DNA of 64,000 nt from NCBI GenBank assembly GCA_021851875.1, contig JAJZQI010000011.1, forward strand, positions 1-64,000, read 5' to 3'. Positions 1-64,000 of the stretch are shown in pieces. The notes below the pieces were generated by a model that ran no database searches, was not told the DNA's origin, and saw only the letters and a list, made by a program, of their open reading frames with translations. Both the position numbers and the translations under genes were made by a program. The stretch comes from Pseudomonadota bacterium. GTDB lineage: Bacteria > Pseudomonadota > Gammaproteobacteria > Burkholderiales > JAJZQI01. The stretch's first letter is position 1, and the number at the start of each line of letters is the position of its first letter.

Positions 1-25
1 GATCTAGAACCACAAAATTAAAGGG

Positions 26-538
26 TTGCCTGAGAACGGTTGTCTCGGCCTGGGTGGCACATCGGTACTTGACTTCGAGTATCAAGCTTATGTGCTGGCA
101 TTCCGTCGATGCCTTGATCAACTGGCATGCGCGCTAGCGGCTTTTTTTAAAAACAAGTACAGCTCTTTCCGAACGCTACCCCACTTCCTTGGACATCGAA
201 AGCCAAGAGAGGTAGCACAGAAGCTCGCCGAGGTTCACGCAAAGCATGTAAATAGTTTCGAATTTGTCCTATCAGAAAGTGGTGTCACTTCGGTGCGTGA
301 TCGCATCGCGCACTACGAATTTGTCCAGGCGGGGTGCTTCAATCTAAGCAGTAGGGGAGTTGTGCTGGTGGGGGGAGGAGAGAATCTGAACTTGCCAGCT
401 GGCACCACAAGAACATTGACCGAAACACTTCAGAGCAAATCCAGTAGCCTTCATCAATGCATTGCTGAAATGATCGAGGTATTTGTTGAAGAAGTAGCAA
501 TTTGGCAGGCTAACAACGGGGCGGAGGTAAGTGCATGA
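26..538 (+). CDS. Cassette 1: hypothetical protein with HEPN-like motif
   Basis: A protein of about 170 residues of unknown function. An in-frame stop at 5-7 means the gene must start after it. The only start-like codon before the conserved-looking part is TTG at 26, which has no properly spaced ribosome site, so the start is uncertain; GTG at 92 is an alternative. Residues near 93-98 read RDRIAH, an R-x4-H arrangement in a largely helical context as found in HEPN RNases. There is no signal peptide or membrane segment. It ends 24 bases before attC site 1. The HEPN idea is inference from one motif. Confidence 0.6.
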   Translation: MPENGCLGLGGTSVLDFEYQAYVLAFRRCLDQLACALAAFFKNKYSSFRTLPHFLGHRKPREVAQKLAEVHAKHVNSFEFVLSESGVTSVRDRIAHYEFVQAGCFNLSSRGVVLVGGGENLNLPAGTTRTLTETLQSKSSSLHQCIAEMIEVFVEEVAIWQANNGAEVSA

Positions 539-562
539 GGCGTTCCTGCATTGTGCGTTGCT

Positions 563-620
563 GCCTAACAAGTCGTTCAAGCGGACTGGCTTCGCCAGCC
601 GCTTAACTCCAACGTTAGGT
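563..620 (+). other. attC site 1 (58 bp)
   Basis: R'' GCCTAAC at 563-569 and R' GTTAGGT at 614-620. The inner boxes GTTCAAGCG and CGCTTAAC pair, and the centre ACTGGCTTCGCCAG folds into a hairpin. This is a short attC of classical form. Confidence 0.93.
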
Positions 621-797
621 TGCTCTTCGTATGCGAGCCACCATTCCTGAAATCTGTATTTCGTCTTTCCGTTGCTCTCGAACCCACACGGCTCGAACCC
701 TGAAACCATGATCCCGTTCGCCGCAGCAAAATCAATCCTGGCCCGCGTCATGTCGGCGAGCATCTTGCAACCTTGCTATCTCTTTCGCTTCGGTCAT
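615..797 (-). pseudogene. Cassette 2: reverse-oriented, frameshifted small gene
   Basis: No plus-strand gene of useful size exists in this 258-bp cassette. On the minus strand an ATG at 797 directly abuts attC site 2, with GGAG eight bases upstream, and encodes MTEAKEIARLQ before the frame closes. One base off, the frame continues from 763 as MLADMTRARIDFAAANGI and runs through the cassette. Removing one G near 764 would join both parts into a protein of about 60 residues before attC site 1. I read this as a reverse-oriented cassette gene broken by one base. The family is not recognised; a sequencing error or chance open frame remain possible. Confidence 0.4.
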
Positions 798-878
798 GCC
801 TAACACTCCATTCAACCCGGACAGTCGCCAGCGTCGCTTCGCGCCGCCGTCGCCTGCCGGTTAATTTCGACGTTAGGT
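798..878 (+). other. attC site 2 (81 bp)
   Basis: R'' GCCTAAC at 798-804, R' GTTAGGT at 872-878, with inner boxes ATTCAACCCGG and CCGGTTAAT. The R'' differs by one base from the complement of the cassette's own first bases (ACCTAAC expected), the only such mismatch in the array. Confidence 0.9.
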
Positions 879-909
879 TTTATTGGCAGCACACTTTTAA
901 GGAGAAATG

Positions 910-1236
910 ATGTCCACCGAAGAATATAGCGACTCAAGTTTTTGGGAAAAAATTAAGGGCTTTGCACTTCAAGCAGGTCGGGAAGTAATAGAAAAAGCTT
1001 TATGGCTTTATTACGCAGCCCAACGCCCAGATACTCCTGCATGGGCCAAAACTATTATTTATGGTGCCTTGGCTTATTTTATTTCTCCGATTGATGCAAT
1101 ACCCGACATAACCCCTGTCGTCGGATATGTTGATGACTTAGGGGCTATTAGCGCAGCCATCGGTATGGTTTCTCTATACATCAATCAAGAGGTCAAAGAC
1201 CAAGCAAAGGCAAAACTTCAAGACTGGTTTGGTTAA
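910..1236 (+). CDS. Cassette 3: DUF1232 (YkvA-like) membrane protein
   Basis: A small protein of about 108 residues with the DUF1232 core: a hydrophobic stretch ending in YFISPIDAIPDITPVVGYVDD, here around residues 55-75, including the SPIDxIPD motif. The family has one or two membrane segments and no assigned biochemical role. ATG codons stand at 907 and 910. AAGGAG at 899-904 is spaced two bases from the first and five from the second, so 910 is the better start. The stop codon abuts attC site 3. DUF1232 genes are commonly chromosomal, and here one is carried as cassette cargo. Confidence 0.85.
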   Translation: MSTEEYSDSSFWEKIKGFALQAGREVIEKALWLYYAAQRPDTPAWAKTIIYGALAYFISPIDAIPDITPVVGYVDDLGAISAAIGMVSLYINQEVKDQAKAKLQDWFG

Positions 1237-1298
1237 CCTAACCCGTCAGTCGAGAGGGACGCCGCAAAAGCGCGGCGCCCCTCACTTTTACGTTATGC
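1236..1298 (+). other. attC site 3 (63 bp)
   Basis: R'' ACCTAAC at 1236-1242 exactly complements the first bases of cassette 3 (GTTAGGT). R' is GTTATGC at 1292-1298, and the centre CGCCGCAAAAGCGCGGCG forms a hairpin. Confidence 0.93.
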
Positions 1299-1322
1299 AT
1301 TTGTGATTGATGGGAGTCTGGT

Positions 1323-1810
1323 TTGAAACACATCGTCTTGATTACCCTTTTTATTTTGGTCACTTCGTTCTCTCAGCGCAGGCGGACGATGATTTTGTAT
1401 TGGTTCAAGGCGATGACGCAAAAATGAAAGCCGCGTTTAAAAAGGCCAAGTCATCGTTAGGTGATTTCTTAAAATTAGTTGATAAGGGCAGAAACAAGGA
1501 CTCGATCTATGGCGCATACGTAAAGATCGAAGACAAGGGGAACATCGAATATCTATGGGTGACGGATCTCCAAAAACATAATGAAGTGTATTACATTGGC
1601 TACGTAATAACCGCCCCGCGACTAGTCAAGAATGTCAAGAACGGAGAAACCATCGGTTTCAAAGTTAAAGATATCTTTGATTGGCAACATTACGACAAGA
1701 CCAAAAACATCACCTATGGGGGGTTTACAACATGCGCGCTAATGAACCCAGAATCCAAAAAGGACAGAGAGTTCATCAAAGAATCTGGGATGCAATGTTC
1801 GACACAGTGA
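1323..1810 (+). pseudogene. Cassette 4: DUF2314 (YegJ-like) gene with frameshifted signal peptide
   Basis: From about 1377 the frame encodes a DUF2314-type domain (KAKSSLGDFLKLVDKG, then IEYLWVTDL, then IGFKVKDIFDW). Upstream, a TTG at 1323, six bases after GGGAG, starts a good signal peptide, LKHIVLITLFILVTSFS, but in a different frame. The frames would join as ...VTSFSAQADDDF if one TC were missing from the (TC)3 run at 1369-1374, so the gene looks frameshifted by a two-base slip in this repeat. The alternative start ATG 1310 keeps the domain open but gives no signal peptide. The family usually has a secreted or lipoprotein N-terminus, and its function is unknown. Confidence 0.7.
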
Positions 1811-1813
1811 ATT

Positions 1814-1872
1814 GCATAACCCGGCATTCAAGCGGGACGCGCTGAAGCGCGCCCCTTAATTTTGCGTTAGAG
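1814..1872 (+). other. attC site 4 (59 bp)
   Basis: R'' GCATAAC at 1814-1820 complements the start of cassette 4 (GTTATGC). R' is GTTAGAG at 1866-1872. The inner boxes ATTCAAGCGGG and CCCCTTAAT and the hairpin GCGCGCTGAAGCGCGC are visible. Confidence 0.93.
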
Positions 1873-1878
1873 GTATCA

Positions 1879-2460
1879 ATGAACGAATTGTCGCTGGAAG
1901 AACGAGTGAACCTGTGGCAGATGCTACACGCACTCGACTGCTTTCAGCACGTCGACCGGGTTTGTTCTTTTATTCAAGAAAATGCGATTACTAACGGACA
2001 CCCTCTATACCATTCTCTACTCACTTCGTTGTACGTCCTATACGGACGCCCTTTCAAAAAATCACATGGCGTAGGGCGCCTGCCCGATGACATCGTTCCC
2101 AAAGAACTGCGTCATATCCACGATGATCTGATACTTCACCGCGACAAGATATTTGCGCACACGGACGTAAATGGGATATGGGAGGAAGAGGATATGAACC
2201 TAAACCAAGTCGAACTCACCGTTGAAAATGGTTTCTGCAGCTGGCGTATTCGAACTGTTCAGCCAATGCCGGAGAGGGTCAAGGAGTTTCAAACCTTATG
2301 CGCGGAGCTGGTGAAAAAAGTCGAATACCATATCAACAAACTCAACAGGAAGATTGGAAGGTGCGTGCCACACACCAATGGCATCTATCGACTTGTTCTT
2401 GACAAAAATGCCCCCGTCGCTTTCGAACCAGAGCAAAACTATGGTGACGGCAACCTCTAA
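1879..2460 (+). CDS. Cassette 5: hypothetical protein with HEPN-like motif
   Basis: A 193-residue soluble protein with ATG six bases after attC site 4 and a weak GAGG upstream. Residues around 100-125 read LRHIHDDLILHRDKIFAHTD, containing R-D-K-I-F-A-H, the R-x5-H pattern that many HEPN-type helical bundle proteins have at the end of a long helix. The C-terminal third carries charged helices and a tail rich in P, N and G. The stop codon lies inside the R'' box of attC site 5, so the gene fills its cassette. The specific family is not recognised; RNase or nucleotide-binding activity is inference. Confidence 0.75.
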   Translation: MNELSLEERVNLWQMLHALDCFQHVDRVCSFIQENAITNGHPLYHSLLTSLYVLYGRPFKKSHGVGRLPDDIVPKELRHIHDDLILHRDKIFAHTDVNGIWEEEDMNLNQVELTVENGFCSWRIRTVQPMPERVKEFQTLCAELVKKVEYHINKLNRKIGRCVPHTNGIYRLVLDKNAPVAFEPEQNYGDGNL

Positions 2461-2535
2461 CCCATCCATCAACCCGGACTGGCTTACAGCGGGCTTCGCC
2501 CGCCTCCAGCCAGCCGGTTATGTCAGACGTTAGGG
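2455..2535 (+). other. attC site 5 (81 bp)
   Basis: R'' CTCTAAC at 2455-2461 complements the start of cassette 5 (GTTAGAG). R' is GTTAGGG at 2529-2535. A long central stem, CTGGCTTACAGCGGGC paired with GCCCGCCTCCAGCCAG, is present. Confidence 0.93.
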
Positions 2536-2551
2536 CAAACTGGAGATTTGC

Positions 2552-3199
2552 ATGGTCGAAAAAAAACATACCGCAGCCTTTAATTGCACGCATTGCGGCA
2601 ATAAAGCTCCGATGCAAATAGTTGCTGAATATAGCCGCATTCGGAATCACGATCACGAAGAATCAGGAATGTCTTGGGACGAAGGAAACTTCTGGGAAAT
2701 CCTTGAATGTCCCGCATGTAACAGCATTCTTTTCAGAAAAGGTTACTGGCATGACTATCTCACCGATGAAGGGGCCGAATATGAAATTCTTTACCCCAAC
2801 GGCCCACAAACAATTCGCGGATTACCGCAACAAATCTCTAAATCATACGAAGCTGCACAAAGAGTAAAGGCGATTGATTCAAATGCATTCGCAGTACTTC
2901 TTGGTAGAGTTCTTGACCTTGTGTGCATTGACAAGAGTGCGGATGGAAAGGATTTATTTGAACGCCTAGAGGACATAGCCAAGAAGGGCATCATGCCGCA
3001 ACAACTTTCCGACATGGCTCACGCTCTTCGGCATCTTAGAAATATTGGCGCACACGCTAATCTTGGGGAGCTTACTCCAGCAGAAGTGCCCATTCTTGAA
3101 GGGCTCAGCAAAGCCATACTTGAGTATGTTTACTCTGCGCCCGCTCTTGTTCAACTTGTGCAATCTAAGATCGATGCGCTCAAAGCAAAAAAGCCCTAA
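2552..3199 (+). CDS. Cassette 6: zinc-ribbon DUF4145 protein
   Basis: A 215-residue protein whose first 60 residues hold two CxxC pairs (CTHCGNKAP and CPACNSILF), a likely zinc ribbon. The C-terminal half matches DUF4145, with AHALRHLRNIGAHANLGE (R-N-I-G-A-H, an R-x4-H motif) followed by the typical closing helix. DUF4145 is related to HEPN domains and occurs in restriction and abortive-infection loci, which suggests a defence role; that role is inferred. ATG 2552 is preceded by ACTGGAG. The stop lies within attC site 6. Confidence 0.85.
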   Translation: MVEKKHTAAFNCTHCGNKAPMQIVAEYSRIRNHDHEESGMSWDEGNFWEILECPACNSILFRKGYWHDYLTDEGAEYEILYPNGPQTIRGLPQQISKSYEAAQRVKAIDSNAFAVLLGRVLDLVCIDKSADGKDLFERLEDIAKKGIMPQQLSDMAHALRHLRNIGAHANLGELTPAEVPILEGLSKAILEYVYSAPALVQLVQSKIDALKAKKP

Positions 3200-3271
3200 C
3201 CCTGCGCTCGAGTTCGCCCCCTTCGGGGGCTGGGACGCGCCTACGGCGCGCCCCTCAGCTACACGTTGGGG
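3194..3271 (+). other. attC site 6 (78 bp)
   Basis: R'' CCCTAAC at 3194-3200 complements the start of cassette 6. R' is the atypical GTTGGGG at 3265-3271, copied faithfully by the R'' of the next cassette. Two hairpins (CGCCCCCTTCGGGGGC and GACGCGCCTACGGCGCG) fill the centre. Confidence 0.92.
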
Positions 3272-3322
3272 GTCTTAATCCGTGTGCTTGCCGTTCGCGC
3301 CGAACCACTATGAGAGAGAATC

Positions 3323-3646
3323 ATGGATTTTGAGAGACTAGAAAAAGTCCTTGCCAGTGTGGAGTTTGCGCTATCCGAAAATGCTGAGCGGTTTCTGGAA
3401 ATAGAGGCAATGCTGAGCGCGCACCGTTTTCTCATTGAACAGGCATACGCAAACGCATTTCTCGGGAACCAGGATGGCTTTGATAAATTCATGGCCGGCG
3501 TCCTAGAGAAGACACGAGGGAAATCAACCTCCTCGGCACCGATGACAGAGGATGAAAAAACCGAAATAACCGTTCGTGTCGCCACTCATTTAGCGCGCTT
3601 CGGAGAGTCCGTAAAGCGTCGTCTTCGTGAGGGGCCTTCGCCTTAA
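3323..3646 (+). CDS. Cassette 7: hypothetical helical protein
   Basis: A 107-residue protein, acidic and almost wholly helical in appearance: heptad-like runs across residues 1-45, a short S/T-rich linker around 65-75, and a basic C-terminus (RFGESVKRRLREG). GAGAG stands seven bases before ATG 3323. No cysteines, signal peptide or membrane segment are present. The 51 bases before the start and 62 after the stop hold no other gene. Family not recognised; a small coiled-coil or DNA-associated protein is possible. Confidence 0.65.
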   Translation: MDFERLEKVLASVEFALSENAERFLEIEAMLSAHRFLIEQAYANAFLGNQDGFDKFMAGVLEKTRGKSTSSAPMTEDEKTEITVRVATHLARFGESVKRRLREGPSP

Positions 3647-3708
3647 CTATTGCTGGCCCCTCTGATCCAATTACTTTCATACAAACCCCCTCGTTCATGG
3701 CCACACAC

Positions 3709-3789
3709 CCCCAACAAGCGCTTCGAGCGGGACCGTCCAACAGCGTGCTTCGCCCGCTGCCGGCCGGCCCCTCAAGCTAAACGTTAGAA
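3709..3789 (+). other. attC site 7 (81 bp)
   Basis: R'' CCCCAAC at 3709-3715 is the exact complement of the atypical GTTGGGG that starts cassette 7. R' is GTTAGAA at 3783-3789. The central stem GCGTGCTTCGCCCGC is imperfect. Confidence 0.92.
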
Positions 3790-3796
3790 GTCTCCA

Positions 3797-4267
3797 ATGT
3801 CCACATCTGAATTATTTGATCTACTAAAAGCTGCCCAGCGAATCGCGCTAGAAAAGCACGGCGTCTCCAATATTTTGCAGCCGGGAGTCATCAAAGAGCT
3901 GATGATGGCTGAAATCCTTGGGCACGACTTAGTGCCCCAAAAAGACTCGGCCGATGCTACGGACAAAGACGGAAATTCCTACGAGTACTTAGCCAGCATT
4001 AGACGGGTAAACGTCACTACAAACAAGGGCTGTAGTTTCCAAATGGACCGGGTCACACCGAACAATCTGAACCGTGTAACCAGGAACAAGGCATTTTACT
4101 TCGGCATATTTAAAGATCACCTTGAAGTTGATGAAATTTGGAAAGTTGAGATTCCAGTTGTTCTTGCAGAAGTAAAACGGCAATTAGAGAAATGCAAGAA
4201 TGACATTGCTCATGTGAATTTCTTGCTTAAGTGGCTTGAAGAAAATGGCTCGAAGGTATTTCCATGA
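3797..4267 (+). CDS. Cassette 8: hypothetical, possible PD-(D/E)xK-like nuclease
   Basis: A 156-residue soluble protein starting at ATG 3797. The first 45 residues are helical and include IKELMMAEILGHDLV. Then comes DSADATDKDGNSYEYLAS, where an acidic residue is followed 10-15 residues later by E-x-L on a predicted strand, a layout like restriction-endonuclease folds but with leucine in place of the usual lysine. After that, MDRVTPNNLNRVTRNKAFYFGIF resembles the substrate-contacting loops of such proteins. I infer a nuclease-like fold at low confidence. The lost lysine could mean a degenerate active site or a wrong assignment. Confidence 0.7.
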   Translation: MSTSELFDLLKAAQRIALEKHGVSNILQPGVIKELMMAEILGHDLVPQKDSADATDKDGNSYEYLASIRRVNVTTNKGCSFQMDRVTPNNLNRVTRNKAFYFGIFKDHLEVDEIWKVEIPVVLAEVKRQLEKCKNDIAHVNFLLKWLEENGSKVFP

Positions 4268-4271
4268 AAAC

Positions 4272-4343
4272 TTCTAACAATTCATTCCAGCGGACTGTCA
4301 AAAAGCTGCGCTTTTCGCCACCCGCCGAATTCAAACGTTATGC
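4272..4343 (+). other. attC site 8 (72 bp)
   Basis: R'' TTCTAAC at 4272-4278 complements the start of cassette 8 (GTTAGAA). R' is GTTATGC at 4337-4343. This R' contains the ATG (4340) used by the next cassette gene. Confidence 0.92.
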
Positions 4344-4852
4344 CGCTTGATCTCGACATCAAGGTCTCCGACGTTATTGCAGCCATTGCATTGCTGATCT
4401 CCGTTCTCTCGGCGATCTACGCACGCGGGCAAAGGATAGCTGCAGAGCGGGCCAATCTCATTGCGGTTCGCGAAAGCCGCCGCCCGTTGCGGCTGCAGGT
4501 GTTCCACTCAATGCATCACTTCTCGAAGTACTGTTCGACGTACTGGACGCTTTATCACATGGGCGACGTAAACCGAAGCCGGGAGCTTACGGAGCGCATT
4601 GATACGTTCAAGTGGGAAATCGAGCAGCACGGACATCTGGACATGCCGGATGTTGAAGAGAAAGCCAAAGCCTTCGTCAATGGCGCGTGGAAGCTCCAGA
4701 GGCTGGTCGACCGCATTGCCGGCGGGCAGAACAATCCGCATGATCGTGAGTACGCCACCGCCGAGGAAAATGCGGAGGGGCTCGTAGACTGGTTCGCAAA
4801 GGAAAACCGTGAACTCAGGGCTCTCTTCCAGCCATACTTGGGTGCGGCATAA
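4340..4852 (+). CDS. Cassette 9: hypothetical membrane-anchored protein
   Basis: A 170-residue protein with one N-terminal membrane helix (VIAAIALLISVLSAIYA, around residues 11-27) followed by a basic stop-transfer segment and a cytoplasmic helical domain of about 130 residues. The ATG is part of the recombination box GTTATGC of attC site 8, so there is no room for a cassette-encoded ribosome site. Translation must rely on the preceding attC sequence or be leaderless. The stop overlaps the R'' of attC site 9. I do not recognise a function. Confidence 0.75.
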   Translation: MPLDLDIKVSDVIAAIALLISVLSAIYARGQRIAAERANLIAVRESRRPLRLQVFHSMHHFSKYCSTYWTLYHMGDVNRSRELTERIDTFKWEIEQHGHLDMPDVEEKAKAFVNGAWKLQRLVDRIAGGQNNPHDREYATAEENAEGLVDWFAKENRELRALFQPYLGAA

Positions 4853-4933
4853 CATGGCGCTCAACCTCGCTCCCTTCGGTCGCTGGACGCTGCGCGATAA
4901 AGCCGCGCAGCGCCGGTTAGCTCTACGTTAGAC
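4847..4933 (+). other. attC site 9 (87 bp)
   Basis: R'' GCATAAC at 4847-4853 complements the start of cassette 9 (GTTATGC). R' is GTTAGAC at 4927-4933. It is the longest attC in the window and has two internal stems. Confidence 0.92.
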
Positions 4934-4945
4934 GGCAACAGCACC

Positions 4946-5545
4946 ATGAGCAACGATTCTGACAATCTGAAAAACAGTAATGCCCTTCCCGGCTATCGGG
5001 AAGTGGATGAACTCCTGCACGAAGGTGAAAAAGAGGCACAAAGGCGCTTTGGCGTAGAAGGCTTCTGGAACATCCACAACCTCAATGCCATGTTCCACGA
5101 GACCATTCCACCCAACCTTGCCGCTTTCATTGAGGGCTTACCATTTTTCTTCATCGCGACTGCAAACACCAAAGGCGAGTGCGATTGCAGCTTTCGTGGT
5201 CGTGAGCACGATGTGTCCGGACGTCCATACCCATTAGTAAAGGTCATTGATAACAAAACGTTGGTTTTTCCAGACTATCGCGGCAACAAGCTGTACAACT
5301 CACTGGGAAACATCATCGTAAATGGACACATCGGGATATTGTTCATTGATTTCCAGTCTCGCACCCGTGCACGCGTGAATGGACGAGCGGAAATCATCGA
5401 AGGCCCGACCGCCTATTCAGATATTTGGCCTCTCGCTCAACGGCACATCAAAGTCACGGCAGAGCAGGTTTACGGCAATTGCAAGGCCCGTATCCCAAGA
5501 ATGACTCTTGTGCCCCCTACAGACAGTGAATTTCATGATGAGTAA
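4946..5545 (+). CDS. Cassette 10: pyridoxamine 5'-phosphate oxidase-like flavoprotein
   Basis: A 199-residue protein with the split-barrel FMN-binding fold of the pyridoxamine-phosphate-oxidase-related family. Visible signs are the strand FFFIATANTKGECDCSFRG around residue 68, then LVFPDYRGNKLYNSLGNI with the typical glycine/asparagine turn, then HIGILFIDFQSRTRARVNGRAEI. Members of this subgroup are general FMN- or F420-linked oxidoreductases, often called pyridoxamine-5'-phosphate-oxidase-related proteins, and true PdxH activity is unlikely. ATG 4946 follows attC site 9 by 12 bases. It is a metabolic or detoxification cargo gene, substrate unknown. Confidence 0.85.
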   Translation: MSNDSDNLKNSNALPGYREVDELLHEGEKEAQRRFGVEGFWNIHNLNAMFHETIPPNLAAFIEGLPFFFIATANTKGECDCSFRGREHDVSGRPYPLVKVIDNKTLVFPDYRGNKLYNSLGNIIVNGHIGILFIDFQSRTRARVNGRAEIIEGPTAYSDIWPLAQRHIKVTAEQVYGNCKARIPRMTLVPPTDSEFHDE

Positions 5546-5547
5546 CC

Positions 5548-5620
5548 GTCTAACATTGCGCTCCAGAGGGACAGGCCAAAAGCTGCGCTTTTGTCCTGCC
5601 CCTGAGCTTGAACGTTAGAC
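5548..5620 (+). other. attC site 10 (73 bp)
   Basis: R'' GTCTAAC at 5548-5554 complements the start of cassette 10. R' is GTTAGAC at 5614-5620. The stem GGACAGGCCAAAAGC pairs with GCTTTTGTCCTGCC. This is the last attC seen. Confidence 0.92.
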
Positions 5621-5627
5621 AAATCCT

Positions 5628-6218
5628 ATGACTCTGCGAACACTCCTAGCGACACTAATTGGCTTTCTGTGGTTTGCGACCGCACACGCAACTGATAGCG
5701 TTGCAGGCATATGGTCCTCTGAATTAAGAAGCAAGGGTGGTCTGGGATCACGAATGGTTCTGTCCGCTGATGGGACAGTCACTTACACGTTTGGGGCACT
5801 TGTCGATTTCAAGTATGAGGTCAAGGGAAACAAAATCACGACAACACTTCTTCATTCTGGGCAGACTGTCCCTGGTGAAGTATCAGTACAAGAGTTCAAC
5901 ATCGAGGGCGATACATTAATCATTGATCCAAATGACCCCGAGAAAAAACAAGTTATGAAGCGGGTCGGGAAGCAATATCCTACGGCCCATCCTATAGTAG
6001 GCGAGTGGACATACAAGCACTACACAGGAGGCCCGGCATATATGCGCTACGCTCGGTCTGGCATTGTCGAGTTAAGCGTCCCCTTTCAGTCATTGCTAGG
6101 AAAATACCGCCTCAACAAAAATATAATTGAATTCGAGCTACAAGGACAAAATCCGGTGATGAATAAAATCCTTTATTCAAAAAGCTCCATAGTGCTCACT
6201 GACGACAGTGGCAAGTAA
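5628..6218 (+). CDS. Cassette 11: secreted hypothetical protein
   Basis: A 196-residue protein with a signal peptide (MTLRTLLATLIGFLWFATAHA, cleavage after residue 21). The mature part appears to hold two beta-rich repeats, each opening with a G-x-W motif (AGIWSSE near residue 26 and VGEWTYKH near 126), which suggests a lipocalin-like or similar small barrel. An R'' box GTCTAAC should follow the stop, but only AGTAACAAAACC appears before the inverted repeat of the RAYT unit at 6230. The cassette therefore lacks its recombination site and should be locked in place. Function unknown. Confidence 0.75.
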   Translation: MTLRTLLATLIGFLWFATAHATDSVAGIWSSELRSKGGLGSRMVLSADGTVTYTFGALVDFKYEVKGNKITTTLLHSGQTVPGEVSVQEFNIEGDTLIIDPNDPEKKQVMKRVGKQYPTAHPIVGEWTYKHYTGGPAYMRYARSGIVELSVPFQSLLGKYRLNKNIIEFELQGQNPVMNKILYSKSSIVLTDDSGK

Positions 6219-6229
6219 CAAAACCATCG

Positions 6230-6247
6230 GGGTCAGGCCTTACATTT
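6230..6247 (+). repeat. Left inverted repeat of RAYT element
   Basis: Perfect complement of 7167-7184. The transposase stop codon (TGA on the minus strand, 6247-6249) overlaps its last base. Confidence 0.9.
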
Positions 6248-7107
6248 CACACGCCGCCGCCCATCCCCTCACCCTCAACCTTCTTCACCGCCCGGCTCAC
6301 CGTGGCATAACTTACACCAAAATGCGCACCAACCTGCTCAAGGGTGTAGTGACCGCTCAAGTAGGCCTTCGCCATCGCTTCAACCCGATCAGCACTGTTT
6401 TCTTCATAGTACTGCAAGGGCTTAGCCGGGCCCTGCTTTTGCAATCGGGGGATGTCTTTCAGGGACTGCTCGGGTTGCATCTTGCATTGTGTTTCTTCCA
6501 CAAAGGCATCACTACCCAAATAGATCTGATTCTTCAGTTTTTCCCAAGGAGATGGTTGATTGGCTCCTTCAGCAACAAACTCACGGTATTTCGCCTGAGC
6601 CTGCTCCCTATTCTCACCAAACGCCCCCAATACCCAGTCCGTTGTGAGGTAGACTGGCACGCCAGACAATCCTGCCGTTGCACGGTAACTGCTCCACGGC
6701 CACGCTTCCGCCGTATGCAACATCCGGGCACGCACAGGATTCAGCACGATGTAGCGCGCCAACTCCAGAAGGTACGTTTCCCGCTCTACCAGGATCGCCT
6801 TGAACCTGCCCTGAAACACATGCCCCACCCGCTTATGCCGACGGTTGAACTCCTGCGTATATGTCCCGTTCAGATATTTCATCCCTTTGGATAAATTCGC
6901 ATCGGTCGTCTCAATCAACAGATGGTAGTGGTTATCCATCAGACAATAGGCATGGCAGTACCAGTTGTAACGCGTAACACATGCGTGCAGAAGCCGCAAA
7001 AAACCAATCCGATCCTCATCATCCTGATAAATGGCCCCCTGTGCATTGCCGCGCGATGTCACGTGGTACAGCGCCCCGGCATACTCAATCCGCAATGGCC
7101 TCGCCAT
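6247..7107 (-). CDS. REP-associated tyrosine transposase (Y1_Tnp, RAYT)
   Basis: A 286-residue HUH single-strand transposase. The N-terminus MARPLRIEYAGALYHVTSRGN is family-typical. The metal-binding HUH motif is HYH in MDNHYHLLIE near residue 58-66. The catalytic tyrosine is expected in the LNGTYTQEFNRRH helix, before the conserved RVGHVFQGRFKA. The C-terminus (around 245-280) holds a helix-turn-helix, GAHFGVSYATVSRAV, in the longer RAYT subgroup. GAGGAG five bases before ATG is a strong ribosome site. The gene appears intact. These enzymes process REP hairpins and are usually single-copy domesticated genes. Confidence 0.93.
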   Translation of the reverse strand: MARPLRIEYAGALYHVTSRGNAQGAIYQDDEDRIGFLRLLHACVTRYNWYCHAYCLMDNHYHLLIETTDANLSKGMKYLNGTYTQEFNRRHKRVGHVFQGRFKAILVERETYLLELARYIVLNPVRARMLHTAEAWPWSSYRATAGLSGVPVYLTTDWVLGAFGENREQAQAKYREFVAEGANQPSPWEKLKNQIYLGSDAFVEETQCKMQPEQSLKDIPRLQKQGPAKPLQYYEENSADRVEAMAKAYLSGHYTLEQVGAHFGVSYATVSRAVKKVEGEGMGGGV

Positions 7108-7166
7108 AAATGCTCCTCACCAAGGATTACACACGCTATAGAGTAGACGAAAACTGCCAGGATGTA

Positions 7167-7184
7167 AAATGTAAGGCCTGACCC
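7167..7184 (-). repeat. Right inverted repeat of RAYT element
   Basis: Perfect complement of 6230-6247, 60 bases upstream of the transposase start. Confidence 0.9.
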
Positions 7185-7232
7185 TAAAAAATGAAAAATG
7201 TAACAAAAAATGCCCAAAATGCCACCTCGCCG

Positions 7233-9695
7233 CTAAACCTTGGTGGCCCCTTTATCCCCAGTCGCCGACGCACTGCTGAACAACCTCACCTTCTCGTGCC
7301 GCCCACCCTTGGCGCGGTACATGGCCATGTCGGCATGCTTGGTCAGCTCGATCTCGTCGCTGCCGTCCTGCGGATAGATGGCCGCGCCGATACTGACTGA
7401 GACGGACAGGCTGTGGCCGTTGATTTCAAATGGCTCGTCGAAGGCGCGGGCGATTTTCTGCCCGACGCCGACGGCATCGGCGGGAGTGTCCATTTTGCGC
7501 AGCAGCACGACAAACTCATCCCCGCCGATACGGGCGACGGTATCGGAATTGCGCAGATGCGACTGCATGCGCCCGGCGGACTGTTTCAACAACACATCGC
7601 CGACGCCGTGGCCATAGGTATCGTTGATGGGTTTGAATTTATCCAGGTCGATAAACAGCAGGGCAAGCTGGGTATTGTCGCGCTTGGCCTGCGCCAGCGC
7701 CTGCTGCAGACGGTCGCTGAACAGGGCGCGGTTGGGCAGATCGGTCAGCGCGTCGTAATGCGCCATGCGCTGCATTTTCTGTTCCATCGCCTTGCGTTCG
7801 GTGATGTCGGTGAAGGCCGCCACATAATGGGTAATCGTGTCGTTGCGGTCGCGTACGGGCCGGATAGCAAGCCATTCGACGTAGATGCTGCCGTTTTTGC
7901 GGCAGTTGAGAATTTCGCCTTTCCAGCTCCCGCTTGTCGTGAGCTCCTGCCACATATGCAGGTAGAACTCGCGCGATTGCAGGCCGGAAGAGAGAATGCG
8001 CGGGTTCTTGCCGATCACTTCCTCCTCTTCATAGCCGGTGATGCGGGTAAAGGCCGGGTTGACGGCGATAATGGTGGCATCGCTGTCGCACACCATCACC
8101 GCGTTATCCACCGTATCGAACACGGTTGCCGCCAGCCGCAGGGAGGCGTCGGCCTGTTTGCGGGCGGTGATGTCGCGCGTGACGCCCTGAATTTCCACCT
8201 GGCCGGTCTCATCGTCGCGGATGAATTTGGCGATCACTTCGGTCCAGACAGTCGAGCCGTCCTTGCACGGCTGCTCCAGTTCCTCGTAATACACTTCATT
8301 GACGTTGCGCCCGTCCAGAAAGTCCTGCAGGTGCTGCTGCATTCGGTACAGCATGTTGTGCGCGTGCAGCGGCATGACCGCATCCTTCAGCGGCCGCGCC
8401 ATCACCTCTTCCGCAGTGTAGCCGCGCAGGCGTTCGACGGAAGGACTGACGTAACGGAAACGCTGGGTAAACGGGTCGAGAATCCACACCACGTCACGCA
8501 TGTTTTCCACCAGCAGGCGGTAACGCCGCTCCCGGCTTGCCAGCGCCGCCTGGGTGGCCTGGTTTTCCGCAATACTCACCTTGAGACGGCGGTTGGTGCG
8601 GTAGATGTACAGGGCGATCCCGCTCACGGTCAGCACCGCCAGCGCGGCCAGCGTGACCACCCATCCCATCCAGCGGCGTTTGCTGTCGGCATCGGCGTCG
8701 TAGAGAAATCCGGTCAGCGAGTAATCCCGCGGCATCATCCCCACATCCGCATACACGTTGGCAATATGCTGCCAGCGGCGCGGGTTCATGTAGCCGATTT
8801 CGATCAGATCGGGCTGCAGCAGCGGGATCATCTTGTCCGCTTCAAATTGGTAGTAACCCAGGGTATGCGCCGCAGAATGCCTGCGCATGATCAGCTGAAT
8901 GATTTCATCCGGATGGTCCTTGGCATATTGCCAGCCGCGCAGACTGGCGGCACGGAACGCTTTGACCATTTCCGGCCGGCTGTGCAGGATTTTTTCCGAA
9001 GTAAACAGATTGTCGCCGTAAAAATTGATGCCCGCCGCCATGGGGCTGAACGCCTGGTAGGGAAAGTTTGCCTGCTGAAAATAATACGGCTCGGTCGAGA
9101 CATAACCGGCCATGGCATCGACCCTGCCATCGACCAGATCTTGCGGATTGAAGCTATGCGGCACTTGCTTGACGGCCGCCGGGTGAACACCCTCGCGTTT
9201 CAGGTAGGCGAGCAGCTCATCCGCCTGCGGCTCCAGCATGATGCTTTTGCCGGCCAGATCGCGCACACTGTGAATACGCGAGTGAGCACCCACATAGATT
9301 TCATAAGGCGACTGCTGGAAAATGACCGCCAGCACCACCACCGGTTTTCCTGTGGCGCGCTGCAGCACCAGGCTGCTGGTGCCTATGCCGAAACTGGCGC
9401 GGCCCGACAGGACTTGCTGCACCGGATCAACGCCCGGCGTTGCCTCGACGATATTGACGTCCAGACCGGCATCCCGGTAATAGCCGTTTTCTTTTGCCGC
9501 ATAATAGCCGGCAAATTGAAAAGCATGCGTCCACTTGAGCTGCAGCGTCACCCTTTCCAGCGCGAGCGCACCCGCCGGCAACAACAGACCGCAGGAAACA
9601 AGGCATGGCAGAATGACACGTGCCGCTCTTGGCAGGTGCCGCAGAACTCTATTCACTTGGAATAAACACAATGTGGTTATAACGCAGCGCAGCAT
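7233..9695 (-). CDS. NMT1/THI5-like binding domain fused to PAS-PAS-GGDEF (diguanylate cyclase)
   Basis: An 820-residue membrane protein. A signal/anchor segment (around 22-45) precedes a periplasmic binding domain of the NMT1/THI5 type (about 47-330; LKWTHAFQFAGYYAAKENGYY is diagnostic). A transmembrane helix follows near 343-365, then two PAS domains (about 385-510 and 515-640) and a GGDEF domain (about 650-805) with intact RIGGDEF and an RxxD inhibition site (RNSD) five residues before it. It should make cyclic di-GMP in response to a small periplasmic ligand, perhaps a pyrimidine or thiamine-like compound; the ligand is inferred from the binding-protein family only. ATG 9695 has no clear ribosome site; GTG codon 14 is an alternative. 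Confidence 0.9.
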   Translation of the reverse strand: MLRCVITTLCLFQVNRVLRHLPRAARVILPCLVSCGLLLPAGALALERVTLQLKWTHAFQFAGYYAAKENGYYRDAGLDVNIVEATPGVDPVQQVLSGRASFGIGTSSLVLQRATGKPVVVLAVIFQQSPYEIYVGAHSRIHSVRDLAGKSIMLEPQADELLAYLKREGVHPAAVKQVPHSFNPQDLVDGRVDAMAGYVSTEPYYFQQANFPYQAFSPMAAGINFYGDNLFTSEKILHSRPEMVKAFRAASLRGWQYAKDHPDEIIQLIMRRHSAAHTLGYYQFEADKMIPLLQPDLIEIGYMNPRRWQHIANVYADVGMMPRDYSLTGFLYDADADSKRRWMGWVVTLAALAVLTVSGIALYIYRTNRRLKVSIAENQATQAALASRERRYRLLVENMRDVVWILDPFTQRFRYVSPSVERLRGYTAEEVMARPLKDAVMPLHAHNMLYRMQQHLQDFLDGRNVNEVYYEELEQPCKDGSTVWTEVIAKFIRDDETGQVEIQGVTRDITARKQADASLRLAATVFDTVDNAVMVCDSDATIIAVNPAFTRITGYEEEEVIGKNPRILSSGLQSREFYLHMWQELTTSGSWKGEILNCRKNGSIYVEWLAIRPVRDRNDTITHYVAAFTDITERKAMEQKMQRMAHYDALTDLPNRALFSDRLQQALAQAKRDNTQLALLFIDLDKFKPINDTYGHGVGDVLLKQSAGRMQSHLRNSDTVARIGGDEFVVLLRKMDTPADAVGVGQKIARAFDEPFEINGHSLSVSVSIGAAIYPQDGSDEIELTKHADMAMYRAKGGRHEKVRLFSSASATGDKGATKV

Positions 9696-9780
9696 TACGC
9701 TTTTGTGAACAGAATAACACGACCCAACCAGACTCTGTCTACCACCCCCGCTGTTAAATTTGTATCTGCACTACACCTTA

Positions 9781-10815
9781 TCAGGGCGCAGGGTTGGGGT
9801 AGCGCTGGTGAATCCGCTCGATTTCCGCCATCGTGTCGGAGCTGAGATTCACATTCAGGCTGCTGATGTTTTCCTGCAACTGAGCCATGGTAGTGGCGCC
9901 GATGAGGGTACTGGCGACGAACCAGCGGCTGCGCACGAAGGCCAGCGCCAGCACGGCGGGCGATACCCCGACCTCTTCCGCCACGCCGGCATAGGCCTCA
10001 ACCGCCTCGGCCACATTCAGCTTGGCGTAACGCTGGCCGAAACCGGGGAACAGGGTGATGCGCCCGCTGCCGTTCATGTTCTTCTGGTATTTGCCGCTCA
10101 ACATGCCGAAACCGAGCGGGCTGTAGGCCATGAGACCGACATTTTCGCGGTAGCCCACTTCCGCCAGGCCGTATTCATAGACCCGGTTGATCAGGTTATA
10201 GGCGTTTTGCAGCGAAACCGGCCGCGGCAAGCCGGCTTTGTCCGCCACATGGCAAAACTCCGCCAGTCCCCACGGTGTTTCGTTGCTCAGGCCGTAATAG
10301 CGGATCTTGCCGGCCTTGACCAGATCGGCCAGCGCGGCGAGCTGCTCGATGATCGGCTCGGTCTCGCGCTCGGCATACGGGTCAAAAGCCGTCTGCCCGA
10401 ACATGGGCACATTGCGGTCTGGCCAGTGAATCTGATACAGGTCGACATAATCGGTCTGCAGACGCCGCAGGCTGTCGTCGATGGCCGCGTTGATGTGGGC
10501 CCGGGTCACCTGAGGACCGTTGCGGATCCAGTCGTAGCCGCGTGCCGGGCCGGCAATTTTGGTGGCGATGATGAGACTGTCGCGTTTTTGCCTGGCCAGC
10601 CACTGGCCGATATAGCTTTCCGTCAGCCCCTGTGTCTCGCCTTTGGGCGGCACGGGGTACATTTCCGCCGTGTCGATGAAGTTGATGCCGTGCGCCACGG
10701 CATAATCCAGCTGTTCGGCCGCCTCGTCCGCCGTGTTCTGCTGACCATAGGTCATGGTGCCCAGACACAGTTCAGATACCTTCAGGTCGCTGTGCCCCAG
10801 TTGCTTGTACTTCAA
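9781..10815 (-). CDS. tas: Aldo/keto reductase, Tas type
   Basis: A 344-residue NADP(H)-dependent aldo/keto reductase close to E. coli Tas in length and motifs. Seen are LGTMTYGQQNTADEA near the start, the catalytic Asp/Tyr in FIDTAEMYPVPPKGETQG (about 46-65), Lys in IIATKIAGP, His in LYQIHWPDRN, and the cofactor-binding end FVASTLIGATTMAQL. The start is TTG at 10815, supported by GGGGAG six bases upstream. In E. coli Tas complements a prephenate dehydrogenase defect, and its physiological substrate is unsettled. It is co-oriented with the methyltransferase upstream, 34 bases away. Confidence 0.9.
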   Translation of the reverse strand: MKYKQLGHSDLKVSELCLGTMTYGQQNTADEAAEQLDYAVAHGINFIDTAEMYPVPPKGETQGLTESYIGQWLARQKRDSLIIATKIAGPARGYDWIRNGPQVTRAHINAAIDDSLRRLQTDYVDLYQIHWPDRNVPMFGQTAFDPYAERETEPIIEQLAALADLVKAGKIRYYGLSNETPWGLAEFCHVADKAGLPRPVSLQNAYNLINRVYEYGLAEVGYRENVGLMAYSPLGFGMLSGKYQKNMNGSGRITLFPGFGQRYAKLNVAEAVEAYAGVAEEVGVSPAVLALAFVRSRWFVASTLIGATTMAQLQENISSLNVNLSSDTMAEIERIHQRYPNPAP

Positions 10816-10849
10816 TGTATTCTCCCCTTAGAGCCTGTTTCAGCCGGTT

Positions 10850-11560
10850 TCATACCTTGCGCAACAGATCGACCCGGATGGGCATGACGAACTGGGCGCC
10901 GGCCGGCGTGACGTGCCGCATGAAGCGGTCCTTGACCAGCTGATACAGCTGCGGCGACAGCTGGTGATGGGTGTGCGTCACTCTCAGAATGCGGTCTTCA
11001 AACTGCTCGAACGATTCGAAGTTGCTCGGCGTGCCGAAGAAATGCTGACCGGCCAGCTCAAACCGGCCCGCCCCGACGGCGCGCTGCACGGCGGCAAAAG
11101 CCGCCTCGCGCACCTTCTGCTCGTCGTGGAACAGCCGCAGAATTTCATTGAACTCGCCGGCAAACACCGGCTCGGAAATGTAGGCCAGCCCGCCCGGCTT
11201 GAGCACGCGGCGGATCTCGTCCAGCGCATCGTCCATGGCGGCCATGGGTACGTGGTGCAGCGACTTGAACATGAACACCAGATCGAACGACGCGTCGTCG
11301 GCCGGAATTTCCTGCGCGCCGCCCAGCTCGAAGCTGACATTGGGCAGATCGGTCACCTGCACGTTCCTGCCGTGCTGTATCTCATCCACTTCCAGCGCCA
11401 GGATGGAATTGACCTTCTGCGCAATGGCGCGGGTCTTTTCCGCCTTGCCGCAGCCGAGCTCCAGCACGTGGGCGCCGGTCAGCGGCAGCAACGCCTCGTA
11501 AATCTCATGCTCATCGCAAACGCGTTCGGCGGAAGGGTTGGCAATCATCATGGCAATCAT
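10850..11560 (-). CDS. Class I SAM-dependent methyltransferase
   Basis: A 236-residue methyltransferase of the Methyltransf_11 type. Motif I is VLELGCGKAEKTRAIA near residue 30, the acidic strand-2 residue sits in ILALEVDEIQHGRN, and the post-motif region reads DLVFMFKSLHHVPM and RRVLKPGGLAYISEPV. The open frame extends upstream to 11659, but that extension looks non-native (S/C/R-rich). ATG 11560, preceded by AGG, or ATG 11551 fits better. The substrate cannot be told; the family includes ubiquinone and small-metabolite methyltransferases. Confidence 0.85.
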   Translation of the reverse strand: MIAMMIANPSAERVCDEHEIYEALLPLTGAHVLELGCGKAEKTRAIAQKVNSILALEVDEIQHGRNVQVTDLPNVSFELGGAQEIPADDASFDLVFMFKSLHHVPMAAMDDALDEIRRVLKPGGLAYISEPVFAGEFNEILRLFHDEQKVREAAFAAVQRAVGAGRFELAGQHFFGTPSNFESFEQFEDRILRVTHTHHQLSPQLYQLVKDRFMRHVTPAGAQFVMPIRVDLLRKV

Positions 11561-11683
11561 CCTGAATTTCCGAGTTGAGAAAGTATAACGTCGGCACGGC
11601 GTGCCCGAGTCAGATTTGAGCCGGCAACCTGAGGAAAGTTTCCCGCCTGTTGTGTTCACGCATCGACCAAGGAATGCCGGCGT

Positions 11684-12865
11684 TCAATCCAGAAACAGCT
11701 GCAGCAATTCGTTGAGAAAGCGTTGTCCCAGTGGCGTCGGGGCAATGCTTTCATGCGTGCGCACGATCAGGTCCTTGGTTTCCGCCTGCTGCAATTGATG
11801 TTCAATCACGGACACAGGCAGGCCGGTGCGCTCCTCGAACAGCCAGACGGGAAAACCGCCGGTCAGGCGCAGGGCGTTCATCATGAATTCAAACGGCAGA
11901 TCGGCCCGCGCGATTTCATGCTGCTCCTGCACCGGCCGGCCCGCCGCCACGCCGTCGATGTAGACGCGCGGCTGCTTGTGGCGCATCTGCCGGACGATGC
12001 GGTCGGGGAAACTGATCTTGCTGTGCGCCCCGGCGCCGATGCCCAGATAATCGCCGAAACGCCAGTAGTTGAGATTATGACGGCTGGCCTGTTGCGGCAG
12101 AGAAAAAGCGGAGGTCTCGTAGTGCTCAAAACCGGCGGCAGCGAGCCGCGCCTCCAGGTCTTCCTGCATCTGCGCCGTCACCTCGTCGTCCGGCAGGTTG
12201 GCCGGCGGGTAGCGGTGAAACAGGGTGTTGGGTTCGATGGTGAGGTGATAGCAGGACAGATGATCCGGCCTGAAACTCAACGCCGTTTCGACGTCCGCCA
12301 GCAAATCGGCTACGCTTTGCTGCGGCAGGCCGTAGATCAGGTCGAGATTCATGCGGCCGAATATTTCCCGCGCTGCGCCAGCCGCTTCACGCGCCTGCGC
12401 AGCGTCATGCACGCGACCCAGCGCCTTGAGATAGGCCGGATTGAAACTCTGGATACCGAGGGACAGGCGATTCACCCCGGCAGCGTGAAAGTCCTGGAAT
12501 TTCTCCCGCTCAAAGGTGCCGGGGTTGGCCTCCAGGGTGATTTCGGTGTCCGGCGGCAGGTTCAGCAGCATGCGCGCCGCGGCGATGATTTCGTCGATGC
12601 CCTCGGCGCTGAACAGGCTGGGCGTGCCGCCGCCGAAAAACACCGTGCTCACCCGCCTGCCCCAGATTTGCGGCAGCGCCTGCTCCAGATCGCTGCGCAG
12701 GGCTGCAATATAGGCCTTTTCCGGCACCGCTTCGCGCGCCTCGTGCGAATTGAAGTCGCAGTAAGGGCACTTTTTCAGGCACCAGGGAATATGGATATAC
12801 AGCGACAGCGACGGTAAGGCTGTCAGACTGATTTTTCCCGGCGGGGTGAGGCTGATGACGCTCAT
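11684..12865 (-). CDS. hemW: Radical SAM heme chaperone HemW
   Basis: A 393-residue radical SAM protein. The cluster motif CLKKCPYCDF (CxxxCxxC) lies near residue 29, after SLYIHIPWC. The motifs FFGGGTPSLF and EANPGT bind SAM, and NRLSLGIQSF and MNLDLIYGLPQQ follow, with a HemN_C domain at the end. HemW binds heme and is distinct from coproporphyrinogen dehydrogenase HemN. It overlaps rdgB by four bases (ATGA), making an rph-rdgB-hemW operon as in many proteobacteria. Confidence 0.95.
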   Translation of the reverse strand: MSVISLTPPGKISLTALPSLSLYIHIPWCLKKCPYCDFNSHEAREAVPEKAYIAALRSDLEQALPQIWGRRVSTVFFGGGTPSLFSAEGIDEIIAAARMLLNLPPDTEITLEANPGTFEREKFQDFHAAGVNRLSLGIQSFNPAYLKALGRVHDAAQAREAAGAAREIFGRMNLDLIYGLPQQSVADLLADVETALSFRPDHLSCYHLTIEPNTLFHRYPPANLPDDEVTAQMQEDLEARLAAAGFEHYETSAFSLPQQASRHNLNYWRFGDYLGIGAGAHSKISFPDRIVRQMRHKQPRVYIDGVAAGRPVQEQHEIARADLPFEFMMNALRLTGGFPVWLFEERTGLPVSVIEHQLQQAETKDLIVRTHESIAPTPLGQRFLNELLQLFLD

Positions 12866-13452
12866 GCCTGGGTTTTGATTTTTTCCACCAGCGCCATCAG
12901 CGCCTGGGCCCGGTGGCTGATGCGGTTTTTCTCCGTCGGCTCCAGTTCGGCCGCGGTTTTACCCAATTGCGGCAGATAAAAGTACGGATCGTAGCCGAAA
13001 CCGCTTTGGCCGCGCGGCTGGCTGATGATTTCGCCGTGCCAGATACCGTCGGCAATCAGCGGCTGCGGATCGTCCGCATGACGCACCAGCACCATGACGC
13101 AGTAGTAGTAAGCCCGCCGGTTGGCATGGGAGCCGAGCAGCTGCACCAGCTTCTGGTTGTTGCGCAGATCCGATTTCGGCTCGCCGGCAAAACGGGCAGA
13201 CAACACGCCGGGGGCACCGCCCAGTGCCTCGGTGCAGAGGCCGGAATCGTCTGCCAACGCCGGCAGGCCGGTCAAGCGGCTGGCGTGGCGCGCCTTGGCC
13301 AGAGAGTTTTCCACAAAGGTGAAAAACGGCTCTTCCGCTTCCGGCACATGGTATTCGCCCTGCGGGTGCGCCTCCCAGTCAAGCGGGCCGAGAATGGCGG
13401 AGATTTCCTTCAGCTTGCCGGCATTGTTGCTGGCGATGACCAGCTTTTTCAT
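12862..13452 (-). CDS. rdgB: XTP/dITP diphosphatase RdgB
   Basis: A 196-residue house-cleaning nucleotide pyrophosphatase (Ham1 family) that removes dITP, dXTP and ITP. The N-terminal [15 protein letters not shown] binds phosphate, [12 protein letters not shown] and [11 protein letters not shown] carry the metal and catalytic residues, and [10 protein letters not shown] and [11 protein letters not shown] are the closing motifs. Length is normal. It is translationally coupled on both sides through 4-base overlaps with rph and hemW. Confidence 0.96.
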
Positions 13453-14162
13453 GCCAGCGCCGCCTTTTGCGCCGCAAACAGCTGGCGGATGCCGTGCTCA
13501 GCCAGGTCCAGCAGCGCACTCATTTCATTGCGCGAGAACGGCGCGCCTTCGGCGGTGCCCTGGATTTCCACGAAACCGCCGTCGCCGGTCATCACCACGT
13601 TCATGTCGGTATCGCAGGCGGAGTCTTCCGGGTAATCCAGGTCCAGCACCGGCACGCCTTCGTATACGCCGACGGAAATGGCCGCAACCGAATCCCTGAG
13701 CGGAGATTCGCCGATCATGCCGCGCGCCAGCATGACGGTAATGGCGTCATGCACCGCCACATAGGCGCCGGTGATGCTGGCGGTACGCGTACCGCCGTCC
13801 GCCTGGATCACGTCGCAGTCGATGTGGATGGTGCGTTCGCCCAGCCTGGCCAGATCCATCACCGCACGCAGGCTGCGGCCGATCAGCCGCTGGATTTCCT
13901 GCGTCCGGCCGGTCTGCTTGCCGCGCGCCGCTTCGCGGTCCATGCGCGTGCCGGTGGAACGCGGCAGCATGCCGTACTCCGCCGTCATCCAGCCCTGATT
14001 CTTGCCCTTGAGAAAGCCCGGCACCTTGTCTTCCACGCTGGCCGTGCAAATCACCTTGGTGTCGCCAAACTCCACCAGCACGGAGCCTTCGGCATGTTTG
14101 GTGTAGTGGCGGGTGATGCGCACTTGGCGCAGTTCGTTGGGCTGGCGTTGACTGGGGCGCAT
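13449..14162 (-). CDS. rph: Ribonuclease PH
   Basis: A 237-residue phosphorolytic 3'-5' exoribonuclease that trims tRNA 3' ends. Family motifs are complete: [11 protein letters not shown] at the start, [19 protein letters not shown], the phosphate-binding [20 protein letters not shown], and the late [19 protein letters not shown]. Unlike the frameshifted E. coli K-12 gene, this one is full length. It is the first gene of the rph-rdgB-hemW operon. Confidence 0.97.
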
Positions 14163-14415
14163 GGCGGTATCTCTGTCTTTTTCGGGAAGGGAACATTATA
14201 CCGAGGGAGGCAGGGTTCTATAAGCGGTTCGTCAAGAGAGTGGCGTCACCCACTATGAGAAACATTGATGAGGTTTGGCCGGCAGCGAATAAGAGGAATT
14301 TAAAAGCAACGGCAACCCCAACATCTACGCCGTCTGCAAACCACCAACGCCACTCAAGTCGGGTGCGGTAAGCGATCAGATGGTTTGGCCTTTCCGGGTT
14401 CCCTTTTATTTGTCG

Positions 14416-14539
14416 CCTCGCGGGTGGATTTCTGGCGGGGGCTGACGGCGAGTACTGTTCGAGTTCCGCAGTGGGGCACGCTGTGTGTGCCCCGCCAGGG
14501 CGAGTTTACTCGCCACCCGCCAGAAATCCAGCCACGAGG
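14416..14539. repeat. Imperfect inverted repeat with nested hairpins
   Basis: Arms 14416-14439 and 14516-14539 pair at 22 of 24 positions (core TGGATTTCTGGCGGG). Inside are the stems GGGGCAC/GTGCCCC (14472-14493 region) and GGCGAGT/ACTCGCC (about 14499-14514). It could be a structured RNA or a short non-autonomous mobile element. Confidence 0.65.
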
Positions 14540-14573
14540 GGAAGTCGACAAATTCAGGGTCGCCTTTCTTTCG

Positions 14574-14605
14574 CTTCCTTTCTTTGGCGAAGCAAAGAAA
14601 GGAAG
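14574..14605. repeat. Perfect 13-bp hairpin CTTCCTTTCTTTG
   Basis: The arms 14574-14586 and 14593-14605 pair perfectly around the loop GCGAAG. Similar pyrimidine/purine hairpins recur between genes in Betaproteobacteria. It may terminate the phosphatase transcript, but there is no following U-run. Confidence 0.7.
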
Positions 14606-14651
14606 GCGCTGCCGGGCGCTCCCGGCCTACAAGCTCAAGGAAACTCCACCC

Positions 14652-15572
14652 TCACTTCACCGTCTTGTTGCGCGTATACCGCTGGATCGCTTCCTGAATC
14701 TCGGCGATGGCCTGCTCGATCTCATTGTCGGACAAATCAGCCTTGTCCTTGCTGAAATCGGCGTTGTCCATCAGGGTGGTGACCTGGTCCATCGGCATGG
14801 CGGCAGTGGCCATTTCGTCCTTGATTAGCCGGTGCGAGCCGCCCCAGGTCATGCCGACGGCCGAGAGGTTGTCGCCGTCTTCGCCGCCGCGGAATTCGGC
14901 ATGGTCCAGCAGTTCCAGCACGGCCTGCTGCAAGGGGTAGGCCTGAAAGATGGAGACGATTTCATTGGGTGTCATCATGCTCCACAGCCCATCGGTACAG
15001 ATCAGGATGGAATCGCCCTCCTGCAGCGGTATCTTGCGCGACACGTCCACTTCGGGCGTCACATAGCCGCCCAGACAGTTGTAGATCTTGTTGCGGTCGG
15101 GGTGGGTCGCCAACTGCTGTTCGGTGATCTTGCCGTCCTCGTACAGTTGCTGCACGCGCGAATGGTCGCGCGTGCGGCCGACGATCTCGGTGCCGCGGAT
15201 GTGGTACAGCCGCGAATCGCCCACATGCGCCCAGTAGGCATGATCGTCCTGCACCAGGCAAGCGACGATGGTGGTACGCGGCGCATCCAGCAGTTCGTGT
15301 TCGGCGGCATATTCATTGACCGCCATGTGGGCGGACTGGATGGCCTCGCTGAGAAACATGAAGGGATTGCCGATTTTCGGTTTGGCCTGGTTCTGGAACA
15401 GCGAGGTGAGCATCTGCACCGTCACCTGGGCGGCCACCTCGCCGTGCAGATGGCCGCCCATGCCGTCGGCCAGCACCATCAGCAACGCTTCCTTGCTGTA
15501 GGAATAGGCTACCCGGTCCTGGTTGTATTTGCGGCCGCCCTGACGGCTGGCCTGGTAAATGGAAAATCGCAT
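14652..15572 (-). CDS. PP2C-family serine/threonine phosphatase
   Basis: A 306-residue protein phosphatase of the PPM/PP2C family. The metal-binding motifs are all present: NQDRVAYS near residue 17, LADGMGGHLHGEVAA near 35, AHVGDSRLY, RTRDHSRVQQL, LICTDGLW and GDNLSAVGM. About 60 residues after the catalytic fold form a charged helical tail. It is soluble and cytoplasmic. It directly follows the kinase gene (25 bases), so the two likely act on the same substrates. Confidence 0.94.
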   Translation of the reverse strand: MRFSIYQASRQGGRKYNQDRVAYSYSKEALLMVLADGMGGHLHGEVAAQVTVQMLTSLFQNQAKPKIGNPFMFLSEAIQSAHMAVNEYAAEHELLDAPRTTIVACLVQDDHAYWAHVGDSRLYHIRGTEIVGRTRDHSRVQQLYEDGKITEQQLATHPDRNKIYNCLGGYVTPEVDVSRKIPLQEGDSILICTDGLWSMMTPNEIVSIFQAYPLQQAVLELLDHAEFRGGEDGDNLSAVGMTWGGSHRLIKDEMATAAMPMDQVTTLMDNADFSKDKADLSDNEIEQAIAEIQEAIQRYTRNKTVK

Positions 15573-15597
15573 GCGTCAACTCAAGCTGTGAAAAGGC

Positions 15598-16545
15598 TCA
15601 GAAAATGTCTTTCTTCAGAGTGTTCTTCAAACTGGTCAGCAGCGAAGGCTTTTCTTCCGGCGGCAGCACCGCCGGCTCCATCAGCGCCTTCTGCAGCGCA
15701 AATACGCTCTGCGGCCGCTCCATGTAATCCAGTTTGAGACACCAATCGACGATCTCGAGCAACTGTGCGGAATATTTTTCGCCCCAGAGCTTTTTCGCCG
15801 ACACCAGCTTGTCGTCTTTCATGCGGGCATCGGCCGCCTGCGGAGCAAACCCGGCCAGGCAGGAGAACATGCTGGCTCCCACGCTGTAGATGTCGGTCCA
15901 GGGGCCCAGCCGGTCGCGGTTGCTGTACTGTTCCGGCGCGGCAAACCCCGGCGTGTACATGGGCGACAGTTTGGAGCGCTCGGTGGTCAGCGTCTGCCGC
16001 GCGGCACCGAAGTCGATCAGCACCGGCGAACCGTCCAGCCGCAAATAGATGTTGGACGGCTTGATATCCAGATGCAGTACCTTATGCGTGTGCACCTCAC
16101 GCAAACCGTTGAGCAATTCGACAAACACGCGCCGGATGAACATTTCCGTCACCTTGCGCTTGTTGCCCTGAATGTGTTCCTGCAGCGTCTTGCCCCGCTC
16201 GTACACCATCACCATGTAGACAGTCTCGTTGGAGCGGAAAAAGTTCAACACGCGCACCACATTGGGATGCACGATATTGGCCAGGGCGCGCCCTTCCTCA
16301 AAAAAGCATTTCATGCCGTAACGGAAGATGGCCAGATTGTCGGCACTGGTGGCGGCCACGGTTTCGCCTTCGGTCCGCAACACCAGGGAATTGGGCAGGT
16401 ATTCCTTGATGGCAACGGGCGTGCCGTGCGAATCATGTGCCAGATAAACGATGCTGAAACCGCCATTGCTGAGAGGCCGGGCAATCCGGTAATCCATCAG
16501 CTGGTAGCCTTCCGGCAGGGCTCGGTTTGGTTGCGACGGTGGCAT
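15598..16545 (-). CDS. Serine/threonine protein kinase
   Basis: A 315-residue eukaryotic-like kinase. The glycine loop is SNGGFSIVYLA (about 26-36), the ATP lysine lies in VAIKEY, the catalytic loop is HLDIKPSNIYL and the metal site IDFGAA. The activation segment ends in PGFAAPEQYS, followed by GPWTDIYSVGA. The HLD form replaces HRD, as in a common bacterial subgroup. The C-terminus has no membrane segment or sensor domain. It is cotranscribed with the PP2C phosphatase and divergent from yicC. Confidence 0.94.
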   Translation of the reverse strand: MPPSQPNRALPEGYQLMDYRIARPLSNGGFSIVYLAHDSHGTPVAIKEYLPNSLVLRTEGETVAATSADNLAIFRYGMKCFFEEGRALANIVHPNVVRVLNFFRSNETVYMVMVYERGKTLQEHIQGNKRKVTEMFIRRVFVELLNGLREVHTHKVLHLDIKPSNIYLRLDGSPVLIDFGAARQTLTTERSKLSPMYTPGFAAPEQYSNRDRLGPWTDIYSVGASMFSCLAGFAPQAADARMKDDKLVSAKKLWGEKYSAQLLEIVDWCLKLDYMERPQSVFALQKALMEPAVLPPEEKPSLLTSLKNTLKKDIF

Positions 16546-16575
16546 ATCGCGGGCAGTCTCTCACTCAGTTTGGTG

Positions 16576-16581
16576 TATAAT
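16576..16581 (+). promoter_or_regulatory. Putative -10 box for yicC
   Basis: A perfect TATAAT in the 144-bp divergent gap between the kinase gene and yicC. The -35 region is weak. A second candidate is TTTACA (16583-16588) with TATTAT (16604-16609), spacer 15. Confidence 0.4.
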
Positions 16582-16689
16582 TTTTACATACGTTTTTTGC
16601 ATCTATTATGTCCGTTCATATCACACGCGGCAAGCCGGCACGTGATGCAAGCATAAAACCGATTCTCGTTCAGGACCCAAGGACCCAGC

Positions 16690-17556
16690 ATGATTGTCAG
16701 CATGACCGGCTACGCCAACGCCCAAACCCAGTTGCCCGGTGGCGCTCTGCTGCTGGAATTGCGTTCGGTCAACCATCGTTATCTGGAAATCAGCTTCCGC
16801 CTGCACGACGACTGGCGGCCGCTGGAACCCGCCCTGCGCGAAGGCATCGCCGCCCGCCTGACGCGCGGCAAGGTGGAATGCCGCATCAGCTTCAATCCGC
16901 ACACGACTGCCCAGCGGCCGCTGGAAATCAACCTCCCGTTGCTGGCGCAGCTGACCGAACTGAACACCACTGTGCGCTCGCACCTGCCGGACAGCCAGAC
17001 CCTGCGCGTGCTCGACGTGCTGCGCTGGCCCGGCATGCTGGGCGACGACAAGCCCGACAGCGCCAGCCTGCAGGACATCACCCTGGGCCTGCTCAAGCAG
17101 GCACTGGACGACATGAGCGCCAGCCGCCAGCGCGAAGGTGCGGCATTGGCGCAACACCTGCTCGACCGCGCCGAACAAATCGAAAAACGGGTGGCCGACG
17201 TGAAACCGAAACTGCCGGCCCTGGTGGAAGCCTACCAGGGCCGCCTCACCGCCAAGTTGCAGGAAGCCATGGCCAGCCGCGACGACGAGCGCGTCCGCCA
17301 GGAAGTCGCCCTGTTCGCCCAGAAAATCGACGTGGACGAGGAATTGTCCCGCCTGACCGCCCACATCAAGGAACTGCGCCGCATCGTCAAAACCGGCGGC
17401 GCGGTCGGCAAGCGGCTGGATTTCCTCATGCAGGAACTCAATCGCGAAGCCAACACGCTGGGTTCCAAGTCCGTTTCGGTGGAAACCAGCCAGGTGTCGA
17501 TGGAACTCAAGGTGCTCATCGAGCAAATGCGCGAACAGATCCAGAACATCGAATAA
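16690..17556 (+). CDS. yicC: YicC-family endoribonuclease
   Basis: A 288-residue protein of the YicC/YloC family. The N-terminus MIVSMTGYANAQ and ELRSVNHRYLEISFRLHDD is diagnostic, and the C-terminal DUF1732 portion contains GKRLDFLMQELNREANTLGSKS. E. coli YicC is reported as an endoribonuclease acting on small RNA. AAGGA stands about nine bases before ATG 16690. It is followed by gmk after 22 bases, the usual order. Confidence 0.95.
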   Translation: MIVSMTGYANAQTQLPGGALLLELRSVNHRYLEISFRLHDDWRPLEPALREGIAARLTRGKVECRISFNPHTTAQRPLEINLPLLAQLTELNTTVRSHLPDSQTLRVLDVLRWPGMLGDDKPDSASLQDITLGLLKQALDDMSASRQREGAALAQHLLDRAEQIEKRVADVKPKLPALVEAYQGRLTAKLQEAMASRDDERVRQEVALFAQKIDVDEELSRLTAHIKELRRIVKTGGAVGKRLDFLMQELNREANTLGSKSVSVETSQVSMELKVLIEQMREQIQNIE

Positions 17557-17575
17557 CCCGGAATAGAGCCCTTAA

Positions 17576-18190
<615 letters not shown>

Positions 18191-18253
18191 TCAGCCGCAC
18201 GCACGCAGTAATATGCAACAACCCGATTAGATTGAACCAGGAAGGACCCCACC

Positions 18254-18460
18254 ATGGCACGCATTACCGTTGAAGACTGTCTGCACAGCATCCCGAACCG
18301 TTTCGAACTGACCCTGGCCGCCACCTACCGCGCCCGCCAGATCGCCCAGGGCAACACCCCGCAGGTGGAAGCGGAACGCGACAAACCGACCGTGATCGCG
18401 TTGCGCGAAATCGCCCAAGGGCTGGTTGGCAAGGAAATCCTCAACCGCGGCCAGGCCTGA
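18254..18460 (+). CDS. rpoZ: RNA polymerase omega subunit
   Basis: A 68-residue omega subunit. [21 protein letters not shown] and the YRARQIAQG segment with the conserved NRFELxxxAxxRARQ core are clear. A strong AGGAAGGA precedes ATG 18254. Omega forms part of a (p)ppGpp binding site on RNA polymerase, consistent with its place next to spoT. Confidence 0.97.
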
Positions 18461-18494
18461 CCAAACCAGGGGAGCGACTTAACGAGTATTGACG

Positions 18495-20621
18495 ATGTCC
18501 GAGTCGCTCCCGCTCAAGTCAGTCGTCGGCTATCTCAAGCCGGAAGACATCCAGCAGGTCGAAGCCGCCTTTGAATTCAGCCGGGCGGCGCACAAGGGGC
18601 AGTTCCGCAAAAGCGGCGAGCCCTACATTCACCATCCCGTCGCCGTCACCTGCCTGCTGGCCGAGTGGCATCTTGATGCCCGCGCCCTCATGGCCGCGCT
18701 GCTGCACGACGTGGTGGAAGACACCCTCACCACGCCGGCCGAAATCGCGGAAAAATTCGGCAAGGAAGTCGCCGACCTGGTCGACGGCGTGTCCAAGCTG
18801 GACAAGATCGAATTCCAGAGCGCGGCGCAGGCGCAGGCGGAAAATTTCCGCAAAATGCTGCTGGCCATGGCGCGCGATATCCGCGTCATCCTCATCAAGC
18901 TGGCCGACCGCCTGCACAATATGCGCACAATGGATTCCATGCGGCCGGACAAGCAAAAGCGCATTGCCCGCGAAACGCTGGAAATCTACGCCCCCATCGC
19001 CAACCGGCTGGGGCTCAACCGCATTTACCAGGAACTCGACGACCTGGCCTTCCGCTACCTCTACCCCAACCGCTACCAGGTGCTGGACAAGGCGGTCAAA
19101 AAAGAACGCGGCAACCGCAAGGAAGTCATCAACAAGATTCTCGAAGCCATTCAGCAGCGGCTGAGCACCTGTCGCGTCGAAGCCACAGTGACCGGCCGGG
19201 AAAAGCACCTGTACAGCATCTACCGTAAGATGCACGACAAGTCGCTGGCCTTTTCCGAAGTGTTCGACATCTACGGCTTCCGTGTCATCGTGCCGGATAT
19301 TCCCAGCTGCTATCTGGCGCTGGGCGCACTGCACCAGCTGTACAAGCCCATCCCCGGCAAGTTCAAGGACTACATCGCCATTCCCAAGGCCAATGGCTAC
19401 CAGTCGCTGCACACCACCCTGTTCGGTCCCTTCGGCACGCCAGTGGAAGTGCAGATCCGCACGCAGGAAATGCACAAACTGGCCGAGGCCGGCGTGGCGG
19501 CGCATTGGCTGTACAAGGCGTCCGAAACCAGCCTCAACGAAGTGCAGCAGAAAACCCACCAATGGCTGCAAAGCCTGGTGGAAATGCAGTCGGAAACCGG
19601 CGACTCGGTGGAATTCCTCGAACACCTGAAGGTCGATCTGTTCCCGGACGAAGTCTACGTGTTCACGCCCAAGGGCAAGATCATGGCGCTGCCGCGCGGC
19701 TCCACCGCGGTCGATTTCGCCTATGCCGTGCACACGGACATCGGCGACCGCACCATTGCCGCCAAGATCAACTACGAACCGGCCCCGCTGCGCACGCCGC
19801 TGCGCAACGGCGACCAGGTGGAAATCATCACCGCGCCGCAGGCCAAGCCCAATCCCAGCTGGCTGCACTTCGTCATCACCGGCAAGGCGCGCACCCGCAT
19901 CCGCCACTTCCTGCGCACCATGCAGTTCGACGAATCGGTGTCGCTGGGCGAACGCCTGTTGTGCCAGGCCTTCAAGGGCATGCAGATCGACCCGAAAGAG
20001 CAGATCACCGCTGCCCACTGGGAACACCTGATCCAGCACATCAGCGCCAAGTCGCGCGAAGAAGTGCTGGCCGACATCGGCCTGGGCAAACGGCTGGGCA
20101 TCGTCGTCGCCCGCCAGCTGCTGTCGCCGCTGGGCAGCGACGGTGAACACCATGCGCCGCCGCCCACCGTCGGCCCGGTGACCATCCGCGGCTCGGAAGG
20201 CATGGCCGTGCAATTCGGCCGCTGCTGCAGCCCCATCCCGGGCGACCCGATCATGGGCTTCATCAACAAGGACCACGGCCTGGTCATCCACACCCACGAC
20301 TGCCCGACCGTGTCGAGCTTCCGCAACCATCCGGAACGCTGGATGGACGTATCCTGGGCGCCGGAAATCGACAGGCTGTTCGATGTCGGCATCAAGATGG
20401 TGGTGGCCAACGAGCGCGGCGTGCTGGCCAAAGTGGCCGCCAGCATTTCCGAATCCGACTCCAACATCGGCCGCATCCATATGGAAGAAGACGAAGGCAG
20501 CGCCTACACTTCGCTCTACTTCACCCTGCAAGTACGCAACCGCGTGCATCTGGCCACCCTGATGCGGCATTTGCGCAAAATTCCTGAAGTTGTCAGAATC
20601 AACCGCGTCAAACATCACTAA
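18495..20621 (+). CDS. spoT: Bifunctional (p)ppGpp synthetase/hydrolase
   Basis: A 708-residue RelA/SpoT homologue. The HD hydrolase domain has the metal residues in [13 protein letters not shown] and LLHDVVEDT, with active-site sequences including [11 protein letters not shown]. The synthetase domain is marked by DIYGFRVIV and the ...[20 protein letters not shown] segment. A TGS domain ([12 protein letters not shown] onward), a helical region, a conserved-cysteine region with [11 protein letters not shown] and a C-terminal ACT domain follow. Both catalytic halves look active, so this is the SpoT/Rel type. ATG 18495 is preferred over TTG 18489. Confidence 0.97.
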
Positions 20622-20638
20622 CAAACAGGAGAGACCCC

Positions 20639-21031
20639 ATGCAAAACCGCGTCATCAGCACCCCCAGCGCCCCCCAGGCCATCGGTCCCTATTCCCAGGC
20701 CGTGCGGGCCGGCACGCTGGTGTTCCTGTCCGGTCAGATCGGCCTCGACCCCAAGACCATGGAACTGGTGAGCGGCGTGGAAGCCCAGGCCAAGCAGGTA
20801 TTCGCCAACCTGAAGGCGGTGGCCGAAGCCTCCGGCGCGTCTCTTGGCAACGCGGTCAAACTGACCATTTACATGACCGACCTGAACGACTTCGCCAAGG
20901 TCAACGAAATCATGACGCAATTCTTCAGCCAGCCTTACCCGGCCCGCGCCACCGTGCAGGTGGCCGCACTGCCCAAGGGCGCCCTGGTGGAAGCCGACGC
21001 CATCCTGTCCACCCAGGGCTCGGCCAGCTAA
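20639..21031 (+). CDS. ridA: RidA-family enamine/imine deaminase
   Basis: A 130-residue member of the YjgF/YER057c/UK114 family that hydrolyses reactive 2-aminoacrylate-type imines. Seen are AIGPYSQAV near residue 15, [10 protein letters not shown], and the active-site arginine in [21 protein letters not shown] with its conserved glutamate. AGGAGAG precedes the start. It lies between spoT and recG with short gaps. Confidence 0.95.
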
Positions 21032-21041
21032 TCGCCGCCCC

Positions 21042-23168
21042 ATGGCGAAACAGGCCGCCAGCGGGGGAGTGCTTTCCGGCACTCCCGCGGCCCTGCGCGG
21101 CAAACTCGCCAAACTCGGCATCACCCGCGATGCCGATCTGCTGACCCACCTGCCCCTGCGTTATCTCGACGAAACCCGCCTCACCCCCATAGCCGAACTG
21201 GAAGACGGCATGCTGGCCGTGGCCGAAGGCGAAGTCACGCTGTGTCAGCTGCAATTCAAGCCACGCAAGATGCTGCTGGTGGAATTGAAAGACGACAGCG
21301 GCAGCCTGCAGCTGCGTTTCTTTCACGTTTTCGCCGGCCAACAGGCGGCGCTGGCGGTTGGCACAAAGATCAGAGTCAGCGGCGAGGTGCGCAAGGGGTT
21401 CTTCGGCGCGGAAATGATCCACCCGAAATACCGCAAGGCGCGCGAGGGCATGCCCCTGCCAGATCACCTCACGCCGATCTACCCCACCACTGCGGGCCTG
21501 GCGCAGAACAGCCTGAGCAAGCTCATCCACCAGGCGCTCGACAGCCTGCCGCTGGACGACACCCTGCCGGCCGCCCTGCTCGGCAAGCTGAAACTGCAAC
21601 CCTTCGACAGCAGCCTGCGCACGCTGCACCACCCGCCGCCGGGCGCTCCGCTGAAACAACTGGCCGAACGCAGCCACCCGGCCTGGCAACGGCTCAAATT
21701 CGACGAATTGCTGGCCCAGCAACTCTCGCTCAAGCGCGCCCATATCCGCCGTCGCGCCCATGCCGCCCCGTCGCTCAGCGGCACCGGCCGTCTGCTGGCC
21801 GCGTTTCGCGCTGCACTGCCATTCAGCCTCACCGGCGCGCAGGAACGCGTTGTCAGCGAAATCAGCCGCGACCTGACCCAGTCGCACCCGATGCAACGCC
21901 TATTGCAGGGCGACGTGGGCAGCGGCAAGACCATCGTGGCCGCCTTCGCCGCCTTGCAGGCGATCGAATCCGGTTACCAGGCGGTGATCATGGCGCCCAC
22001 CGAAATCCTCGCCGAGCAGCACTACCTGAAGCTGTCCGCCTGGCTGGAGCCGCTCGGCATCAAAGTCGCCTGGCTGGCCGCCAGCGTCAAAAGCAAAGCC
22101 CGTGCGGCCGCGCTGGAAACGCTGAAGGATGGCAGTTGCCAACTGGCCGTGGGCACCCATGCGCTGTTCCAGCAGCCGGTGGAATTCGCCCGCCTCGGTC
22201 TTGCCGTGGTGGATGAACAGCACCGCTTCGGCGTCGCGCAACGCCTGGCCCTGCGCGACAAGGGCAACGGCCTGGTGCCGCATCAGCTGATGATGAGCGC
22301 CACCCCCATTCCGCGCACCCTGTCGATGAGCTATTTCGCCGACCTGGATGTCTCCATCATCGACGAACTGCCCCCCGGCCGTTCGCCCATCGCCACCAAA
22401 GTGGTCGGCAGCAGCCGACGCGATGAAGTGATCGACCGGCTGCACGAAGCCTGCCGCAACGGTACGCAGGCTTACTGGGTGTGCCCGATAATCGGGGAAT
22501 CCGATAATGAGCAAAGCGAAGTTACGGCGCAGGCTAACATGAGCAGAGCGAATGTTAAGCGCAGCGGCCGTAGCCAGAAGCTTGAATTACAGGCCGCCCT
22601 GTCCACCCACGAGGAACTGACAGAGCGCATGAGCGACCTGAAGATCGGCCTGGTGCACGGCCGCATGAAAGCGGAAGAAAAAGCCGCCGTGATGAACGCT
22701 TTCAAGGCCGGCGAATTGCATTTATTGGTCGCCACCACGGTCATCGAAGTGGGCGTGGACGTGCCCAACGCCAGCCTCATGATCATCGAACACGCCGAAC
22801 GCATGGGCCTGTCGCAGCTGCATCAATTACGCGGCCGCGTGGGCCGTGGCAGCAAGCAAAGCAGTTGCCTGCTGCTGTACCAGGCGCCGCTGGGCGACAT
22901 TGCCCGCCAGCGCCTCAAAGCCATTCAGGAAAGCCAGGACGGCTTTGAAATCGCCCGTTTCGACCTGGAACTGCGCGGCCCGGGCGAATTTTTAGGCGCA
23001 CGCCAGAGCGGCCAGCCCATGCTCCGTTTTGCCGATATCGAACACGACCAGAAACTGCTGCAGCAAGCCAGCCAGACGGCGGACTGGCTGCTGCAACACG
23101 ACGAACAGGCAGTGGAAGCCCATTTGCAACGCTGGCTGGGCAGCAAGGCGGACTTTGCAACGGTATAG
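21042..23168 (+). CDS. recG: ATP-dependent DNA helicase RecG
   Basis: A 708-residue branch-migrating helicase that rescues stalled forks. The wedge domain (first about 270 residues) precedes Walker A QGDVGSGKTIVAA (about 287-299), the DEQH box in VVDEQHRFGV, MSATPIPRTL, and motifs V/VI in VGVDVPNASLMIIEHAERMGLSQLHQLRGRVGRG. The protein is slightly longer than usual because of an in-frame insertion around residues 488-512, after WVCPIIGES, encoded by a palindromic repeat (22503-22577). The flanking helicase motifs are intact, so it may still function. Confidence 0.96.
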   Translation: MAKQAASGGVLSGTPAALRGKLAKLGITRDADLLTHLPLRYLDETRLTPIAELEDGMLAVAEGEVTLCQLQFKPRKMLLVELKDDSGSLQLRFFHVFAGQQAALAVGTKIRVSGEVRKGFFGAEMIHPKYRKAREGMPLPDHLTPIYPTTAGLAQNSLSKLIHQALDSLPLDDTLPAALLGKLKLQPFDSSLRTLHHPPPGAPLKQLAERSHPAWQRLKFDELLAQQLSLKRAHIRRRAHAAPSLSGTGRLLAAFRAALPFSLTGAQERVVSEISRDLTQSHPMQRLLQGDVGSGKTIVAAFAALQAIESGYQAVIMAPTEILAEQHYLKLSAWLEPLGIKVAWLAASVKSKARAAALETLKDGSCQLAVGTHALFQQPVEFARLGLAVVDEQHRFGVAQRLALRDKGNGLVPHQLMMSATPIPRTLSMSYFADLDVSIIDELPPGRSPIATKVVGSSRRDEVIDRLHEACRNGTQAYWVCPIIGESDNEQSEVTAQANMSRANVKRSGRSQKLELQAALSTHEELTERMSDLKIGLVHGRMKAEEKAAVMNAFKAGELHLLVATTVIEVGVDVPNASLMIIEHAERMGLSQLHQLRGRVGRGSKQSSCLLLYQAPLGDIARQRLKAIQESQDGFEIARFDLELRGPGEFLGARQSGQPMLRFADIEHDQKLLQQASQTADWLLQHDEQAVEAHLQRWLGSKADFATV
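22503..22577 (+). repeat. In-frame palindromic/tandem insertion inside recG
   Basis: Two related units follow each other, ATGAGCAAAGCGAAGTTA (22507-22524) and ATGAGCAGAGCGAATGTTA (22539-22557). The region also folds: TAACAT (22535-22540) pairs with ATGTTA (22552-22557), and ACGGC pairs with GCCGT further out. It adds about 25 polar residues without breaking the frame. Confidence 0.65.
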
Positions 23169-23235
23169 GAAAGGCACTGTCTGCGGTCTGCAAAAGTGAA
23201 GTCGCCGCGACAGTTCAGGCAAGCCATACTGACAC

Positions 23236-23328
23236 AAATCCCCCTTTTACAAAGGGGGAAATGGCTACCCGTGGAACGTCTGCCACCAACATTCTTCCCC
23301 CTTTGCAAAAGGGGGACCGAGGGGGATT
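23236..23328. repeat. Paired CCCCCTTT/AAAGGGGG palindromes
   Basis: The left unit CCCCCTTTTACAAAGGGGG (23240-23258) and right unit CCCCCTTTGCAAAAGGGGG (23297-23315) each form hairpins. The ends AAATCCCCC and GGGGGATT make the whole 93 bp an inverted repeat. It lies in the 246-bp gap between recG and the pseudouridine synthase. The same design occurs at 29927-30051. Confidence 0.85.
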
Positions 23329-23414
23329 CCGCTTTTCGCTCAGCCCTCAGTCCTATCACCTCAACCCTGGTTTTGCCATTGAGCCCGATTCAAACTCACA
23401 GGATAATAGCCCTC

Positions 23415-24170
23415 ATGCTCCCAACACTGCCCCTCGAAAAAATCCTCCACTCCCAGGGCTTCGGCACCCGCCGCGAATGCCGTGCGCTGATCCGCGACGA
23501 GGCCGTGAGTGTCAACGGTGAGCCCTGCGACGACCCGACAGCCGTTTTCGCCACAGCCAACCTGGAATTCACGGTTTACGACGAGCCCTGGCCGTACCGG
23601 GAAAAAACCTACATCGTATTCAACAAGCCGGCGCACTTCGAGTGCTCGCACAAGCCCATCCACCACCCGAGCATTTTCGGCCTGCTGCCGCCACCGCTGG
23701 TACTGCGCGGCGTACAGTGCGTCGGCCGGCTGGATGAAGACACCACCGGCTTGTTGCTGTTATCGGACGACGGCCAGTTCATCCACCGCATGAGTTCGCC
23801 CAAGTGGAAGGTGCCGAAAACCTATCTGGTGACCGCCAAACACCCTGTCAGCGATGAACTGATACGACGTCTGAAAGAAGGCGTGCTGTTGCATGACGAG
23901 AGTGAGCCCATTGTGGCGCTGGCCTGCGAGCGGGTGAGTGAATACCAGCTCACGCTCATGCTGGCCGAGGGCAAGTATCATCAGGTCAAGCGCATGGTGG
24001 CGGCGGCCGGCAACCGGGTGGAGCAGTTGCAGCGCATACGCATAGGCAATCTGGCGCTGGACACCGATCTGGCCGAAGGCGAATGGCGTTGGCTCGACCC
24101 GGCCGAAATCGGCTCGCCCGAAGCGAAACAGGTCCAAAACAACCATCAAAATCCACCTATCGGACCATAA
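23415..24170 (+). CDS. rsuA: RsuA-family rRNA pseudouridine synthase
   Basis: A 251-residue protein: an N-terminal S4 RNA-binding domain (LEKILHSQGFGTRRECRALI, about 6-50) and a catalytic domain with the aspartate motif GRLDEDTTGLLLLSDDG and the closing KYHQVKRMVAAAGNRV. It most resembles RsuA, which modifies U516 of 16S rRNA. RluB/RluE-type targets cannot be excluded, so the symbol is tentative. The open frame extends upstream through repeat DNA, but ATG 23415 with AGGA upstream is the family start. Confidence 0.88.
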   Translation: MLPTLPLEKILHSQGFGTRRECRALIRDEAVSVNGEPCDDPTAVFATANLEFTVYDEPWPYREKTYIVFNKPAHFECSHKPIHHPSIFGLLPPPLVLRGVQCVGRLDEDTTGLLLLSDDGQFIHRMSSPKWKVPKTYLVTAKHPVSDELIRRLKEGVLLHDESEPIVALACERVSEYQLTLMLAEGKYHQVKRMVAAAGNRVEQLQRIRIGNLALDTDLAEGEWRWLDPAEIGSPEAKQVQNNHQNPPIGP

Positions 24171-24275
24171 CAACAGGCGCCCTGTACCATATACAGGCTT
24201 TGCACTCAGTCAGTACACTGCTGGCTCCAAATAACAACAACACGGTGAATACAACACAATCGAGGAGATAGACAC

Positions 24276-25109
24276 ATGCAAGCACTTTTCCGCTGGCTGG
24301 GCGCAGCCGCCATCCTATTGACCGCGCTGTGTACAAACCAGGCGCAAGCCGACATGAAATCATCCGTGGTGCTGTCGATCAACGAGGGCACTTCCGGCAG
24401 CAGCGATTTTCTCACCATGCAGGACAAATACCGCCCACTGGCGGACTACCTCACCCGCAAAATCAAACTGCAGGTAAAACTGGAGTCGGCCACCACCTTG
24501 AAACTGGTGCTGATCGGGCTGGAAAAACACCACTTCGAACTCCTGCTGGTCCGTCCCTCCCATATCGCAGCCAAAGCCATGCGCGATTACCACTATCAAC
24601 TGGCCGCAGCGGCAGATGGCCAGTCCACCGCCTATTTCATCATCAAGCCGGACTCAACGCTCAAATCGCTGAAGGATCTGAAAGGCAAACGCATCGCCAT
24701 GCCCGACCCGGACGCTTACCCCACTCACATCGGTCTGGCCATGCTGAAACAGGCCGGCGTACCGATCGGCCCCGATACTGTCGCCTACTCGCGCTCGCAG
24801 GAAGCAGTCGGTTACGCCGTGAAGCAAGGCTTCGTCGCAGCCGGCGTGGTGATCAGCTATTCCAAGGTATTCAAAAACTGGGAAAAAGAAGGGGGACGCG
24901 TGCTGACGGCCAGCCCGGCTCTGCCCTTCTGGGGCATCCTGGCCCACCCTGACATGCCGCCCGCCCTGCTGGCACAGATCCGCCAGGCGCTGATAGATTT
25001 GAAAGATACCGATGAAGGCAAGGCCATCCTGCACGGCATGGGCATTTCCGGTTTTGTCGCCGGCGACCCCGCCAGCTACGCCAACATGTTGAAATTTCTC
25101 GGGGAATAA
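24276..25109 (+). CDS. PhnD/SsuA-like periplasmic substrate-binding protein
   Basis: A 277-residue secreted protein. A signal peptide (residues 1-25, ending in NQAQA) is followed by a phosphate/phosphonate-type binding fold with SINEGTSGSSDFLTMQDKYRPLADYLT, TLKSLKDLKGKRIAMPDPDAYPTH and a late ILAHPDMPPALLAQIRQALIDL. GAGGAGA precedes the start. No ABC permease or ATPase is nearby, so this is a solitary binding protein. Solitary members often serve signalling or oxyanion uptake, and the ligand is unknown. Confidence 0.88.
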   Translation: MQALFRWLGAAAILLTALCTNQAQADMKSSVVLSINEGTSGSSDFLTMQDKYRPLADYLTRKIKLQVKLESATTLKLVLIGLEKHHFELLLVRPSHIAAKAMRDYHYQLAAAADGQSTAYFIIKPDSTLKSLKDLKGKRIAMPDPDAYPTHIGLAMLKQAGVPIGPDTVAYSRSQEAVGYAVKQGFVAAGVVISYSKVFKNWEKEGGRVLTASPALPFWGILAHPDMPPALLAQIRQALIDLKDTDEGKAILHGMGISGFVAGDPASYANMLKFLGE

Positions 25110-25212
25110 TTAAGCGGAGCAAATTAACGTCCGTCGCGGCAAGCCTGATAGTGCTTGCCTTACAGGGCGGTTCTGGGGGATACTGAGGCAAGGTTGAGAC
25201 ACCGTATACAAC

Positions 25213-26058
25213 ATGACAAAGTCAGCCCCCAACGCCCTCCCCAAAGAATCCGCCGCTGCTGCGCGCAAACAGTCGCAGACGTGGTTCCGGCATCCTTACT
25301 GCACGCCGGAAATCTACCATTTTTTATCCACCTACTGGCTGGATATGCTGACGCGCGCCCATGCCGCCGGCGGTGAAGAAGGAGCCGGCTGGGTTGGCGG
25401 CATCCGCATTGCGGAAGCGTTGCTGTGGAGCATTTCGCCCAAAAACGAACAGGAAGAACGGCTGAAGCTGGTCAAGGCCCTGCCCACCCTGCTCAAGGCC
25501 ATCGAAACGGCGATGCGGCAACAACAGGCAAGCGAGAATGAGATCGAAGAATTTCTCGCCCACATGGCGGAAAAACATGCTGTTGCATTGCGGGGAGACC
25601 CCAAACCCGCCGCCTCCCCGCCGCTGGACACGGTCATGTCCGCTGTTGCCGCCGAAACGCCGCCACAACCCGCCGGTTCAGCGCCGGAGCCTATTGCAGC
25701 GCATCCGGCGCTGGCAATAGGCCAGGAAGAACCGCAAACCGTCATCGAGCAGGCAGCCGAAGCCGTCAAGCCGTTTGAGGCTTCCGCCACGCCCCCGGCC
25801 TCGCACGGCAGGGAAGAAGCGCCCGCCAAAGTGGACGAAGTCCGTCAGCAGGTGGATGAAATGCCCAAGGGGACCATCATCGAGTTTCAGCGCAGCTCGT
25901 CGACGCCCATCCGCTGCCGCCTGCAATGGGTCAGCCCGTCACGGCGGGTGTTCCTGTTCACCAGCAAAGATGCATCGCACGCGATTCGCATTTCGCCGGC
26001 AAGCCTGACCGAACGGTTGCGCGGCGGATCGGCCAAGGTAGTGCAGGACGATGATTGA
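25213..26058 (+). CDS. Short DUF1631-related protein (paralogue of the next gene)
   Basis: A 281-residue protein that aligns with the C-terminal third of the next gene: IYHFLSTYWLDMLTRAHAAGG parallels EFLRHYWVTPLADAYAVNG, and EERLKLVKALPTLLKAIETAM parallels EERAQLLKRLPALLQTLSEAM. Both end in a beta-rich segment, GTIIEFQRSSSTPIRCRLQW here and GTWVEFKLDKSDSIRCRLLW there. A proline/alanine linker separates the two parts. It probably arose by partial duplication or encodes a stand-alone C-terminal module. ATG 25213 lacks a clear ribosome site. Confidence 0.8.
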   Translation: MTKSAPNALPKESAAAARKQSQTWFRHPYCTPEIYHFLSTYWLDMLTRAHAAGGEEGAGWVGGIRIAEALLWSISPKNEQEERLKLVKALPTLLKAIETAMRQQQASENEIEEFLAHMAEKHAVALRGDPKPAASPPLDTVMSAVAAETPPQPAGSAPEPIAAHPALAIGQEEPQTVIEQAAEAVKPFEASATPPASHGREEAPAKVDEVRQQVDEMPKGTIIEFQRSSSTPIRCRLQWVSPSRRVFLFTSKDASHAIRISPASLTERLRGGSAKVVQDDD

Positions 26059-26157
26059 ACGCAGCTCGTCCTGATCTTGCCGTACCGCCCGCTTCTCACT
26101 TGCCGGGTCCTCATCTAGAATTTCAACGTAGTCCGACAACAGACTGACCGGATATTT

Positions 26158-28512
26158 GTGAACGCAGAGCTGGAACGTTTCCAATTGGCCCTTGCGGCCC
26201 TGCAAAAACCCTTTGGCGAGGGTTTGGAACGTGTTTTGCCCGGCATTTTGCAAAAACTCGACGAGCATCTGTTCGATCTGGGCGAAGCCTCAACCGATTC
26301 GGAACTGCAAACGCTTTATCATCAATTGCGTACCACCGTGCAGGATGAGCGGCAGCACATTCTGGCCCATTTCCGCCAGACGCTGCAAAACTGCATGGCA
26401 AAACGTGACGGCAGCCCGGCAGCGGCTGCAGACGCGCCCTTCAACCTGCAGACGCTCAGCCTGGTCGAATTTGACGAAATGGAGGAGTCGCTGGGCATCA
26501 ACGGCTTGTCTCAACGGCTGAATGAAACCTGCGCCGACGAGCTTGCCGCCCTCTCCTCCCGCCTGAAACGCATTCTCGGCACGTCGACCCTGACCGACAA
26601 AGACAATCCGTTCAGCCCCGAGATGATCTCCCAGGCGATGGGGAAAAGCTTTTCCATGGTCGAAGGCGTGCGACCGAAGTTGCTGCTATTCAAGACACTG
26701 GCGGAGCCGTTACGCGACCCATTGAAAACCCTCTACCGTGACCTGAATGAAACCATGGCTACCCAGGGGTTCGAGCTGTCGGCCGCCACGATCGTCAAGG
26801 CCGCCAGCCGGCCGGCGCCGGTTGGCGGGAGCCCGGTCGCCACGTCCCAGACTGCGCCACAGCCGCTCCCCGGCAGTTCGCCGGCGGTACCCCAGGCCGT
26901 TTTCGGACAGTCCGCCGCGGCCGACGACCTGTTTGCCATATTGCAGCAGCTTATCCGCCCAGCCGGCGCGGCCATGCCGGCCGGAACCGCCGCGCCGGCC
27001 GAGGGCTTCCCGGCGCTGGGGTTCCCGGCCTTAACGAGCGGGGCGACGGCGCCGCTTGCCACGCCTGAACTGCTGTCCACCCTGTCGCAGATTCAGCACG
27101 CCATTCCCCGCGGCGAACTGCCCGTGGAAGGGACCGCCCGGGCCGATGCGACCGCAGCATTCAGCACCGCCGAACTGACAGCAGGGCTCACCAACGTCCT
27201 GCACCATATCCGTCAGACGCCCACCTATACCAGCGCCAGCCAGGCGGACGCCATCACCATCGACGTCGTCGCGATGATGTTTGACTTCATCTTTGACGAT
27301 GACGACATCCCTCCCGCGGTCAAGGGCCTGATCGGGCGACTGCAGATTCCGGTGCTCAAGGCCGCGATGCTGGACAAGAAATTCTTCTCCAAAAAGGACA
27401 ATCCGGCCCGCAAGCTGCTGGACCGCACGGCCCATGCCGCCATCGGCTGGAAAAGCGAGATCGATACGCAAGACCCGCTGTATCGCAAGTTGGACGAACT
27501 GATCCGCCACATCGTCGACAAGTTCGAGGACAACAGCGACATTTTCAGCCAGGCGACGGCTCAGCTGGACGAATTCCTGCAGCTGGAGGAGATGCGGGCC
27601 GAGGCCCGTTCGCGGGCCGTCACGGAAGAAATTCGCAAACGCGAGCTGAAAGAATCCGCGCCGGAAATAGCCCATCAGCAAATTGAAAAGCGGTGCCAGG
27701 ATGCCCGCTGCACCCCCATGCTGCAGGAATTTTTGCGGCACTACTGGGTGACCCCGCTGGCCGATGCCTATGCCGTCAACGGCGCCGACTCACCGGAATG
27801 GGCCTCGGCCTGCCGCTCGACTGAAGACCTGTTCTGGAGCGTGGAGCCGAAAACGGCGGCAGAAGAACGCGCCCAACTGCTCAAGCGCTTGCCTGCGCTG
27901 CTGCAAACCCTGTCCGAGGCAATGGAACAGCAGCAGGCGCCGGTCGAGTTTTCCACCGCCCTGTTCGCCCACCTGGTGGAAGTCCACACCGCCGCGCTCA
28001 AGGGGCTGGCGCGCATTAGCACCCGGCCGGCGCCGCAGGCGAAGCAAACCGAAGCGCCCGGCGAGCCGGCCGAGCCCGCTGCCGCGCCAGCCAGGGCGGA
28101 TCCATCCGCCATACCGCAAGCCCGCCCCAAGAGCGCCAACGCACTGCCGGCCGGCGGCGAAATCGACACATCCGAAATGTACAGCGGCGATGTGCAGGTC
28201 GTTGCACCCGACGTGCCGGAGGGCGACGAATTCGACCGCATTGCCCACACCATCGCCAAAGGCACCTGGGTCGAGTTCAAGCTGGACAAGAGCGACAGCA
28301 TCCGATGCCGTTTATTGTGGACCAGTCCGCTGCGGGGTTCACACCTGTTTTCCTCGCGCGACGGCGGCAATGCCATCAAAATCTCTCCCAGCGGGCTCGC
28401 CTCCCGTTTGCGCAAAGGCAAGGCCATCATCCTGCAGGACCAGCCGCTGGTCGACCGGGTGGTCGACAATGTGCTGTCCCGTTTGAAAAAGAGTCAGGCA
28501 TCCACGACCTGA
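26158..28512 (+). CDS. DUF1631 family protein
   Basis: A 784-residue soluble protein of the DUF1631 family, found mainly in Beta- and Gammaproteobacteria with no firmly known function. It is helical through about residue 210 and has an A/P/G-rich linker around 215-330, a second helical region (FIFDDDDIPPAVKGLIGRLQIPVLKAAMLDKKFF is recognisable) and, after another low-complexity stretch, a PilZ-like beta domain of about 80 residues. GTG 26158 is the likely start; there is no upstream ATG in frame. A regulatory or scaffold role, possibly with cyclic di-GMP, is a guess from the C-terminal fold. Confidence 0.88.
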   Translation: MNAELERFQLALAALQKPFGEGLERVLPGILQKLDEHLFDLGEASTDSELQTLYHQLRTTVQDERQHILAHFRQTLQNCMAKRDGSPAAAADAPFNLQTLSLVEFDEMEESLGINGLSQRLNETCADELAALSSRLKRILGTSTLTDKDNPFSPEMISQAMGKSFSMVEGVRPKLLLFKTLAEPLRDPLKTLYRDLNETMATQGFELSAATIVKAASRPAPVGGSPVATSQTAPQPLPGSSPAVPQAVFGQSAAADDLFAILQQLIRPAGAAMPAGTAAPAEGFPALGFPALTSGATAPLATPELLSTLSQIQHAIPRGELPVEGTARADATAAFSTAELTAGLTNVLHHIRQTPTYTSASQADAITIDVVAMMFDFIFDDDDIPPAVKGLIGRLQIPVLKAAMLDKKFFSKKDNPARKLLDRTAHAAIGWKSEIDTQDPLYRKLDELIRHIVDKFEDNSDIFSQATAQLDEFLQLEEMRAEARSRAVTEEIRKRELKESAPEIAHQQIEKRCQDARCTPMLQEFLRHYWVTPLADAYAVNGADSPEWASACRSTEDLFWSVEPKTAAEERAQLLKRLPALLQTLSEAMEQQQAPVEFSTALFAHLVEVHTAALKGLARISTRPAPQAKQTEAPGEPAEPAAAPARADPSAIPQARPKSANALPAGGEIDTSEMYSGDVQVVAPDVPEGDEFDRIAHTIAKGTWVEFKLDKSDSIRCRLLWTSPLRGSHLFSSRDGGNAIKISPSGLASRLRKGKAIILQDQPLVDRVVDNVLSRLKKSQASTT

Positions 28513-28531
28513 CTCCAACCGAACGGCATAT

Positions 28532-29062
28532 ATGAAAACCTCCGCTGCGTGGCAGTTTCATTGCCTGTCCGCCCCACGCTCTTTACGCCGCTGGCTGACC
28601 GACCCGGGATCCCTGACTCAGCGTTTATCCAGCCGCTGCCCGCGTTTTGCCGTCCGCGTCCTGCAACAGGGTCGGGCCGCCCCCCTGCTCGATGAAGCGC
28701 CGCTGCTGCAGCTGCGGCGGTCAACCGAACGGGTGCAACAACGCGACGTGCTGCTGCTTTGCCGCCAGCAACCCGCCGTCTTCGCCCATACCATTTTCAC
28801 GCGCGAAAGCCTGCGGCGCGCCTGGCAACCGGTCGGCCGCCTGGGCAATCGCTCGCTGGGCACCCTGCTGTTCAGCAACCCCCGTATCCGGCGCGGCAGA
28901 ATGCAGTACCGCAAGCTCGATCGGCGCCATCCGCTGTATCGTCGTATAATGCGGCAAACCGGCGGCGCGCTGCCCGCTTCGCTGTGGGCGCGCCGCTCGC
29001 TGTTTTTGCTGAACAGTCAGCCGATGCTGGTAACCGAAGTCTTTCTGCCCGACTTGCCATGA
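28532..29062 (+). CDS. ubiC: Chorismate pyruvate-lyase
   Basis: A 176-residue enzyme making 4-hydroxybenzoate and pyruvate from chorismate, the first step of ubiquinone synthesis. Family features are [12 protein letters not shown] near residue 20, the active-site arginine region [18 protein letters not shown] and [14 protein letters not shown], ending [19 protein letters not shown]. The stop overlaps the ubiA start by four bases, so the two are coupled. Confidence 0.95.
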
Positions 29063-29919
29063 CACTGAAAGAACGCCTCAACCTGTACGAACGCCTGATG
29101 CGGCTGGACAAGCCCATCGGCAGCCTGCTGCTGCTGTGGCCCACGCTGTGGGGCATCTGGTTCGCCACCAGCGGTCACCCCAACTGGCTCATCGTGTGGA
29201 TTTTCGCCCTTGGCGTGGTGCTGATGCGTTCGGCCGGCTGCGTCATCAACGACTATGCCGACAGCGATTTCGACAGGCATGTCGAGCGCACCCGAAACCG
29301 CCCCATCACCGCCGGGCATGTCGGCAAGAAGGAAGCCCTGCTGCTGGCCGGCGGCCTCAGCCTGCTGGCGTTTCTGCTGGTGCTGCAGCTGAACAGGCTC
29401 ACCATCCAGCTGTCTTTCGTCGCGCTGTTCCTGGCCGCCAGCTACCCCTTCACCAAACGCTTTTTCGCCATCCCGCAGGCGTATTTGGGTATCGCTTTCG
29501 GCTTCGGCATTCCCATGGGCTTTGCCGCCCACCTGGGCATGGTGCCGCCGATCGCCTGGTGGCTGCTGCTGGCCAACGTGTTCTGGGCGGTGGCCTACGA
29601 TACCGAATACGCCATGGTGGATCGCGAAGACGACCTGAAAATCGGCATCAAGACCTCCGCCATCACCTTCGGCCGTTTTGATGTGCTGGCCATCATGCTG
29701 TGCTACGCCGCCACCCTGGGCATCCTCGCCTGGATCGGCTGGAAGGTGCATCGCGGCCTGTGGTTTTACGGCGGGCTGGCCGTCGCCGCCGGCATCGTGC
29801 TGCACCACTACACGCTGATCCGCACCCGCGAACGGCACGCCTGCTTCAAGGCCTTCCTGCACAACAACTGGCTGGGCGGCGTGGTTTTCGCCGGGCTGGC
29901 GCTGGATTACTGGCTTTAG
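29059..29919 (+). CDS. ubiA: 4-hydroxybenzoate polyprenyltransferase
   Basis: A 286-residue integral membrane prenyltransferase, eight or nine helices. The two aspartate-rich motifs are [19 protein letters not shown] (about residues 71-89) and [19 protein letters not shown] (about 190-210). It attaches the polyprenyl chain to 4-hydroxybenzoate. ATG 29059 gives the standard N-terminus [21 protein letters not shown]. The open frame upstream is ubiC read out of frame. Confidence 0.97.
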
Positions 29920-29926
29920 TGCAGCC

Positions 29927-30051
29927 AAATCCCCCCTCGCCCCCCTTTTGCAAAGGGGGAATGCAATCGCACAACATTTAGCCGGCATCACTTGAATTAA
30001 CCATGCCAACAGTCAACTTCCCCCTTTGCAAAAGGGGGATTGAGGGAGATT
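29927..30051. repeat. Paired CCCCCTTT/AAAGGGGG palindromes, left of DUF559 gene
   Basis: A reverse unit at 29927-29961 (CCCCCTTTTGCAAAGGGGG at 29941-29959) and a forward unit at 30020-30051 (CCCCCTTTGCAAAAGGGGG then ATTGAGGGAGATT) enclose about 58 bp. The right unit provides GGGAG, placed as ribosome site for the DUF559 gene at 30054. Confidence 0.88.
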
Positions 30052-30053
30052 AA

Positions 30054-30413
30054 ATGCAGCCCTACAACCGCCAACTCAAATCCACCTCCCGCACGCTACG
30101 CGGCAACATGACCGATGCCGAGCAACATTTGTGGCACCATCTGCGCCGCAAACAACTGCACGGCGTACAGTTCTACCGGCAAAAACCCATCCGGTCCTTT
30201 ACCGTCGACTTCTATTGCCCAAGCGCACGGCTGGTGGTGGAATTGGATGGCAGCCAGCATCTTGCCGACGAACACCGGCAGGCCGATAAAAAGCGTGACC
30301 AGCAATTGATGCAACTCGGCCTCACCGTCCTGCGCTTCGACAACCGCCAAGTATTCTTACAAACCCCTGCCGTGCTGGAAGTCATCTCAGCTACAATACT
30401 GCAACGCCTTTAA
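30054..30413 (+). CDS. DUF559 endonuclease-like protein
   Basis: A 119-residue protein of the DUF559 family, which has the fold of very-short-patch-repair/restriction endonucleases. Signature segments are MTDAEQHLWHHLRRKQLHGVQF, the acidic VDFYCPSARLVVELDGSQH (about 53-71) and the closing GLTVLRFDNRQVF. It appears intact with D, E-x-D and QH residues present. It stands alone between ubiA and ubiD, which are often adjacent, and is bracketed by copies of one palindromic repeat, suggesting insertion as a unit. Its biological role is unknown. Confidence 0.9.
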   Translation: MQPYNRQLKSTSRTLRGNMTDAEQHLWHHLRRKQLHGVQFYRQKPIRSFTVDFYCPSARLVVELDGSQHLADEHRQADKKRDQQLMQLGLTVLRFDNRQVFLQTPAVLEVISATILQRL

Positions 30414-30428
30414 CTCACCACATACCCA

Positions 30429-30459
30429 CCCCCCTTTAAGAAAGGGGGCAGGGGGGATT
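30429..30459. repeat. CCCCCCTTT/AAAGGGGG palindrome, right of DUF559 gene
   Basis: CCCCCCTTTAAGAAAGGGGG (30429-30448) followed by CAGGGGGGATT, the same half-repeat as in the other copies. It ends three bases before the ubiD ATG, so the repeat appears to supply the ribosome-binding purines. Confidence 0.85.
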
Positions 30460-30461
30460 GA

Positions 30462-31925
30462 ATGAAATACACCGACCTGCGCGACTTCATCGACCAACTG
30501 GAAAAACGCGGCGAGCTCAAGCGCATCAGCACCGAAGTTGACCCGGTGCTGGAAATGACGGAAATCTGCGACCGCGTGCTCAAGGCCGGCGGCCCCGCCA
30601 TCCTGTTCGAGAACCCCAAGGGCAGCGACATGCCCGTGCTGGCCAATCTGTTCGGCACGCCCGAGCGCGTCGCCATGGGCATGGGCGAAGACAGCGTGGA
30701 AGCCCTGCGCGAAGTGGGCAAGCTGCTGGCGTTTTTGAAGGAGCCGGAGCCGCCCAAGGGCCTGAAAGACGCCTGGGATAAATTGCCGCTGTTCAAGCAG
30801 GTACTCAACATGGCGCCCAAGGAGGTATCGCGCGCGCCCTGCCAGGAAATCGTCCGGGAAGGCGATCAGGTCGACCTGGCCAAACTGCCCATCCAGACCT
30901 GCTGGCCGGGCGACGCCGCGCCGCTGATCACCTGGGGCCTGGTGGTCACCCGCGGCCCCAACAAGAAACGGCAGAATCTGGGCATCTACCGCCAGCAGGT
31001 GATCGGCAAGAACCGCGTCATCATGCGCTGGCTGGCGCACCGCGGCGGCGCGCTGGACTTTCGCGAGCATTGCGAGAAAAATCCGGGCCAGCCCTTCCCC
31101 GTGGCCGTGGTACTGGGCGCCGACCCGGCCACCATACTCGGCGCGGTGACGCCGGTGCCGGATTCGCTGTCGGAATACCAGTTCGCCGGCCTGCTGCGCG
31201 GCGCCAAAACCGAAGTCGTCAAATGTCTCGGTTCTGATTTGCAAGTACCCACCTCGGCGGAAATCGTGCTGGAAGGGGTCATTTACCCGGACGATAAGGC
31301 TCTGGAAGGCCCCTACGGCGACCACACCGGCTATTACAACGAGCAGGACTGGTTTCCCGTATTCACCATCGAACGCATCACAATGCGCAAGAACCCGATC
31401 TACCACAGCACCTACACCGGCAAACCGCCAGACGAACCCGCAGTGCTGGGCGTGGCGCTGAACGAGGTATTCGTGCCGCTGCTGCAAAAGCAGTTCCCGG
31501 AGATCGTCGACTTCTACCTGCCGCCGGAAGGTTGCAGCTATCGTTTAGCCGTGGTGAGCATGAAAAAACAGTACCCCGGCCATGCCAAGCGCGTCATGTT
31601 CGGCGTGTGGTCATTCCTGCGCCAGTTCATGTACACCAAGTTCATCATCGTGGTGGACGACGACGTCAACACACGCGACTGGAAAGAAGTCATCTGGGCC
31701 ATCACCACCCGCATGGACCCGGCACGGGATACGTTATTGGTGGAAAATACGCCGATCGACTACCTCGACTTCGCCAGCCCGGTCTCCGGCCTCGGTTCGA
31801 AAATGGGTCTGGACGCCACCAACAAGTGGCCGGGTGAAACCACCCGCGAATGGGGCACGCCGATTGTAATGGATGAAGCGGTGAAACAGCGGGTAGATGC
31901 CATGTGGGGCGAGTTGGGGCTGTAA
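30462..31925 (+). CDS. ubiD: 4-hydroxy-3-polyprenylbenzoate decarboxylase
   Basis: A 487-residue UbiD decarboxylase using prenylated FMN. Seen are [21 protein letters not shown] at the start, a metal/prFMN-binding region with [19 protein letters not shown] and AHRGGALDF, the catalytic E-x-x-R-type region [11 protein letters not shown], and [16 protein letters not shown]. It removes the carboxyl group from the UbiA product, the third ubiquinone gene here. The partner UbiX is not in the window. Confidence 0.96.
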
Positions 31926-31932
31926 CTGATCC

Positions 31933-31959
31933 GGTGCAATGCCCTGCGGTTATTGCACC
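31933..31959 (+). terminator. Hairpin after ubiD
   Basis: GGTGCAAT (31933-31940) pairs with ATTGCACC (31952-31959) just after the ubiD stop. No U-run follows, so it is a possible terminator or 3'-end stabiliser. Confidence 0.4.
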
Positions 31960-32017
31960 CTACCGCCCTGTAACCCTATCTTTTTGAATTTATAAAGCGC
32001 ATAATGCGCGGCGATGC

Positions 32018-32055
32018 AGCGCGGCACTTCCCAGTCTGGCCGCGCTTTTTCTTTC
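32018..32055 (+). terminator. Intrinsic-terminator-like hairpin before rhlE
   Basis: AGCGCGGC (32018-32025) pairs with GCCGCGCT (32039-32046), followed by TTTTTCTTT. It lies 75 bases before rhlE and may end ubiD transcription or act as an attenuator in the helicase leader. Confidence 0.6.
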
Positions 32056-32129
32056 TCTACCCCGATTCCCGCCTGAGACTGGCGCGTTGTCCGATACGCG
32101 ACAGGCCATCGTATTGCCAAGGCTTATTC

Positions 32130-33527
32130 ATGTTATTCAGCTCCCTCGGCCTGTCCGAAGAAATCGTCCGTGCCGTTACCGAACGCGGTTACGACAATCC
32201 CACCCCCATCCAGCAACAAGCCATCCCGGTAGTTTTGCAAGGCGGCGACCTGATGGCCGGCGCGCAGACTGGTACCGGCAAGACCGCCGGCTTTGTGCTG
32301 CCGATTCTGCACCGCCTGTCCGACAAGTCGGTCAAAGGGCCGTCGGAAGGCCGCCCGCCGATTCGCGCGCTGATTCTCACCCCTACCCGCGAACTGGCGG
32401 CACAGGTGGAAGAGAGCGTGCGCGAGTACGGTAAATACCTGAAGCTCTCCTCCATGGTGATGTTCGGCGGGGTCAACATCAACCCGCAGATCACCCGCCT
32501 GCGCAGCCGCGTGGACATTCTGGTGGCCACGCCGGGCCGTCTGCTGGATCACGTGCAGCAAGGCTCGCTGGATTTGTCGAAGATCCAGATTCTGGTGCTG
32601 GACGAAGCCGACCGCATGCTGGACATGGGCTTTATCCGCGATATCAAGAAAGTGCTGGCGCTGCTGCCGAAGCAGCGGCAGAACCTGCTGTTCTCTGCCA
32701 CGTTCTCGGATGAAATCAAGGAACTGGCGGAAGGCATCCTGAAGAACCCCAAGCTGGTGGAAGTGGCCCGCCGCAATGCCACCGCCGACACCATCGCGCA
32801 GAAAGTCCTGCCGGTGGATCGCGAGCGCAAACGCGAACTGCTGTCGCACCTGATCAAGGAAAAGCAGTGGTTCCAGGTGCTGGTATTCACCCGCACCAAA
32901 CACGGCGCCAACCGCCTGTCCGACCAACTGAACAAGGACGGCATCTCGGCCATGGCAATTCACGGCAACAAGAGCCAGTCGGCCCGCACCCGCGCGCTGA
33001 AGGAGTTCAAGAGCGGTGAATTGCAGGTGCTGGTGGCGACCGACATCGCCGCGCGCGGCATTGACATCAGCGAACTGCCGCACGTGGTCAACTTCGAGCT
33101 GCCCAACGTGCCGGAAGATTACGTCCACCGCATCGGCCGTACCGGCCGGGCCGGTGCCAACGGTGAAGCGGTATCGCTGGTGTGCATCGACGAGCAGAAG
33201 CTGCTGAAAGACATCGAACGCCTGATCAAACGCGAACTGCCGAAAGAGATCGTGCCCGGCTTCGCGCCCGATCCGCGCATCAAGGCCGAACCGATCCGCA
33301 TGCGCGAACCGCGCGAAGGTGATGCCAATCGACGTCCGCAAGGCGGACAGGCTAACCGGCGAGGACAAAATACACCGCGTCAGCCCGGCTCCAGCCCGTC
33401 CGCAGGCCAGGGGCAGCCGCGCAATCGCGCAGGAGGCTCAGGCAATGCCGCGGCAAAACGGGGAACCGGCGGCGGCAACAAAGGAAAACCGGCGCCCGGC
33501 CCGCGCGGCAATCCCCGTCCGCGCTGA
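32130..33527 (+). CDS. rhlE: DEAD-box RNA helicase, RhlE type
   Basis: A 465-residue ATP-dependent RNA helicase. The Q motif lies at [20 protein letters not shown], Walker A at [11 protein letters not shown], then [23 protein letters not shown] in [17 protein letters not shown] in [11 protein letters not shown], and [10 protein letters not shown]. The last 90 residues are basic and rich in R, G, Q and N, typical of RhlE tails that bind RNA. The open frame begins upstream at 32004, but ATG 32130 gives the canonical MLFSSLGLS start. Confidence 0.94.
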
Positions 33528-33564
33528 GCCGGCTAGCCATATTACTCCCCTCCTCCGGCCAAAG

Positions 33565-33588
33565 CAGAACAACCTCCTCGTTGTTCTG
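33565..33588. repeat. Hairpin downstream of rhlE
   Basis: CAGAACAA (33565-33572) pairs with TTGTTCTG (33581-33588) around an 8-base loop. No strong U-run follows; a factor-dependent end is possible. The rest of the 190-bp gap before the next gene shows only a GGGAAGAGGGGCGGAGGG purine tract. Confidence 0.5.
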
Positions 33589-33717
33589 GCGAATTCCTCC
33601 CCATCCTCTAGAATTAAAGCGGCGCAGTATGCGCCGCACTTCCATTGAACTGCAACCATAACAAGCAAGCAGTCCAACGAACCCAACTTACAACGGGAAG
33701 AGGGGCGGAGGGAATTC

Positions 33718-36700
33718 ATGCCGATCAGCAGCGGCAAAGACTTCACGACTCATCACGCACCGGGCAAAGAGCATTTCCGGCCACTGGCTTATGCACTGCT
33801 TACGCTGGCCGTGATATTCATGACCGAGCAGGTAGTCGAATATTATGCCAAAAAAGCCGCCATCGAGTCGGAACAAGCCCAGCTGACCAAACTTTTATCC
33901 AATCTGCGCGGTCGACTGGAAGACGCATTCAATGCCGATTTGTCATTGCTGCACGGTTTGGCTGCCGTCGTTGCCGAAAAACCCGACATTGAGCAGGACG
34001 ACTTCACCCGTATTGCCCGTAGCCTGATCATTCCCAACGGGACACTGCGCAACCTGAGCGCGGCGCCCAATCTTGTCGTGACCCTCATGTATCCGGTAAA
34101 CGGCAATGAAGCAGCTATCGGCTTGAACTACCGCACCCACCCGACCCAGCGCAATGCGGCTTTGCGTGCCATGCAAACAGGACGCCCGGCCATTACCGGA
34201 CCCTTGCCGCTGGTGCAAGGCGGTATGGGCATCATCGTGCGTGAACCGGTTTTTATTCCCACCCCCCAGCCAGGTGCGGCAGCGATTCCCTGGGGGCTGG
34301 TTTCGGCGGTCATCGATGCCGACTCCTTCTATCGCAGAGCCGGCCTGACGGACATTGAGCCGGCAATTCGTCTGGCGTTGCGTACGCAAAACGATCCTGA
34401 CGCCCCTAACCGGGTATTTTTCGGCTCCCCGGACATATTTTCCCGCAATCCGGTCATCCAGACGCTGATTCTGCCCGACCGTCGCTGGGAAATGGCCGCG
34501 CTTCCGCAGGCCGGCTGGGGCAAAAGCGCGCAATCGAGTATCCGGCTGATTCGTTTGGCCGGCATCCTGCTCGGGCTGACAGGGGTGAGCGCCATCTACT
34601 TCACGGCACGGAGTCGCAAACGGCTGACACAAAGCAACGCCTTTCTCATCACCTTGCTCGACACGATTCCCGACCTCGTCTGGCTGAAAGACCCGCAGGG
34701 TGTTTATTTGGCCTGCAATCCCGGATTTGAAAAATTTTTCGGCCATCGCCAGGCCGAGATTATCGGCAAAACCGACTACGACTTTGTCGCGCCGGAACAA
34801 GCCGGCTTTTTCCGCCAAAACGACCTCACGACTATCCGCAATGGCAGACCGACAATCAACGAAGAATGGATCACCTTGCGGGAAGATGGCCGGAGGATTC
34901 TGGTGGAAGCGCTCAAAACGCCGATGTATGGTGAGGATGGCGAGCTGATCGGGGTGCTCGGCATTGCCCGCGACATCACGGCGCGGGAACAAACGCAAGC
35001 GCAGTTGCGTCAGCAGAAGGACCTGCTCGATCGCACGGGCAGCATGGCCCGTGTCGGCGGCTGGCAATTCGATGTTGCCAGCATGGCCGGAACGTGGTCG
35101 GACGAAACCGCACGTATCCATGATCTTGACCTGGCTGACGGCGTTTCCGTACAGCAAGGGCTGCATTTTTATGAAGGCGCGGACCGCACGGCGATTGAGC
35201 AGGCCATAAAAGCCGCCATCGAACACGCCCAGCCCTATGATCTGGAATTGCAAATGACCAGCGCCAAGGGTGTGCGCAAATGGGTGCGCACCATTGGTCA
35301 GCCCATATTGGAAAACGGCAAGGTGGTGCGGCTGGAAGGCGTATTGCAGGACATCAGCGAACGCAAGCAGGCCGAGCTGGATATCCATCGCGGCGACCTG
35401 TTGCTCGAATCCATTTTCCAGGCCATCCCGGACCTGTTTTTCCTGATGGATGCCGATGGCACCATACGCGACTACCGGGCGCAACACGAGTCGAACCTCT
35501 ATGTGCCCGCCTCCGTTTTTCTCAACAAACGCATGCAGGACGTTCTACCGGCCGAACTGGGCGAGGAGTTCGGTCGCCAGATCAACCAGCTGAGCCCGGC
35601 AAACCCGCTGGTCAGCCTGGAGTATGATCTGCCCCTGCCGGACGGCCCTCACCGCTTCGAAGCCCGCCTGTGTTACCTCGACGACAGCGGCCAATGCATC
35701 AGCGTGGTCCGCGACATAACGGAACAAAGCCATGCCAGACAGGCGCTGCAGGAAAGCGAGGCGCGTTACCGCCTGCTGCTGGAATCCGCGCCCTTCCCGG
35801 CCGTATTGACGCGCGTCAGCGACGGCTTGCTGATCTACGGCAATCACCGGGCGGAAATCCAGTTCGGTCTGAGCCGGGATAAAGGCATCGGCTTGCCGGC
35901 CAGCCGTTTCTACCAGAATCCCCAGGAACGCGACGCAATGCTGGCAAGACTGCGCCGGGAAGGCAGCATCTTCGATGTCGAAATCCGCATGCTGGACGTG
36001 GCGGGCAATCCCTTCTGGGCCCTTCTTTCCGCCGCCATCATCGAATTTGAACACGAACCCGTCATCTTCGCGGCCATTAACGACATCACTGAAAGAAAGC
36101 GTATCCAGGCGGAAATGGAACTCAATGCCAAGGTGTTCGAACAGGGCAGCGAAGGTATTCTCATCTGCGATGCCAGCAACACCATTCTGTCGGTCAACCG
36201 CGCCTTGTGCGATATCACCGGCTACAGCCGGGAAGAATTGCTGGGACAGAATCCCCGCATGCTGAAGTCAGAACGGCATGATGCGGCGTTTTATCACGCC
36301 ATCTGGCAGCACGTTGCCGAGCAGGGGCACTGGCAAGGCGAAATCTGGAACCGCCGGAAAAATGGCGAAATCTTTCCCGAATGGCTCTCCATCAGCGCGG
36401 TCTATGACGAAAAGAGCAACCTCACCCACTATATCGGGCTGTCCAGCGACATTACCCAGCACAAGCAGGCGGAAGAGCACATCCGCCACCTGGCGCATTT
36501 CGACGCATTGACCGGCTTGCCCAATCGCGCCCTGCTGAAAGAGCGGATCCAATTCGCCGTCAGTCTGGCGCAACGCAACCCGCACCAGATTGCCCTGTTG
36601 TTCCTGGATCTCGACCGCTTCAAAAACGTCAACGACTCGCTCGGCCATCAAGTGGGCGATCAACTGCTGATGGAAGTGGCCAAACGCCTGGAAAATCATG

Positions 36701-37788
36701 TGCGCGAAGAAGATACCGTGGCACGTCTGGGCGGCGACGAATTCATCCTGTTGCTGCCCAATGTGGGTGCCGACGGCGCCGCCCACGTAGCGGAAAAAGT
36801 CATTCAATCCATGGCTCAGCCCTTCCGCGTGGCCGAACACGAACTCAACATCACGCCCTCCATCGGCATCGCCATGTATCCGACCGACGGCGACAGCACC
36901 GAGATATTGCTGCAGTGCGCCGATTCCGCCATGTACCGGGCCAAACAAAGCGGCCACAACACGTATCGTTTCTTCACCACGGAAATGCACCGCCATGCCA
37001 ACCGGACGCTGCTGCTGGAAAATGCCCTGCGGCGGGCGATAGACCGCAACGAGCTGGAGCTGTATTACCAGCCGCAAATGGATTTGCGCACCAACAAAAT
37101 CATCGCGGCGGAAGCGTTGCTGCGCTGGAATCATCCCGAACTGGGCATGATCCCGCCCAGCACGTTCATCCCGGTGGCTGAGGACAGCGGTCAGATCCTG
37201 CCCATCGGCGAATGGGTGCTGCGACAAGCCGTTGCCCAAAATCGGACATGGCAGCAGGAGGGACTGGAAACGATTGTCATGGCGGTCAATCTTTCCGCCA
37301 TCCAGTTCCGGCAAGCCCATTTCTGCCAGCTGGTGAGCGAGATCCTGAGCCAGTCCGGCCTGGCGGCCAATCTGCTGGAGCTGGAGCTGACCGAACGCAT
37401 CACCATGGAAGATCCGCTGGGCGCCATCGAAATCATGGATCGCCTGCATGAACGGGGCATCAAGCTGTCCATTGACGACTTCGGTACCGGCTACTCTTCG
37501 CTGTCTTACCTGAAACGCTTCAAGATCAGCAAGATCAAGATCGACAAGAGCTTTGTCCGCGACATCACGCGTGAGCCGCTGGACCAGGCATTGGTCGATT
37601 CGGTCATCAGCCTGGCCAAGGGTCTGAAAGTGCGAACGATTGCCGAAGGGGTTGAAACAGCCGAGCAGCTTGAATTCCTCAGACACAGGGGCTGTGACGA
37701 AACTCAGGGCTACTTCATCAGTCCGCCCCTGACTGCCGCGGATTTTGCCGAGCAGCTGCGCAAACAGCAGATAAAAAACCGGGCTTAA
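33718..37788 (+). CDS. CHASE-PAS(x5)-GGDEF-EAL cyclic di-GMP protein
   Basis: A 1356-residue membrane receptor. One helix near 20-40, a periplasmic CHASE domain (about 75-270), a second helix near 280-300, then five PAS units (about 305-425, 430-555, 560-670, 675-795 and 800-920) precede GGDEF (about 930-1090) and EAL (about 1105-1350). RLGGDEF and an upstream RxxD site (REED) are intact. The EAL part keeps EALLRW, NLSAIQF, ELTERI, DDFGTGYSS, KIDKSFVRD and AEGVET. Both cyclase and phosphodiesterase activities are therefore possible. A purine-rich tract before ATG serves as ribosome site. It is convergent with arfB. Confidence 0.94.
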   Translation: MPISSGKDFTTHHAPGKEHFRPLAYALLTLAVIFMTEQVVEYYAKKAAIESEQAQLTKLLSNLRGRLEDAFNADLSLLHGLAAVVAEKPDIEQDDFTRIARSLIIPNGTLRNLSAAPNLVVTLMYPVNGNEAAIGLNYRTHPTQRNAALRAMQTGRPAITGPLPLVQGGMGIIVREPVFIPTPQPGAAAIPWGLVSAVIDADSFYRRAGLTDIEPAIRLALRTQNDPDAPNRVFFGSPDIFSRNPVIQTLILPDRRWEMAALPQAGWGKSAQSSIRLIRLAGILLGLTGVSAIYFTARSRKRLTQSNAFLITLLDTIPDLVWLKDPQGVYLACNPGFEKFFGHRQAEIIGKTDYDFVAPEQAGFFRQNDLTTIRNGRPTINEEWITLREDGRRILVEALKTPMYGEDGELIGVLGIARDITAREQTQAQLRQQKDLLDRTGSMARVGGWQFDVASMAGTWSDETARIHDLDLADGVSVQQGLHFYEGADRTAIEQAIKAAIEHAQPYDLELQMTSAKGVRKWVRTIGQPILENGKVVRLEGVLQDISERKQAELDIHRGDLLLESIFQAIPDLFFLMDADGTIRDYRAQHESNLYVPASVFLNKRMQDVLPAELGEEFGRQINQLSPANPLVSLEYDLPLPDGPHRFEARLCYLDDSGQCISVVRDITEQSHARQALQESEARYRLLLESAPFPAVLTRVSDGLLIYGNHRAEIQFGLSRDKGIGLPASRFYQNPQERDAMLARLRREGSIFDVEIRMLDVAGNPFWALLSAAIIEFEHEPVIFAAINDITERKRIQAEMELNAKVFEQGSEGILICDASNTILSVNRALCDITGYSREELLGQNPRMLKSERHDAAFYHAIWQHVAEQGHWQGEIWNRRKNGEIFPEWLSISAVYDEKSNLTHYIGLSSDITQHKQAEEHIRHLAHFDALTGLPNRALLKERIQFAVSLAQRNPHQIALLFLDLDRFKNVNDSLGHQVGDQLLMEVAKRLENHVREEDTVARLGGDEFILLLPNVGADGAAHVAEKVIQSMAQPFRVAEHELNITPSIGIAMYPTDGDSTEILLQCADSAMYRAKQSGHNTYRFFTTEMHRHANRTLLLENALRRAIDRNELELYYQPQMDLRTNKIIAAEALLRWNHPELGMIPPSTFIPVAEDSGQILPIGEWVLRQAVAQNRTWQQEGLETIVMAVNLSAIQFRQAHFCQLVSEILSQSGLAANLLELELTERITMEDPLGAIEIMDRLHERGIKLSIDDFGTGYSSLSYLKRFKISKIKIDKSFVRDITREPLDQALVDSVISLAKGLKVRTIAEGVETAEQLEFLRHRGCDETQGYFISPPLTAADFAEQLRKQQIKNRA

Positions 37789-37797
37789 CCCGCGTTG

Positions 37798-38226
37798 TCA
37801 GTTGCCGCTGCCAACACGGCCACGACCGCGCTTGATTTCACTCTGCCGCTGTTTTTCCACCCGCTTGCGCTGCTTCGATGCCAGCGTGGGTTTGGTGGGC
37901 AGCCGCACCTTGGGCTTGACCGTCGCCAGCAAAATCAAGGCCAGCAAGCGTTTGAGCGCATCCTGCCGATTCCGCTCCTGCGAACGGAAGCGCTTGGCCT
38001 CGATCAGCAATTCGCCTTCCGCCGTCAGACGGTGCGCCTGTTGCCGCAACAGGCGCTCGCGCACCTCCTGCGGCAGACTGTCCGAGCGGCGCACATTGAA
38101 GCGCAGCTGCACCGCCGTGGCCACCTTGTTGACGTTTTGCCCGCCCGGACCGGACGCGCGGATGAACTGCCAATGCAATTCGTCTTCGTTCAGGGTGATG
38201 TTGGGGGCCGCCACGATCATCGGCAT
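37798..38226 (-). CDS. arfB: Alternative ribosome-rescue factor ArfB (YaeJ)
   Basis: A 142-residue peptidyl-tRNA hydrolase of the release-factor family. GGQ lies in RASGPGGQNVNKVATAV (about 24-40), and the C-terminus is a basic tail (KQRKRVEKQRQSEIKRGRGR) that inserts in the mRNA channel of stalled ribosomes. No codon-recognition domain is present, matching ArfB rather than RF1/RF2. It ends nine bases from the convergent GGDEF/EAL gene. Confidence 0.95.
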   Translation of the reverse strand: MPMIVAAPNITLNEDELHWQFIRASGPGGQNVNKVATAVQLRFNVRRSDSLPQEVRERLLRQQAHRLTAEGELLIEAKRFRSQERNRQDALKRLLALILLATVKPKVRLPTKPTLASKQRKRVEKQRQSEIKRGRGRVGSGN

Positions 38227-38286
38227 TTACTCGTTTACAACGATTCAATGCCGGACAGCATAGCATACTGCCCCGCTCCCGGCCGG

Positions 38287-38673
38287 CTAGGGCGACTTGC
38301 TGATGTGGGCGGCGACAATACGCCAGCCGACGGCAAATCTGACCCACGTCTGCGTCTGCCTGCCGCCGGCCTCGCCGATGCGCTCGAACTCCGTGACGGT
38401 CACGGCAAAGTCGTCGCCGAACGTGGTGATGCGGGTGTTATACAGCACGCGCGCAATGTTCTGCGCATCACGGTTCTGACGAAACTGCCGGATCGCCTCG
38501 ATACCGTAGAGCGTTTCCGTCATGCCCAGACGGACGACATGGGGGCTGTGCCAGAACAACTGATCGAGCACAGAGAGATCGTTATTCAGAAAGGCCTGTT
38601 CGTACATTCTGAAAACCTGCTCCACCGCCTGCAACACATGCGGCAGATTAACCGGCAGATCGTCCGGCATCAT
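38287..38673 (-). CDS. hpxZ: AtzH/HpxZ-like protein (DUF3225)
   Basis: A 128-residue SnoaL/NTF2-fold protein of the AtzH/HpxZ family. Motifs are FLNNDLSVLDQLFWHSPHVVR, YGIEAIRQFRQNR, TTFGDDFAVTVTEFER and the closing QTWVRFAVGWRIVAAHIS. AtzH is described as a 1,3-dicarboxyurea amidohydrolase in cyanuric acid breakdown, and HpxZ lies in oxalurate clusters. ATG 38673 overlaps the amidase stop by four bases; the longer open frame upstream is amidase sequence out of frame. It is the last gene of the minus-strand cluster. Confidence 0.9.
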   Translation of the reverse strand: MMPDDLPVNLPHVLQAVEQVFRMYEQAFLNNDLSVLDQLFWHSPHVVRLGMTETLYGIEAIRQFRQNRDAQNIARVLYNTRITTFGDDFAVTVTEFERIGEAGGRQTQTWVRFAVGWRIVAAHISKSP

Positions 38674-40061
38674 CGCCGCTGCCCTATGCGGGCATTGGCC
38701 AAACCCGCCCGCTCCAGCGCATAGGCGGCGCGCAGGCAGATATCTTCGCGCCAGGGCGGGGCAATCAGCTGCACCCCGATCGGCAGCTGGCCGGCCGGCC
38801 ACAAGGGAACCACCGCCACCGGCAGGCCGATGAAAGAGATCGGCTGGGTCAGCAACCCCAGATTAGGCCGGGTCGGCAATATCTTTTCACCCACCTGGAT
38901 TTCCGGCTGGTTGAGCAAGGGCGCCGTTACCGGCGTGGCCGGGGCGATCAGCAGATCGAAGTGTCTGAACAAGGCCAGCGCTTGCTGCAAAAACCGGCGG
39001 CGATAACGCTGCGCCTGCTGCACCCACACAGCCGGCAGCATGGCGCCCGCCAGCAAACGCTCGCGCGACAATGGCTCGAATTCCTCCGGCCGCAGACGCA
39101 AGTCGTTCAGATGCAGCGCCCCGCCCTCGGCAGCGGTAATGACATAAGCGGCCGCACGCGCGGCAGCCGTACCGGGCAGCTCCACATCCGCCTCGCTCGC
39201 CAGTATCTGGGCGGCCGCCTGCGCAGCCCAACGGGCCTCCGTGCCGGCGTTTTCGTCGAAATAGCCCGCCAGCCGGCCCACCCTGAAGCCGATCGCGCCG
39301 CGCCCCAGCTGCGCCGCAACCGGCTCGGCCGGCCGCTGGGCACAGGCCGCATCCCGCCGGTCGGCGCCTTGCAGACAGTCGTACACCAGGGCAAGGTCGG
39401 CCGTATTGCCGGCAAACGGCCCCAAGTGGTCGAAACTGTCGACAAAAGGGAAGCTGCCGCTGCGCGGCAGGCGCCCGTACGTCGGCTTGAGGCCGAAAAT
39501 GCCGCACAGCGAGGAAGGCACGCGGATGGAACCATTGGTATCGCTCCCCAGACTGAACGGCAGCAGCCCGGCCGCAACCGCCGCGGCCGAGCCGCCGGAT
39601 GAACCGCCGGCGCTGCGGTCGGTGTCGCGCGGATTGCGCGTGGCGCCGTAATGCGTGTTTTCGGTGGTAAAACCATAGGCCAGCGCATCCATATTCAGCG
39701 TACCGGCCAGCAGCGCGCCCGCCTCGTGCATGCGGCTGACCAGCACGGCATCCTCGACCGCCGGCGGATTGCTGGCCAGCAGCCGGGCGCCGGCCAGAGT
39801 CGTCACTCCCGCCACATCGAACAGGTTTTTCACCGCATAGGGCACCGCCGCCAATGGCGGCAAGGCCTTGCCGGCAGCCCGCGCCCTGTCTATCCGCTCC
39901 GCCTCGGCCAGCATGCGCTCGCCGGTGACAGCGACAAAGGCATTGAGCCCCGCCGCCTGGCCGATGCGCGCCAGCGTGGAGTCGGCGATTTCCCGGGCGG
40001 ATACCGCGCCGCGGGAAAATGCCTCGGCGCAAGCGCTGACGGTAAGCAGTTCGGCGCTCAT
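38670..40061 (-). CDS. atzE: AtzE-like amidase (1-carboxybiuret hydrolase family)
   Basis: A 463-residue amidase-signature enzyme. The Ser-cisSer-Lys triad is recognisable: lysine in VPYAVKNLFDVAGV (about residue 75), cis-serine in SAGGSSGGSAAA and nucleophile serine in GSDTNGSIRVPSSLCGIFGLKP. Its neighbours AtzG-like and AtzH-like identify it as AtzE-type, an enzyme that works as a tight heterotetramer with AtzG. Whether it acts on 1-carboxybiuret or another ureide is not known here. It overlaps both neighbours by four bases. Confidence 0.9.
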   Translation of the reverse strand: MSAELLTVSACAEAFSRGAVSAREIADSTLARIGQAAGLNAFVAVTGERMLAEAERIDRARAAGKALPPLAAVPYAVKNLFDVAGVTTLAGARLLASNPPAVEDAVLVSRMHEAGALLAGTLNMDALAYGFTTENTHYGATRNPRDTDRSAGGSSGGSAAAVAAGLLPFSLGSDTNGSIRVPSSLCGIFGLKPTYGRLPRSGSFPFVDSFDHLGPFAGNTADLALVYDCLQGADRRDAACAQRPAEPVAAQLGRGAIGFRVGRLAGYFDENAGTEARWAAQAAAQILASEADVELPGTAAARAAAYVITAAEGGALHLNDLRLRPEEFEPLSRERLLAGAMLPAVWVQQAQRYRRRFLQQALALFRHFDLLIAPATPVTAPLLNQPEIQVGEKILPTRPNLGLLTQPISFIGLPVAVVPLWPAGQLPIGVQLIAPPWREDICLRAAYALERAGLANARIGQRR

Positions 40062-40243
40062 AGACGATACACCGCGGCGGGTTCTTCGTCGATCGCATAA
40101 TCGAGCCGGATGAAGTGACCGGCCAGGGAGTCGAGCAGATAAAACTGTTGGCGCAACTGCATCAGACGTTGTTCGTCGACTTCCACTCCGTGCAGCGCCA
40201 TCGCAGCCGCCAGATAGTTATCCAGCACTTTCTCATCAGCCAT
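40058..40243 (-). CDS. atzG: AtzG-like small subunit (DUF4089)
   Basis: A 61-residue protein, [19 protein letters not shown] at the start and a [14 protein letters not shown] end, matching the DUF4089/AtzG group that stabilises AtzE-type amidases. ATG 40243 lies inside the end of the upstream hydrolase gene (8-base overlap, ATGGCTGA) and its stop overlaps atzE. A longer frame from 40297 is upstream gene sequence. The immediate pairing with the amidase supports the call. Confidence 0.87.
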
Positions 40244-40928
40244 GAACGTTCTCCCGCGCACCCTGCAGCGCCGACAGAGGCGCCGTCCAACCGACAATTC
40301 CGCCTTGCGAGCGGATCATCGCCAAGGTTGCCTGTTTGAATTCGGGAAAATAGCTTTCCGTCGCATCCTCCACCAATAGGCATTCATAGCCCCGGTCATT
40401 GGCTTCCCGCATGGTCGTCTGCACACATACCTCGGTCGTTACGCCGGCAAACAGCAAATGCGTGACGCCCGATTGCTGCAGCAAACTGCCCAGCTCGGTC
40501 GCATAGAACGCCCCCTTGCCCGGTTTGACGATCTCCAGCTCACCCGGCAAGGGGACCAGCTCCGGCACGAAATCGCTGCCGGCTTCGCCGTCGACCAGAA
40601 TCCGCCCCATCGGCCCCGCATCGCCGATTTTCAGCGCCGGCGAGCCGCGGTTCAGCTTGGCCGGCGGGCAGTCGGACAAATCGGCGGCGTGCGCCTCGCG
40701 CGTATGGGCGATCAACATGCCCTGTGCGCGGCACCAGTCGAGCAATTGGCGCGCCACTTTTACCGTATCGGCCAAACGGCCGACATCGTTCCCCAGTGCC
40801 GCGCCGAACCCGCCCGGCTGAATGAAATCGCGTTGCATATCGATCATCACCAGAGCGGTTTTTTCTAGCGGCAGTTTATATGTGTGCGGCTGGGCGTCGA
40901 TTTCCAGCCAGTGAATCGTGTGGCTCAT
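40236..40928 (-). CDS. Isochorismatase-like cysteine hydrolase A
   Basis: A 230-residue cysteine amidohydrolase of the isochorismatase superfamily. The triad is Asp in [11 protein letters not shown] (about 31), Lys in [12 protein letters not shown] and Cys in [22 protein letters not shown]. The last motif is typical of biuret, ureidoacrylate and related amidohydrolases. It is one of two such genes in the cluster (see 42493-43182), about as similar to each other as separate enzymes of one pathway. It likely removes ammonia from a biuret- or ureido-type compound. Start overlaps the ATPase stop by four bases. Confidence 0.88.
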
Positions 40929-42496
40929 GCTGTCGTCTCCCCGCGTTCATGACCGCCGGCCATATAATGCCCCAGCAGCCGGACATCGGCCTGTTCGGCC
41001 GCCGTTGCAAAAACGATACGCCCCTCGCTCATGACGGCGATGCGGTCCGACAGTTCCAGCAATTCATCCAGGTCCTCGCTCACCAGCAAAATGGCCGTCC
41101 CCGCTTCGCGCGCGGCCAGCAGACGCGCGTGGGTTTCCGCCACGGCATGGAAATCCAGCCCGAACACCGGGTTGGCGACAATCAGCACGTCCACCGCATG
41201 CGACAATTCGCGCGCCAGCACGGCACGCTGCACGTTGCCGCCCGACAAGGTATTCATTTTGGCGTCGATACCGGTGGTTTTAACCCGGAAGGTCTCGACA
41301 TAACTGCGTGCCTGCTGGCGCAACGCCTTGCGTTTGAGCCAGCCGGCACGGGCCAGGGGAACCTGGTCGTAGTTGCGCAAGGCCATGTTGTCGGCCACCG
41401 ACAGCGTGCCGACACAGGCGTTGCGCAAAGGCTCTTCCGGCAGGCTGTTGACCTTGTAGCGCAGCTGTTCCGCCCGGCTGGCCGAATACGGCTGCCCGCC
41501 CACCCACATGCTGCCGGCGGATTTCTGCCGCTGGCCGATCAGCACCTCCACCAGCTCTTTCTGGCCGTTACCGGATACCCCCGCAATGCCCAGGATTTCT
41601 CCCGGACGAACGGCCAGATCGATGCCCGCCAGCACCTCAAGTCCGTTATTGCCTTCCGCGCGGAGATTCTCCACTACCAGGCGGGACGACTGATCTGCCA
41701 CCGCTTTACGGGCCTGCCGCGTATTTTCGCTGCGGCTGAGCTGCCCGCCGACCATCATGTCGGCCATTTGTTCGACCGACAGGGCGGCGACGCTGCCGTG
41801 CCCGGCATAGCGTCCACGCCGCAACACGGTGACATCGTCGGCATAGGCCGTCACTTCGCGGAATTTGTGGGTAATGATCAGCACGCTCAGCTGCCCGCTG
41901 AGCGTGAGCGACTTGATGTAGCCGAGCACTTCGTCCGCCTCGTCAGGCGTCAGCACCGAGGTGGGCTCGTCCAGAATCAGCAGACGCCGGCGCAGGTACA
42001 GCTGCTTGATGATTTCCACCTTCTGCTTTTCCCCGGCCGCCAGCGCGCCGGCCGGTTTATCCAGCGGAATGCTAAATGGCAATGTCTCCATGAATGCCTG
42101 CAGGGCCTTGCGCTCCGCCGGCCAATTGAGTATGGCCGGCAGGCTGCCGCGGGCAATCACCAGATTCTCCGCCACGCTCATGCTCGGCACCAGGGTAAAA
42201 TGCTGGTACACCATGCCGATGCCCAATTCCGACGATTCCCGCGGACTGGGAATCGCCTCTTCCCGCCCATCCAACAAAATCGTGCCGCCGTCGGCCCGGT
42301 AAAACCCGACCAGGCATTTCACCAGCGTCGACTTACCCGCGCCGTTTTCCCCCAGCAAGGCATGCACGCCGCCCGCAGGTATCGTCAGCGACACATCGTC
42401 CAGCGCCGCCACATCGCCAAAGCGTTTGCTCAGCCCCAGTATCTCCAGCGCCATCGCTCCGGTGGCGACCGGCCGGGTGATGCCGATCGGTTTCAT
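40925..42496 (-). CDS. BMP-type ABC importer, duplicated ATP-binding protein
   Basis: A 523-residue protein with two ABC domains, as in sugar/nucleoside (CUT2/BMP) importers. The first has Walker [11 protein letters not shown] (about 54-63), signature [11 protein letters not shown] and Walker [12 protein letters not shown]. The second is partly degenerate, with GVSGNGQKE for Walker A and a signature [15 protein letters not shown], a common asymmetry in this group. ATG 42496 overlaps the upstream hydrolase stop; the open frame to 42631 is not native. It energises the two permeases at 43192-45197. Confidence 0.93.
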
Positions 42497-43182
42497 CGCG
42501 GCAGCCCTCCCAGTACCTGCTCCCCGTTCGTCACGGCGCCAAAGACGCCGCCTTGCATCTTGATCATCTGCAAGGCGGCCAGGTGATTGCCGTGATCCGT
42601 CGCGCCGCAGCCATCCGACACCAGCAGGCATTCAAAGCCCCGGTCATTGGCATCCCGCATGGTGGTGTGCACGCACACATCGGTGGTGATGCCGGTGAGA
42701 ATCAGATTGCGAATACCCCGGGTACGCAGGACGAGTTCCAGATCGGTGGCGTAAAACGACCCCTTGCCCGGTTTGTCGATGACCACCTCGCCGGCAAGCG
42801 GCTGCAGCTCCGGAATGATTTCCCAGCCCGGTTCGCCGCGCACCAGCACCCTGCCGCACGGGCCGGCATCGCCGATTCCCGCGCCGATGCGCTGCGAGCG
42901 CCAGCGCTTGTTGGCGGGCAAATCGGATAAATCCGGCCGGTGTCCTTCGCGGGTATGCACAATCAGGCAGCCGAGCTGCCGCATGCTGCTCAGCAGCTCG
43001 GCGATGACCGGGATCGGTGCGCGCGTCAGACTCAGGTCATAGCCCATCTGATCGACGTAACCGCCGTGGCCGCAAAAATCCGTCTGCATGTCGATCACCA
43101 CCAGAGCGGTATTGGCCGCTTCGAGCTGGCCGTCGAATGGCCAGGGATAAGGATCGGCCTGGATGAAACGTGCTTGTGACAT
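42493..43182 (-). CDS. Isochorismatase-like cysteine hydrolase B (biuret-hydrolase-like)
   Basis: A 229-residue cysteine hydrolase. Asp lies in [21 protein letters not shown] (about 31), Lys in [14 protein letters not shown], Cys in [22 protein letters not shown], and the late [15 protein letters not shown] is seen in biuret amidohydrolase-like enzymes. The FCGHGGYVD segment also resembles them. It sits between permease and ATPase genes within the transport operon, so hydrolysis is tied to uptake. Biuret to allophanate is a candidate reaction, but no allophanate hydrolase is nearby. Confidence 0.88.
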
Positions 43183-43191
43183 AAGATCTCC

Positions 43192-44118
43192 CTAGCGTAC
43201 CAGCGACAATTCGCCCGGCGCGCCTTGCAACGTTCTGTTCGGCGCACAGGTTGCGATCAGAATCGCCAGGGTGAGGAAATAGGGTGCCGCGTTGAGCAGG
43301 TAATAGGCCGAGGTGATGCCGATCGACTGCAAAGCCGGCCCCAACGCGCCGGCGGCGCCGAACAGCAGGGAGGCCCACAGGCAGCGCAAGGGTTCCCAGC
43401 GGGCGAAGATCACCAGCGCCACCGCGATGATGCCCTGCCCTGACGACAAGCCCTCATTCCAGCTGCCGGGGTAATACAGCGACAGAAAAGCGCCGCCGAT
43501 GCCGGCCAGGAATCCGCCCAGCATGGTGGCCGAAATCCGCGTGGGCAGCACCGGGTAGCCCAATGCCCTGGCCGCATCCTCGCTGTCGCCGACAATGCGC
43601 AGGCGCATGCCCCAGCGGGTGTAGCGAAAGGCGTAATGCAGCACGAAGGCCAGCAGCACGCCCAGCAAAAACAGCGGATTGATTTGCAGCGCCGAGCGTA
43701 TTTGCGGGCTGTCGCTCCAGAAACCGAACGGAATCGCTCCCAAGGTCGGCGCTTGCGGCTGGATCAATGGTTTGCCCAGCAGAAACGCCAGGCCGATGCC
43801 CAGCAGCATGATGCTGATGCCGATGGCGATGTCATTCACCCGCGGCATGCTGCAAAGCAAGCCGTGCAATAGACCGAACAGCGCTCCCACCAGGCCGGCC
43901 GCCAGCACGCCGAGCCAGGGCGATCCGCTCGCCAAAGAGGTGGCGTAGCCGGCCATGGCCCCCATCACCAGCACCCCCTCCAGCCCGAGATTGATGCGGC
44001 CGGATTTCTCCGTAATGCACTCGCCCAGACTCACCAGCAGATACGGCGTACTGACCCGTATCGCGCCGGCCAGCACCTCCAGCGGGATACCCCACAAACC
44101 CAGCCCGGAACCCGTCAT
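43192..44118 (-). CDS. BMP-type ABC importer permease 2
   Basis: A 308-residue inner-membrane permease with about eight to ten helices, family BPD_transp_2. Diagnostic region: GECITEKSGRINLGLEGVLVMGA near the start and GWNEGLSSGQGIIAVALVIFARW. ATG 44118 overlaps the stop of the other permease by four bases; the longer frame to 44472 is that gene out of frame. It pairs with permease 1 to form the channel. Confidence 0.93.
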   Translation of the reverse strand: MTGSGLGLWGIPLEVLAGAIRVSTPYLLVSLGECITEKSGRINLGLEGVLVMGAMAGYATSLASGSPWLGVLAAGLVGALFGLLHGLLCSMPRVNDIAIGISIMLLGIGLAFLLGKPLIQPQAPTLGAIPFGFWSDSPQIRSALQINPLFLLGVLLAFVLHYAFRYTRWGMRLRIVGDSEDAARALGYPVLPTRISATMLGGFLAGIGGAFLSLYYPGSWNEGLSSGQGIIAVALVIFARWEPLRCLWASLLFGAAGALGPALQSIGITSAYYLLNAAPYFLTLAILIATCAPNRTLQGAPGELSLVR

Positions 44119-45197
44119 GCTGCCCCTCCCGCTTTTGCCGCCACTGGCGTGAGGCGAAATAGTTGCCGGCCGCGCAGCGTTTCGCTGGCGATAATGACGA
44201 CAAAGGCGATCCCCTGCAGCACCAGCACCACCGCATCCGGCACATCCAGGCGCCGCTGCAGCATACCGCCGGCCGCTTCCAGTCCGCCGATCAGAATGGC
44301 CACCGGAATCACCGCCAGGGCATTCTGCCGCGCCATGAAGGCCACCAGGATGCCGGTATAGCCGTAGCCGGACACCACCGAGGCGTTGGCCGATCCCTGC
44401 ACCGCCGCCACCTCGATGGCGCCGGCCAGCCCTGCAGCGGCACCGCCCATGGCCGCCGCGCCCGTGACCCAAAGGCCCACGCGCAAGCCGGCCATTTGCG
44501 CCGCACGCACGTTGCCGCCAATCAGCCGCAAGGAAAATCCGCTGGTGGTGAACGTCAGCACGATCCAGCTGATCAGGGCAAACAGCACGCCGATCAGCAG
44601 CCCGTAATGCACATCCATACCCGGCAGATTGCCGATCATGTTGTTGTCGCCGATGGGCCGGGTGGAGGGTTTGTTAAGGCTGTCCGGATCTTTCAGCGGA
44701 CCCTCGACAAAGTAGTTGAGCAAGGCGATGCCGATGTAGGAAAACAGCAGGCTGCTGATCGTCTCGTTCACCCCGCGATAATTGCGCAGCCAGCCCGACA
44801 AGCCGACCCAGACAGCACCGCACAGCATACCTGCAAGCAGCACGCCGGCCTGAACGACATGCGGCGCGGCCCCCTGCAGGGCGATCCCCCCCACCGCTCC
44901 GGCCAGCGCGCCCAGCGCCAACGCACCCTCCGCTCCGATCATGACCATGCCGGCCTGCGCCGGAATGGCCACCGCCAGCCCGGTCAGGATCAGCGGCGAC
45001 GCGCGCAGCAGCGTGTTTTGCCAGGCAAAAGCCGAACCGAAGCCGCCCTGATACAGCAGACCGGAAACCTCTGCCGGCGACTGGCCGATGAGCGCCACAA
45101 AAGCCGCGAACAGGATCAGAATGATAAGCGCAACCGTCAACGGCAGCCAGATGCGCTGCAGCAGCCATGCACCGTAGTCACTGATTGAACTGCGCAT
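44115..45197 (-). CDS. BMP-type ABC importer permease 1
   Basis: A 360-residue permease of the BPD_transp_2 family, about ten helices starting with LPLTVALIILILFAAFVAL. The conserved region PAQAGMVMIGAEGALALGALAG is the paired equivalent of the EAA-like loop, and NETISSLLFSYIGIALLNY and GYGYTGILVAFMARQNALAVI follow. It is separated from the binding-protein gene by 48 bases holding a stem-loop. Confidence 0.93.
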   Translation of the reverse strand: MRSSISDYGAWLLQRIWLPLTVALIILILFAAFVALIGQSPAEVSGLLYQGGFGSAFAWQNTLLRASPLILTGLAVAIPAQAGMVMIGAEGALALGALAGAVGGIALQGAAPHVVQAGVLLAGMLCGAVWVGLSGWLRNYRGVNETISSLLFSYIGIALLNYFVEGPLKDPDSLNKPSTRPIGDNNMIGNLPGMDVHYGLLIGVLFALISWIVLTFTTSGFSLRLIGGNVRAAQMAGLRVGLWVTGAAAMGGAAAGLAGAIEVAAVQGSANASVVSGYGYTGILVAFMARQNALAVIPVAILIGGLEAAGGMLQRRLDVPDAVVLVLQGIAFVVIIASETLRGRQLFRLTPVAAKAGGAA

Positions 45198-45212
45198 AGA
45201 ATTCTTTCAGAT

Positions 45213-45235
45213 GCCTCCCGCGCAAAACGGGAGGC
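45213..45235 (-). terminator. Stem-loop between binding-protein and permease genes
   Basis: GCCTCCCG (45213-45220) pairs with CGGGAGGC (45228-45235) around CGCAAAA. Such hairpins after the first importer gene often protect the upstream mRNA so binding protein is made in excess. There is no U-run on the minus strand, so complete termination is unlikely. Confidence 0.6.
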
Positions 45236-45245
45236 CTGTACACAC

Positions 45246-46370
45246 TCAGATTTTGCCGACCACGCCGGCCACCAGATAATTCATCTGTTCCAATACCGGG
45301 TCCTGCTGTCCCAACTTCACGCCTTCGGCCACCGCCACTTTACCGGCATTGTCCTTCAGCGGTCCCTTGAAGATGACGAAGTCGCCCTTCATCATGCCGG
45401 CCTTGGCGCCGTCCGCCATTTTCTTGGCCTTGTCCGAAACCGCCTTGCCGTAGGGGCTCATCTTCACAAATCCCTCCTTCAAGCCGCCGCGCAGGAAATT
45501 TACCGGCGCTTTGCCCGCCACAGCGGCATCGGTCAGGATCTTGTAGGGCGTGGCCCAATTCCACTCCGCGCCGGTCAGGTAACCCTTGGGCGCCAGACTG
45601 GCCTGGTTGGCGTGATAACCGCAGGTATAGACGCCGCGTTTTTCAGCCGTTTCGACAATCACCTTGGGCCCGTCCACATGGCAGGTCAGCACGTCGCAGC
45701 CCTGGTCGATCAGGCTGTTGGCCGCTTCCGCCTCTTTCACCGGCAACGACCAGTCGCCGGTGAAAATCACATGCGTGGTAATCGACGGATCGATCGACTG
45801 CGCCCCGAGCGTAAAGGCATTGATATTGCGCAGCACCTGCGGAATCGGCTTGGCGGCAATAAAACCCAGCTTCTTGGACTTGCTCGCGTGAGCGGCGACA
45901 ATGCCGCTGAGGTATTCGCACTCGTCGATGTAGCCGAAGAAACTGCTGATATTTTTCGGGTCCTTGTCGGTCCACAAACCGCCGCAGTGAGCGAAATGCA
46001 CAGCGGGATATTTCGCCGCCATTTTCAGCACGTGCGGATTGAAATAGCCGAACGAGGTGGCAAACACCATTTTCGCGCCGTCTTCGTTGATCATGGCTTC
46101 CATGGTTTTTTGCACCGCCACCGTCTCGGGCACTTTTTCTTCTTCCACCACCTTCAGGCCGGGCATTTTTTTCAGGCTGGCCGCCGCTTCCGCATGCGAC
46201 TGGTTATAGCCGTAATCGCTGCGCGAACCGACGTAAACCACGCCGATGGTGTATTTGCCCGCCGCCTGCGCCTGCTTGAATGAAAGCGGCCCCAGCGCCG
46301 TCATGGCAACAGCCGCCCCTGCGGTTTGCATGAAGCGTCTGCGCGACGCCGAGAATTTTGCTTTGCTCAT
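45246..46370 (-). CDS. BMP-family ABC importer substrate-binding protein
   Basis: A 374-residue periplasmic binding protein of the basic-membrane-protein (PnrA-like) family, whose known members bind nucleosides or related compounds. A twin-arginine-type leader (SRRRFMQTAGAAVAMTALG) ends near residue 36. IGVVYVGSRSDYGYNQSHAEA and VFATSFGYFNPHVLKMAAKYPAVHFAHCGG are family marks, with YIDECEYLSGIVAAHASKS further on. The Tat leader suggests folding before export. It is first or second in the operon, after the porin. Confidence 0.93.
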   Translation of the reverse strand: MSKAKFSASRRRFMQTAGAAVAMTALGPLSFKQAQAAGKYTIGVVYVGSRSDYGYNQSHAEAAASLKKMPGLKVVEEEKVPETVAVQKTMEAMINEDGAKMVFATSFGYFNPHVLKMAAKYPAVHFAHCGGLWTDKDPKNISSFFGYIDECEYLSGIVAAHASKSKKLGFIAAKPIPQVLRNINAFTLGAQSIDPSITTHVIFTGDWSLPVKEAEAANSLIDQGCDVLTCHVDGPKVIVETAEKRGVYTCGYHANQASLAPKGYLTGAEWNWATPYKILTDAAVAGKAPVNFLRGGLKEGFVKMSPYGKAVSDKAKKMADGAKAGMMKGDFVIFKGPLKDNAGKVAVAEGVKLGQQDPVLEQMNYLVAGVVGKI

Positions 46371-46399
46371 GATTCAGACTCCCGATTCAGTGTCAGCCA

Positions 46400-47260
46400 T
46401 TAGAAGTGCATTTCCAACGCCAGCATCGGTGCGTTGGTCTTGCCGTAGTTGTTGGGGTTGCCGCCAAACTTGTTGTTCCAGTATTCATATCCCACACCGG
46501 CGTAGAACGTTTTCGGCTTATCGGCAAATTTACCCACATCGAACATCAGATACGCCCGCATCAATGTCTCGGCCTTGGTGTCGAAACCGAAGCCATCCTT
46601 GCCTTTGGGCCCGATATAATCGAGAAAGCCATCGAACTTGGCGCCGATCGAATCAAGCGGAATTCCCCAAGCAAGGCTCACGCCATACGTCGGATCGAAA
46701 TCGACACTGGTGCCGACGATCCCGTTGTGGTTTTTCTCCGTCCGGTACAGCAGACTGACGTCGAAAAACCCCGGCACATCGAATTTAAGCGTCGGGCCGA
46801 TGACGAATTTGCGCACACGCGGCCCGAATGCATCGTCTTTGGAGTTCAGATCAAAACCGGCGGTAATGGCGACATCCTTGACCGGCCCGAAGGCGAATGA
46901 TTTGCCCGTTACCGCGCCCAACAGCAATTGATGCCGGTATACGGCGTACACTTCCTGCGCGCCGCCACCGCCGCCGGCAGCCGGATCGTTATGATCCGAA
47001 GCGAGGAAATCCGCGGTGAAGAAATTGATGCCGTACTTGTAACCGCTGACATAGGTGAAGTTCAGGATATTTTTGTGGATATCGGTGGTACCGCAGCACG
47101 GCTCATGGAACTTATCCCCGACACGATAGCCGATCGAGGCATCCGACCAGTCTGCAGCAAACGCCGGCAGCCCTCCTCCCGCCAGACATATCGCCGCCGC
47201 GATCGCCTGGGCAACCCGCTTGCGCGGGTGCGGCCTTTCCTGGCAAGTTAATTTCCGCAT
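46400..47260 (-). CDS. Tsx-like nucleoside channel, outer membrane
   Basis: A 286-residue outer-membrane barrel with a signal peptide ending in PAFA (about residue 35). WSDASIGYRVGDKFHEP and the alternating beta strands ending in aromatic MLALEMHF fit the nucleoside-specific channel Tsx family (Channel_Tsx). ATG 47260, seven bases after GGGAG, is preferred over GTG 47263. As the promoter-proximal gene it gives the operon a complete uptake route from outer membrane to cytoplasm, and points to a nucleoside-like or heterocyclic substrate. Confidence 0.88.
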   Translation of the reverse strand: MRKLTCQERPHPRKRVAQAIAAAICLAGGGLPAFAADWSDASIGYRVGDKFHEPCCGTTDIHKNILNFTYVSGYKYGINFFTADFLASDHNDPAAGGGGGAQEVYAVYRHQLLLGAVTGKSFAFGPVKDVAITAGFDLNSKDDAFGPRVRKFVIGPTLKFDVPGFFDVSLLYRTEKNHNGIVGTSVDFDPTYGVSLAWGIPLDSIGAKFDGFLDYIGPKGKDGFGFDTKAETLMRAYLMFDVGKFADKPKTFYAGVGYEYWNNKFGGNPNNYGKTNAPMLALEMHF

Positions 47261-47358
47261 CACTGCACTCCCTTTCTGATAACTGAAAATTCGAGAATTA
47301 AACGGGTATACAACTGCCCGCCGCTAACTCTGACAAATACGCCGGGCCGCCTTAGTGT

Positions 47359-47368
47359 TGTATACAAC
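47359..47368. promoter_or_regulatory. GntR/FCD operator candidate 1 (TTGTATACAA)
   Basis: Perfect 10-bp palindrome of the form bound by many FCD-type GntR regulators. It falls at the expected transcription start of the sigma-54 promoter, so binding should block the uptake operon. Confidence 0.65.
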
Positions 47369-47375
47369 GATACAT

Positions 47376-47392
47376 ACAAATAACGTGCCAAC
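47376..47392 (-). promoter_or_regulatory. Sigma-54-like promoter of the uptake operon
   Basis: Read on the minus strand: TTGGCACGTTATTTGTA. The -24 part TTGGCACG is perfect to consensus, the spacing of four bases to the -12 part is right, and TTGTA differs from TTGCA by one base in the GC pair. The start would be about 100 bases before the porin gene. Confidence 0.6.
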
Positions 47393-47444
47393 ACAAATAT
47401 TTATACAACAACATAATGTATTTAAATAAATTTAATTTAATTCA

Positions 47445-47454
47445 TTGCATACAA
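47445..47454. promoter_or_regulatory. GntR/FCD operator candidate 2 (TTGCATACAA)
   Basis: Nine of ten bases match operator 1. The sites are 86 bp apart, about eight helical turns, which would allow looping. Partial forms also occur at 47306-47314 (GTATACAAC) and 47402-47408 (TATACAA). Confidence 0.55.
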
Positions 47455-47496
47455 CAAGAAACACAACTCGGCTCAATAAGAGTCGAAATGAACACC

Positions 47497-47539
47497 CAAA
47501 TCGGTGCATAAAGATGAAAATGGGGAACAAATTGGTGCA
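47497..47539. promoter_or_regulatory. Direct repeat CAAATYGGTGCA upstream of the sigma-54 promoter
   Basis: CAAATCGGTGCA (47497-47508) and CAAATTGGTGCA (47528-47539) are 31 bp apart, three helical turns, about 105-165 bp upstream of the -24 element. GGTGCA equals one half of an NtrC site (GCACY-N5-GGTGC), but the other halves are poor, so NtrC binding is only a suggestion. Confidence 0.4.
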
Positions 47540-47564
47540 CCACACAATCAATATGCGATAGGGC

Positions 47565-47570
47565 TATAAT
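47565..47570 (+). promoter_or_regulatory. Putative -10 box of the gntR-type gene
   Basis: Perfect TATAAT 54 bases before the regulator gene. No good -35 at standard spacing. Confidence 0.4.
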
Positions 47571-47623
47571 GGAACAGCGCTACTCCGCGATATGGACTTT
47601 CCTCCCCAAGCAGAACAGACATA

Positions 47624-48346
47624 ATGATGAAACCGACCGCCTCGCAAGACCCGACCGAAAGCCGTAACGAAAAGCGCACCATCGCTGCAGAAGACATCTA
47701 TGCGGAGCTGCGCGAAATGATTCTGAGTTTTGAGCTTTACCCCGGCTCGCGCGTGACCGAAACGCAACTGGCGGACCACTTCAAGGTCAGCCGCACGCCC
47801 GTGCGCGAAGCGCTGCTGCGATTGGAAAACGAAGGGCATCTGACCATCCGCTCGAAACAGGGATGTTTCATTCGCCAGATCGACATGGTGGAACTGTCGC
47901 AGTATTACCAGGTGCGCATGGCCCTGGAAATGGCGGCGGTCGAGGATGCCTGCAACCACATGCGTACCAGCGAACTGGAGCGGTTGCAGGAAAAATGGCT
48001 GCCGGAAAAACAACCCAAACGCATTTCCGCCAACACCATGGAAGAACGCGACGAATCGTTTCATCTTGCCCTGGCCAAGGGCAGCGGCAATTCAATTCTG
48101 GTGAAATACCTGCGCGACATCAACGACCACATCCGGATCATCCGGCGCGTCGACTTCAACGACCCGGAACGGGTAAAACGCACCTATCGCGACCACAACG
48201 CCATCCTCGCCGCCCTCCTGAACAGGGATGCGGTCAAGGCCCGCAATCTGATCAAAAAGCACATACAAGGCAGCGAGCAGTTTGCGCAAACCCTCACGCT
48301 GACCCAGTTGGCACGCAAAAAATCCTTTGCCAACCGCTTCGAATAG
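47624..48346 (+). CDS. GntR-family transcriptional regulator, FCD subgroup
   Basis: A 240-residue repressor-type protein. The winged helix-turn-helix (about 22-85) contains LYPGSRVTETQLADHFKVSRTPVREALLRL, and the ligand/metal-binding FCD domain (about 95-225) keeps Asp and His residues in DESFHLALAKGSGN, DINDHIRIIRR and YRDHNAIL. It is divergent from the uptake cluster, with matching operators between, and so most likely controls it in response to the imported compound or a breakdown product. ATG codons at 47624 and 47627 are both possible. Confidence 0.92.
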   Translation: MMKPTASQDPTESRNEKRTIAAEDIYAELREMILSFELYPGSRVTETQLADHFKVSRTPVREALLRLENEGHLTIRSKQGCFIRQIDMVELSQYYQVRMALEMAAVEDACNHMRTSELERLQEKWLPEKQPKRISANTMEERDESFHLALAKGSGNSILVKYLRDINDHIRIIRRVDFNDPERVKRTYRDHNAILAALLNRDAVKARNLIKKHIQGSEQFAQTLTLTQLARKKSFANRFE

Positions 48347-48507
48347 CCCTCGCCGGCCAACGCACAGCGCCCTCTTCCCCGCATCGCACCCGCCCCCGCT
48401 AAGCGAAGACGGCCCTTAAGCTGCACGAATCCACTCCACAGCGGGCATTCTGCGGCTAAAATGAACGGGAGAGCAGCACCCGATATTTTTCCCTTTGCGG
48501 CGACGAC

Positions 48508-48684
48508 ATGAAAAAAACCGATCTGTATAAAAACCTTGGACTCAAAATCAACGGCCAGATGAAACAGGCGGCCACCCCCGACCGTTTTGGCAAAAAGAGT
48601 ACTGCGGGTACTGCCGCCGACAAATCGGCCGCCAGGCTGCGTAATCTGTTCGGTCAACTGGCCGAGAACAGCAAAAAGGATTAA
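48508..48684 (+). CDS. Small hypothetical protein (58 residues)
   Basis: ATG 48508 to TAA 48684 encodes MKKTDLYKNLGLKINGQMK, then TPDRFGKKS and a helical, basic C-terminus ending LFGQLAENSKKD. Similar short proteins starting MKKTDLYKNLGLKI occur in other proteobacteria as conserved unknowns (from memory). No cysteines or membrane segment. It ends 14 bases before the DUF4010 gene and may be cotranscribed with it. The 161 bases between the GntR-type gene and this one hold nothing else I can identify. Confidence 0.7.
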   Translation: MKKTDLYKNLGLKINGQMKQAATPDRFGKKSTAGTAADKSAARLRNLFGQLAENSKKD

Positions 48685-48698
48685 GAGAGGCTCGCACC

Positions 48699-50000
48699 AT
48701 GTCTTCCGCTCTGTCACTGCAAAGCCTCTTCACCCAGGACTGGCTGCAATTTATTGTGGTGGCCCTGCTCGGTTTTCTGACTGGCCTGGAACTGCGCGGC
48801 TACTTTGCCGGCAAGGTCGACCACTACACCATCGGCACCAGCCGCACCTACACCTTTATCGCCATCCTTGGCTACGTCTTCGCCACGCTGGACCCGCTCT
48901 ACCACCTGTACCTGGCCGGCATGCTGTTTCTGGCCCTGCTGTTCGGCGTGTTTTATTTTCGCAAACTGCAGGCCGACCAGCACGGCATCCTGCAGCTGCT
49001 GATCGGTTTGCTGGTTTATACCTTCGGCCCGGTGGCGCAGCATTTCCAGCCCTGGTTCCTGCTGCTGCTGTTCGTGGCCATCGTTTTCGTGCTCAATGCC
49101 CGCCCACTGGCCAACCGCATCGTCGAAGGCATCGACCGCAGCGAACTGATGACGCTGACCAAGTTCATCCTGCTGGCCGGCGTGGTGCTGCCGCTGCTGC
49201 CGGACACGCAGTTCTCGCCCTATGTCCCGATCTCGCCCTTCCGCATCTGGCTGGGCGTGGTAGCCATTTCCGGCATTTCCTACAGCGGCTACATTCTCAA
49301 GCGCTACATTTTCCGCGAGCAGGGATACGTGTTGACCGGGCTGGTCGGCGGGCTTTATTCCAGCACCGCCACGACCGTCGTGCTGGCGCGCAAGAGCCGC
49401 GAGCATGGTCGCCAACAGGGCGGCCCGCAGGGGCAACTGGTAGCCGCCATCATTGCCGCCTCGGGCATGATGTATATGCGGCTGTTGCTGCTGGTGCTGA
49501 TTCTCAAACCGGGTTTATTGGCGGTTGCCGGCATACCGCTGCTGAGCCTCGGCCTGCTGGTCTTCGCCGTCGCCGGCGTGCTGTCCCGTATCGGCCGCAA
49601 CAGCCAGACGGCGCAGGACAATCTCGATCATGGCGGCGCCAACCCCCTGGAACTGGGGGTGGCATTGCTGTTCTCGGTGCTGTTCGTCGCCATGATCAGC
49701 CTGACCCACTTCGTCATCAGCTATTACGGTCAGCAGGGTCTGGCCTTGTTGTCCGTGATTGTCGGTTTCACCGACATCGACCCGTTTGTGCTGTCCTTGC
49801 TGAACGGTCACTATATCGGCGTGATCGAGCCGCAGCTGGCCGGCGCCGTGCTGATTGCAGCCGGCGCCAACAATATTCTGAAAGGTTTTTACGCGCTGGT
49901 GCTGGGCGAACGCCGCAGCGGCCTGCGTATTCTGCTGGTGCTGACAGCCATGGGCCTGCTGACGGCCGGCTGGGGCTACCTGATTTTCAATGGCGGCTAA
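48699..50000 (+). CDS. DUF4010 family membrane protein
   Basis: A 433-residue integral membrane protein with about 12 helices. The N-terminal third resembles MgtC-like membrane modules (FIVVALLGFLTGLELRG), and the rest matches DUF4010, with GYVLTGLVGGLYSSTATTVVLARKSREHG (about 210-238) and VGFTDIDPFVLSLLNG as marks. Function unknown; ion transport or stress adaptation is plausible from the MgtC link. GAGAGG precedes ATG. Its last 14 bases overlap the convergent dacB. Confidence 0.87.
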   Translation: MSSALSLQSLFTQDWLQFIVVALLGFLTGLELRGYFAGKVDHYTIGTSRTYTFIAILGYVFATLDPLYHLYLAGMLFLALLFGVFYFRKLQADQHGILQLLIGLLVYTFGPVAQHFQPWFLLLLFVAIVFVLNARPLANRIVEGIDRSELMTLTKFILLAGVVLPLLPDTQFSPYVPISPFRIWLGVVAISGISYSGYILKRYIFREQGYVLTGLVGGLYSSTATTVVLARKSREHGRQQGGPQGQLVAAIIAASGMMYMRLLLLVLILKPGLLAVAGIPLLSLGLLVFAVAGVLSRIGRNSQTAQDNLDHGGANPLELGVALLFSVLFVAMISLTHFVISYYGQQGLALLSVIVGFTDIDPFVLSLLNGHYIGVIEPQLAGAVLIAAGANNILKGFYALVLGERRSGLRILLVLTAMGLLTAGWGYLIFNGG

Positions 50001-51393
50001 CGCCGCCGTATACCCATTCCAGCAGCGTATCCAGCACACCCTTGCCATTGATGGCGCGCGGATCGTTGAGAATGCCGACCACCACCCAACGTTTGCCGTT
50101 CTTGTCGAACACGTAGCCTGCCACCGAACGCACGCCCATAATGTACCCGGTCTTGATGTGGGCGTGTCCGGCGATTTCCCCGTCGGTCAGGCGCTTTTTC
50201 ATGGTGCCGTCCACCGCCACGATGGGCAGCGACGACTCGAACTCGCTGAACACGGGACTGTGATAGGCCGACAGCAGCAATTTACCGAGCGCCTCGGCGC
50301 TGGTCTGCTCCTGCCGCGACAGCCCGCAGCCGTTATCGAATACCCACACGGCCGGGTCCAGCCCTTTTTTGTTCAACCAGTCCTGCAGCACGGCGCTGGC
50401 CGTTTCGCGGTTGCCGGTCGGCCCCGCCAGTTCAGCGCCGAGCGTCAGAAACACTTGCCGCGCCATGACGTTGTTGCTGAATTTATTGATGTCGCGCACC
50501 AGCACGGCCAGCGGCTCGGACTCATGCTCAGCCAGCACCGTCGCAGTGTCGGGCACGCGCCCCTCGCTCACGCCGCCCTCCAGGCGCCCGCCCAGCTCGC
50601 TCCACAGCGTGCTGATCAGGGCATAGTCGTACAGGCGGTGCGGCAGCAGGCTCAGCGGCAGCTCCTTCGGACCGCAGGAAAGCGGGTACTGCCCCGTCAG
50701 ACGCACCACCCAGCGCATCCCCTGCCCATCCACCTCGACATGGATGCCGTCATCCCACTCGCCGCATTCGCCCTGCCCCGGCTGCAGCCGGTTGTCGACG
50801 GTCAGCCCCGGCCAGCCGGGGTCCAGCCGCACATTCACCTTGCCCCCTTGCGGCAGAACGGACAGTCTAAACACATTGAAATTGAGCAGGGCCGCGTCCG
50901 GCTCCACGTTATACGCGCGGTAACCCTGCCCATCGAAAGCGGCCGAGCCGGCCTGCGGCTCGCTAAACAGACTGTCATCAATCGCCAGCCCGCCGCGAAT
51001 GCGCTCGATCCCCTGCAAACGCAGCTGCCGCAGCATCAGCCACACCTCCTCCAGCGCCAGGCGCGGGTCGCCGCTGCCCTGCAGCCACAGGGGACCGTTC
51101 AGCACGCCGTTGCGCACCTCGCCGCCTGCCAGCAGGCGTGTTTTCCAGGTATGCGCCGGCCCCAGCAGATCCAGCGCCGCGTATGTGGTGGAGAGTTTCA
51201 TGACCGAGGCCGGCTGCACGGGGGCCTGGGCTCCGTTCTGCAAACGCGGCCGCGGCGCGTCGACCTGCTGCACCCAGACGGACAAATGAGCGGCCGGAAT
51301 GTTGGCGGCCCGCAGGGCCTTTTGCACGTCGACCGGCAGGGCGGCCCATGCCGTAGACGCAAAGAACCAGAGCAGAATCAGAAATACGCGCAC
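49987..51393 (-). CDS. dacB: D-alanyl-D-alanine carboxypeptidase/endopeptidase (PBP4 type)
   Basis: A 468-residue periplasmic penicillin-binding protein, peptidase family S13. A signal peptide (residues 1-17, ending AWA) precedes the active-site SxxK in PASVMKLSTTY (about 63-73). The SxN motif is in DINKFSNNVMAR and KTG in HAHIKTGYIMG. The large inserted domain between SxxK and SxN is normal for PBP4. It trims peptidoglycan crosslinks. It is divergent from mutL. Confidence 0.95.
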   Translation of the reverse strand: MRVFLILLWFFASTAWAALPVDVQKALRAANIPAAHLSVWVQQVDAPRPRLQNGAQAPVQPASVMKLSTTYAALDLLGPAHTWKTRLLAGGEVRNGVLNGPLWLQGSGDPRLALEEVWLMLRQLRLQGIERIRGGLAIDDSLFSEPQAGSAAFDGQGYRAYNVEPDAALLNFNVFRLSVLPQGGKVNVRLDPGWPGLTVDNRLQPGQGECGEWDDGIHVEVDGQGMRWVVRLTGQYPLSCGPKELPLSLLPHRLYDYALISTLWSELGGRLEGGVSEGRVPDTATVLAEHESEPLAVLVRDINKFSNNVMARQVFLTLGAELAGPTGNRETASAVLQDWLNKKGLDPAVWVFDNGCGLSRQEQTSAEALGKLLLSAYHSPVFSEFESSLPIVAVDGTMKKRLTDGEIAGHAHIKTGYIMGVRSVAGYVFDKNGKRWVVVGILNDPRAINGKGVLDTLLEWVYGGVSRH

Positions 51394-51426
51394 GTTTTAT
51401 CCTCCCGAGTCCATTATAATGGCGGC

Positions 51427-53232
51427 ATGCCTCACATCCATCCCCTTTCCGACCTGCTCATCAACCAGATTGCCGCTGGCGAGGTGGTCGAGCGCCCCGC
51501 ATCGGCCCTGAAAGAGCTGTTGGAAAACAGCCTGGACGCAGGCGCCGGCGCCATCGAAGTGGTGCTGGAGCAGGGCGGCAGCAAAAAGCTGGAAGTGCGC
51601 GACAACGGCTGCGGCATTGCCAAAGACGAACTGCCGCTCGCCGTGGCCCGCCACGCCACCAGCAAGATCGCCACGCTGGACGATCTGGAAGCCGTTGCCA
51701 GCATGGGCTTCCGTGGCGAGGCGCTGGCCAGCATCGCCGCCGTGTCGCGCCTCACCCTCACCAGCCGCGAGCGCGACGCGCGCCACGCCTGGCGCATCCA
51801 TGTGGAAGATGGCCACATCAGCGAAGCCGAACCCGCCGCCTTGCTGGAAGGCACGACGATGTCGGTGACCGACCTGTATTACAATACGCCGGCACGACGC
51901 AAATTCCTCAAAAGCGACAGCACCGAGTTCGGCCACTGCGACGAAATGTTCCGCCGCATCGCCCTGGCACGGGCCGATATCGCCTTTTCCCTCACTCACA
52001 ACCAGCGCGCGCAATGGCTGCTGCCGGCCACGCCGGGCAATCCGACCGAGCGTATCGGCCGCATTCTGGGCGAGGAATTCGGTGCCAGCAGCCTGGCCGT
52101 GGACGAGCACGGTCAGCATATCCGTCTGTGGGGACTGGCGGGTGTGCCGGCTTTGGCCAAAAGCACGCGCGACAACCAGTATTTCTACGTCAACGGCCGC
52201 TTCGTGCGCGACAAGCTGCTGATGCACGCCATCCGCGAGGCCTACCGCGACATCCTGCACCACGAGCGGCATCCGTCTTTCGTACTGTTTCTGGAAATTC
52301 CGCCGGAAACGGTGGATGTGAACGTGCACCCGACCAAAATCGAGGTGCGTTTCCGCGACGGCCGCGCAGTGCATCAGTTTGTCCGCCATGCGCTGCAAAA
52401 AGCTCTGGCGCAAAGCAAGGCCGGCGCAAGCGAAGCCGCCGGCAGCCAGGTTGCCCAGCCAGTCTACGCCCCCCCGCCGGTACAGCACAGCATGCCGCTG
52501 CAGGCAGCCGAAGCAACGCCGACCTCCTACGCGCAAACATCACCCTCCGGCTGGACGCCGGTAACAGGCACACGCCCCTTCGGCAACCCGGCTCCGTTCA
52601 TCCCCAGCGTCAGCCTGCCGACAGCCCTGCCCGAGGCACCGGCGGACAACCCGCCGCTCGGCTTTGCCCTGGGCCAGCTCGCCGGCGTCTACATCCTGGC
52701 GCAGAACGACAAGGGCCTGGTGGTGGTGGACATGCATGCCGCCCATGAGCGCATCACCTATGAGCGGCTGAAAACCGCCTGGGACAACCGCGCGCTCACC
52801 TCGCAACCGCTGCTGATCCCGCATACCTTCAGCGCCGGTCCGGTGGACGTGGCCACCGCCGAGGAACATGCCACCACGCTGCAGGAAATCGGCTTCGACA
52901 TCACCCCGCTGTCGCCCACCACCCTCGCGGTGCGGGCTGTGCCCTCGCTGCTGGCCAAGGCCGACATTCCCGTGCTGGCCAAAGCCTTGTTGCAGGATAT
53001 ACGCGAATACGGCGCCAGCGCGGTGCTCACCGGCCAGCGCAATGAAGTGCTGGCAACACTGGCCTGTCATGGCTCGGTGCGCGCCAACCGCCAGCTCACG
53101 CTGCCGGAAATGAACGCCCTGTTGCGCGACATGGAAGCCACCGAGCGCTCGGGCCAGTGCAATCACGGCCGCCCCACCTGGTTTGCCCTGTCCATGAACG
53201 ATCTGGACAAACTGTTCATGCGCGGACAATGA
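51427..53232 (+). CDS. mutL: DNA mismatch repair protein MutL
   Basis: A 601-residue GHKL ATPase. The N-terminal motifs are [25 protein letters not shown] (about 14-38), [21 protein letters not shown] and [24 protein letters not shown]-rich linker (about 335-410) leads to the C-terminal dimer domain with [14 protein letters not shown] and HGRPTWF. The endonuclease motif DQHAxxER is replaced by DMHAAHERI, so activity needs checking. ATG 51427 lies seven bases after a TATAAT (51415-51420). The stop overlaps miaA by four bases. Confidence 0.96.
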
Positions 53233-54173
53233 AACAACACCCTCCGGCCATCTTCCTCATGGGTCCCACCGCCAGCGGCAAAACCGCCGCTGCGGTGGAG
53301 CTGGTGCAGCACCTGCCGGTGGAAATCATCAGCGTCGATTCGGCGCTGGTCTACCGCGGCATGGACATCGGCACGGCCAAACCCGATGCGGCCACACTGG
53401 CCGTCGCGCCGCACCACCTGATCGACCTGCGCGACCCGCCGAACGCCTACTCCGCGGCCGATTTTCACGACGACGCACTGGCGCTGATGCAGGACATCCG
53501 CGCGCGCGGCAACATCCCGCTGCTGGCTGGCGGCACCATGCTGTATTTCAAGGCGTTGAAAGAAGGGTTGTCGGATTTGCCTGCAGCAGACCCTGAGTTG
53601 CGTGCGGAACTCGAAGAAGAAGCCGCACGGCTCGGCTGGCCGGCGCTGCATGCGCGGCTGGCGCAGCTTGACCCGGAGACGGCCGCCCGCCTCAAGCCCA
53701 ACGATTCGCAACGCATCCAGCGGGCGCTGGAAGTGTGCCTGGCCGCCGGCGAAGCCATGTCCGCCCAGCTCAAACGGCAGGCGGCCCGGCCGCTGCCGTG
53801 GAACGTGCTGCCGCTCGCCCTGGTGCCGTCCGACCGCAGCGTGTTGCACCAGCGCATCGCCGAACGCTTCGACAGCATGTTGCAGCAGGGCATCATCGAA
53901 GAGCTGGCGCAACTGCGACGGCAATACCCCGAACTGAGCCTCAACACCCCCTCCATGCGGGCTGTCGGTTACCGGCAAAGCTGGGAATACCTGGACGGAC
54001 AATACGACCGCACCGCCCTGCGCGACAAAGGCATCGCCGCCACCCGGCAACTGGCCAAACGGCAGCTCACCTGGCTGCGCAGCATGCCGGAAAACACCCG
54101 GCTCGACTGTTTGCAGCCGCAACTCGCCGGGGCCGTGTTAAATCACTGTCAGCGCTGGATCAATCAGTTATAA
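53229..54173 (+). CDS. miaA: tRNA dimethylallyltransferase
   Basis: A 314-residue enzyme that prenylates A37 of tRNAs reading UNN codons. The P-loop is [17 protein letters not shown] (about 9-25), [18 protein letters not shown] follows, then [28 protein letters not shown] and the swinging loop. [17 protein letters not shown] and KRQLTWLR close the fold. The start overlaps mutL, the widespread mutL-miaA pairing. Confidence 0.96.
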
Positions 54174-54174
54174 T
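54146..54174 (+). promoter_or_regulatory. Putative sigma-70 promoter for the exchanger gene
   Basis: CTGTCA (54146-54151), 17-base spacer, TATAAT (54169-54174), at the very end of miaA. It would start transcription about 50 bases before the GTG. Confidence 0.5.
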
Positions 54175-54229
54175 CGCCGCACGAGTAAATTCAGGCCAAA
54201 CAACTATTCTCTTAAGGGGGAGACGCACC

Positions 54230-55231
54230 GTGGAATACGCTCACATCCTGCTGATGCTGATCATCATCCTGATTGCAGCGGAAGTCTTTACCAACGCGCT
54301 GGAACATCTGGGCGAAAAGCTGCATATTTCCGAGGGCGTCACCGGCTCCCTGTTTGCCGCGGTCGGCACGGCCATGCCGGAAACGCTGGTGCCGCTGCTG
54401 GCGATTTTCGGCGGTACGGCCAATGCCAAGGTCAACGAGGAAATCGGTGTCGGTGCGATCCTTGGCGCGCCGCTGATGCTGTCCACCCTGTCGCTCTTTC
54501 TGATGGCACTGGCAGTAGTGGGTAAACGCGGCATAAGCGGCCATCTGCAGCCGGAACACACCGGCCTGACACGTGACCTGAGTTTCTTTCTCATGGCCTT
54601 CGGGCTGTCCTGCGTGGCCCTGTTCGTGCCGCATACCAACCCGGCTATGCGCATGGCCTTGGCGGCCGGCATGGTGCTGATCTATTTCGTCTATATCATG
54701 CTCACCCTGCGTGCCTCGGCCAAACTGGTGGAAGACGGCCATGCCACCGAAGCGGAAGAAAAAATGTTCCTTGCCCGCATCGGTCTGCCGGAGAACATGC
54801 TGACCATTCTGATCCAGATCGGTCTGGGTCTGGGCCTGCTGATTTTCGGCGCCAAGGGTTTCATCCATGATGTGGAAATCCTCTCGCCGCAACTGGGCAT
54901 TTCCGCCCTGGTGCTGTCGCTGATGATCGTGCCGGTGGCCACCGAGCTGCCGGAAAAGGTCAACAGCATCCTGTGGATTCGCAAGCACAAGGACACGCTG
55001 GCATTCGGCAACATCACCGGCGCCATGGTCTTCCAGGGCACCCTGCTGCCGGCCATCGGCGTCATGCTCACCCCCTGGGAGCCGCAGCGCGAAGTACTGG
55101 CCGGCGTAGTGATCACGCTCATTGCCGCCGGCTGGATGCGCCTGCTGGCGATGCGCGGCCAACTGCGCGTGTGGCACCTGTTCGTCAACGGCGCCTTGTA
55201 CGCCACATATCTTGCCATCGCCTTGGCCTGA
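54230..55231 (+). CDS. Sodium/calcium exchanger family protein
   Basis: A 333-residue membrane protein of the CaCA (Na_Ca_ex) family with about ten helices in two related halves. The paired ion-binding repeats are EGVTGSLFAAVGTAMPETLVPLLA (about 37-60) and SALVLSLMIVPVATELPEKVNSIL (about 223-246), with the conserved acidic residue in each. Start GTG 54230 is preceded by AAGGGGGAG seven bases away, far better than frames inside miaA. Substrate cation cannot be fixed from sequence. Confidence 0.92.
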   Translation: MEYAHILLMLIIILIAAEVFTNALEHLGEKLHISEGVTGSLFAAVGTAMPETLVPLLAIFGGTANAKVNEEIGVGAILGAPLMLSTLSLFLMALAVVGKRGISGHLQPEHTGLTRDLSFFLMAFGLSCVALFVPHTNPAMRMALAAGMVLIYFVYIMLTLRASAKLVEDGHATEAEEKMFLARIGLPENMLTILIQIGLGLGLLIFGAKGFIHDVEILSPQLGISALVLSLMIVPVATELPEKVNSILWIRKHKDTLAFGNITGAMVFQGTLLPAIGVMLTPWEPQREVLAGVVITLIAAGWMRLLAMRGQLRVWHLFVNGALYATYLAIALA

Positions 55232-55413
55232 TAGAAGAACGGGCGCACGCGCAACAGCGTGCGCCCACTCCCTCCCTCGCACCCGCATGCAGTTCTGGCG
55301 CATCCACTGTCCGGATTTGCTTTCGGCGCAGCCGCACTCCATACTTAAACCGGCTTAATCCCTAGCACAGCAGAACGCTGGCAAATACAAGCCGTATCAG
55401 GATACCTGGACGC

Positions 55414-57633
55414 ATGCCGACACACACAAGCTGGCTCAAACGCTACGGCCCCGCCATCGGCGGCGCACTGCTGCTTGTCTCCGTCGGCGCCGCGTCGGTT
55501 GCATACCTGGAGGTGCAATTACGGCAAAACCTGCTGGATTCAATGCAATCAAGGCAGAACAGCCTGGAACAGGGTCTGATTTCCTGGGCGCATCAGCAAG
55601 AGCATGTCACCAGCCTGTGGGCGCAGGACCCGGCCATCCTGACCTACGCGAAACAGTTGCTGCAACTGAATGACCCCGCCCAACTGTCGCTCCATCCAGC
55701 CCAGGCCTCATTAAGGCAGTTGTTGCGGCCCACGATCCGCAACTTTCTGTATGAAGGCTATTTCATCATCAGACCAGACGGCATTAATCTTGCCTCGAGC
55801 CGCGACGGCAATATTGGTCGACATACACTGATTCCCGACGAAGTATTTGACGCCGCCGCCAAGCAGCGCGAGGCCGTCCTGTCGCTACCCATCAAATCCG
55901 ACATTCCCTTGCCGGACGAGGCAGGAAACATGGTAGCGGAACGCGCCACCATGTTCAGCCTCATGCCGATATACGATCAGGGCAAGCTGACGGCCTATTT
56001 CGGCTTGCGCATCAACCCCTCCGTCGACTTCAACCGCATTTTCATGGCTGCCCGCCATGGAAAAAGCGGCGACACGTACGCCTTCGACAAGCAATTCAAC
56101 GTCCTCACGCCCTTGCGCTTCGAGGACGATTTGACACAGCGCGGACTGCTTGCGCCGGATGCAAGCAGTGTGCTGAACGTAAAAGTATTCGATCCGGGGG
56201 CCGACTTCAGGCAAACCGGCATTTTCCCGGGCACCCGGCAGCCCACCGCCATCGCCGCCCAAGTGGCTATTGGGCGGCCATACACGAGTCTGGCGCCCTA
56301 TCGCGACTACCGTGGCGTCAAGGTCATCGGCTACGGCAGCTGGAACCATGAATTGAATCTGGGCATCATCAGCGAAATCGATCTGAGCGAGGCAAATCGC
56401 GTCATCTACATCAACCGTATCATCGGCCTCAGTTCGACCTTTTTGCTGCTCGTCCTGTTCCTGATGTACACAGTCACGCGCAACCGGGAAAACCGCAAAC
56501 TGGAATTCGCCATTCTCGAACGCACCATCGAACTGGACCAGGAACGCGCCAAGCATCAGTCGGCGGAAGAACAGCTGCACCTGCTGCTGGATAATGCCGG
56601 CGAGGGAATTTGCGGCATGGATTTGGACGGCTACTGCATTTTTGCCAATCATGCCGCGCTCAACATGACCGGTTATTCCAGCCGGGACCTGATCGGACAG
56701 CCGCTGCATTCCCGCATTCACCACAGCCATACGGATGGCAGCAGCTACCCAGCCGAGAATTGCCGCATGTTCGACTCGGTTCGCACCGGCGATGCGCAAA
56801 TGGTGAAGGATGAGGTGCTCTGGCGCAAAGATGGCATCAGCTTCCCGGTCCGTTACGTCAGCACCCCCATCGTGCAGAACAACCTGATCATTGGCGCGGT
56901 AGTCATTTTCAGCGACATTTCGGCGGAAAAGCACACCGAACGACTAAAAGACGAGTTCGTTTCAATCGTCAGCCATGAGCTTCGCACCCCGCTCACCGCC
57001 ATACTGGCCGCCTTGCGCATGGTCAATGCCGGCGTGATGGACACTGTGCCGGAGCGGCGGCGGGAAATGCTCGACATTTCGGAAAAGAACGCCCAGCGCT
57101 TGCTGACGCTGATCAACGACCTGCTCGACATCAACAAACTGGAAGCCGGGAAAGTGACGCTCAATCGCACAATGGTGCCGCTGGCCGCCTTCCTGGACGA
57201 ATGTGTGCGGGAAAACGCCGGTTATGCCCCGCAATACCAGACCGAATTCCATATCTCCACCTGCCCGGGAGGCGATTTCAGAGTCTATATGGACAGCGAC
57301 CGGATGAAGCAGGTGCTCGCCAATCTGCTCTCCAATGCCGCCAAATTCTCGCCGGCCGGGCAGACGGTGGAAATTTTCGCCTCTCACGACAAGGACAGCG
57401 TGTTTATTTCGGTGCGCGATCGCGGACCGGGTATCCCGCCGGAGTTTCAGGAACACCTGTTTCAGAAATTCTCGCAGGCCGATTCGTCGTCCACCCGCAA
57501 GGTTGGCGGCACCGGACTGGGACTCGCCATCGCACGCGAATTGGTGCAACTGCACGGCGGCACGCTCGCCTACGTCACCTCCCCCGCAAGCGGCGGCACC
57601 ACATTCACCGTCACCCTGCCCTACCAGGCCTGA
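55414..57633 (+). CDS. Membrane sensor histidine kinase with PAS domain
   Basis: A 739-residue sensor kinase. Helices near 13-32 and 332-352 bracket a periplasmic Cache-like sensor of about 290 residues. A PAS domain (about 385-505), HisKA with the phosphorylated His in VSIVSHELRTPLTAILAALRM (about 518-538) and HATPase_c with NLLSNAAKFSP, DRGPGIPPEF and GGTGLGLAIA follow. No receiver domain is fused and no cognate regulator is adjacent; pilR is convergent six bases away. The partner is therefore unknown. Ligand unknown. Confidence 0.93.
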   Translation: MPTHTSWLKRYGPAIGGALLLVSVGAASVAYLEVQLRQNLLDSMQSRQNSLEQGLISWAHQQEHVTSLWAQDPAILTYAKQLLQLNDPAQLSLHPAQASLRQLLRPTIRNFLYEGYFIIRPDGINLASSRDGNIGRHTLIPDEVFDAAAKQREAVLSLPIKSDIPLPDEAGNMVAERATMFSLMPIYDQGKLTAYFGLRINPSVDFNRIFMAARHGKSGDTYAFDKQFNVLTPLRFEDDLTQRGLLAPDASSVLNVKVFDPGADFRQTGIFPGTRQPTAIAAQVAIGRPYTSLAPYRDYRGVKVIGYGSWNHELNLGIISEIDLSEANRVIYINRIIGLSSTFLLLVLFLMYTVTRNRENRKLEFAILERTIELDQERAKHQSAEEQLHLLLDNAGEGICGMDLDGYCIFANHAALNMTGYSSRDLIGQPLHSRIHHSHTDGSSYPAENCRMFDSVRTGDAQMVKDEVLWRKDGISFPVRYVSTPIVQNNLIIGAVVIFSDISAEKHTERLKDEFVSIVSHELRTPLTAILAALRMVNAGVMDTVPERRREMLDISEKNAQRLLTLINDLLDINKLEAGKVTLNRTMVPLAAFLDECVRENAGYAPQYQTEFHISTCPGGDFRVYMDSDRMKQVLANLLSNAAKFSPAGQTVEIFASHDKDSVFISVRDRGPGIPPEFQEHLFQKFSQADSSSTRKVGGTGLGLAIARELVQLHGGTLAYVTSPASGGTTFTVTLPYQA

Positions 57634-57639
57634 AAAGGG

Positions 57640-59001
57640 CTACTCCATATTGAGCCGCACCAGACGATAACGCAGCGAGCGGAACGTAATGCCCAGCAGC
57701 TTGGCCGCCGCCGTTTTGTTGTAGCGGGTTTTCTCCAGCGCTTCCTGCAAGGCCTCGCGTTCCACACGATCCAGATAGTCCGGCAGCGGCGACTTGCAGC
57801 CCGGCTCCATTGCATCGCAAGCGGCCTCATCCGCCGCAGGCGTCAGATACAGGTCCCCGGCATGGATTTCCCGGCCGCTGGACAAAGCCAGGGCGCGTTC
57901 GAGTATGTTTTCCAGCTCGCGCACATTGCCCGGGTAGTCGTATTGCTGCAATGCCCTCATGGCGTCGGCCATCAGTAGCGGAACGTGGGCACCGCCCGCC
58001 AGCCGGGTCAGGACGGCTTCGGCAATTGCCGGAATGTCCTCGCGCATCTCGCGCAGCGCCGGCATGTGAAGATCAATGACATTCAGCCGGTAGTATAAAT
58101 CCTGCCGGAAAGTGCCCGCTTCGACGCATTGACCGAGATCCTTGTGCGTGGCGCTGATGATGCGCACATCAACCGCTTCTTCCTGCGGTGAACCCACTTT
58201 GCGTACTTTCTTTTCCTGAATGGCGCGCAACAGCTTCACCTGCATGGTCAGCGGCAAATCGGCCACCTCGTCGAGGAACAGCGTGCCGCCGCTGGCGGTC
58301 TGAAAAAACCCGTCACGATCCTGCTCGGCACCGGTAAACGCCCCTTTGCGGTAACCGAAGAACTCGCTTTCCATCAGATTTTCCGGGATCGCACCGCAAT
58401 TGACCGGCACGAATGCCTTGGCGTGCCGCGAGCTCTTTTCATGAATCAAGCGTGCCGCCAATTCCTTGCCGCTGCCGGACTCGCCGGAAACGTAGACCGG
58501 CGCCTGGCTGCGGGCCACCTTCTCGATCAGCTCGCGCACCTGCTGCATGGCGGGCGAATCGCCCAGCAATTGCCGGCTGCCCGCGACCGCACCGTTCTGC
58601 CGCGGCATTTCCTCGACGTTCAGCGCCGATTTGACCAGGGCCCGCAATTGGTCGAGCGAAACCGGTTTGGCCAGGTAGTCAAAAGCGCCCGCCTTGAGCG
58701 CCGCGACGGCGTTTTCCGTGCTGCCGTGGGCAGTGATGACCGCCACCGGCGTATTGGGGCAATGGCCGGCAATGTGCTTCACCACATCCAACCCCAGGCC
58801 ATCGGGCAAGCGCATGTCGGTCAGACACAAATCGAACTCGCGCTCATCGAGGGCCGCGACGGCCTCGCTCACACAACTGGCCCGCACCACCTCCAGCCCC
58901 ATACGCAATAGCGTCAACTCGAGCAACTCAAGAATATCGCTCTCGTCGTCCACCACCAGTGCAGTCAGCCTGGCACGATCGTGTTCACCGCGTCGTCTCA
59001 T
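57640..59001 (-). CDS. pilR: Sigma-54 response regulator PilR
   Basis: A 453-residue NtrC-type regulator. Receiver domain (about 12-130) has the phospho-Asp in CLTDMRLPDG and Lys in YLAKPVS. The AAA+ domain (about 145-380) has Walker A GESGSGKELAARLIH, the sigma-54 contact GYRKGAFTGAEQDRDG, and Walker B GGTLFLDEVADL. The Fis-type HTH ends the protein (NKTAAAKLLGITFRSLRYRL). It pairs with pilS by a 4-base overlap, the type IV pilin control pair, though pilin genes are not in the window. Confidence 0.93.
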   Translation of the reverse strand: MRRRGEHDRARLTALVVDDESDILELLELTLLRMGLEVVRASCVSEAVAALDEREFDLCLTDMRLPDGLGLDVVKHIAGHCPNTPVAVITAHGSTENAVAALKAGAFDYLAKPVSLDQLRALVKSALNVEEMPRQNGAVAGSRQLLGDSPAMQQVRELIEKVARSQAPVYVSGESGSGKELAARLIHEKSSRHAKAFVPVNCGAIPENLMESEFFGYRKGAFTGAEQDRDGFFQTASGGTLFLDEVADLPLTMQVKLLRAIQEKKVRKVGSPQEEAVDVRIISATHKDLGQCVEAGTFRQDLYYRLNVIDLHMPALREMREDIPAIAEAVLTRLAGGAHVPLLMADAMRALQQYDYPGNVRELENILERALALSSGREIHAGDLYLTPAADEAACDAMEPGCKSPLPDYLDRVEREALQEALEKTRYNKTAAAKLLGITFRSLRYRLVRLNME

Positions 59002-60575
59002 CCCTCTCCCTCCCGCATGCTGATGCGGAACTGCCCGCCCGGGGCCACTTCAATGTATTCCAGCGTTGCGCCGTTGGCGCTGCACAACTCGCGGGCAATA
59101 TACAGGCCCAGGCCCGTCCCCTTGCTGTCGGTGGTAAAGAAGGGTTCGAACAGCTTGGGGATGTTTTCCGGCGCCACGCCCGGGCCGTCGTCGATCACGT
59201 CCAGCTGCACCGTATCCGCGTAGAGACTGGGCGACACACACAAGCGCACGCTGCCGTCCTGCTCGCGGCTGTGCCGCCAGGCGTTGCGGCACAGATTCCA
59301 CAACACCTGATGCAGATGCGCCCTATCGAACGGCACCCGGAATGCGCCGCCGATCTCAAGTATTACCCCGGCGGGCGGAATTTTCTCGATTTGGCAGAAC
59401 TCCTCTGCGAACACCGGCAGAAATTCGTTCAGATTGATTTCTTCCTGCTGCAGACGGTCTCGCCGCGACAATTGCAATACGTCCTGCACCATTCGGTCGA
59501 GCCGGGTGGTGTTGTTCTGGATAATTTCCAGCAAACGCGGCGCCGTTGTGCCCGTTATTCCCGGCTCTTCACGCAACAGCTCACTGGCATGGCTGATGGC
59601 CGACAGGGGATTGCGGATTTCATGGGCGATATTGGCCGTCAGCCGCCCGAGTGCGGCCAATTTCATCTGTTGGGCGTGCGCCTGTATAGCACTCATGTCC
59701 TGCAAATAGATCAGCGCGGCATGATGGCGCCCGGCCTCCAGATCGACAATGCGCACTTGCAGCGACTTGCCCGTCGGCGTGCGCATCACCCTGGGTTCTT
59801 CCGCCTGCCCGCTGCGCCACACCCGCAAACGATCAGACAGCTGCGGAGCGCGGATATCGAGCCGCTGGCCATTCTCCAGCGGCATCACCAGACCGAGCAG
59901 TTGTTCCGCCCGGGCGTTGTGCTGCCGGATCAGGCCTTGCCGGTCCACGGCCAGAATGCCGTCCGACATGTCTTCGATCACCAGCGCATTGACGGCGGCC
60001 ATGTTTTCCAAATCCGCCCCACGCTGTTCGGCGATCTGCTCCGTATCCTGCACATAGGCCGCCAGACGGTGCGCCAGAATGGAAATGGCGAAATACCCCA
60101 TCGACAGCAAACCAACCTGCAAAAAATCGCCAAATGTCGACTCGTCATACACTACCCGCCAGGTTTGTTCAGCCAGCGCGGCAATGGAGGCCAGAGCGGC
60201 ATAAAACAGCGCCATGCGGCCGCGGCTGATCAGCGCGGTAGAAGCCAGCGAGGCCACCAGCAACAGCCCCAGACCGCTGCGCACCCCGCCGCTGGCGTGC
60301 ATCAGCACGCTGATGAACACCACGTCGCTGACGATCTGAAATGCCAATTGGGCGTTGAAAGCGGGCCAGCGGGCCCGGGTGGAGATCAGCGAAAGGGCGC
60401 AAAGAATGGCATACAGCGCGCTGCCGACCAGAAACAGCAGCGAATTTTCGGACCCGACGTTGCGGCTGGGGCCGAGAAAAACGACCATGGCGACAAACAG
60501 GGTGCCCAGCGCAAAGCGGTAAAGATTGTAAAGAAACAGCGAGCGCCAGAACAGCTGAGGGACCGATGTGTTCAT
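58998..60575 (-). CDS. pilS: Sensor histidine kinase PilS
   Basis: A 525-residue kinase with about six N-terminal helices (residues 15-190), a PAS domain (about 200-310), HisKA with His in LTANIAHEIRNPLSAISHASELL (about 333-355) and HATPase_c with NLCRNAWRHS, DDGPGVAPE and KGTGLGLYIARELC. The polytopic membrane part plus PAS is the PilS architecture. In Pseudomonas PilS senses pilin in the membrane. Overlaps pilR. Confidence 0.92.
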   Translation of the reverse strand: MNTSVPQLFWRSLFLYNLYRFALGTLFVAMVVFLGPSRNVGSENSLLFLVGSALYAILCALSLISTRARWPAFNAQLAFQIVSDVVFISVLMHASGGVRSGLGLLLVASLASTALISRGRMALFYAALASIAALAEQTWRVVYDESTFGDFLQVGLLSMGYFAISILAHRLAAYVQDTEQIAEQRGADLENMAAVNALVIEDMSDGILAVDRQGLIRQHNARAEQLLGLVMPLENGQRLDIRAPQLSDRLRVWRSGQAEEPRVMRTPTGKSLQVRIVDLEAGRHHAALIYLQDMSAIQAHAQQMKLAALGRLTANIAHEIRNPLSAISHASELLREEPGITGTTAPRLLEIIQNNTTRLDRMVQDVLQLSRRDRLQQEEINLNEFLPVFAEEFCQIEKIPPAGVILEIGGAFRVPFDRAHLHQVLWNLCRNAWRHSREQDGSVRLCVSPSLYADTVQLDVIDDGPGVAPENIPKLFEPFFTTDSKGTGLGLYIARELCSANGATLEYIEVAPGGQFRISMREGEG

Positions 60576-60587
60576 CGCGGCGCCAAG

Positions 60588-60809
60588 TCAGCCCTGATGT
60601 TTACGGCGGTGCTCATCCGAGCAGTAAAACTGGCCCTGGCTCATGATGCTTTCGCCGCGCGGCAGGTGCACGCCGCACTCGGCGCAGCGCACCATGTCCT
60701 CCGGCACATCGCGACCGGGCACGGGCGGCTGTTGCGGCGCAGACGTGTTACGGCGAAACAGATAGTAAATCCAGACGGCGATCGCGATCAGAAGCAGAAA
60801 CTTGAACAT
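60588..60809 (-). CDS. PP0621-like small membrane protein
   Basis: A 73-residue protein with an N-terminal helix (FLLLIAIAVWIYYLF) and a cysteine-bearing tail, MVRCAECGVHLPRGES and FYCSDEHRRKHQG, which probably binds a metal ion through CxxC, H and C/H residues. This is the PP0621 family, commonly next to pilS/pilR in Beta- and Gammaproteobacteria. Function unknown. It ends 12 bases before pilS, so it may share that transcript. Confidence 0.87.
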   Translation of the reverse strand: MFKFLLLIAIAVWIYYLFRRNTSAPQQPPVPGRDVPEDMVRCAECGVHLPRGESIMSQGQFYCSDEHRRKHQG

Positions 60810-60839
60810 AAGGACCTGTAATTTCGTGGCATGCTACTG

Positions 60840-60867
60840 CCCCTGGTCCAGCCGGCCGGACCAGGGG
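60840..60867. terminator. Strong 10-bp hairpin
   Basis: CCCCTGGTCC (60840-60849) pairs perfectly with GGACCAGGGG (60858-60867), loop AGCCGGCC. It lies between the AI-2E permease gene and the PP0621-like gene on the minus strand. There is no U-run, so the end of the permease transcript is likely but not proven. Confidence 0.5.
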
Positions 60868-60918
60868 CGGAAACTTCTCCTGCCATTGTAGGGGCAAGAG
60901 ATGGCGGGAACAACTGTC

Positions 60919-61992
60919 TCAACCGGCCTCCCGGTCCGCAGCGATCGCCTCGCCCGGCTCGCCGCTCAGCGACAGCCAGCCGTTGAACAGGCTATAGGCC
61001 AGCGCCAGCAAGGTCGCGCCGAGAAAAATCCCCAGGAACCCCCATGCCAGCATCCCCCCCAGCACCCCGACGAAAATCAGCGACAGCGGCAGCTTGGCTT
61101 CCTGACTGATGAGCATGGGCTTGAGAAAATTATCCACCGACCCGACTACGAGCAGGCCCCACAACAGCAGGAAAATCGCCCCACCCATGTGATCGATGGC
61201 ATATAGCCAGCCTGCCACGGGCAGAATGATGACAATGGTCGGCAGCTGCAACACCGCCAGAATGAAGGTAGCCATGCCCAGCAAGGCGATTGCCGGCACG
61301 CCGGCCAGGGCAAAGCCGACCACGGCCAGCAGCGCCTGCACCAGCGCCGTGCCGACGACGCCGACCATCACGCCGCGGATCGTCCGCTCGGCCACGCCGA
61401 CCAGCAGCGCGGCGCTGCCGCCGCCCACGCGCCCGGCCATCTCGCGCAGCAGCCCCACCAAACTACGGCGGCCGGCCAGAAAAACACCCGCCAGCACGAA
61501 GGCCAGCAGCATTTGCAACAGCACCTTGGTCAAATGGGTACCCTGCCCCAGCCCCCATACCGCCACTTCATTCACGTAGGGTTTGATCCGGGCGACCAGC
61601 ACATCGTTGCCGCCGGCCAGCCAGTCTGACAGGGCGTTGTTCACCAGCGGAATGTTGCTCAGCCACGCCGGCGGATGCTCCAGCCAGCCGGCCAGCTGCA
61701 ACACCAGCTGCGACACCTTGGGCACCAGCTCCACCAGCGAATTCACCAATACGATCAGCGGCGCCAGCAACACCACCCCCAGGCCGCTCATCAGCACCAC
61801 GGCCGCCCGCCTGCTCTTGCCGCGCATGCGCGTTTCCAGGCGCTCATACAGGGGCAAAACCGACACAGCGATAATCGCAGCCCAGACAATCGCCCCCAGA
61901 AACGGCTTGACGATGATGAAGCAGGCGTAGGCCAGTCCGCCGAGCAGCGTATAGCGGATCAGCATTTCCAGTTTTTTGTCGCGCGACTCCAT
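60919..61992 (-). CDS. AI-2E family transporter (YdiK/TqsA-like)
   Basis: A 357-residue membrane protein of the AI-2E_transport family, seven to eight helices. Family features include [23 protein letters not shown] near the start, a long periplasmic-type loop with W and N residues, [32 protein letters not shown], and a late [16 protein letters not shown] 61992 has GGGAG five bases upstream; the frame opens much further up opposite metG, which is not coding. Substrates vary (autoinducer, ions, dicarboxylates), so no function is given. Confidence 0.92.
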
Positions 61993-62073
61993 CTTTTCTC
62001 CCTGTTTTTTGCGCAGTTTAGCAGCCAAGCGGTTAAAATAGCAGCCTTTGCCGACTTCACCACGCATAAATCC

Positions 62074-64000
62074 ATGACGCGCAACATCCTCGTTACCTCC
62101 GCCCTGCCCTACGCCAATGGCAACATCCACCTCGGCCACATGGTGGAATACATCCAGACCGACATCTGGGTGCGTTTCCAGAAAATGCAGGGCCATACCT
62201 GCCACTACGTCTGCGCCGACGACACCCACGGCACGCCCATCATGCTGCGGGCGCAGAAGGAAGGCATCACGCCGGAAGAGCTGATCGCGCGCGTGTGGAA
62301 CGAGCACAAGGCCGATTTCGACGGCTTCGCCATCGGTTTCGACAACTTCTATTCCACCAACAGCCCGGAAACCCGCGATTACGCCTATGACATCTACGGC
62401 AAGCTGAAGGATGCCGGCCTGATTGCCGTGCGCTCCATCGAACAGTTTTACGACCCGCAGAAGGAAATGTTCCTGCCGGACCGCTTCATCAAGGGCGAGT
62501 GCCCCAAGTGCCACGCGCAGGACCAGTACGGCGATTCCTGCGAGGTATGCGGCGCGGCCTACCAGCCGACCGAGCTGATCAAACCCTATTCCGCCGTGTC
62601 CGGCGCCACGCCGGTGAAGAAAAATTCCGACCACTATTTCTTCAAGCTGGGCGAGTGCAACGACTTCCTGCAGCAGTGGGTGCACGAACCCGGCCGCCTG
62701 CAGGCCGAGGCCGCCAACAAGCTGGACGAGTGGCTGGAAGGCGGCCTGTCGGACTGGGACATTTCGCGCGACGCGCCCTATTTCGGCTTTGAAATCCCCG
62801 GCGCGCCGGGCAAGTATTTCTACGTCTGGCTGGATGCGCCGGTGGGCTACATGGGCAGTTTCAAGAACCTGTGCGACAAGGCCGGCCTGGACTTCGACGC
62901 CTACTGGAAACCGGGTTCCAATGCCGAGGTCTACCATTTCATCGGCAAGGACATCCTCTACTTCCACGCCCTGTTCTGGCCCGCCATGCTCAACTACGGC
63001 GGTTACCGCACCCCCACCGGCGTGTTCGCCCACGGCTTTTTGACCGTGGACGGGCAGAAAATGTCCAAATCGCGCGGCACCTTCATCACCGCCAGCAGCT
63101 ATCTGAAGCACCTGAACCCGGCTTACCTGCGCTATTACTTTGCCGCCAAGCTGTCCAGCCGCATCGAGGATATCGACTTATCTCTCGACGACTTCTCCGC
63201 CCGCGTCAACAGCGACCTGGTGGGCAAGTACGTCAACATTGCCAGCCGTACGGCCAACTTCATCAGCAAGAAATTCGCCGGCCAGCTGCAGGACGTGAGC
63301 GGCCACCCGCTGATTGCCCTGGTGCAGAAAGCCGCGCAGGAAATCGCCGACCACTACGAAGCGCGCGAATTCGGCCGCGCCATCCGCGACATCATGGCGC
63401 TGACCGACCTCATCAATCAGTATGTGGACGAAAACAAGCCGTGGGAGCTGAACAAGCAGGAAGGCATGGAAGCGCGCCTGCACGAAGTGTCCAGCGTGTG
63501 CGTCAACCTGTTCCGCCTGCTGACGCTGTACCTCAAACCGGTGCTGCCGGTGCTGGCCGCCCAGGTGGAAGCCTTCCTCAACATCGCCCCGCTGACCTGG
63601 GCCGATGCCGCCGCCACGTTGCCGGCCGGCCACCGCATCAACGCCTACCAGCACCTCATTACCCGTATCGACCCGAAACAGATAGAAGCCATGATTGAAG
63701 AAAACAAGGAATCCCTCGCCGCTGCCGTCCCGGGTGCAGCCCCTGCAGAAACCAGACCGGCCATCGCCCCGATCGCCGAAACCATCAGCATTGATGACTT
63801 CGCCAAAATCGATCTGCGCGTGGCCAAAATCGTCGATGCGAAAGCTGTTGAAGGCGCCGACAAACTGCTGCAGCTGACGCTGGATATTGGCTCAGAGCAG
63901 CGCAACGTGTTTGCCGGCATCAAGTCCGCCTACGCGCCGGAGCAGCTGGTCGGCCGCCTGACCGTGATGGTCGCCAACCTGGCGCCGCGCAGGATGAAGT
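62074..64000 (+). CDS. metG: Methionyl-tRNA synthetase (partial, 3' end beyond window)
   Basis: The first 642 codons. The class I HIGH box is HLGH in [14 protein letters not shown] (about 12-25). Zinc-binding knuckle cysteines follow in [21 protein letters not shown] (about 142-162), and the KMSKS loop is [11 protein letters not shown] (about 327-337). An anticodon-binding helical domain follows, then a C-terminal tRNA-binding domain of the EMAP/Arc1 type, [17 protein letters not shown] (about 570-586), which is cut by the window end. The C-terminal module means the dimeric long form. The 81 bases before it hold no other gene. Confidence 0.97.

Follow-up and report, generated by a model that had tools for sequence, protein, structure and literature searches.

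Why does a small nuclease gene lie between ubiA and ubiD, with copies of one palindromic repeat on both sides? The question arises from a stretch of 64,000 nucleotides of a Pseudomonadota bacterium (genome G000; the whole stretch is called the window here). An earlier note on this DNA had described a DUF559 gene that separates ubiA and ubiD and has repeats on either side, and both the coordinates and three exact palindromes agree with this description. The features of the window that are needed in the following are:

29062-29919, forward strand: ubiA (PF01040, by Pfam), left neighbour, stop at 29919
29927-29959, reverse strand: repeat unit U, copy 1, AAATCCCCCCTCG tail and CCCCCTTTTGCAAAGGGGG hairpin, exact palindrome 29941-29959
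30018-30051, forward strand: repeat unit U, copy 2, hairpin CCCCCTTTGCAAAAGGGGG (GCA loop) and tail ATTGAGGGAGATT, exact palindrome 30020-30038
30054-30413, forward strand: DUF559 (PF04480) gene for a predicted EDxHD/Vsr-like nuclease of 119 aa, Pfam 117.7 bits
30429-30459, forward strand: repeat unit U, copy 3, CCCCCTTTAAGAAAGGGGG and CAGGGGGGATT, abutting the ubiD start codon, exact palindrome 30430-30448
30462-31925, forward strand: ubiD (PF01977, by Pfam), right neighbour, start at 30462
23236-23328, no strand assigned: second inverted pair of repeat U, without the nuclease gene, palindromes at 23240 and 23297

The cassette between ubiA and ubiD

All three bracketing copies share the half-repeat end that the note had pointed out, a purine tail of the GGGGGATT type. 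Copy 1 reads AAATCCCCCCTCG-hairpin (reverse), copy 2 hairpin-ATTGAGGGAGATT (forward, one base off), and copy 3 hairpin-CAGGGGGGATT (forward), and therefore the order of the cassette is U(-), U(+), gene, U(+). The two upstream units (29927-30051) are an inverted pair, similar to a REPIN, and folding with DNA parameters predicts one long hairpin for them (z = -6.6). Exact CCCCCTTTnnnAAAGGGGG palindromes occur five times in the window versus not once in 100 dinucleotide shuffles, and 13 times in the genome versus zero for a reversed-pattern control. The genome contains one stand-alone DUF559 gene; the other Pfam match is weak and lies within a frame of 1977 aa.

The congener G001 shares this gene and all three repeat copies, also between ubiA and ubiD. 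The distance between the two neighbours is 545 nt in G000 and 573 nt in G001, versus 8-82 nt in ten relatives, which have neither gene nor repeat at this position. Empty ubiA-ubiD sites in relatives, which the note had named as support for mobility, have thus been found. The best explanation is that the cassette entered a tight ubiA-ubiD junction, left both genes intact, and added about 540 bp.

The encoded nuclease

The window protein exceeds the curated Pfam cut-off of PF04480 (20.6 bits) by far. Five residues that are invariant in alignment A1, E23, D52, D65, H69 and D78, are the predicted active site. Their order fits the EDxHD arrangement of Vsr in the form given for Caulobacter VsrA, and the first three spacings (29, 13 and 4) equal those of VsrA E73, D102, D115 and H119. 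The E-D-x-H-D residues and the alpha/beta core place the protein in the Vsr-like EDxHD superfamily. A Foldseek search with its AlphaFold model (pLDDT 89) ranked the DUF559 crystal structure 3hrl first, followed by I-Bth0305I (3r3p, TM 0.80) and Vsr (1vsr/1cw0), and a profile search agrees with this ranking. Judged from the model, the protein is a Vsr/I-Bth0305I-like EDxHD nuclease, for which nicking activity is predicted. For YcjD, the E. coli member of the family, a PD-(D/E)XK nuclease had been predicted already in 2005, and its profile match was Vsr (PMC1189080). I-Bth0305I and Vsr share the catalytic EDxHD residues and the fold with DUF559. However, in contrast to I-Bth0305I, DUF559 is not linked to an intron or intein, is much shorter, has no DNA-binding extension, and is accompanied by hairpin repeats instead of a unique target.

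Two other identities were rejected. The protein is not an HUH Y1 transposase (PF01797), because the Pfam scan gives only DUF559 and related nucleases, and it is not a typical phage or plasmid gene, as relatives occur in 4 of 50,697 phage and 42 of 72,556 plasmid records, none with more than 60% identity.

For the other characterised DUF559 protein, Caulobacter VsrA, an action on TG mismatches has been proposed, and it causes SOS induction when a cytosine methylase is absent (PMC12907096). This is in line with a reading in which DUF559 is a repair or defence nuclease that acts on mismatches, extruded hairpins or foreign DNA, has no role in mobility, and has the repeats as local regulatory or substrate DNA. 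The position of the gene between hsdS and hsdR in genome G150 would also fit. However, membership in a defence family was rejected, since the PADLOC matches are weak, local, and to much larger proteins (DpdF, 1078 aa; mREase_II, 294 aa). DUF559 genes have no fixed neighbourhood, ubiA-ubiD is a housekeeping context, and the new insertions of repeats described below are left unexplained. We regard this reading as very improbable.

The repeat has the design of PIT/BoxC elements

Unit U consists of the hairpin CCCCCTTT-loop-AAAGGGGG and, after it, a purine tail that ends with GGGGGATT. The tail mirrors the purine arm, as an intrastrand purine triplex requires. A tail that matches the mirrored arm to at least 75% was found for 47% of 213 hairpins, versus 4% with shuffled tails. 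The repeat also has a strand polarity. When units were oriented by the tail alone, 132 of 214 three-base loops were GNA and 5 of 214 were TNC, and counted by locus, GNA is on the purine-tail strand in 31 cases and reversed in one. Loops of the GNA type give DNA mini-hairpins of unusual stability, and only in that strand; therefore one specific single strand is probably recognised. No GTAG/CGTC tag is present at the foot of the hairpin; instead, the units read CTTCCCCCTTT...GGGGGATT. Chance and ordinary terminators were ruled out as explanations by the shuffles, the control ORFs (see below), the mirror symmetry of arm and tail, and the loop polarity. A search of Rfam for known RNA elements yielded no match at E <= 0.1.

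Pyrimidine arm, loop, purine arm and mirror purine tail, in this order, are the layout of PIT/BoxC repeats, and the units of the window have it. Repeats called PIT, BoxC or TM-ECO are said to have been described as intrastrand triplex repeats by Hoyne et al. in 2000. Like the window repeat, PIT/BoxC elements are intergenic, occur as inverted pairs, and vary between strains. PIT-type triplex motifs are present in hundreds of genomes, with inverted pairs and strong strain variation (Holder et al., 2015, PMC4666352). They have been known for more than two decades from E. coli, Haemophilus and cyanobacteria without a linked enzyme, and E. coli K-12 contains 23 copies of TM-ECO/BoxC (PMC4666352). 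Triplex formation has been demonstrated with TM-ECO oligonucleotides (PMC4666352), and by their sequence the window repeats are potential triplex-forming elements as well. The origin of the PIT/BoxC repeats has been called unclear, and no mobility gene was found nearby (Holder et al., 2015, PMC4666352). The system described here differs in this respect, as an enzyme had not been linked to PIT/BoxC before.

The repeat pairs also resemble MITEs. They are short inverted-pair elements (about 90-140 bp) with the ends AAATCCCC...GGGGATTT, they are present in one relative and absent from another, and at times they lie in frame within genes. Unlike with MITEs, the sole associated gene is that of a non-DDE nuclease, and target duplication is inconsistent.

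DUF559 genes are paired with hairpin repeats across bacteria

DUF559 loci were gathered by protein sequence alone, regardless of repeats. Eighty were obtained by a related-locus search, 21 from the genome itself and relatives of the order, and E. coli ycjD was added. A hairpin was counted when one pyrimidine arm and one purine arm were present within 300 nt of the gene, and 344 mechanically defined ORFs of the same loci served as controls. Hairpins were found upstream at 62 of 94 DUF559 loci versus 16 of 344 control ORFs, and downstream at 71 of 94 versus 18 of 344. Hairpins on either side accompany 86/94 DUF559 genes and 34/344 control ORFs (Fisher p 6e-53), and hairpins on both sides 47/94 and 0/344, respectively (Fisher p 4e-37). 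In a second set, obtained by a search of the class, hairpins are present on either side of 23 of 28 genes and on both sides of 17 of 28. DUF559 genes are therefore rarely free of repeats; genes usually without repeats are what the note had named as speaking against its proposal. Among large proteins that contain DUF559 as one of their domains, none has the hairpin (0/7). Many annotated DUF559 frames extend into the repeats, which results in protein tails such as PHPNPLPKGERE.

As in RAYT/REP systems, the DUF559 gene is flanked by its own hairpin repeats, mostly as inverted pairs. The pairing is wider than first guessed: many DUF559 clades show it, every one together with a repeat of its own, and ycjD and BoxC of E. 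coli are among them. E. coli K-12 has a full BoxC copy between ycjD, which encodes a DUF559 protein, and fabI, and a degenerate copy is present at the 3' end of ycjD. No paper that links DUF559 or YcjD to repeats was found in the open-licence literature, and the earlier note knew of no described role of DUF559 in repeat mobility.

The sapF-fabI region of E. coli (L126, L209/L210) is variable. K-12-like strains contain ycjD and the BoxC copy. In other strains, this junction is occupied by the eefRABCD efflux operon, and BoxC is absent near fabI in L209, the one that was read. The alternation of eef and ycjD has been described, without the repeat (PMC12817139).

Repeat type tracks the protein clade and not the host

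The similarity of the repeat arms varies with the identity of the proteins (Mantel r = 0.45; the maximum of 2000 permutations was 0.11). Arms that end with TTT/AAA, the type of the window, mark one DUF559 clade (32 of 35 rows), and this clade spans seven phyla, i.e., Pseudomonadota, Chlorobiota, Chloroflexota, Nitrospirota, Bacteroidota, Omnitrophota and Desulfobacterota. The TTT/AAA label requires 7 changes on the tree versus 28.6 when it is shuffled, and none of 500 shuffles was as low. The Mantel and tree figures are descriptive, because the resolution of the tree is poor (116 columns) and the loci lack independence. Both protein clades are present in Pseudomonas as well as in Gallionella, each clade with its own repeat. 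Repeat type thus follows the clade of the enzyme, another trait of RAYT/REP systems.

The co-occurrence was also analyzed by genome, in a sample of 274 genomes of the class. Membership in the window clade was defined as at least 142 bits with profile A2, a threshold that was chosen after a gap in the scores had been seen. The 12 genomes with the window clade contain 13, 6, 4, 89, 12, 19, 0, 37, 161, 0, 1 and 11 exact palindromes; the clade is present and exact palindromes are absent in G164 and G310. At least four palindromes were found in 9 of the 12 genomes with the clade versus 8 of the 262 without it (Fisher p = 2e-10), and 21 of these 262 contain any palindrome. The strong co-occurrence that the note had predicted is present in this comparison, but it is not complete, because four genomes without the clade are rich in repeats. 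G015 has 24 copies and no DUF559, G235 has 172 copies and no detected DUF559 of the window clade, and G333 and G334, which are incomplete assemblies, have 31 and 32 copies and likewise none of the window clade. Repeats persist in these genomes, and therefore their maintenance does not require the enzyme. Such a distribution would be expected if repeats outlive the enzyme, and it would look the same if something else spreads them.

Repeats arrive at new sites

Repeats have arrived at new sites, also without the gene. The adenine methyltransferase gene of G000 contains a pair of U units in frame, and this is an insertion, because the homologues of the congener, Acinetobacter and Sphingomonas lack the pair. 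About 18 nt of the target have been replaced, and no duplication was generated. Three more repeat sites of G000, including the pair at 23240, are empty in the congener G001 (the alignment at L011 is poor), and at one site half an element differs between the two. The 5.1-Mb genome G150 contains six copies, none of them more than 1.5 kb away from the DUF559 gene. They form an inverted pair on each side of the gene and another pair within the frame of hsdS (L157:4038-4153), which adds a linker of about 38 residues to this type I restriction specificity gene. The clustering may be due to import of the whole hsd island.

These sites bear on the main rival, namely that DUF559 is a homing endonuclease gene that cuts gene-free PIT repeats and enters them as a copy through recombination, whilst the repeats themselves are older and have spread otherwise. 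The nearest characterised fold outside DUF559 belongs to an EDxHD homing enzyme, I-Bth0305I, the clade-specific repeats would be its recognition sites, and gene-free repeats exist. However, ubiA-ubiD of the ten relatives contains neither gene nor repeat, and thus this site was not a pre-existing repeat. Furthermore, gene-free pairs still reach new sites, e.g., inside the methyltransferase gene, and in G150 all repeats surround the gene and none is found elsewhere in the genome. Both the empty sites without repeat and the insertion of gene-free pairs weaken homing, which we consider unlikely.

A gene cassette is repeated at unrelated sites in genome G091. Three DUF559 units that are 98% identical are present at L233:1405-1938, L237:644-1177 and L236:1423-1918. 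The unit has 534 bp in the best pair, inverted arms of about 84 bp, and DUF559 as its only gene. By eye, 9-bp direct repeats were recognised at the flanks (GTTTGTAAC, GTTTTTAAC/GTTTGTAAC and GTGCAGATT). They resemble what a conventional transposase would leave after acting on a carrier; such an enzyme may have acted in trans, and its IS is perhaps missing from the 360-contig assembly. A general target duplication was not found: in a scan of 41 long-arm loci, one convincing automatic case was obtained (L237), and the candidate at L123 lies in tandem repeats. The terminal 23-mer of the unit (up to 3 mismatches) occurs five times in the assembly, always at the ends of DUF559 units. The G091 units sit in the middle of palindromes of other repeats (GGTCAAGGTTTGTAACCTTGACC-like), as if aimed at REP-like hairpins.

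The direct repeats would be expected if the gene were passive cargo that lies between repeats moved by a RAYT, by a DDE transposase in trans, or by homologous recombination. Y1 transposases were found in 10 of 14 genomes searched, including one in the window, and tandem arrays of repeat pairs suggest recombination. Yet the search for Y1_Tnp detected none in G001, G191, G306 and G235, which contain 6, 37, 161 and 172 repeats, respectively, and none close to repeats in G000, G150 and G300. The Y1 gene of the window has other ends and is 16 kb away from the nearest repeat copy. A RAYT was therefore rejected as the mover, on account of the four repeat-bearing genomes without Y1 and the different ends of the window gene. 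In addition, the end of the G091 unit is confined to DUF559 units, and passive cargo does not predict a repeat type that goes with the DUF559 clade from phylum to phylum. Hitchhiking of this kind appears even less likely than homing.

The Y1_Tnp/RAYT-like gene of the window (6247-7107, reverse strand, 286 aa) has the ends TCAGGCCTTACATTT / AAATGTAAGGCCTGA, which are unrelated to the CCCCCTTT repeats.

A candidate enzyme for PIT/BoxC repeats

We favour the reading that DUF559 is a dedicated enzyme of PIT/BoxC repeats, which would cut the hairpin of its own repeat and would help the pairs and the cassette to move, and we give it a probability of roughly 0.6. DUF559 would recognise this hairpin, probably in the form of a single strand or a cruciform with GNA loop and purine tail, and would nick or cut it, perhaps on the lagging strand. 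Repair or strand transfer after this putative cut, on whatever product it may leave, would then move inverted pairs, and sometimes the repeat-gene-repeat cassette.

Such a system works like REP/RAYT, but it fails the defining enzyme test of that family. In both cases, a small chromosomal nuclease gene, usually with few copies, is bracketed by hairpin repeats, and the repeats are intergenic, form inverted pairs, vary in number between relatives, and have a type that tracks the enzyme clade. In contrast to RAYT, DUF559 is an EDxHD/PD-(D/E)XK enzyme and not an HUH Y1 tyrosine enzyme, and unlike REPs its repeats have a mirror purine tail, lack the GTAG/CGTC tag, and are numerous in several genomes without a Y1 gene. 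The parallel to RAYT genes and REP elements drawn in the earlier note thus holds for the pairing, the co-occurrence by clade and the empty sites; it does not extend to the enzyme class, which is unrelated to RAYT, and the movement by DUF559 is what we infer.

DUF559 is the first concrete candidate for an enzyme behind the dispersal of these widespread bacterial repeats. The clade-by-clade match with one nuclease family makes the origin of PIT/BoxC directly testable, even in E. coli K-12 with ycjD and BoxC. If the favoured reading is true, hairpin repeats would be spread in the manner of REP/RAYT by a second, unrelated enzyme class, and a large protein family that is filed as a domain of unknown function would obtain a function. 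A bolder and rather doubtful version is that the stand-alone EDxHD nuclease of about 120 residues by itself excises or copies hairpin/triplex repeats and its own cassette of 500-600 bp across phyla, which would be a new transposition chemistry. In that case, PIT/BoxC would be the non-autonomous half of an unrecognised class of mobile elements, with the three units of G091 as complete and autonomous copies.

Repeat arrays and adjoining tandem repeats

Some genomes contain repeats in dense arrangements. In G300, inverted repeat pairs follow one another in tandem about every 135 bp (G300:C1:2646828-2647520), an array that resembles a BIME or REPIN cluster, and dense repeat arrays are also present in Chlorobaculum (L046). 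In G000, repeat units adjoin short G-rich tandem repeats (GGGAGAA, GGGCTGA) at L009, L010, L011 and L013. In G001 (L175, L176), other short tandem repeats (GTGAGGA, GTCCTCA) replace the unit at two unit-bearing sites.
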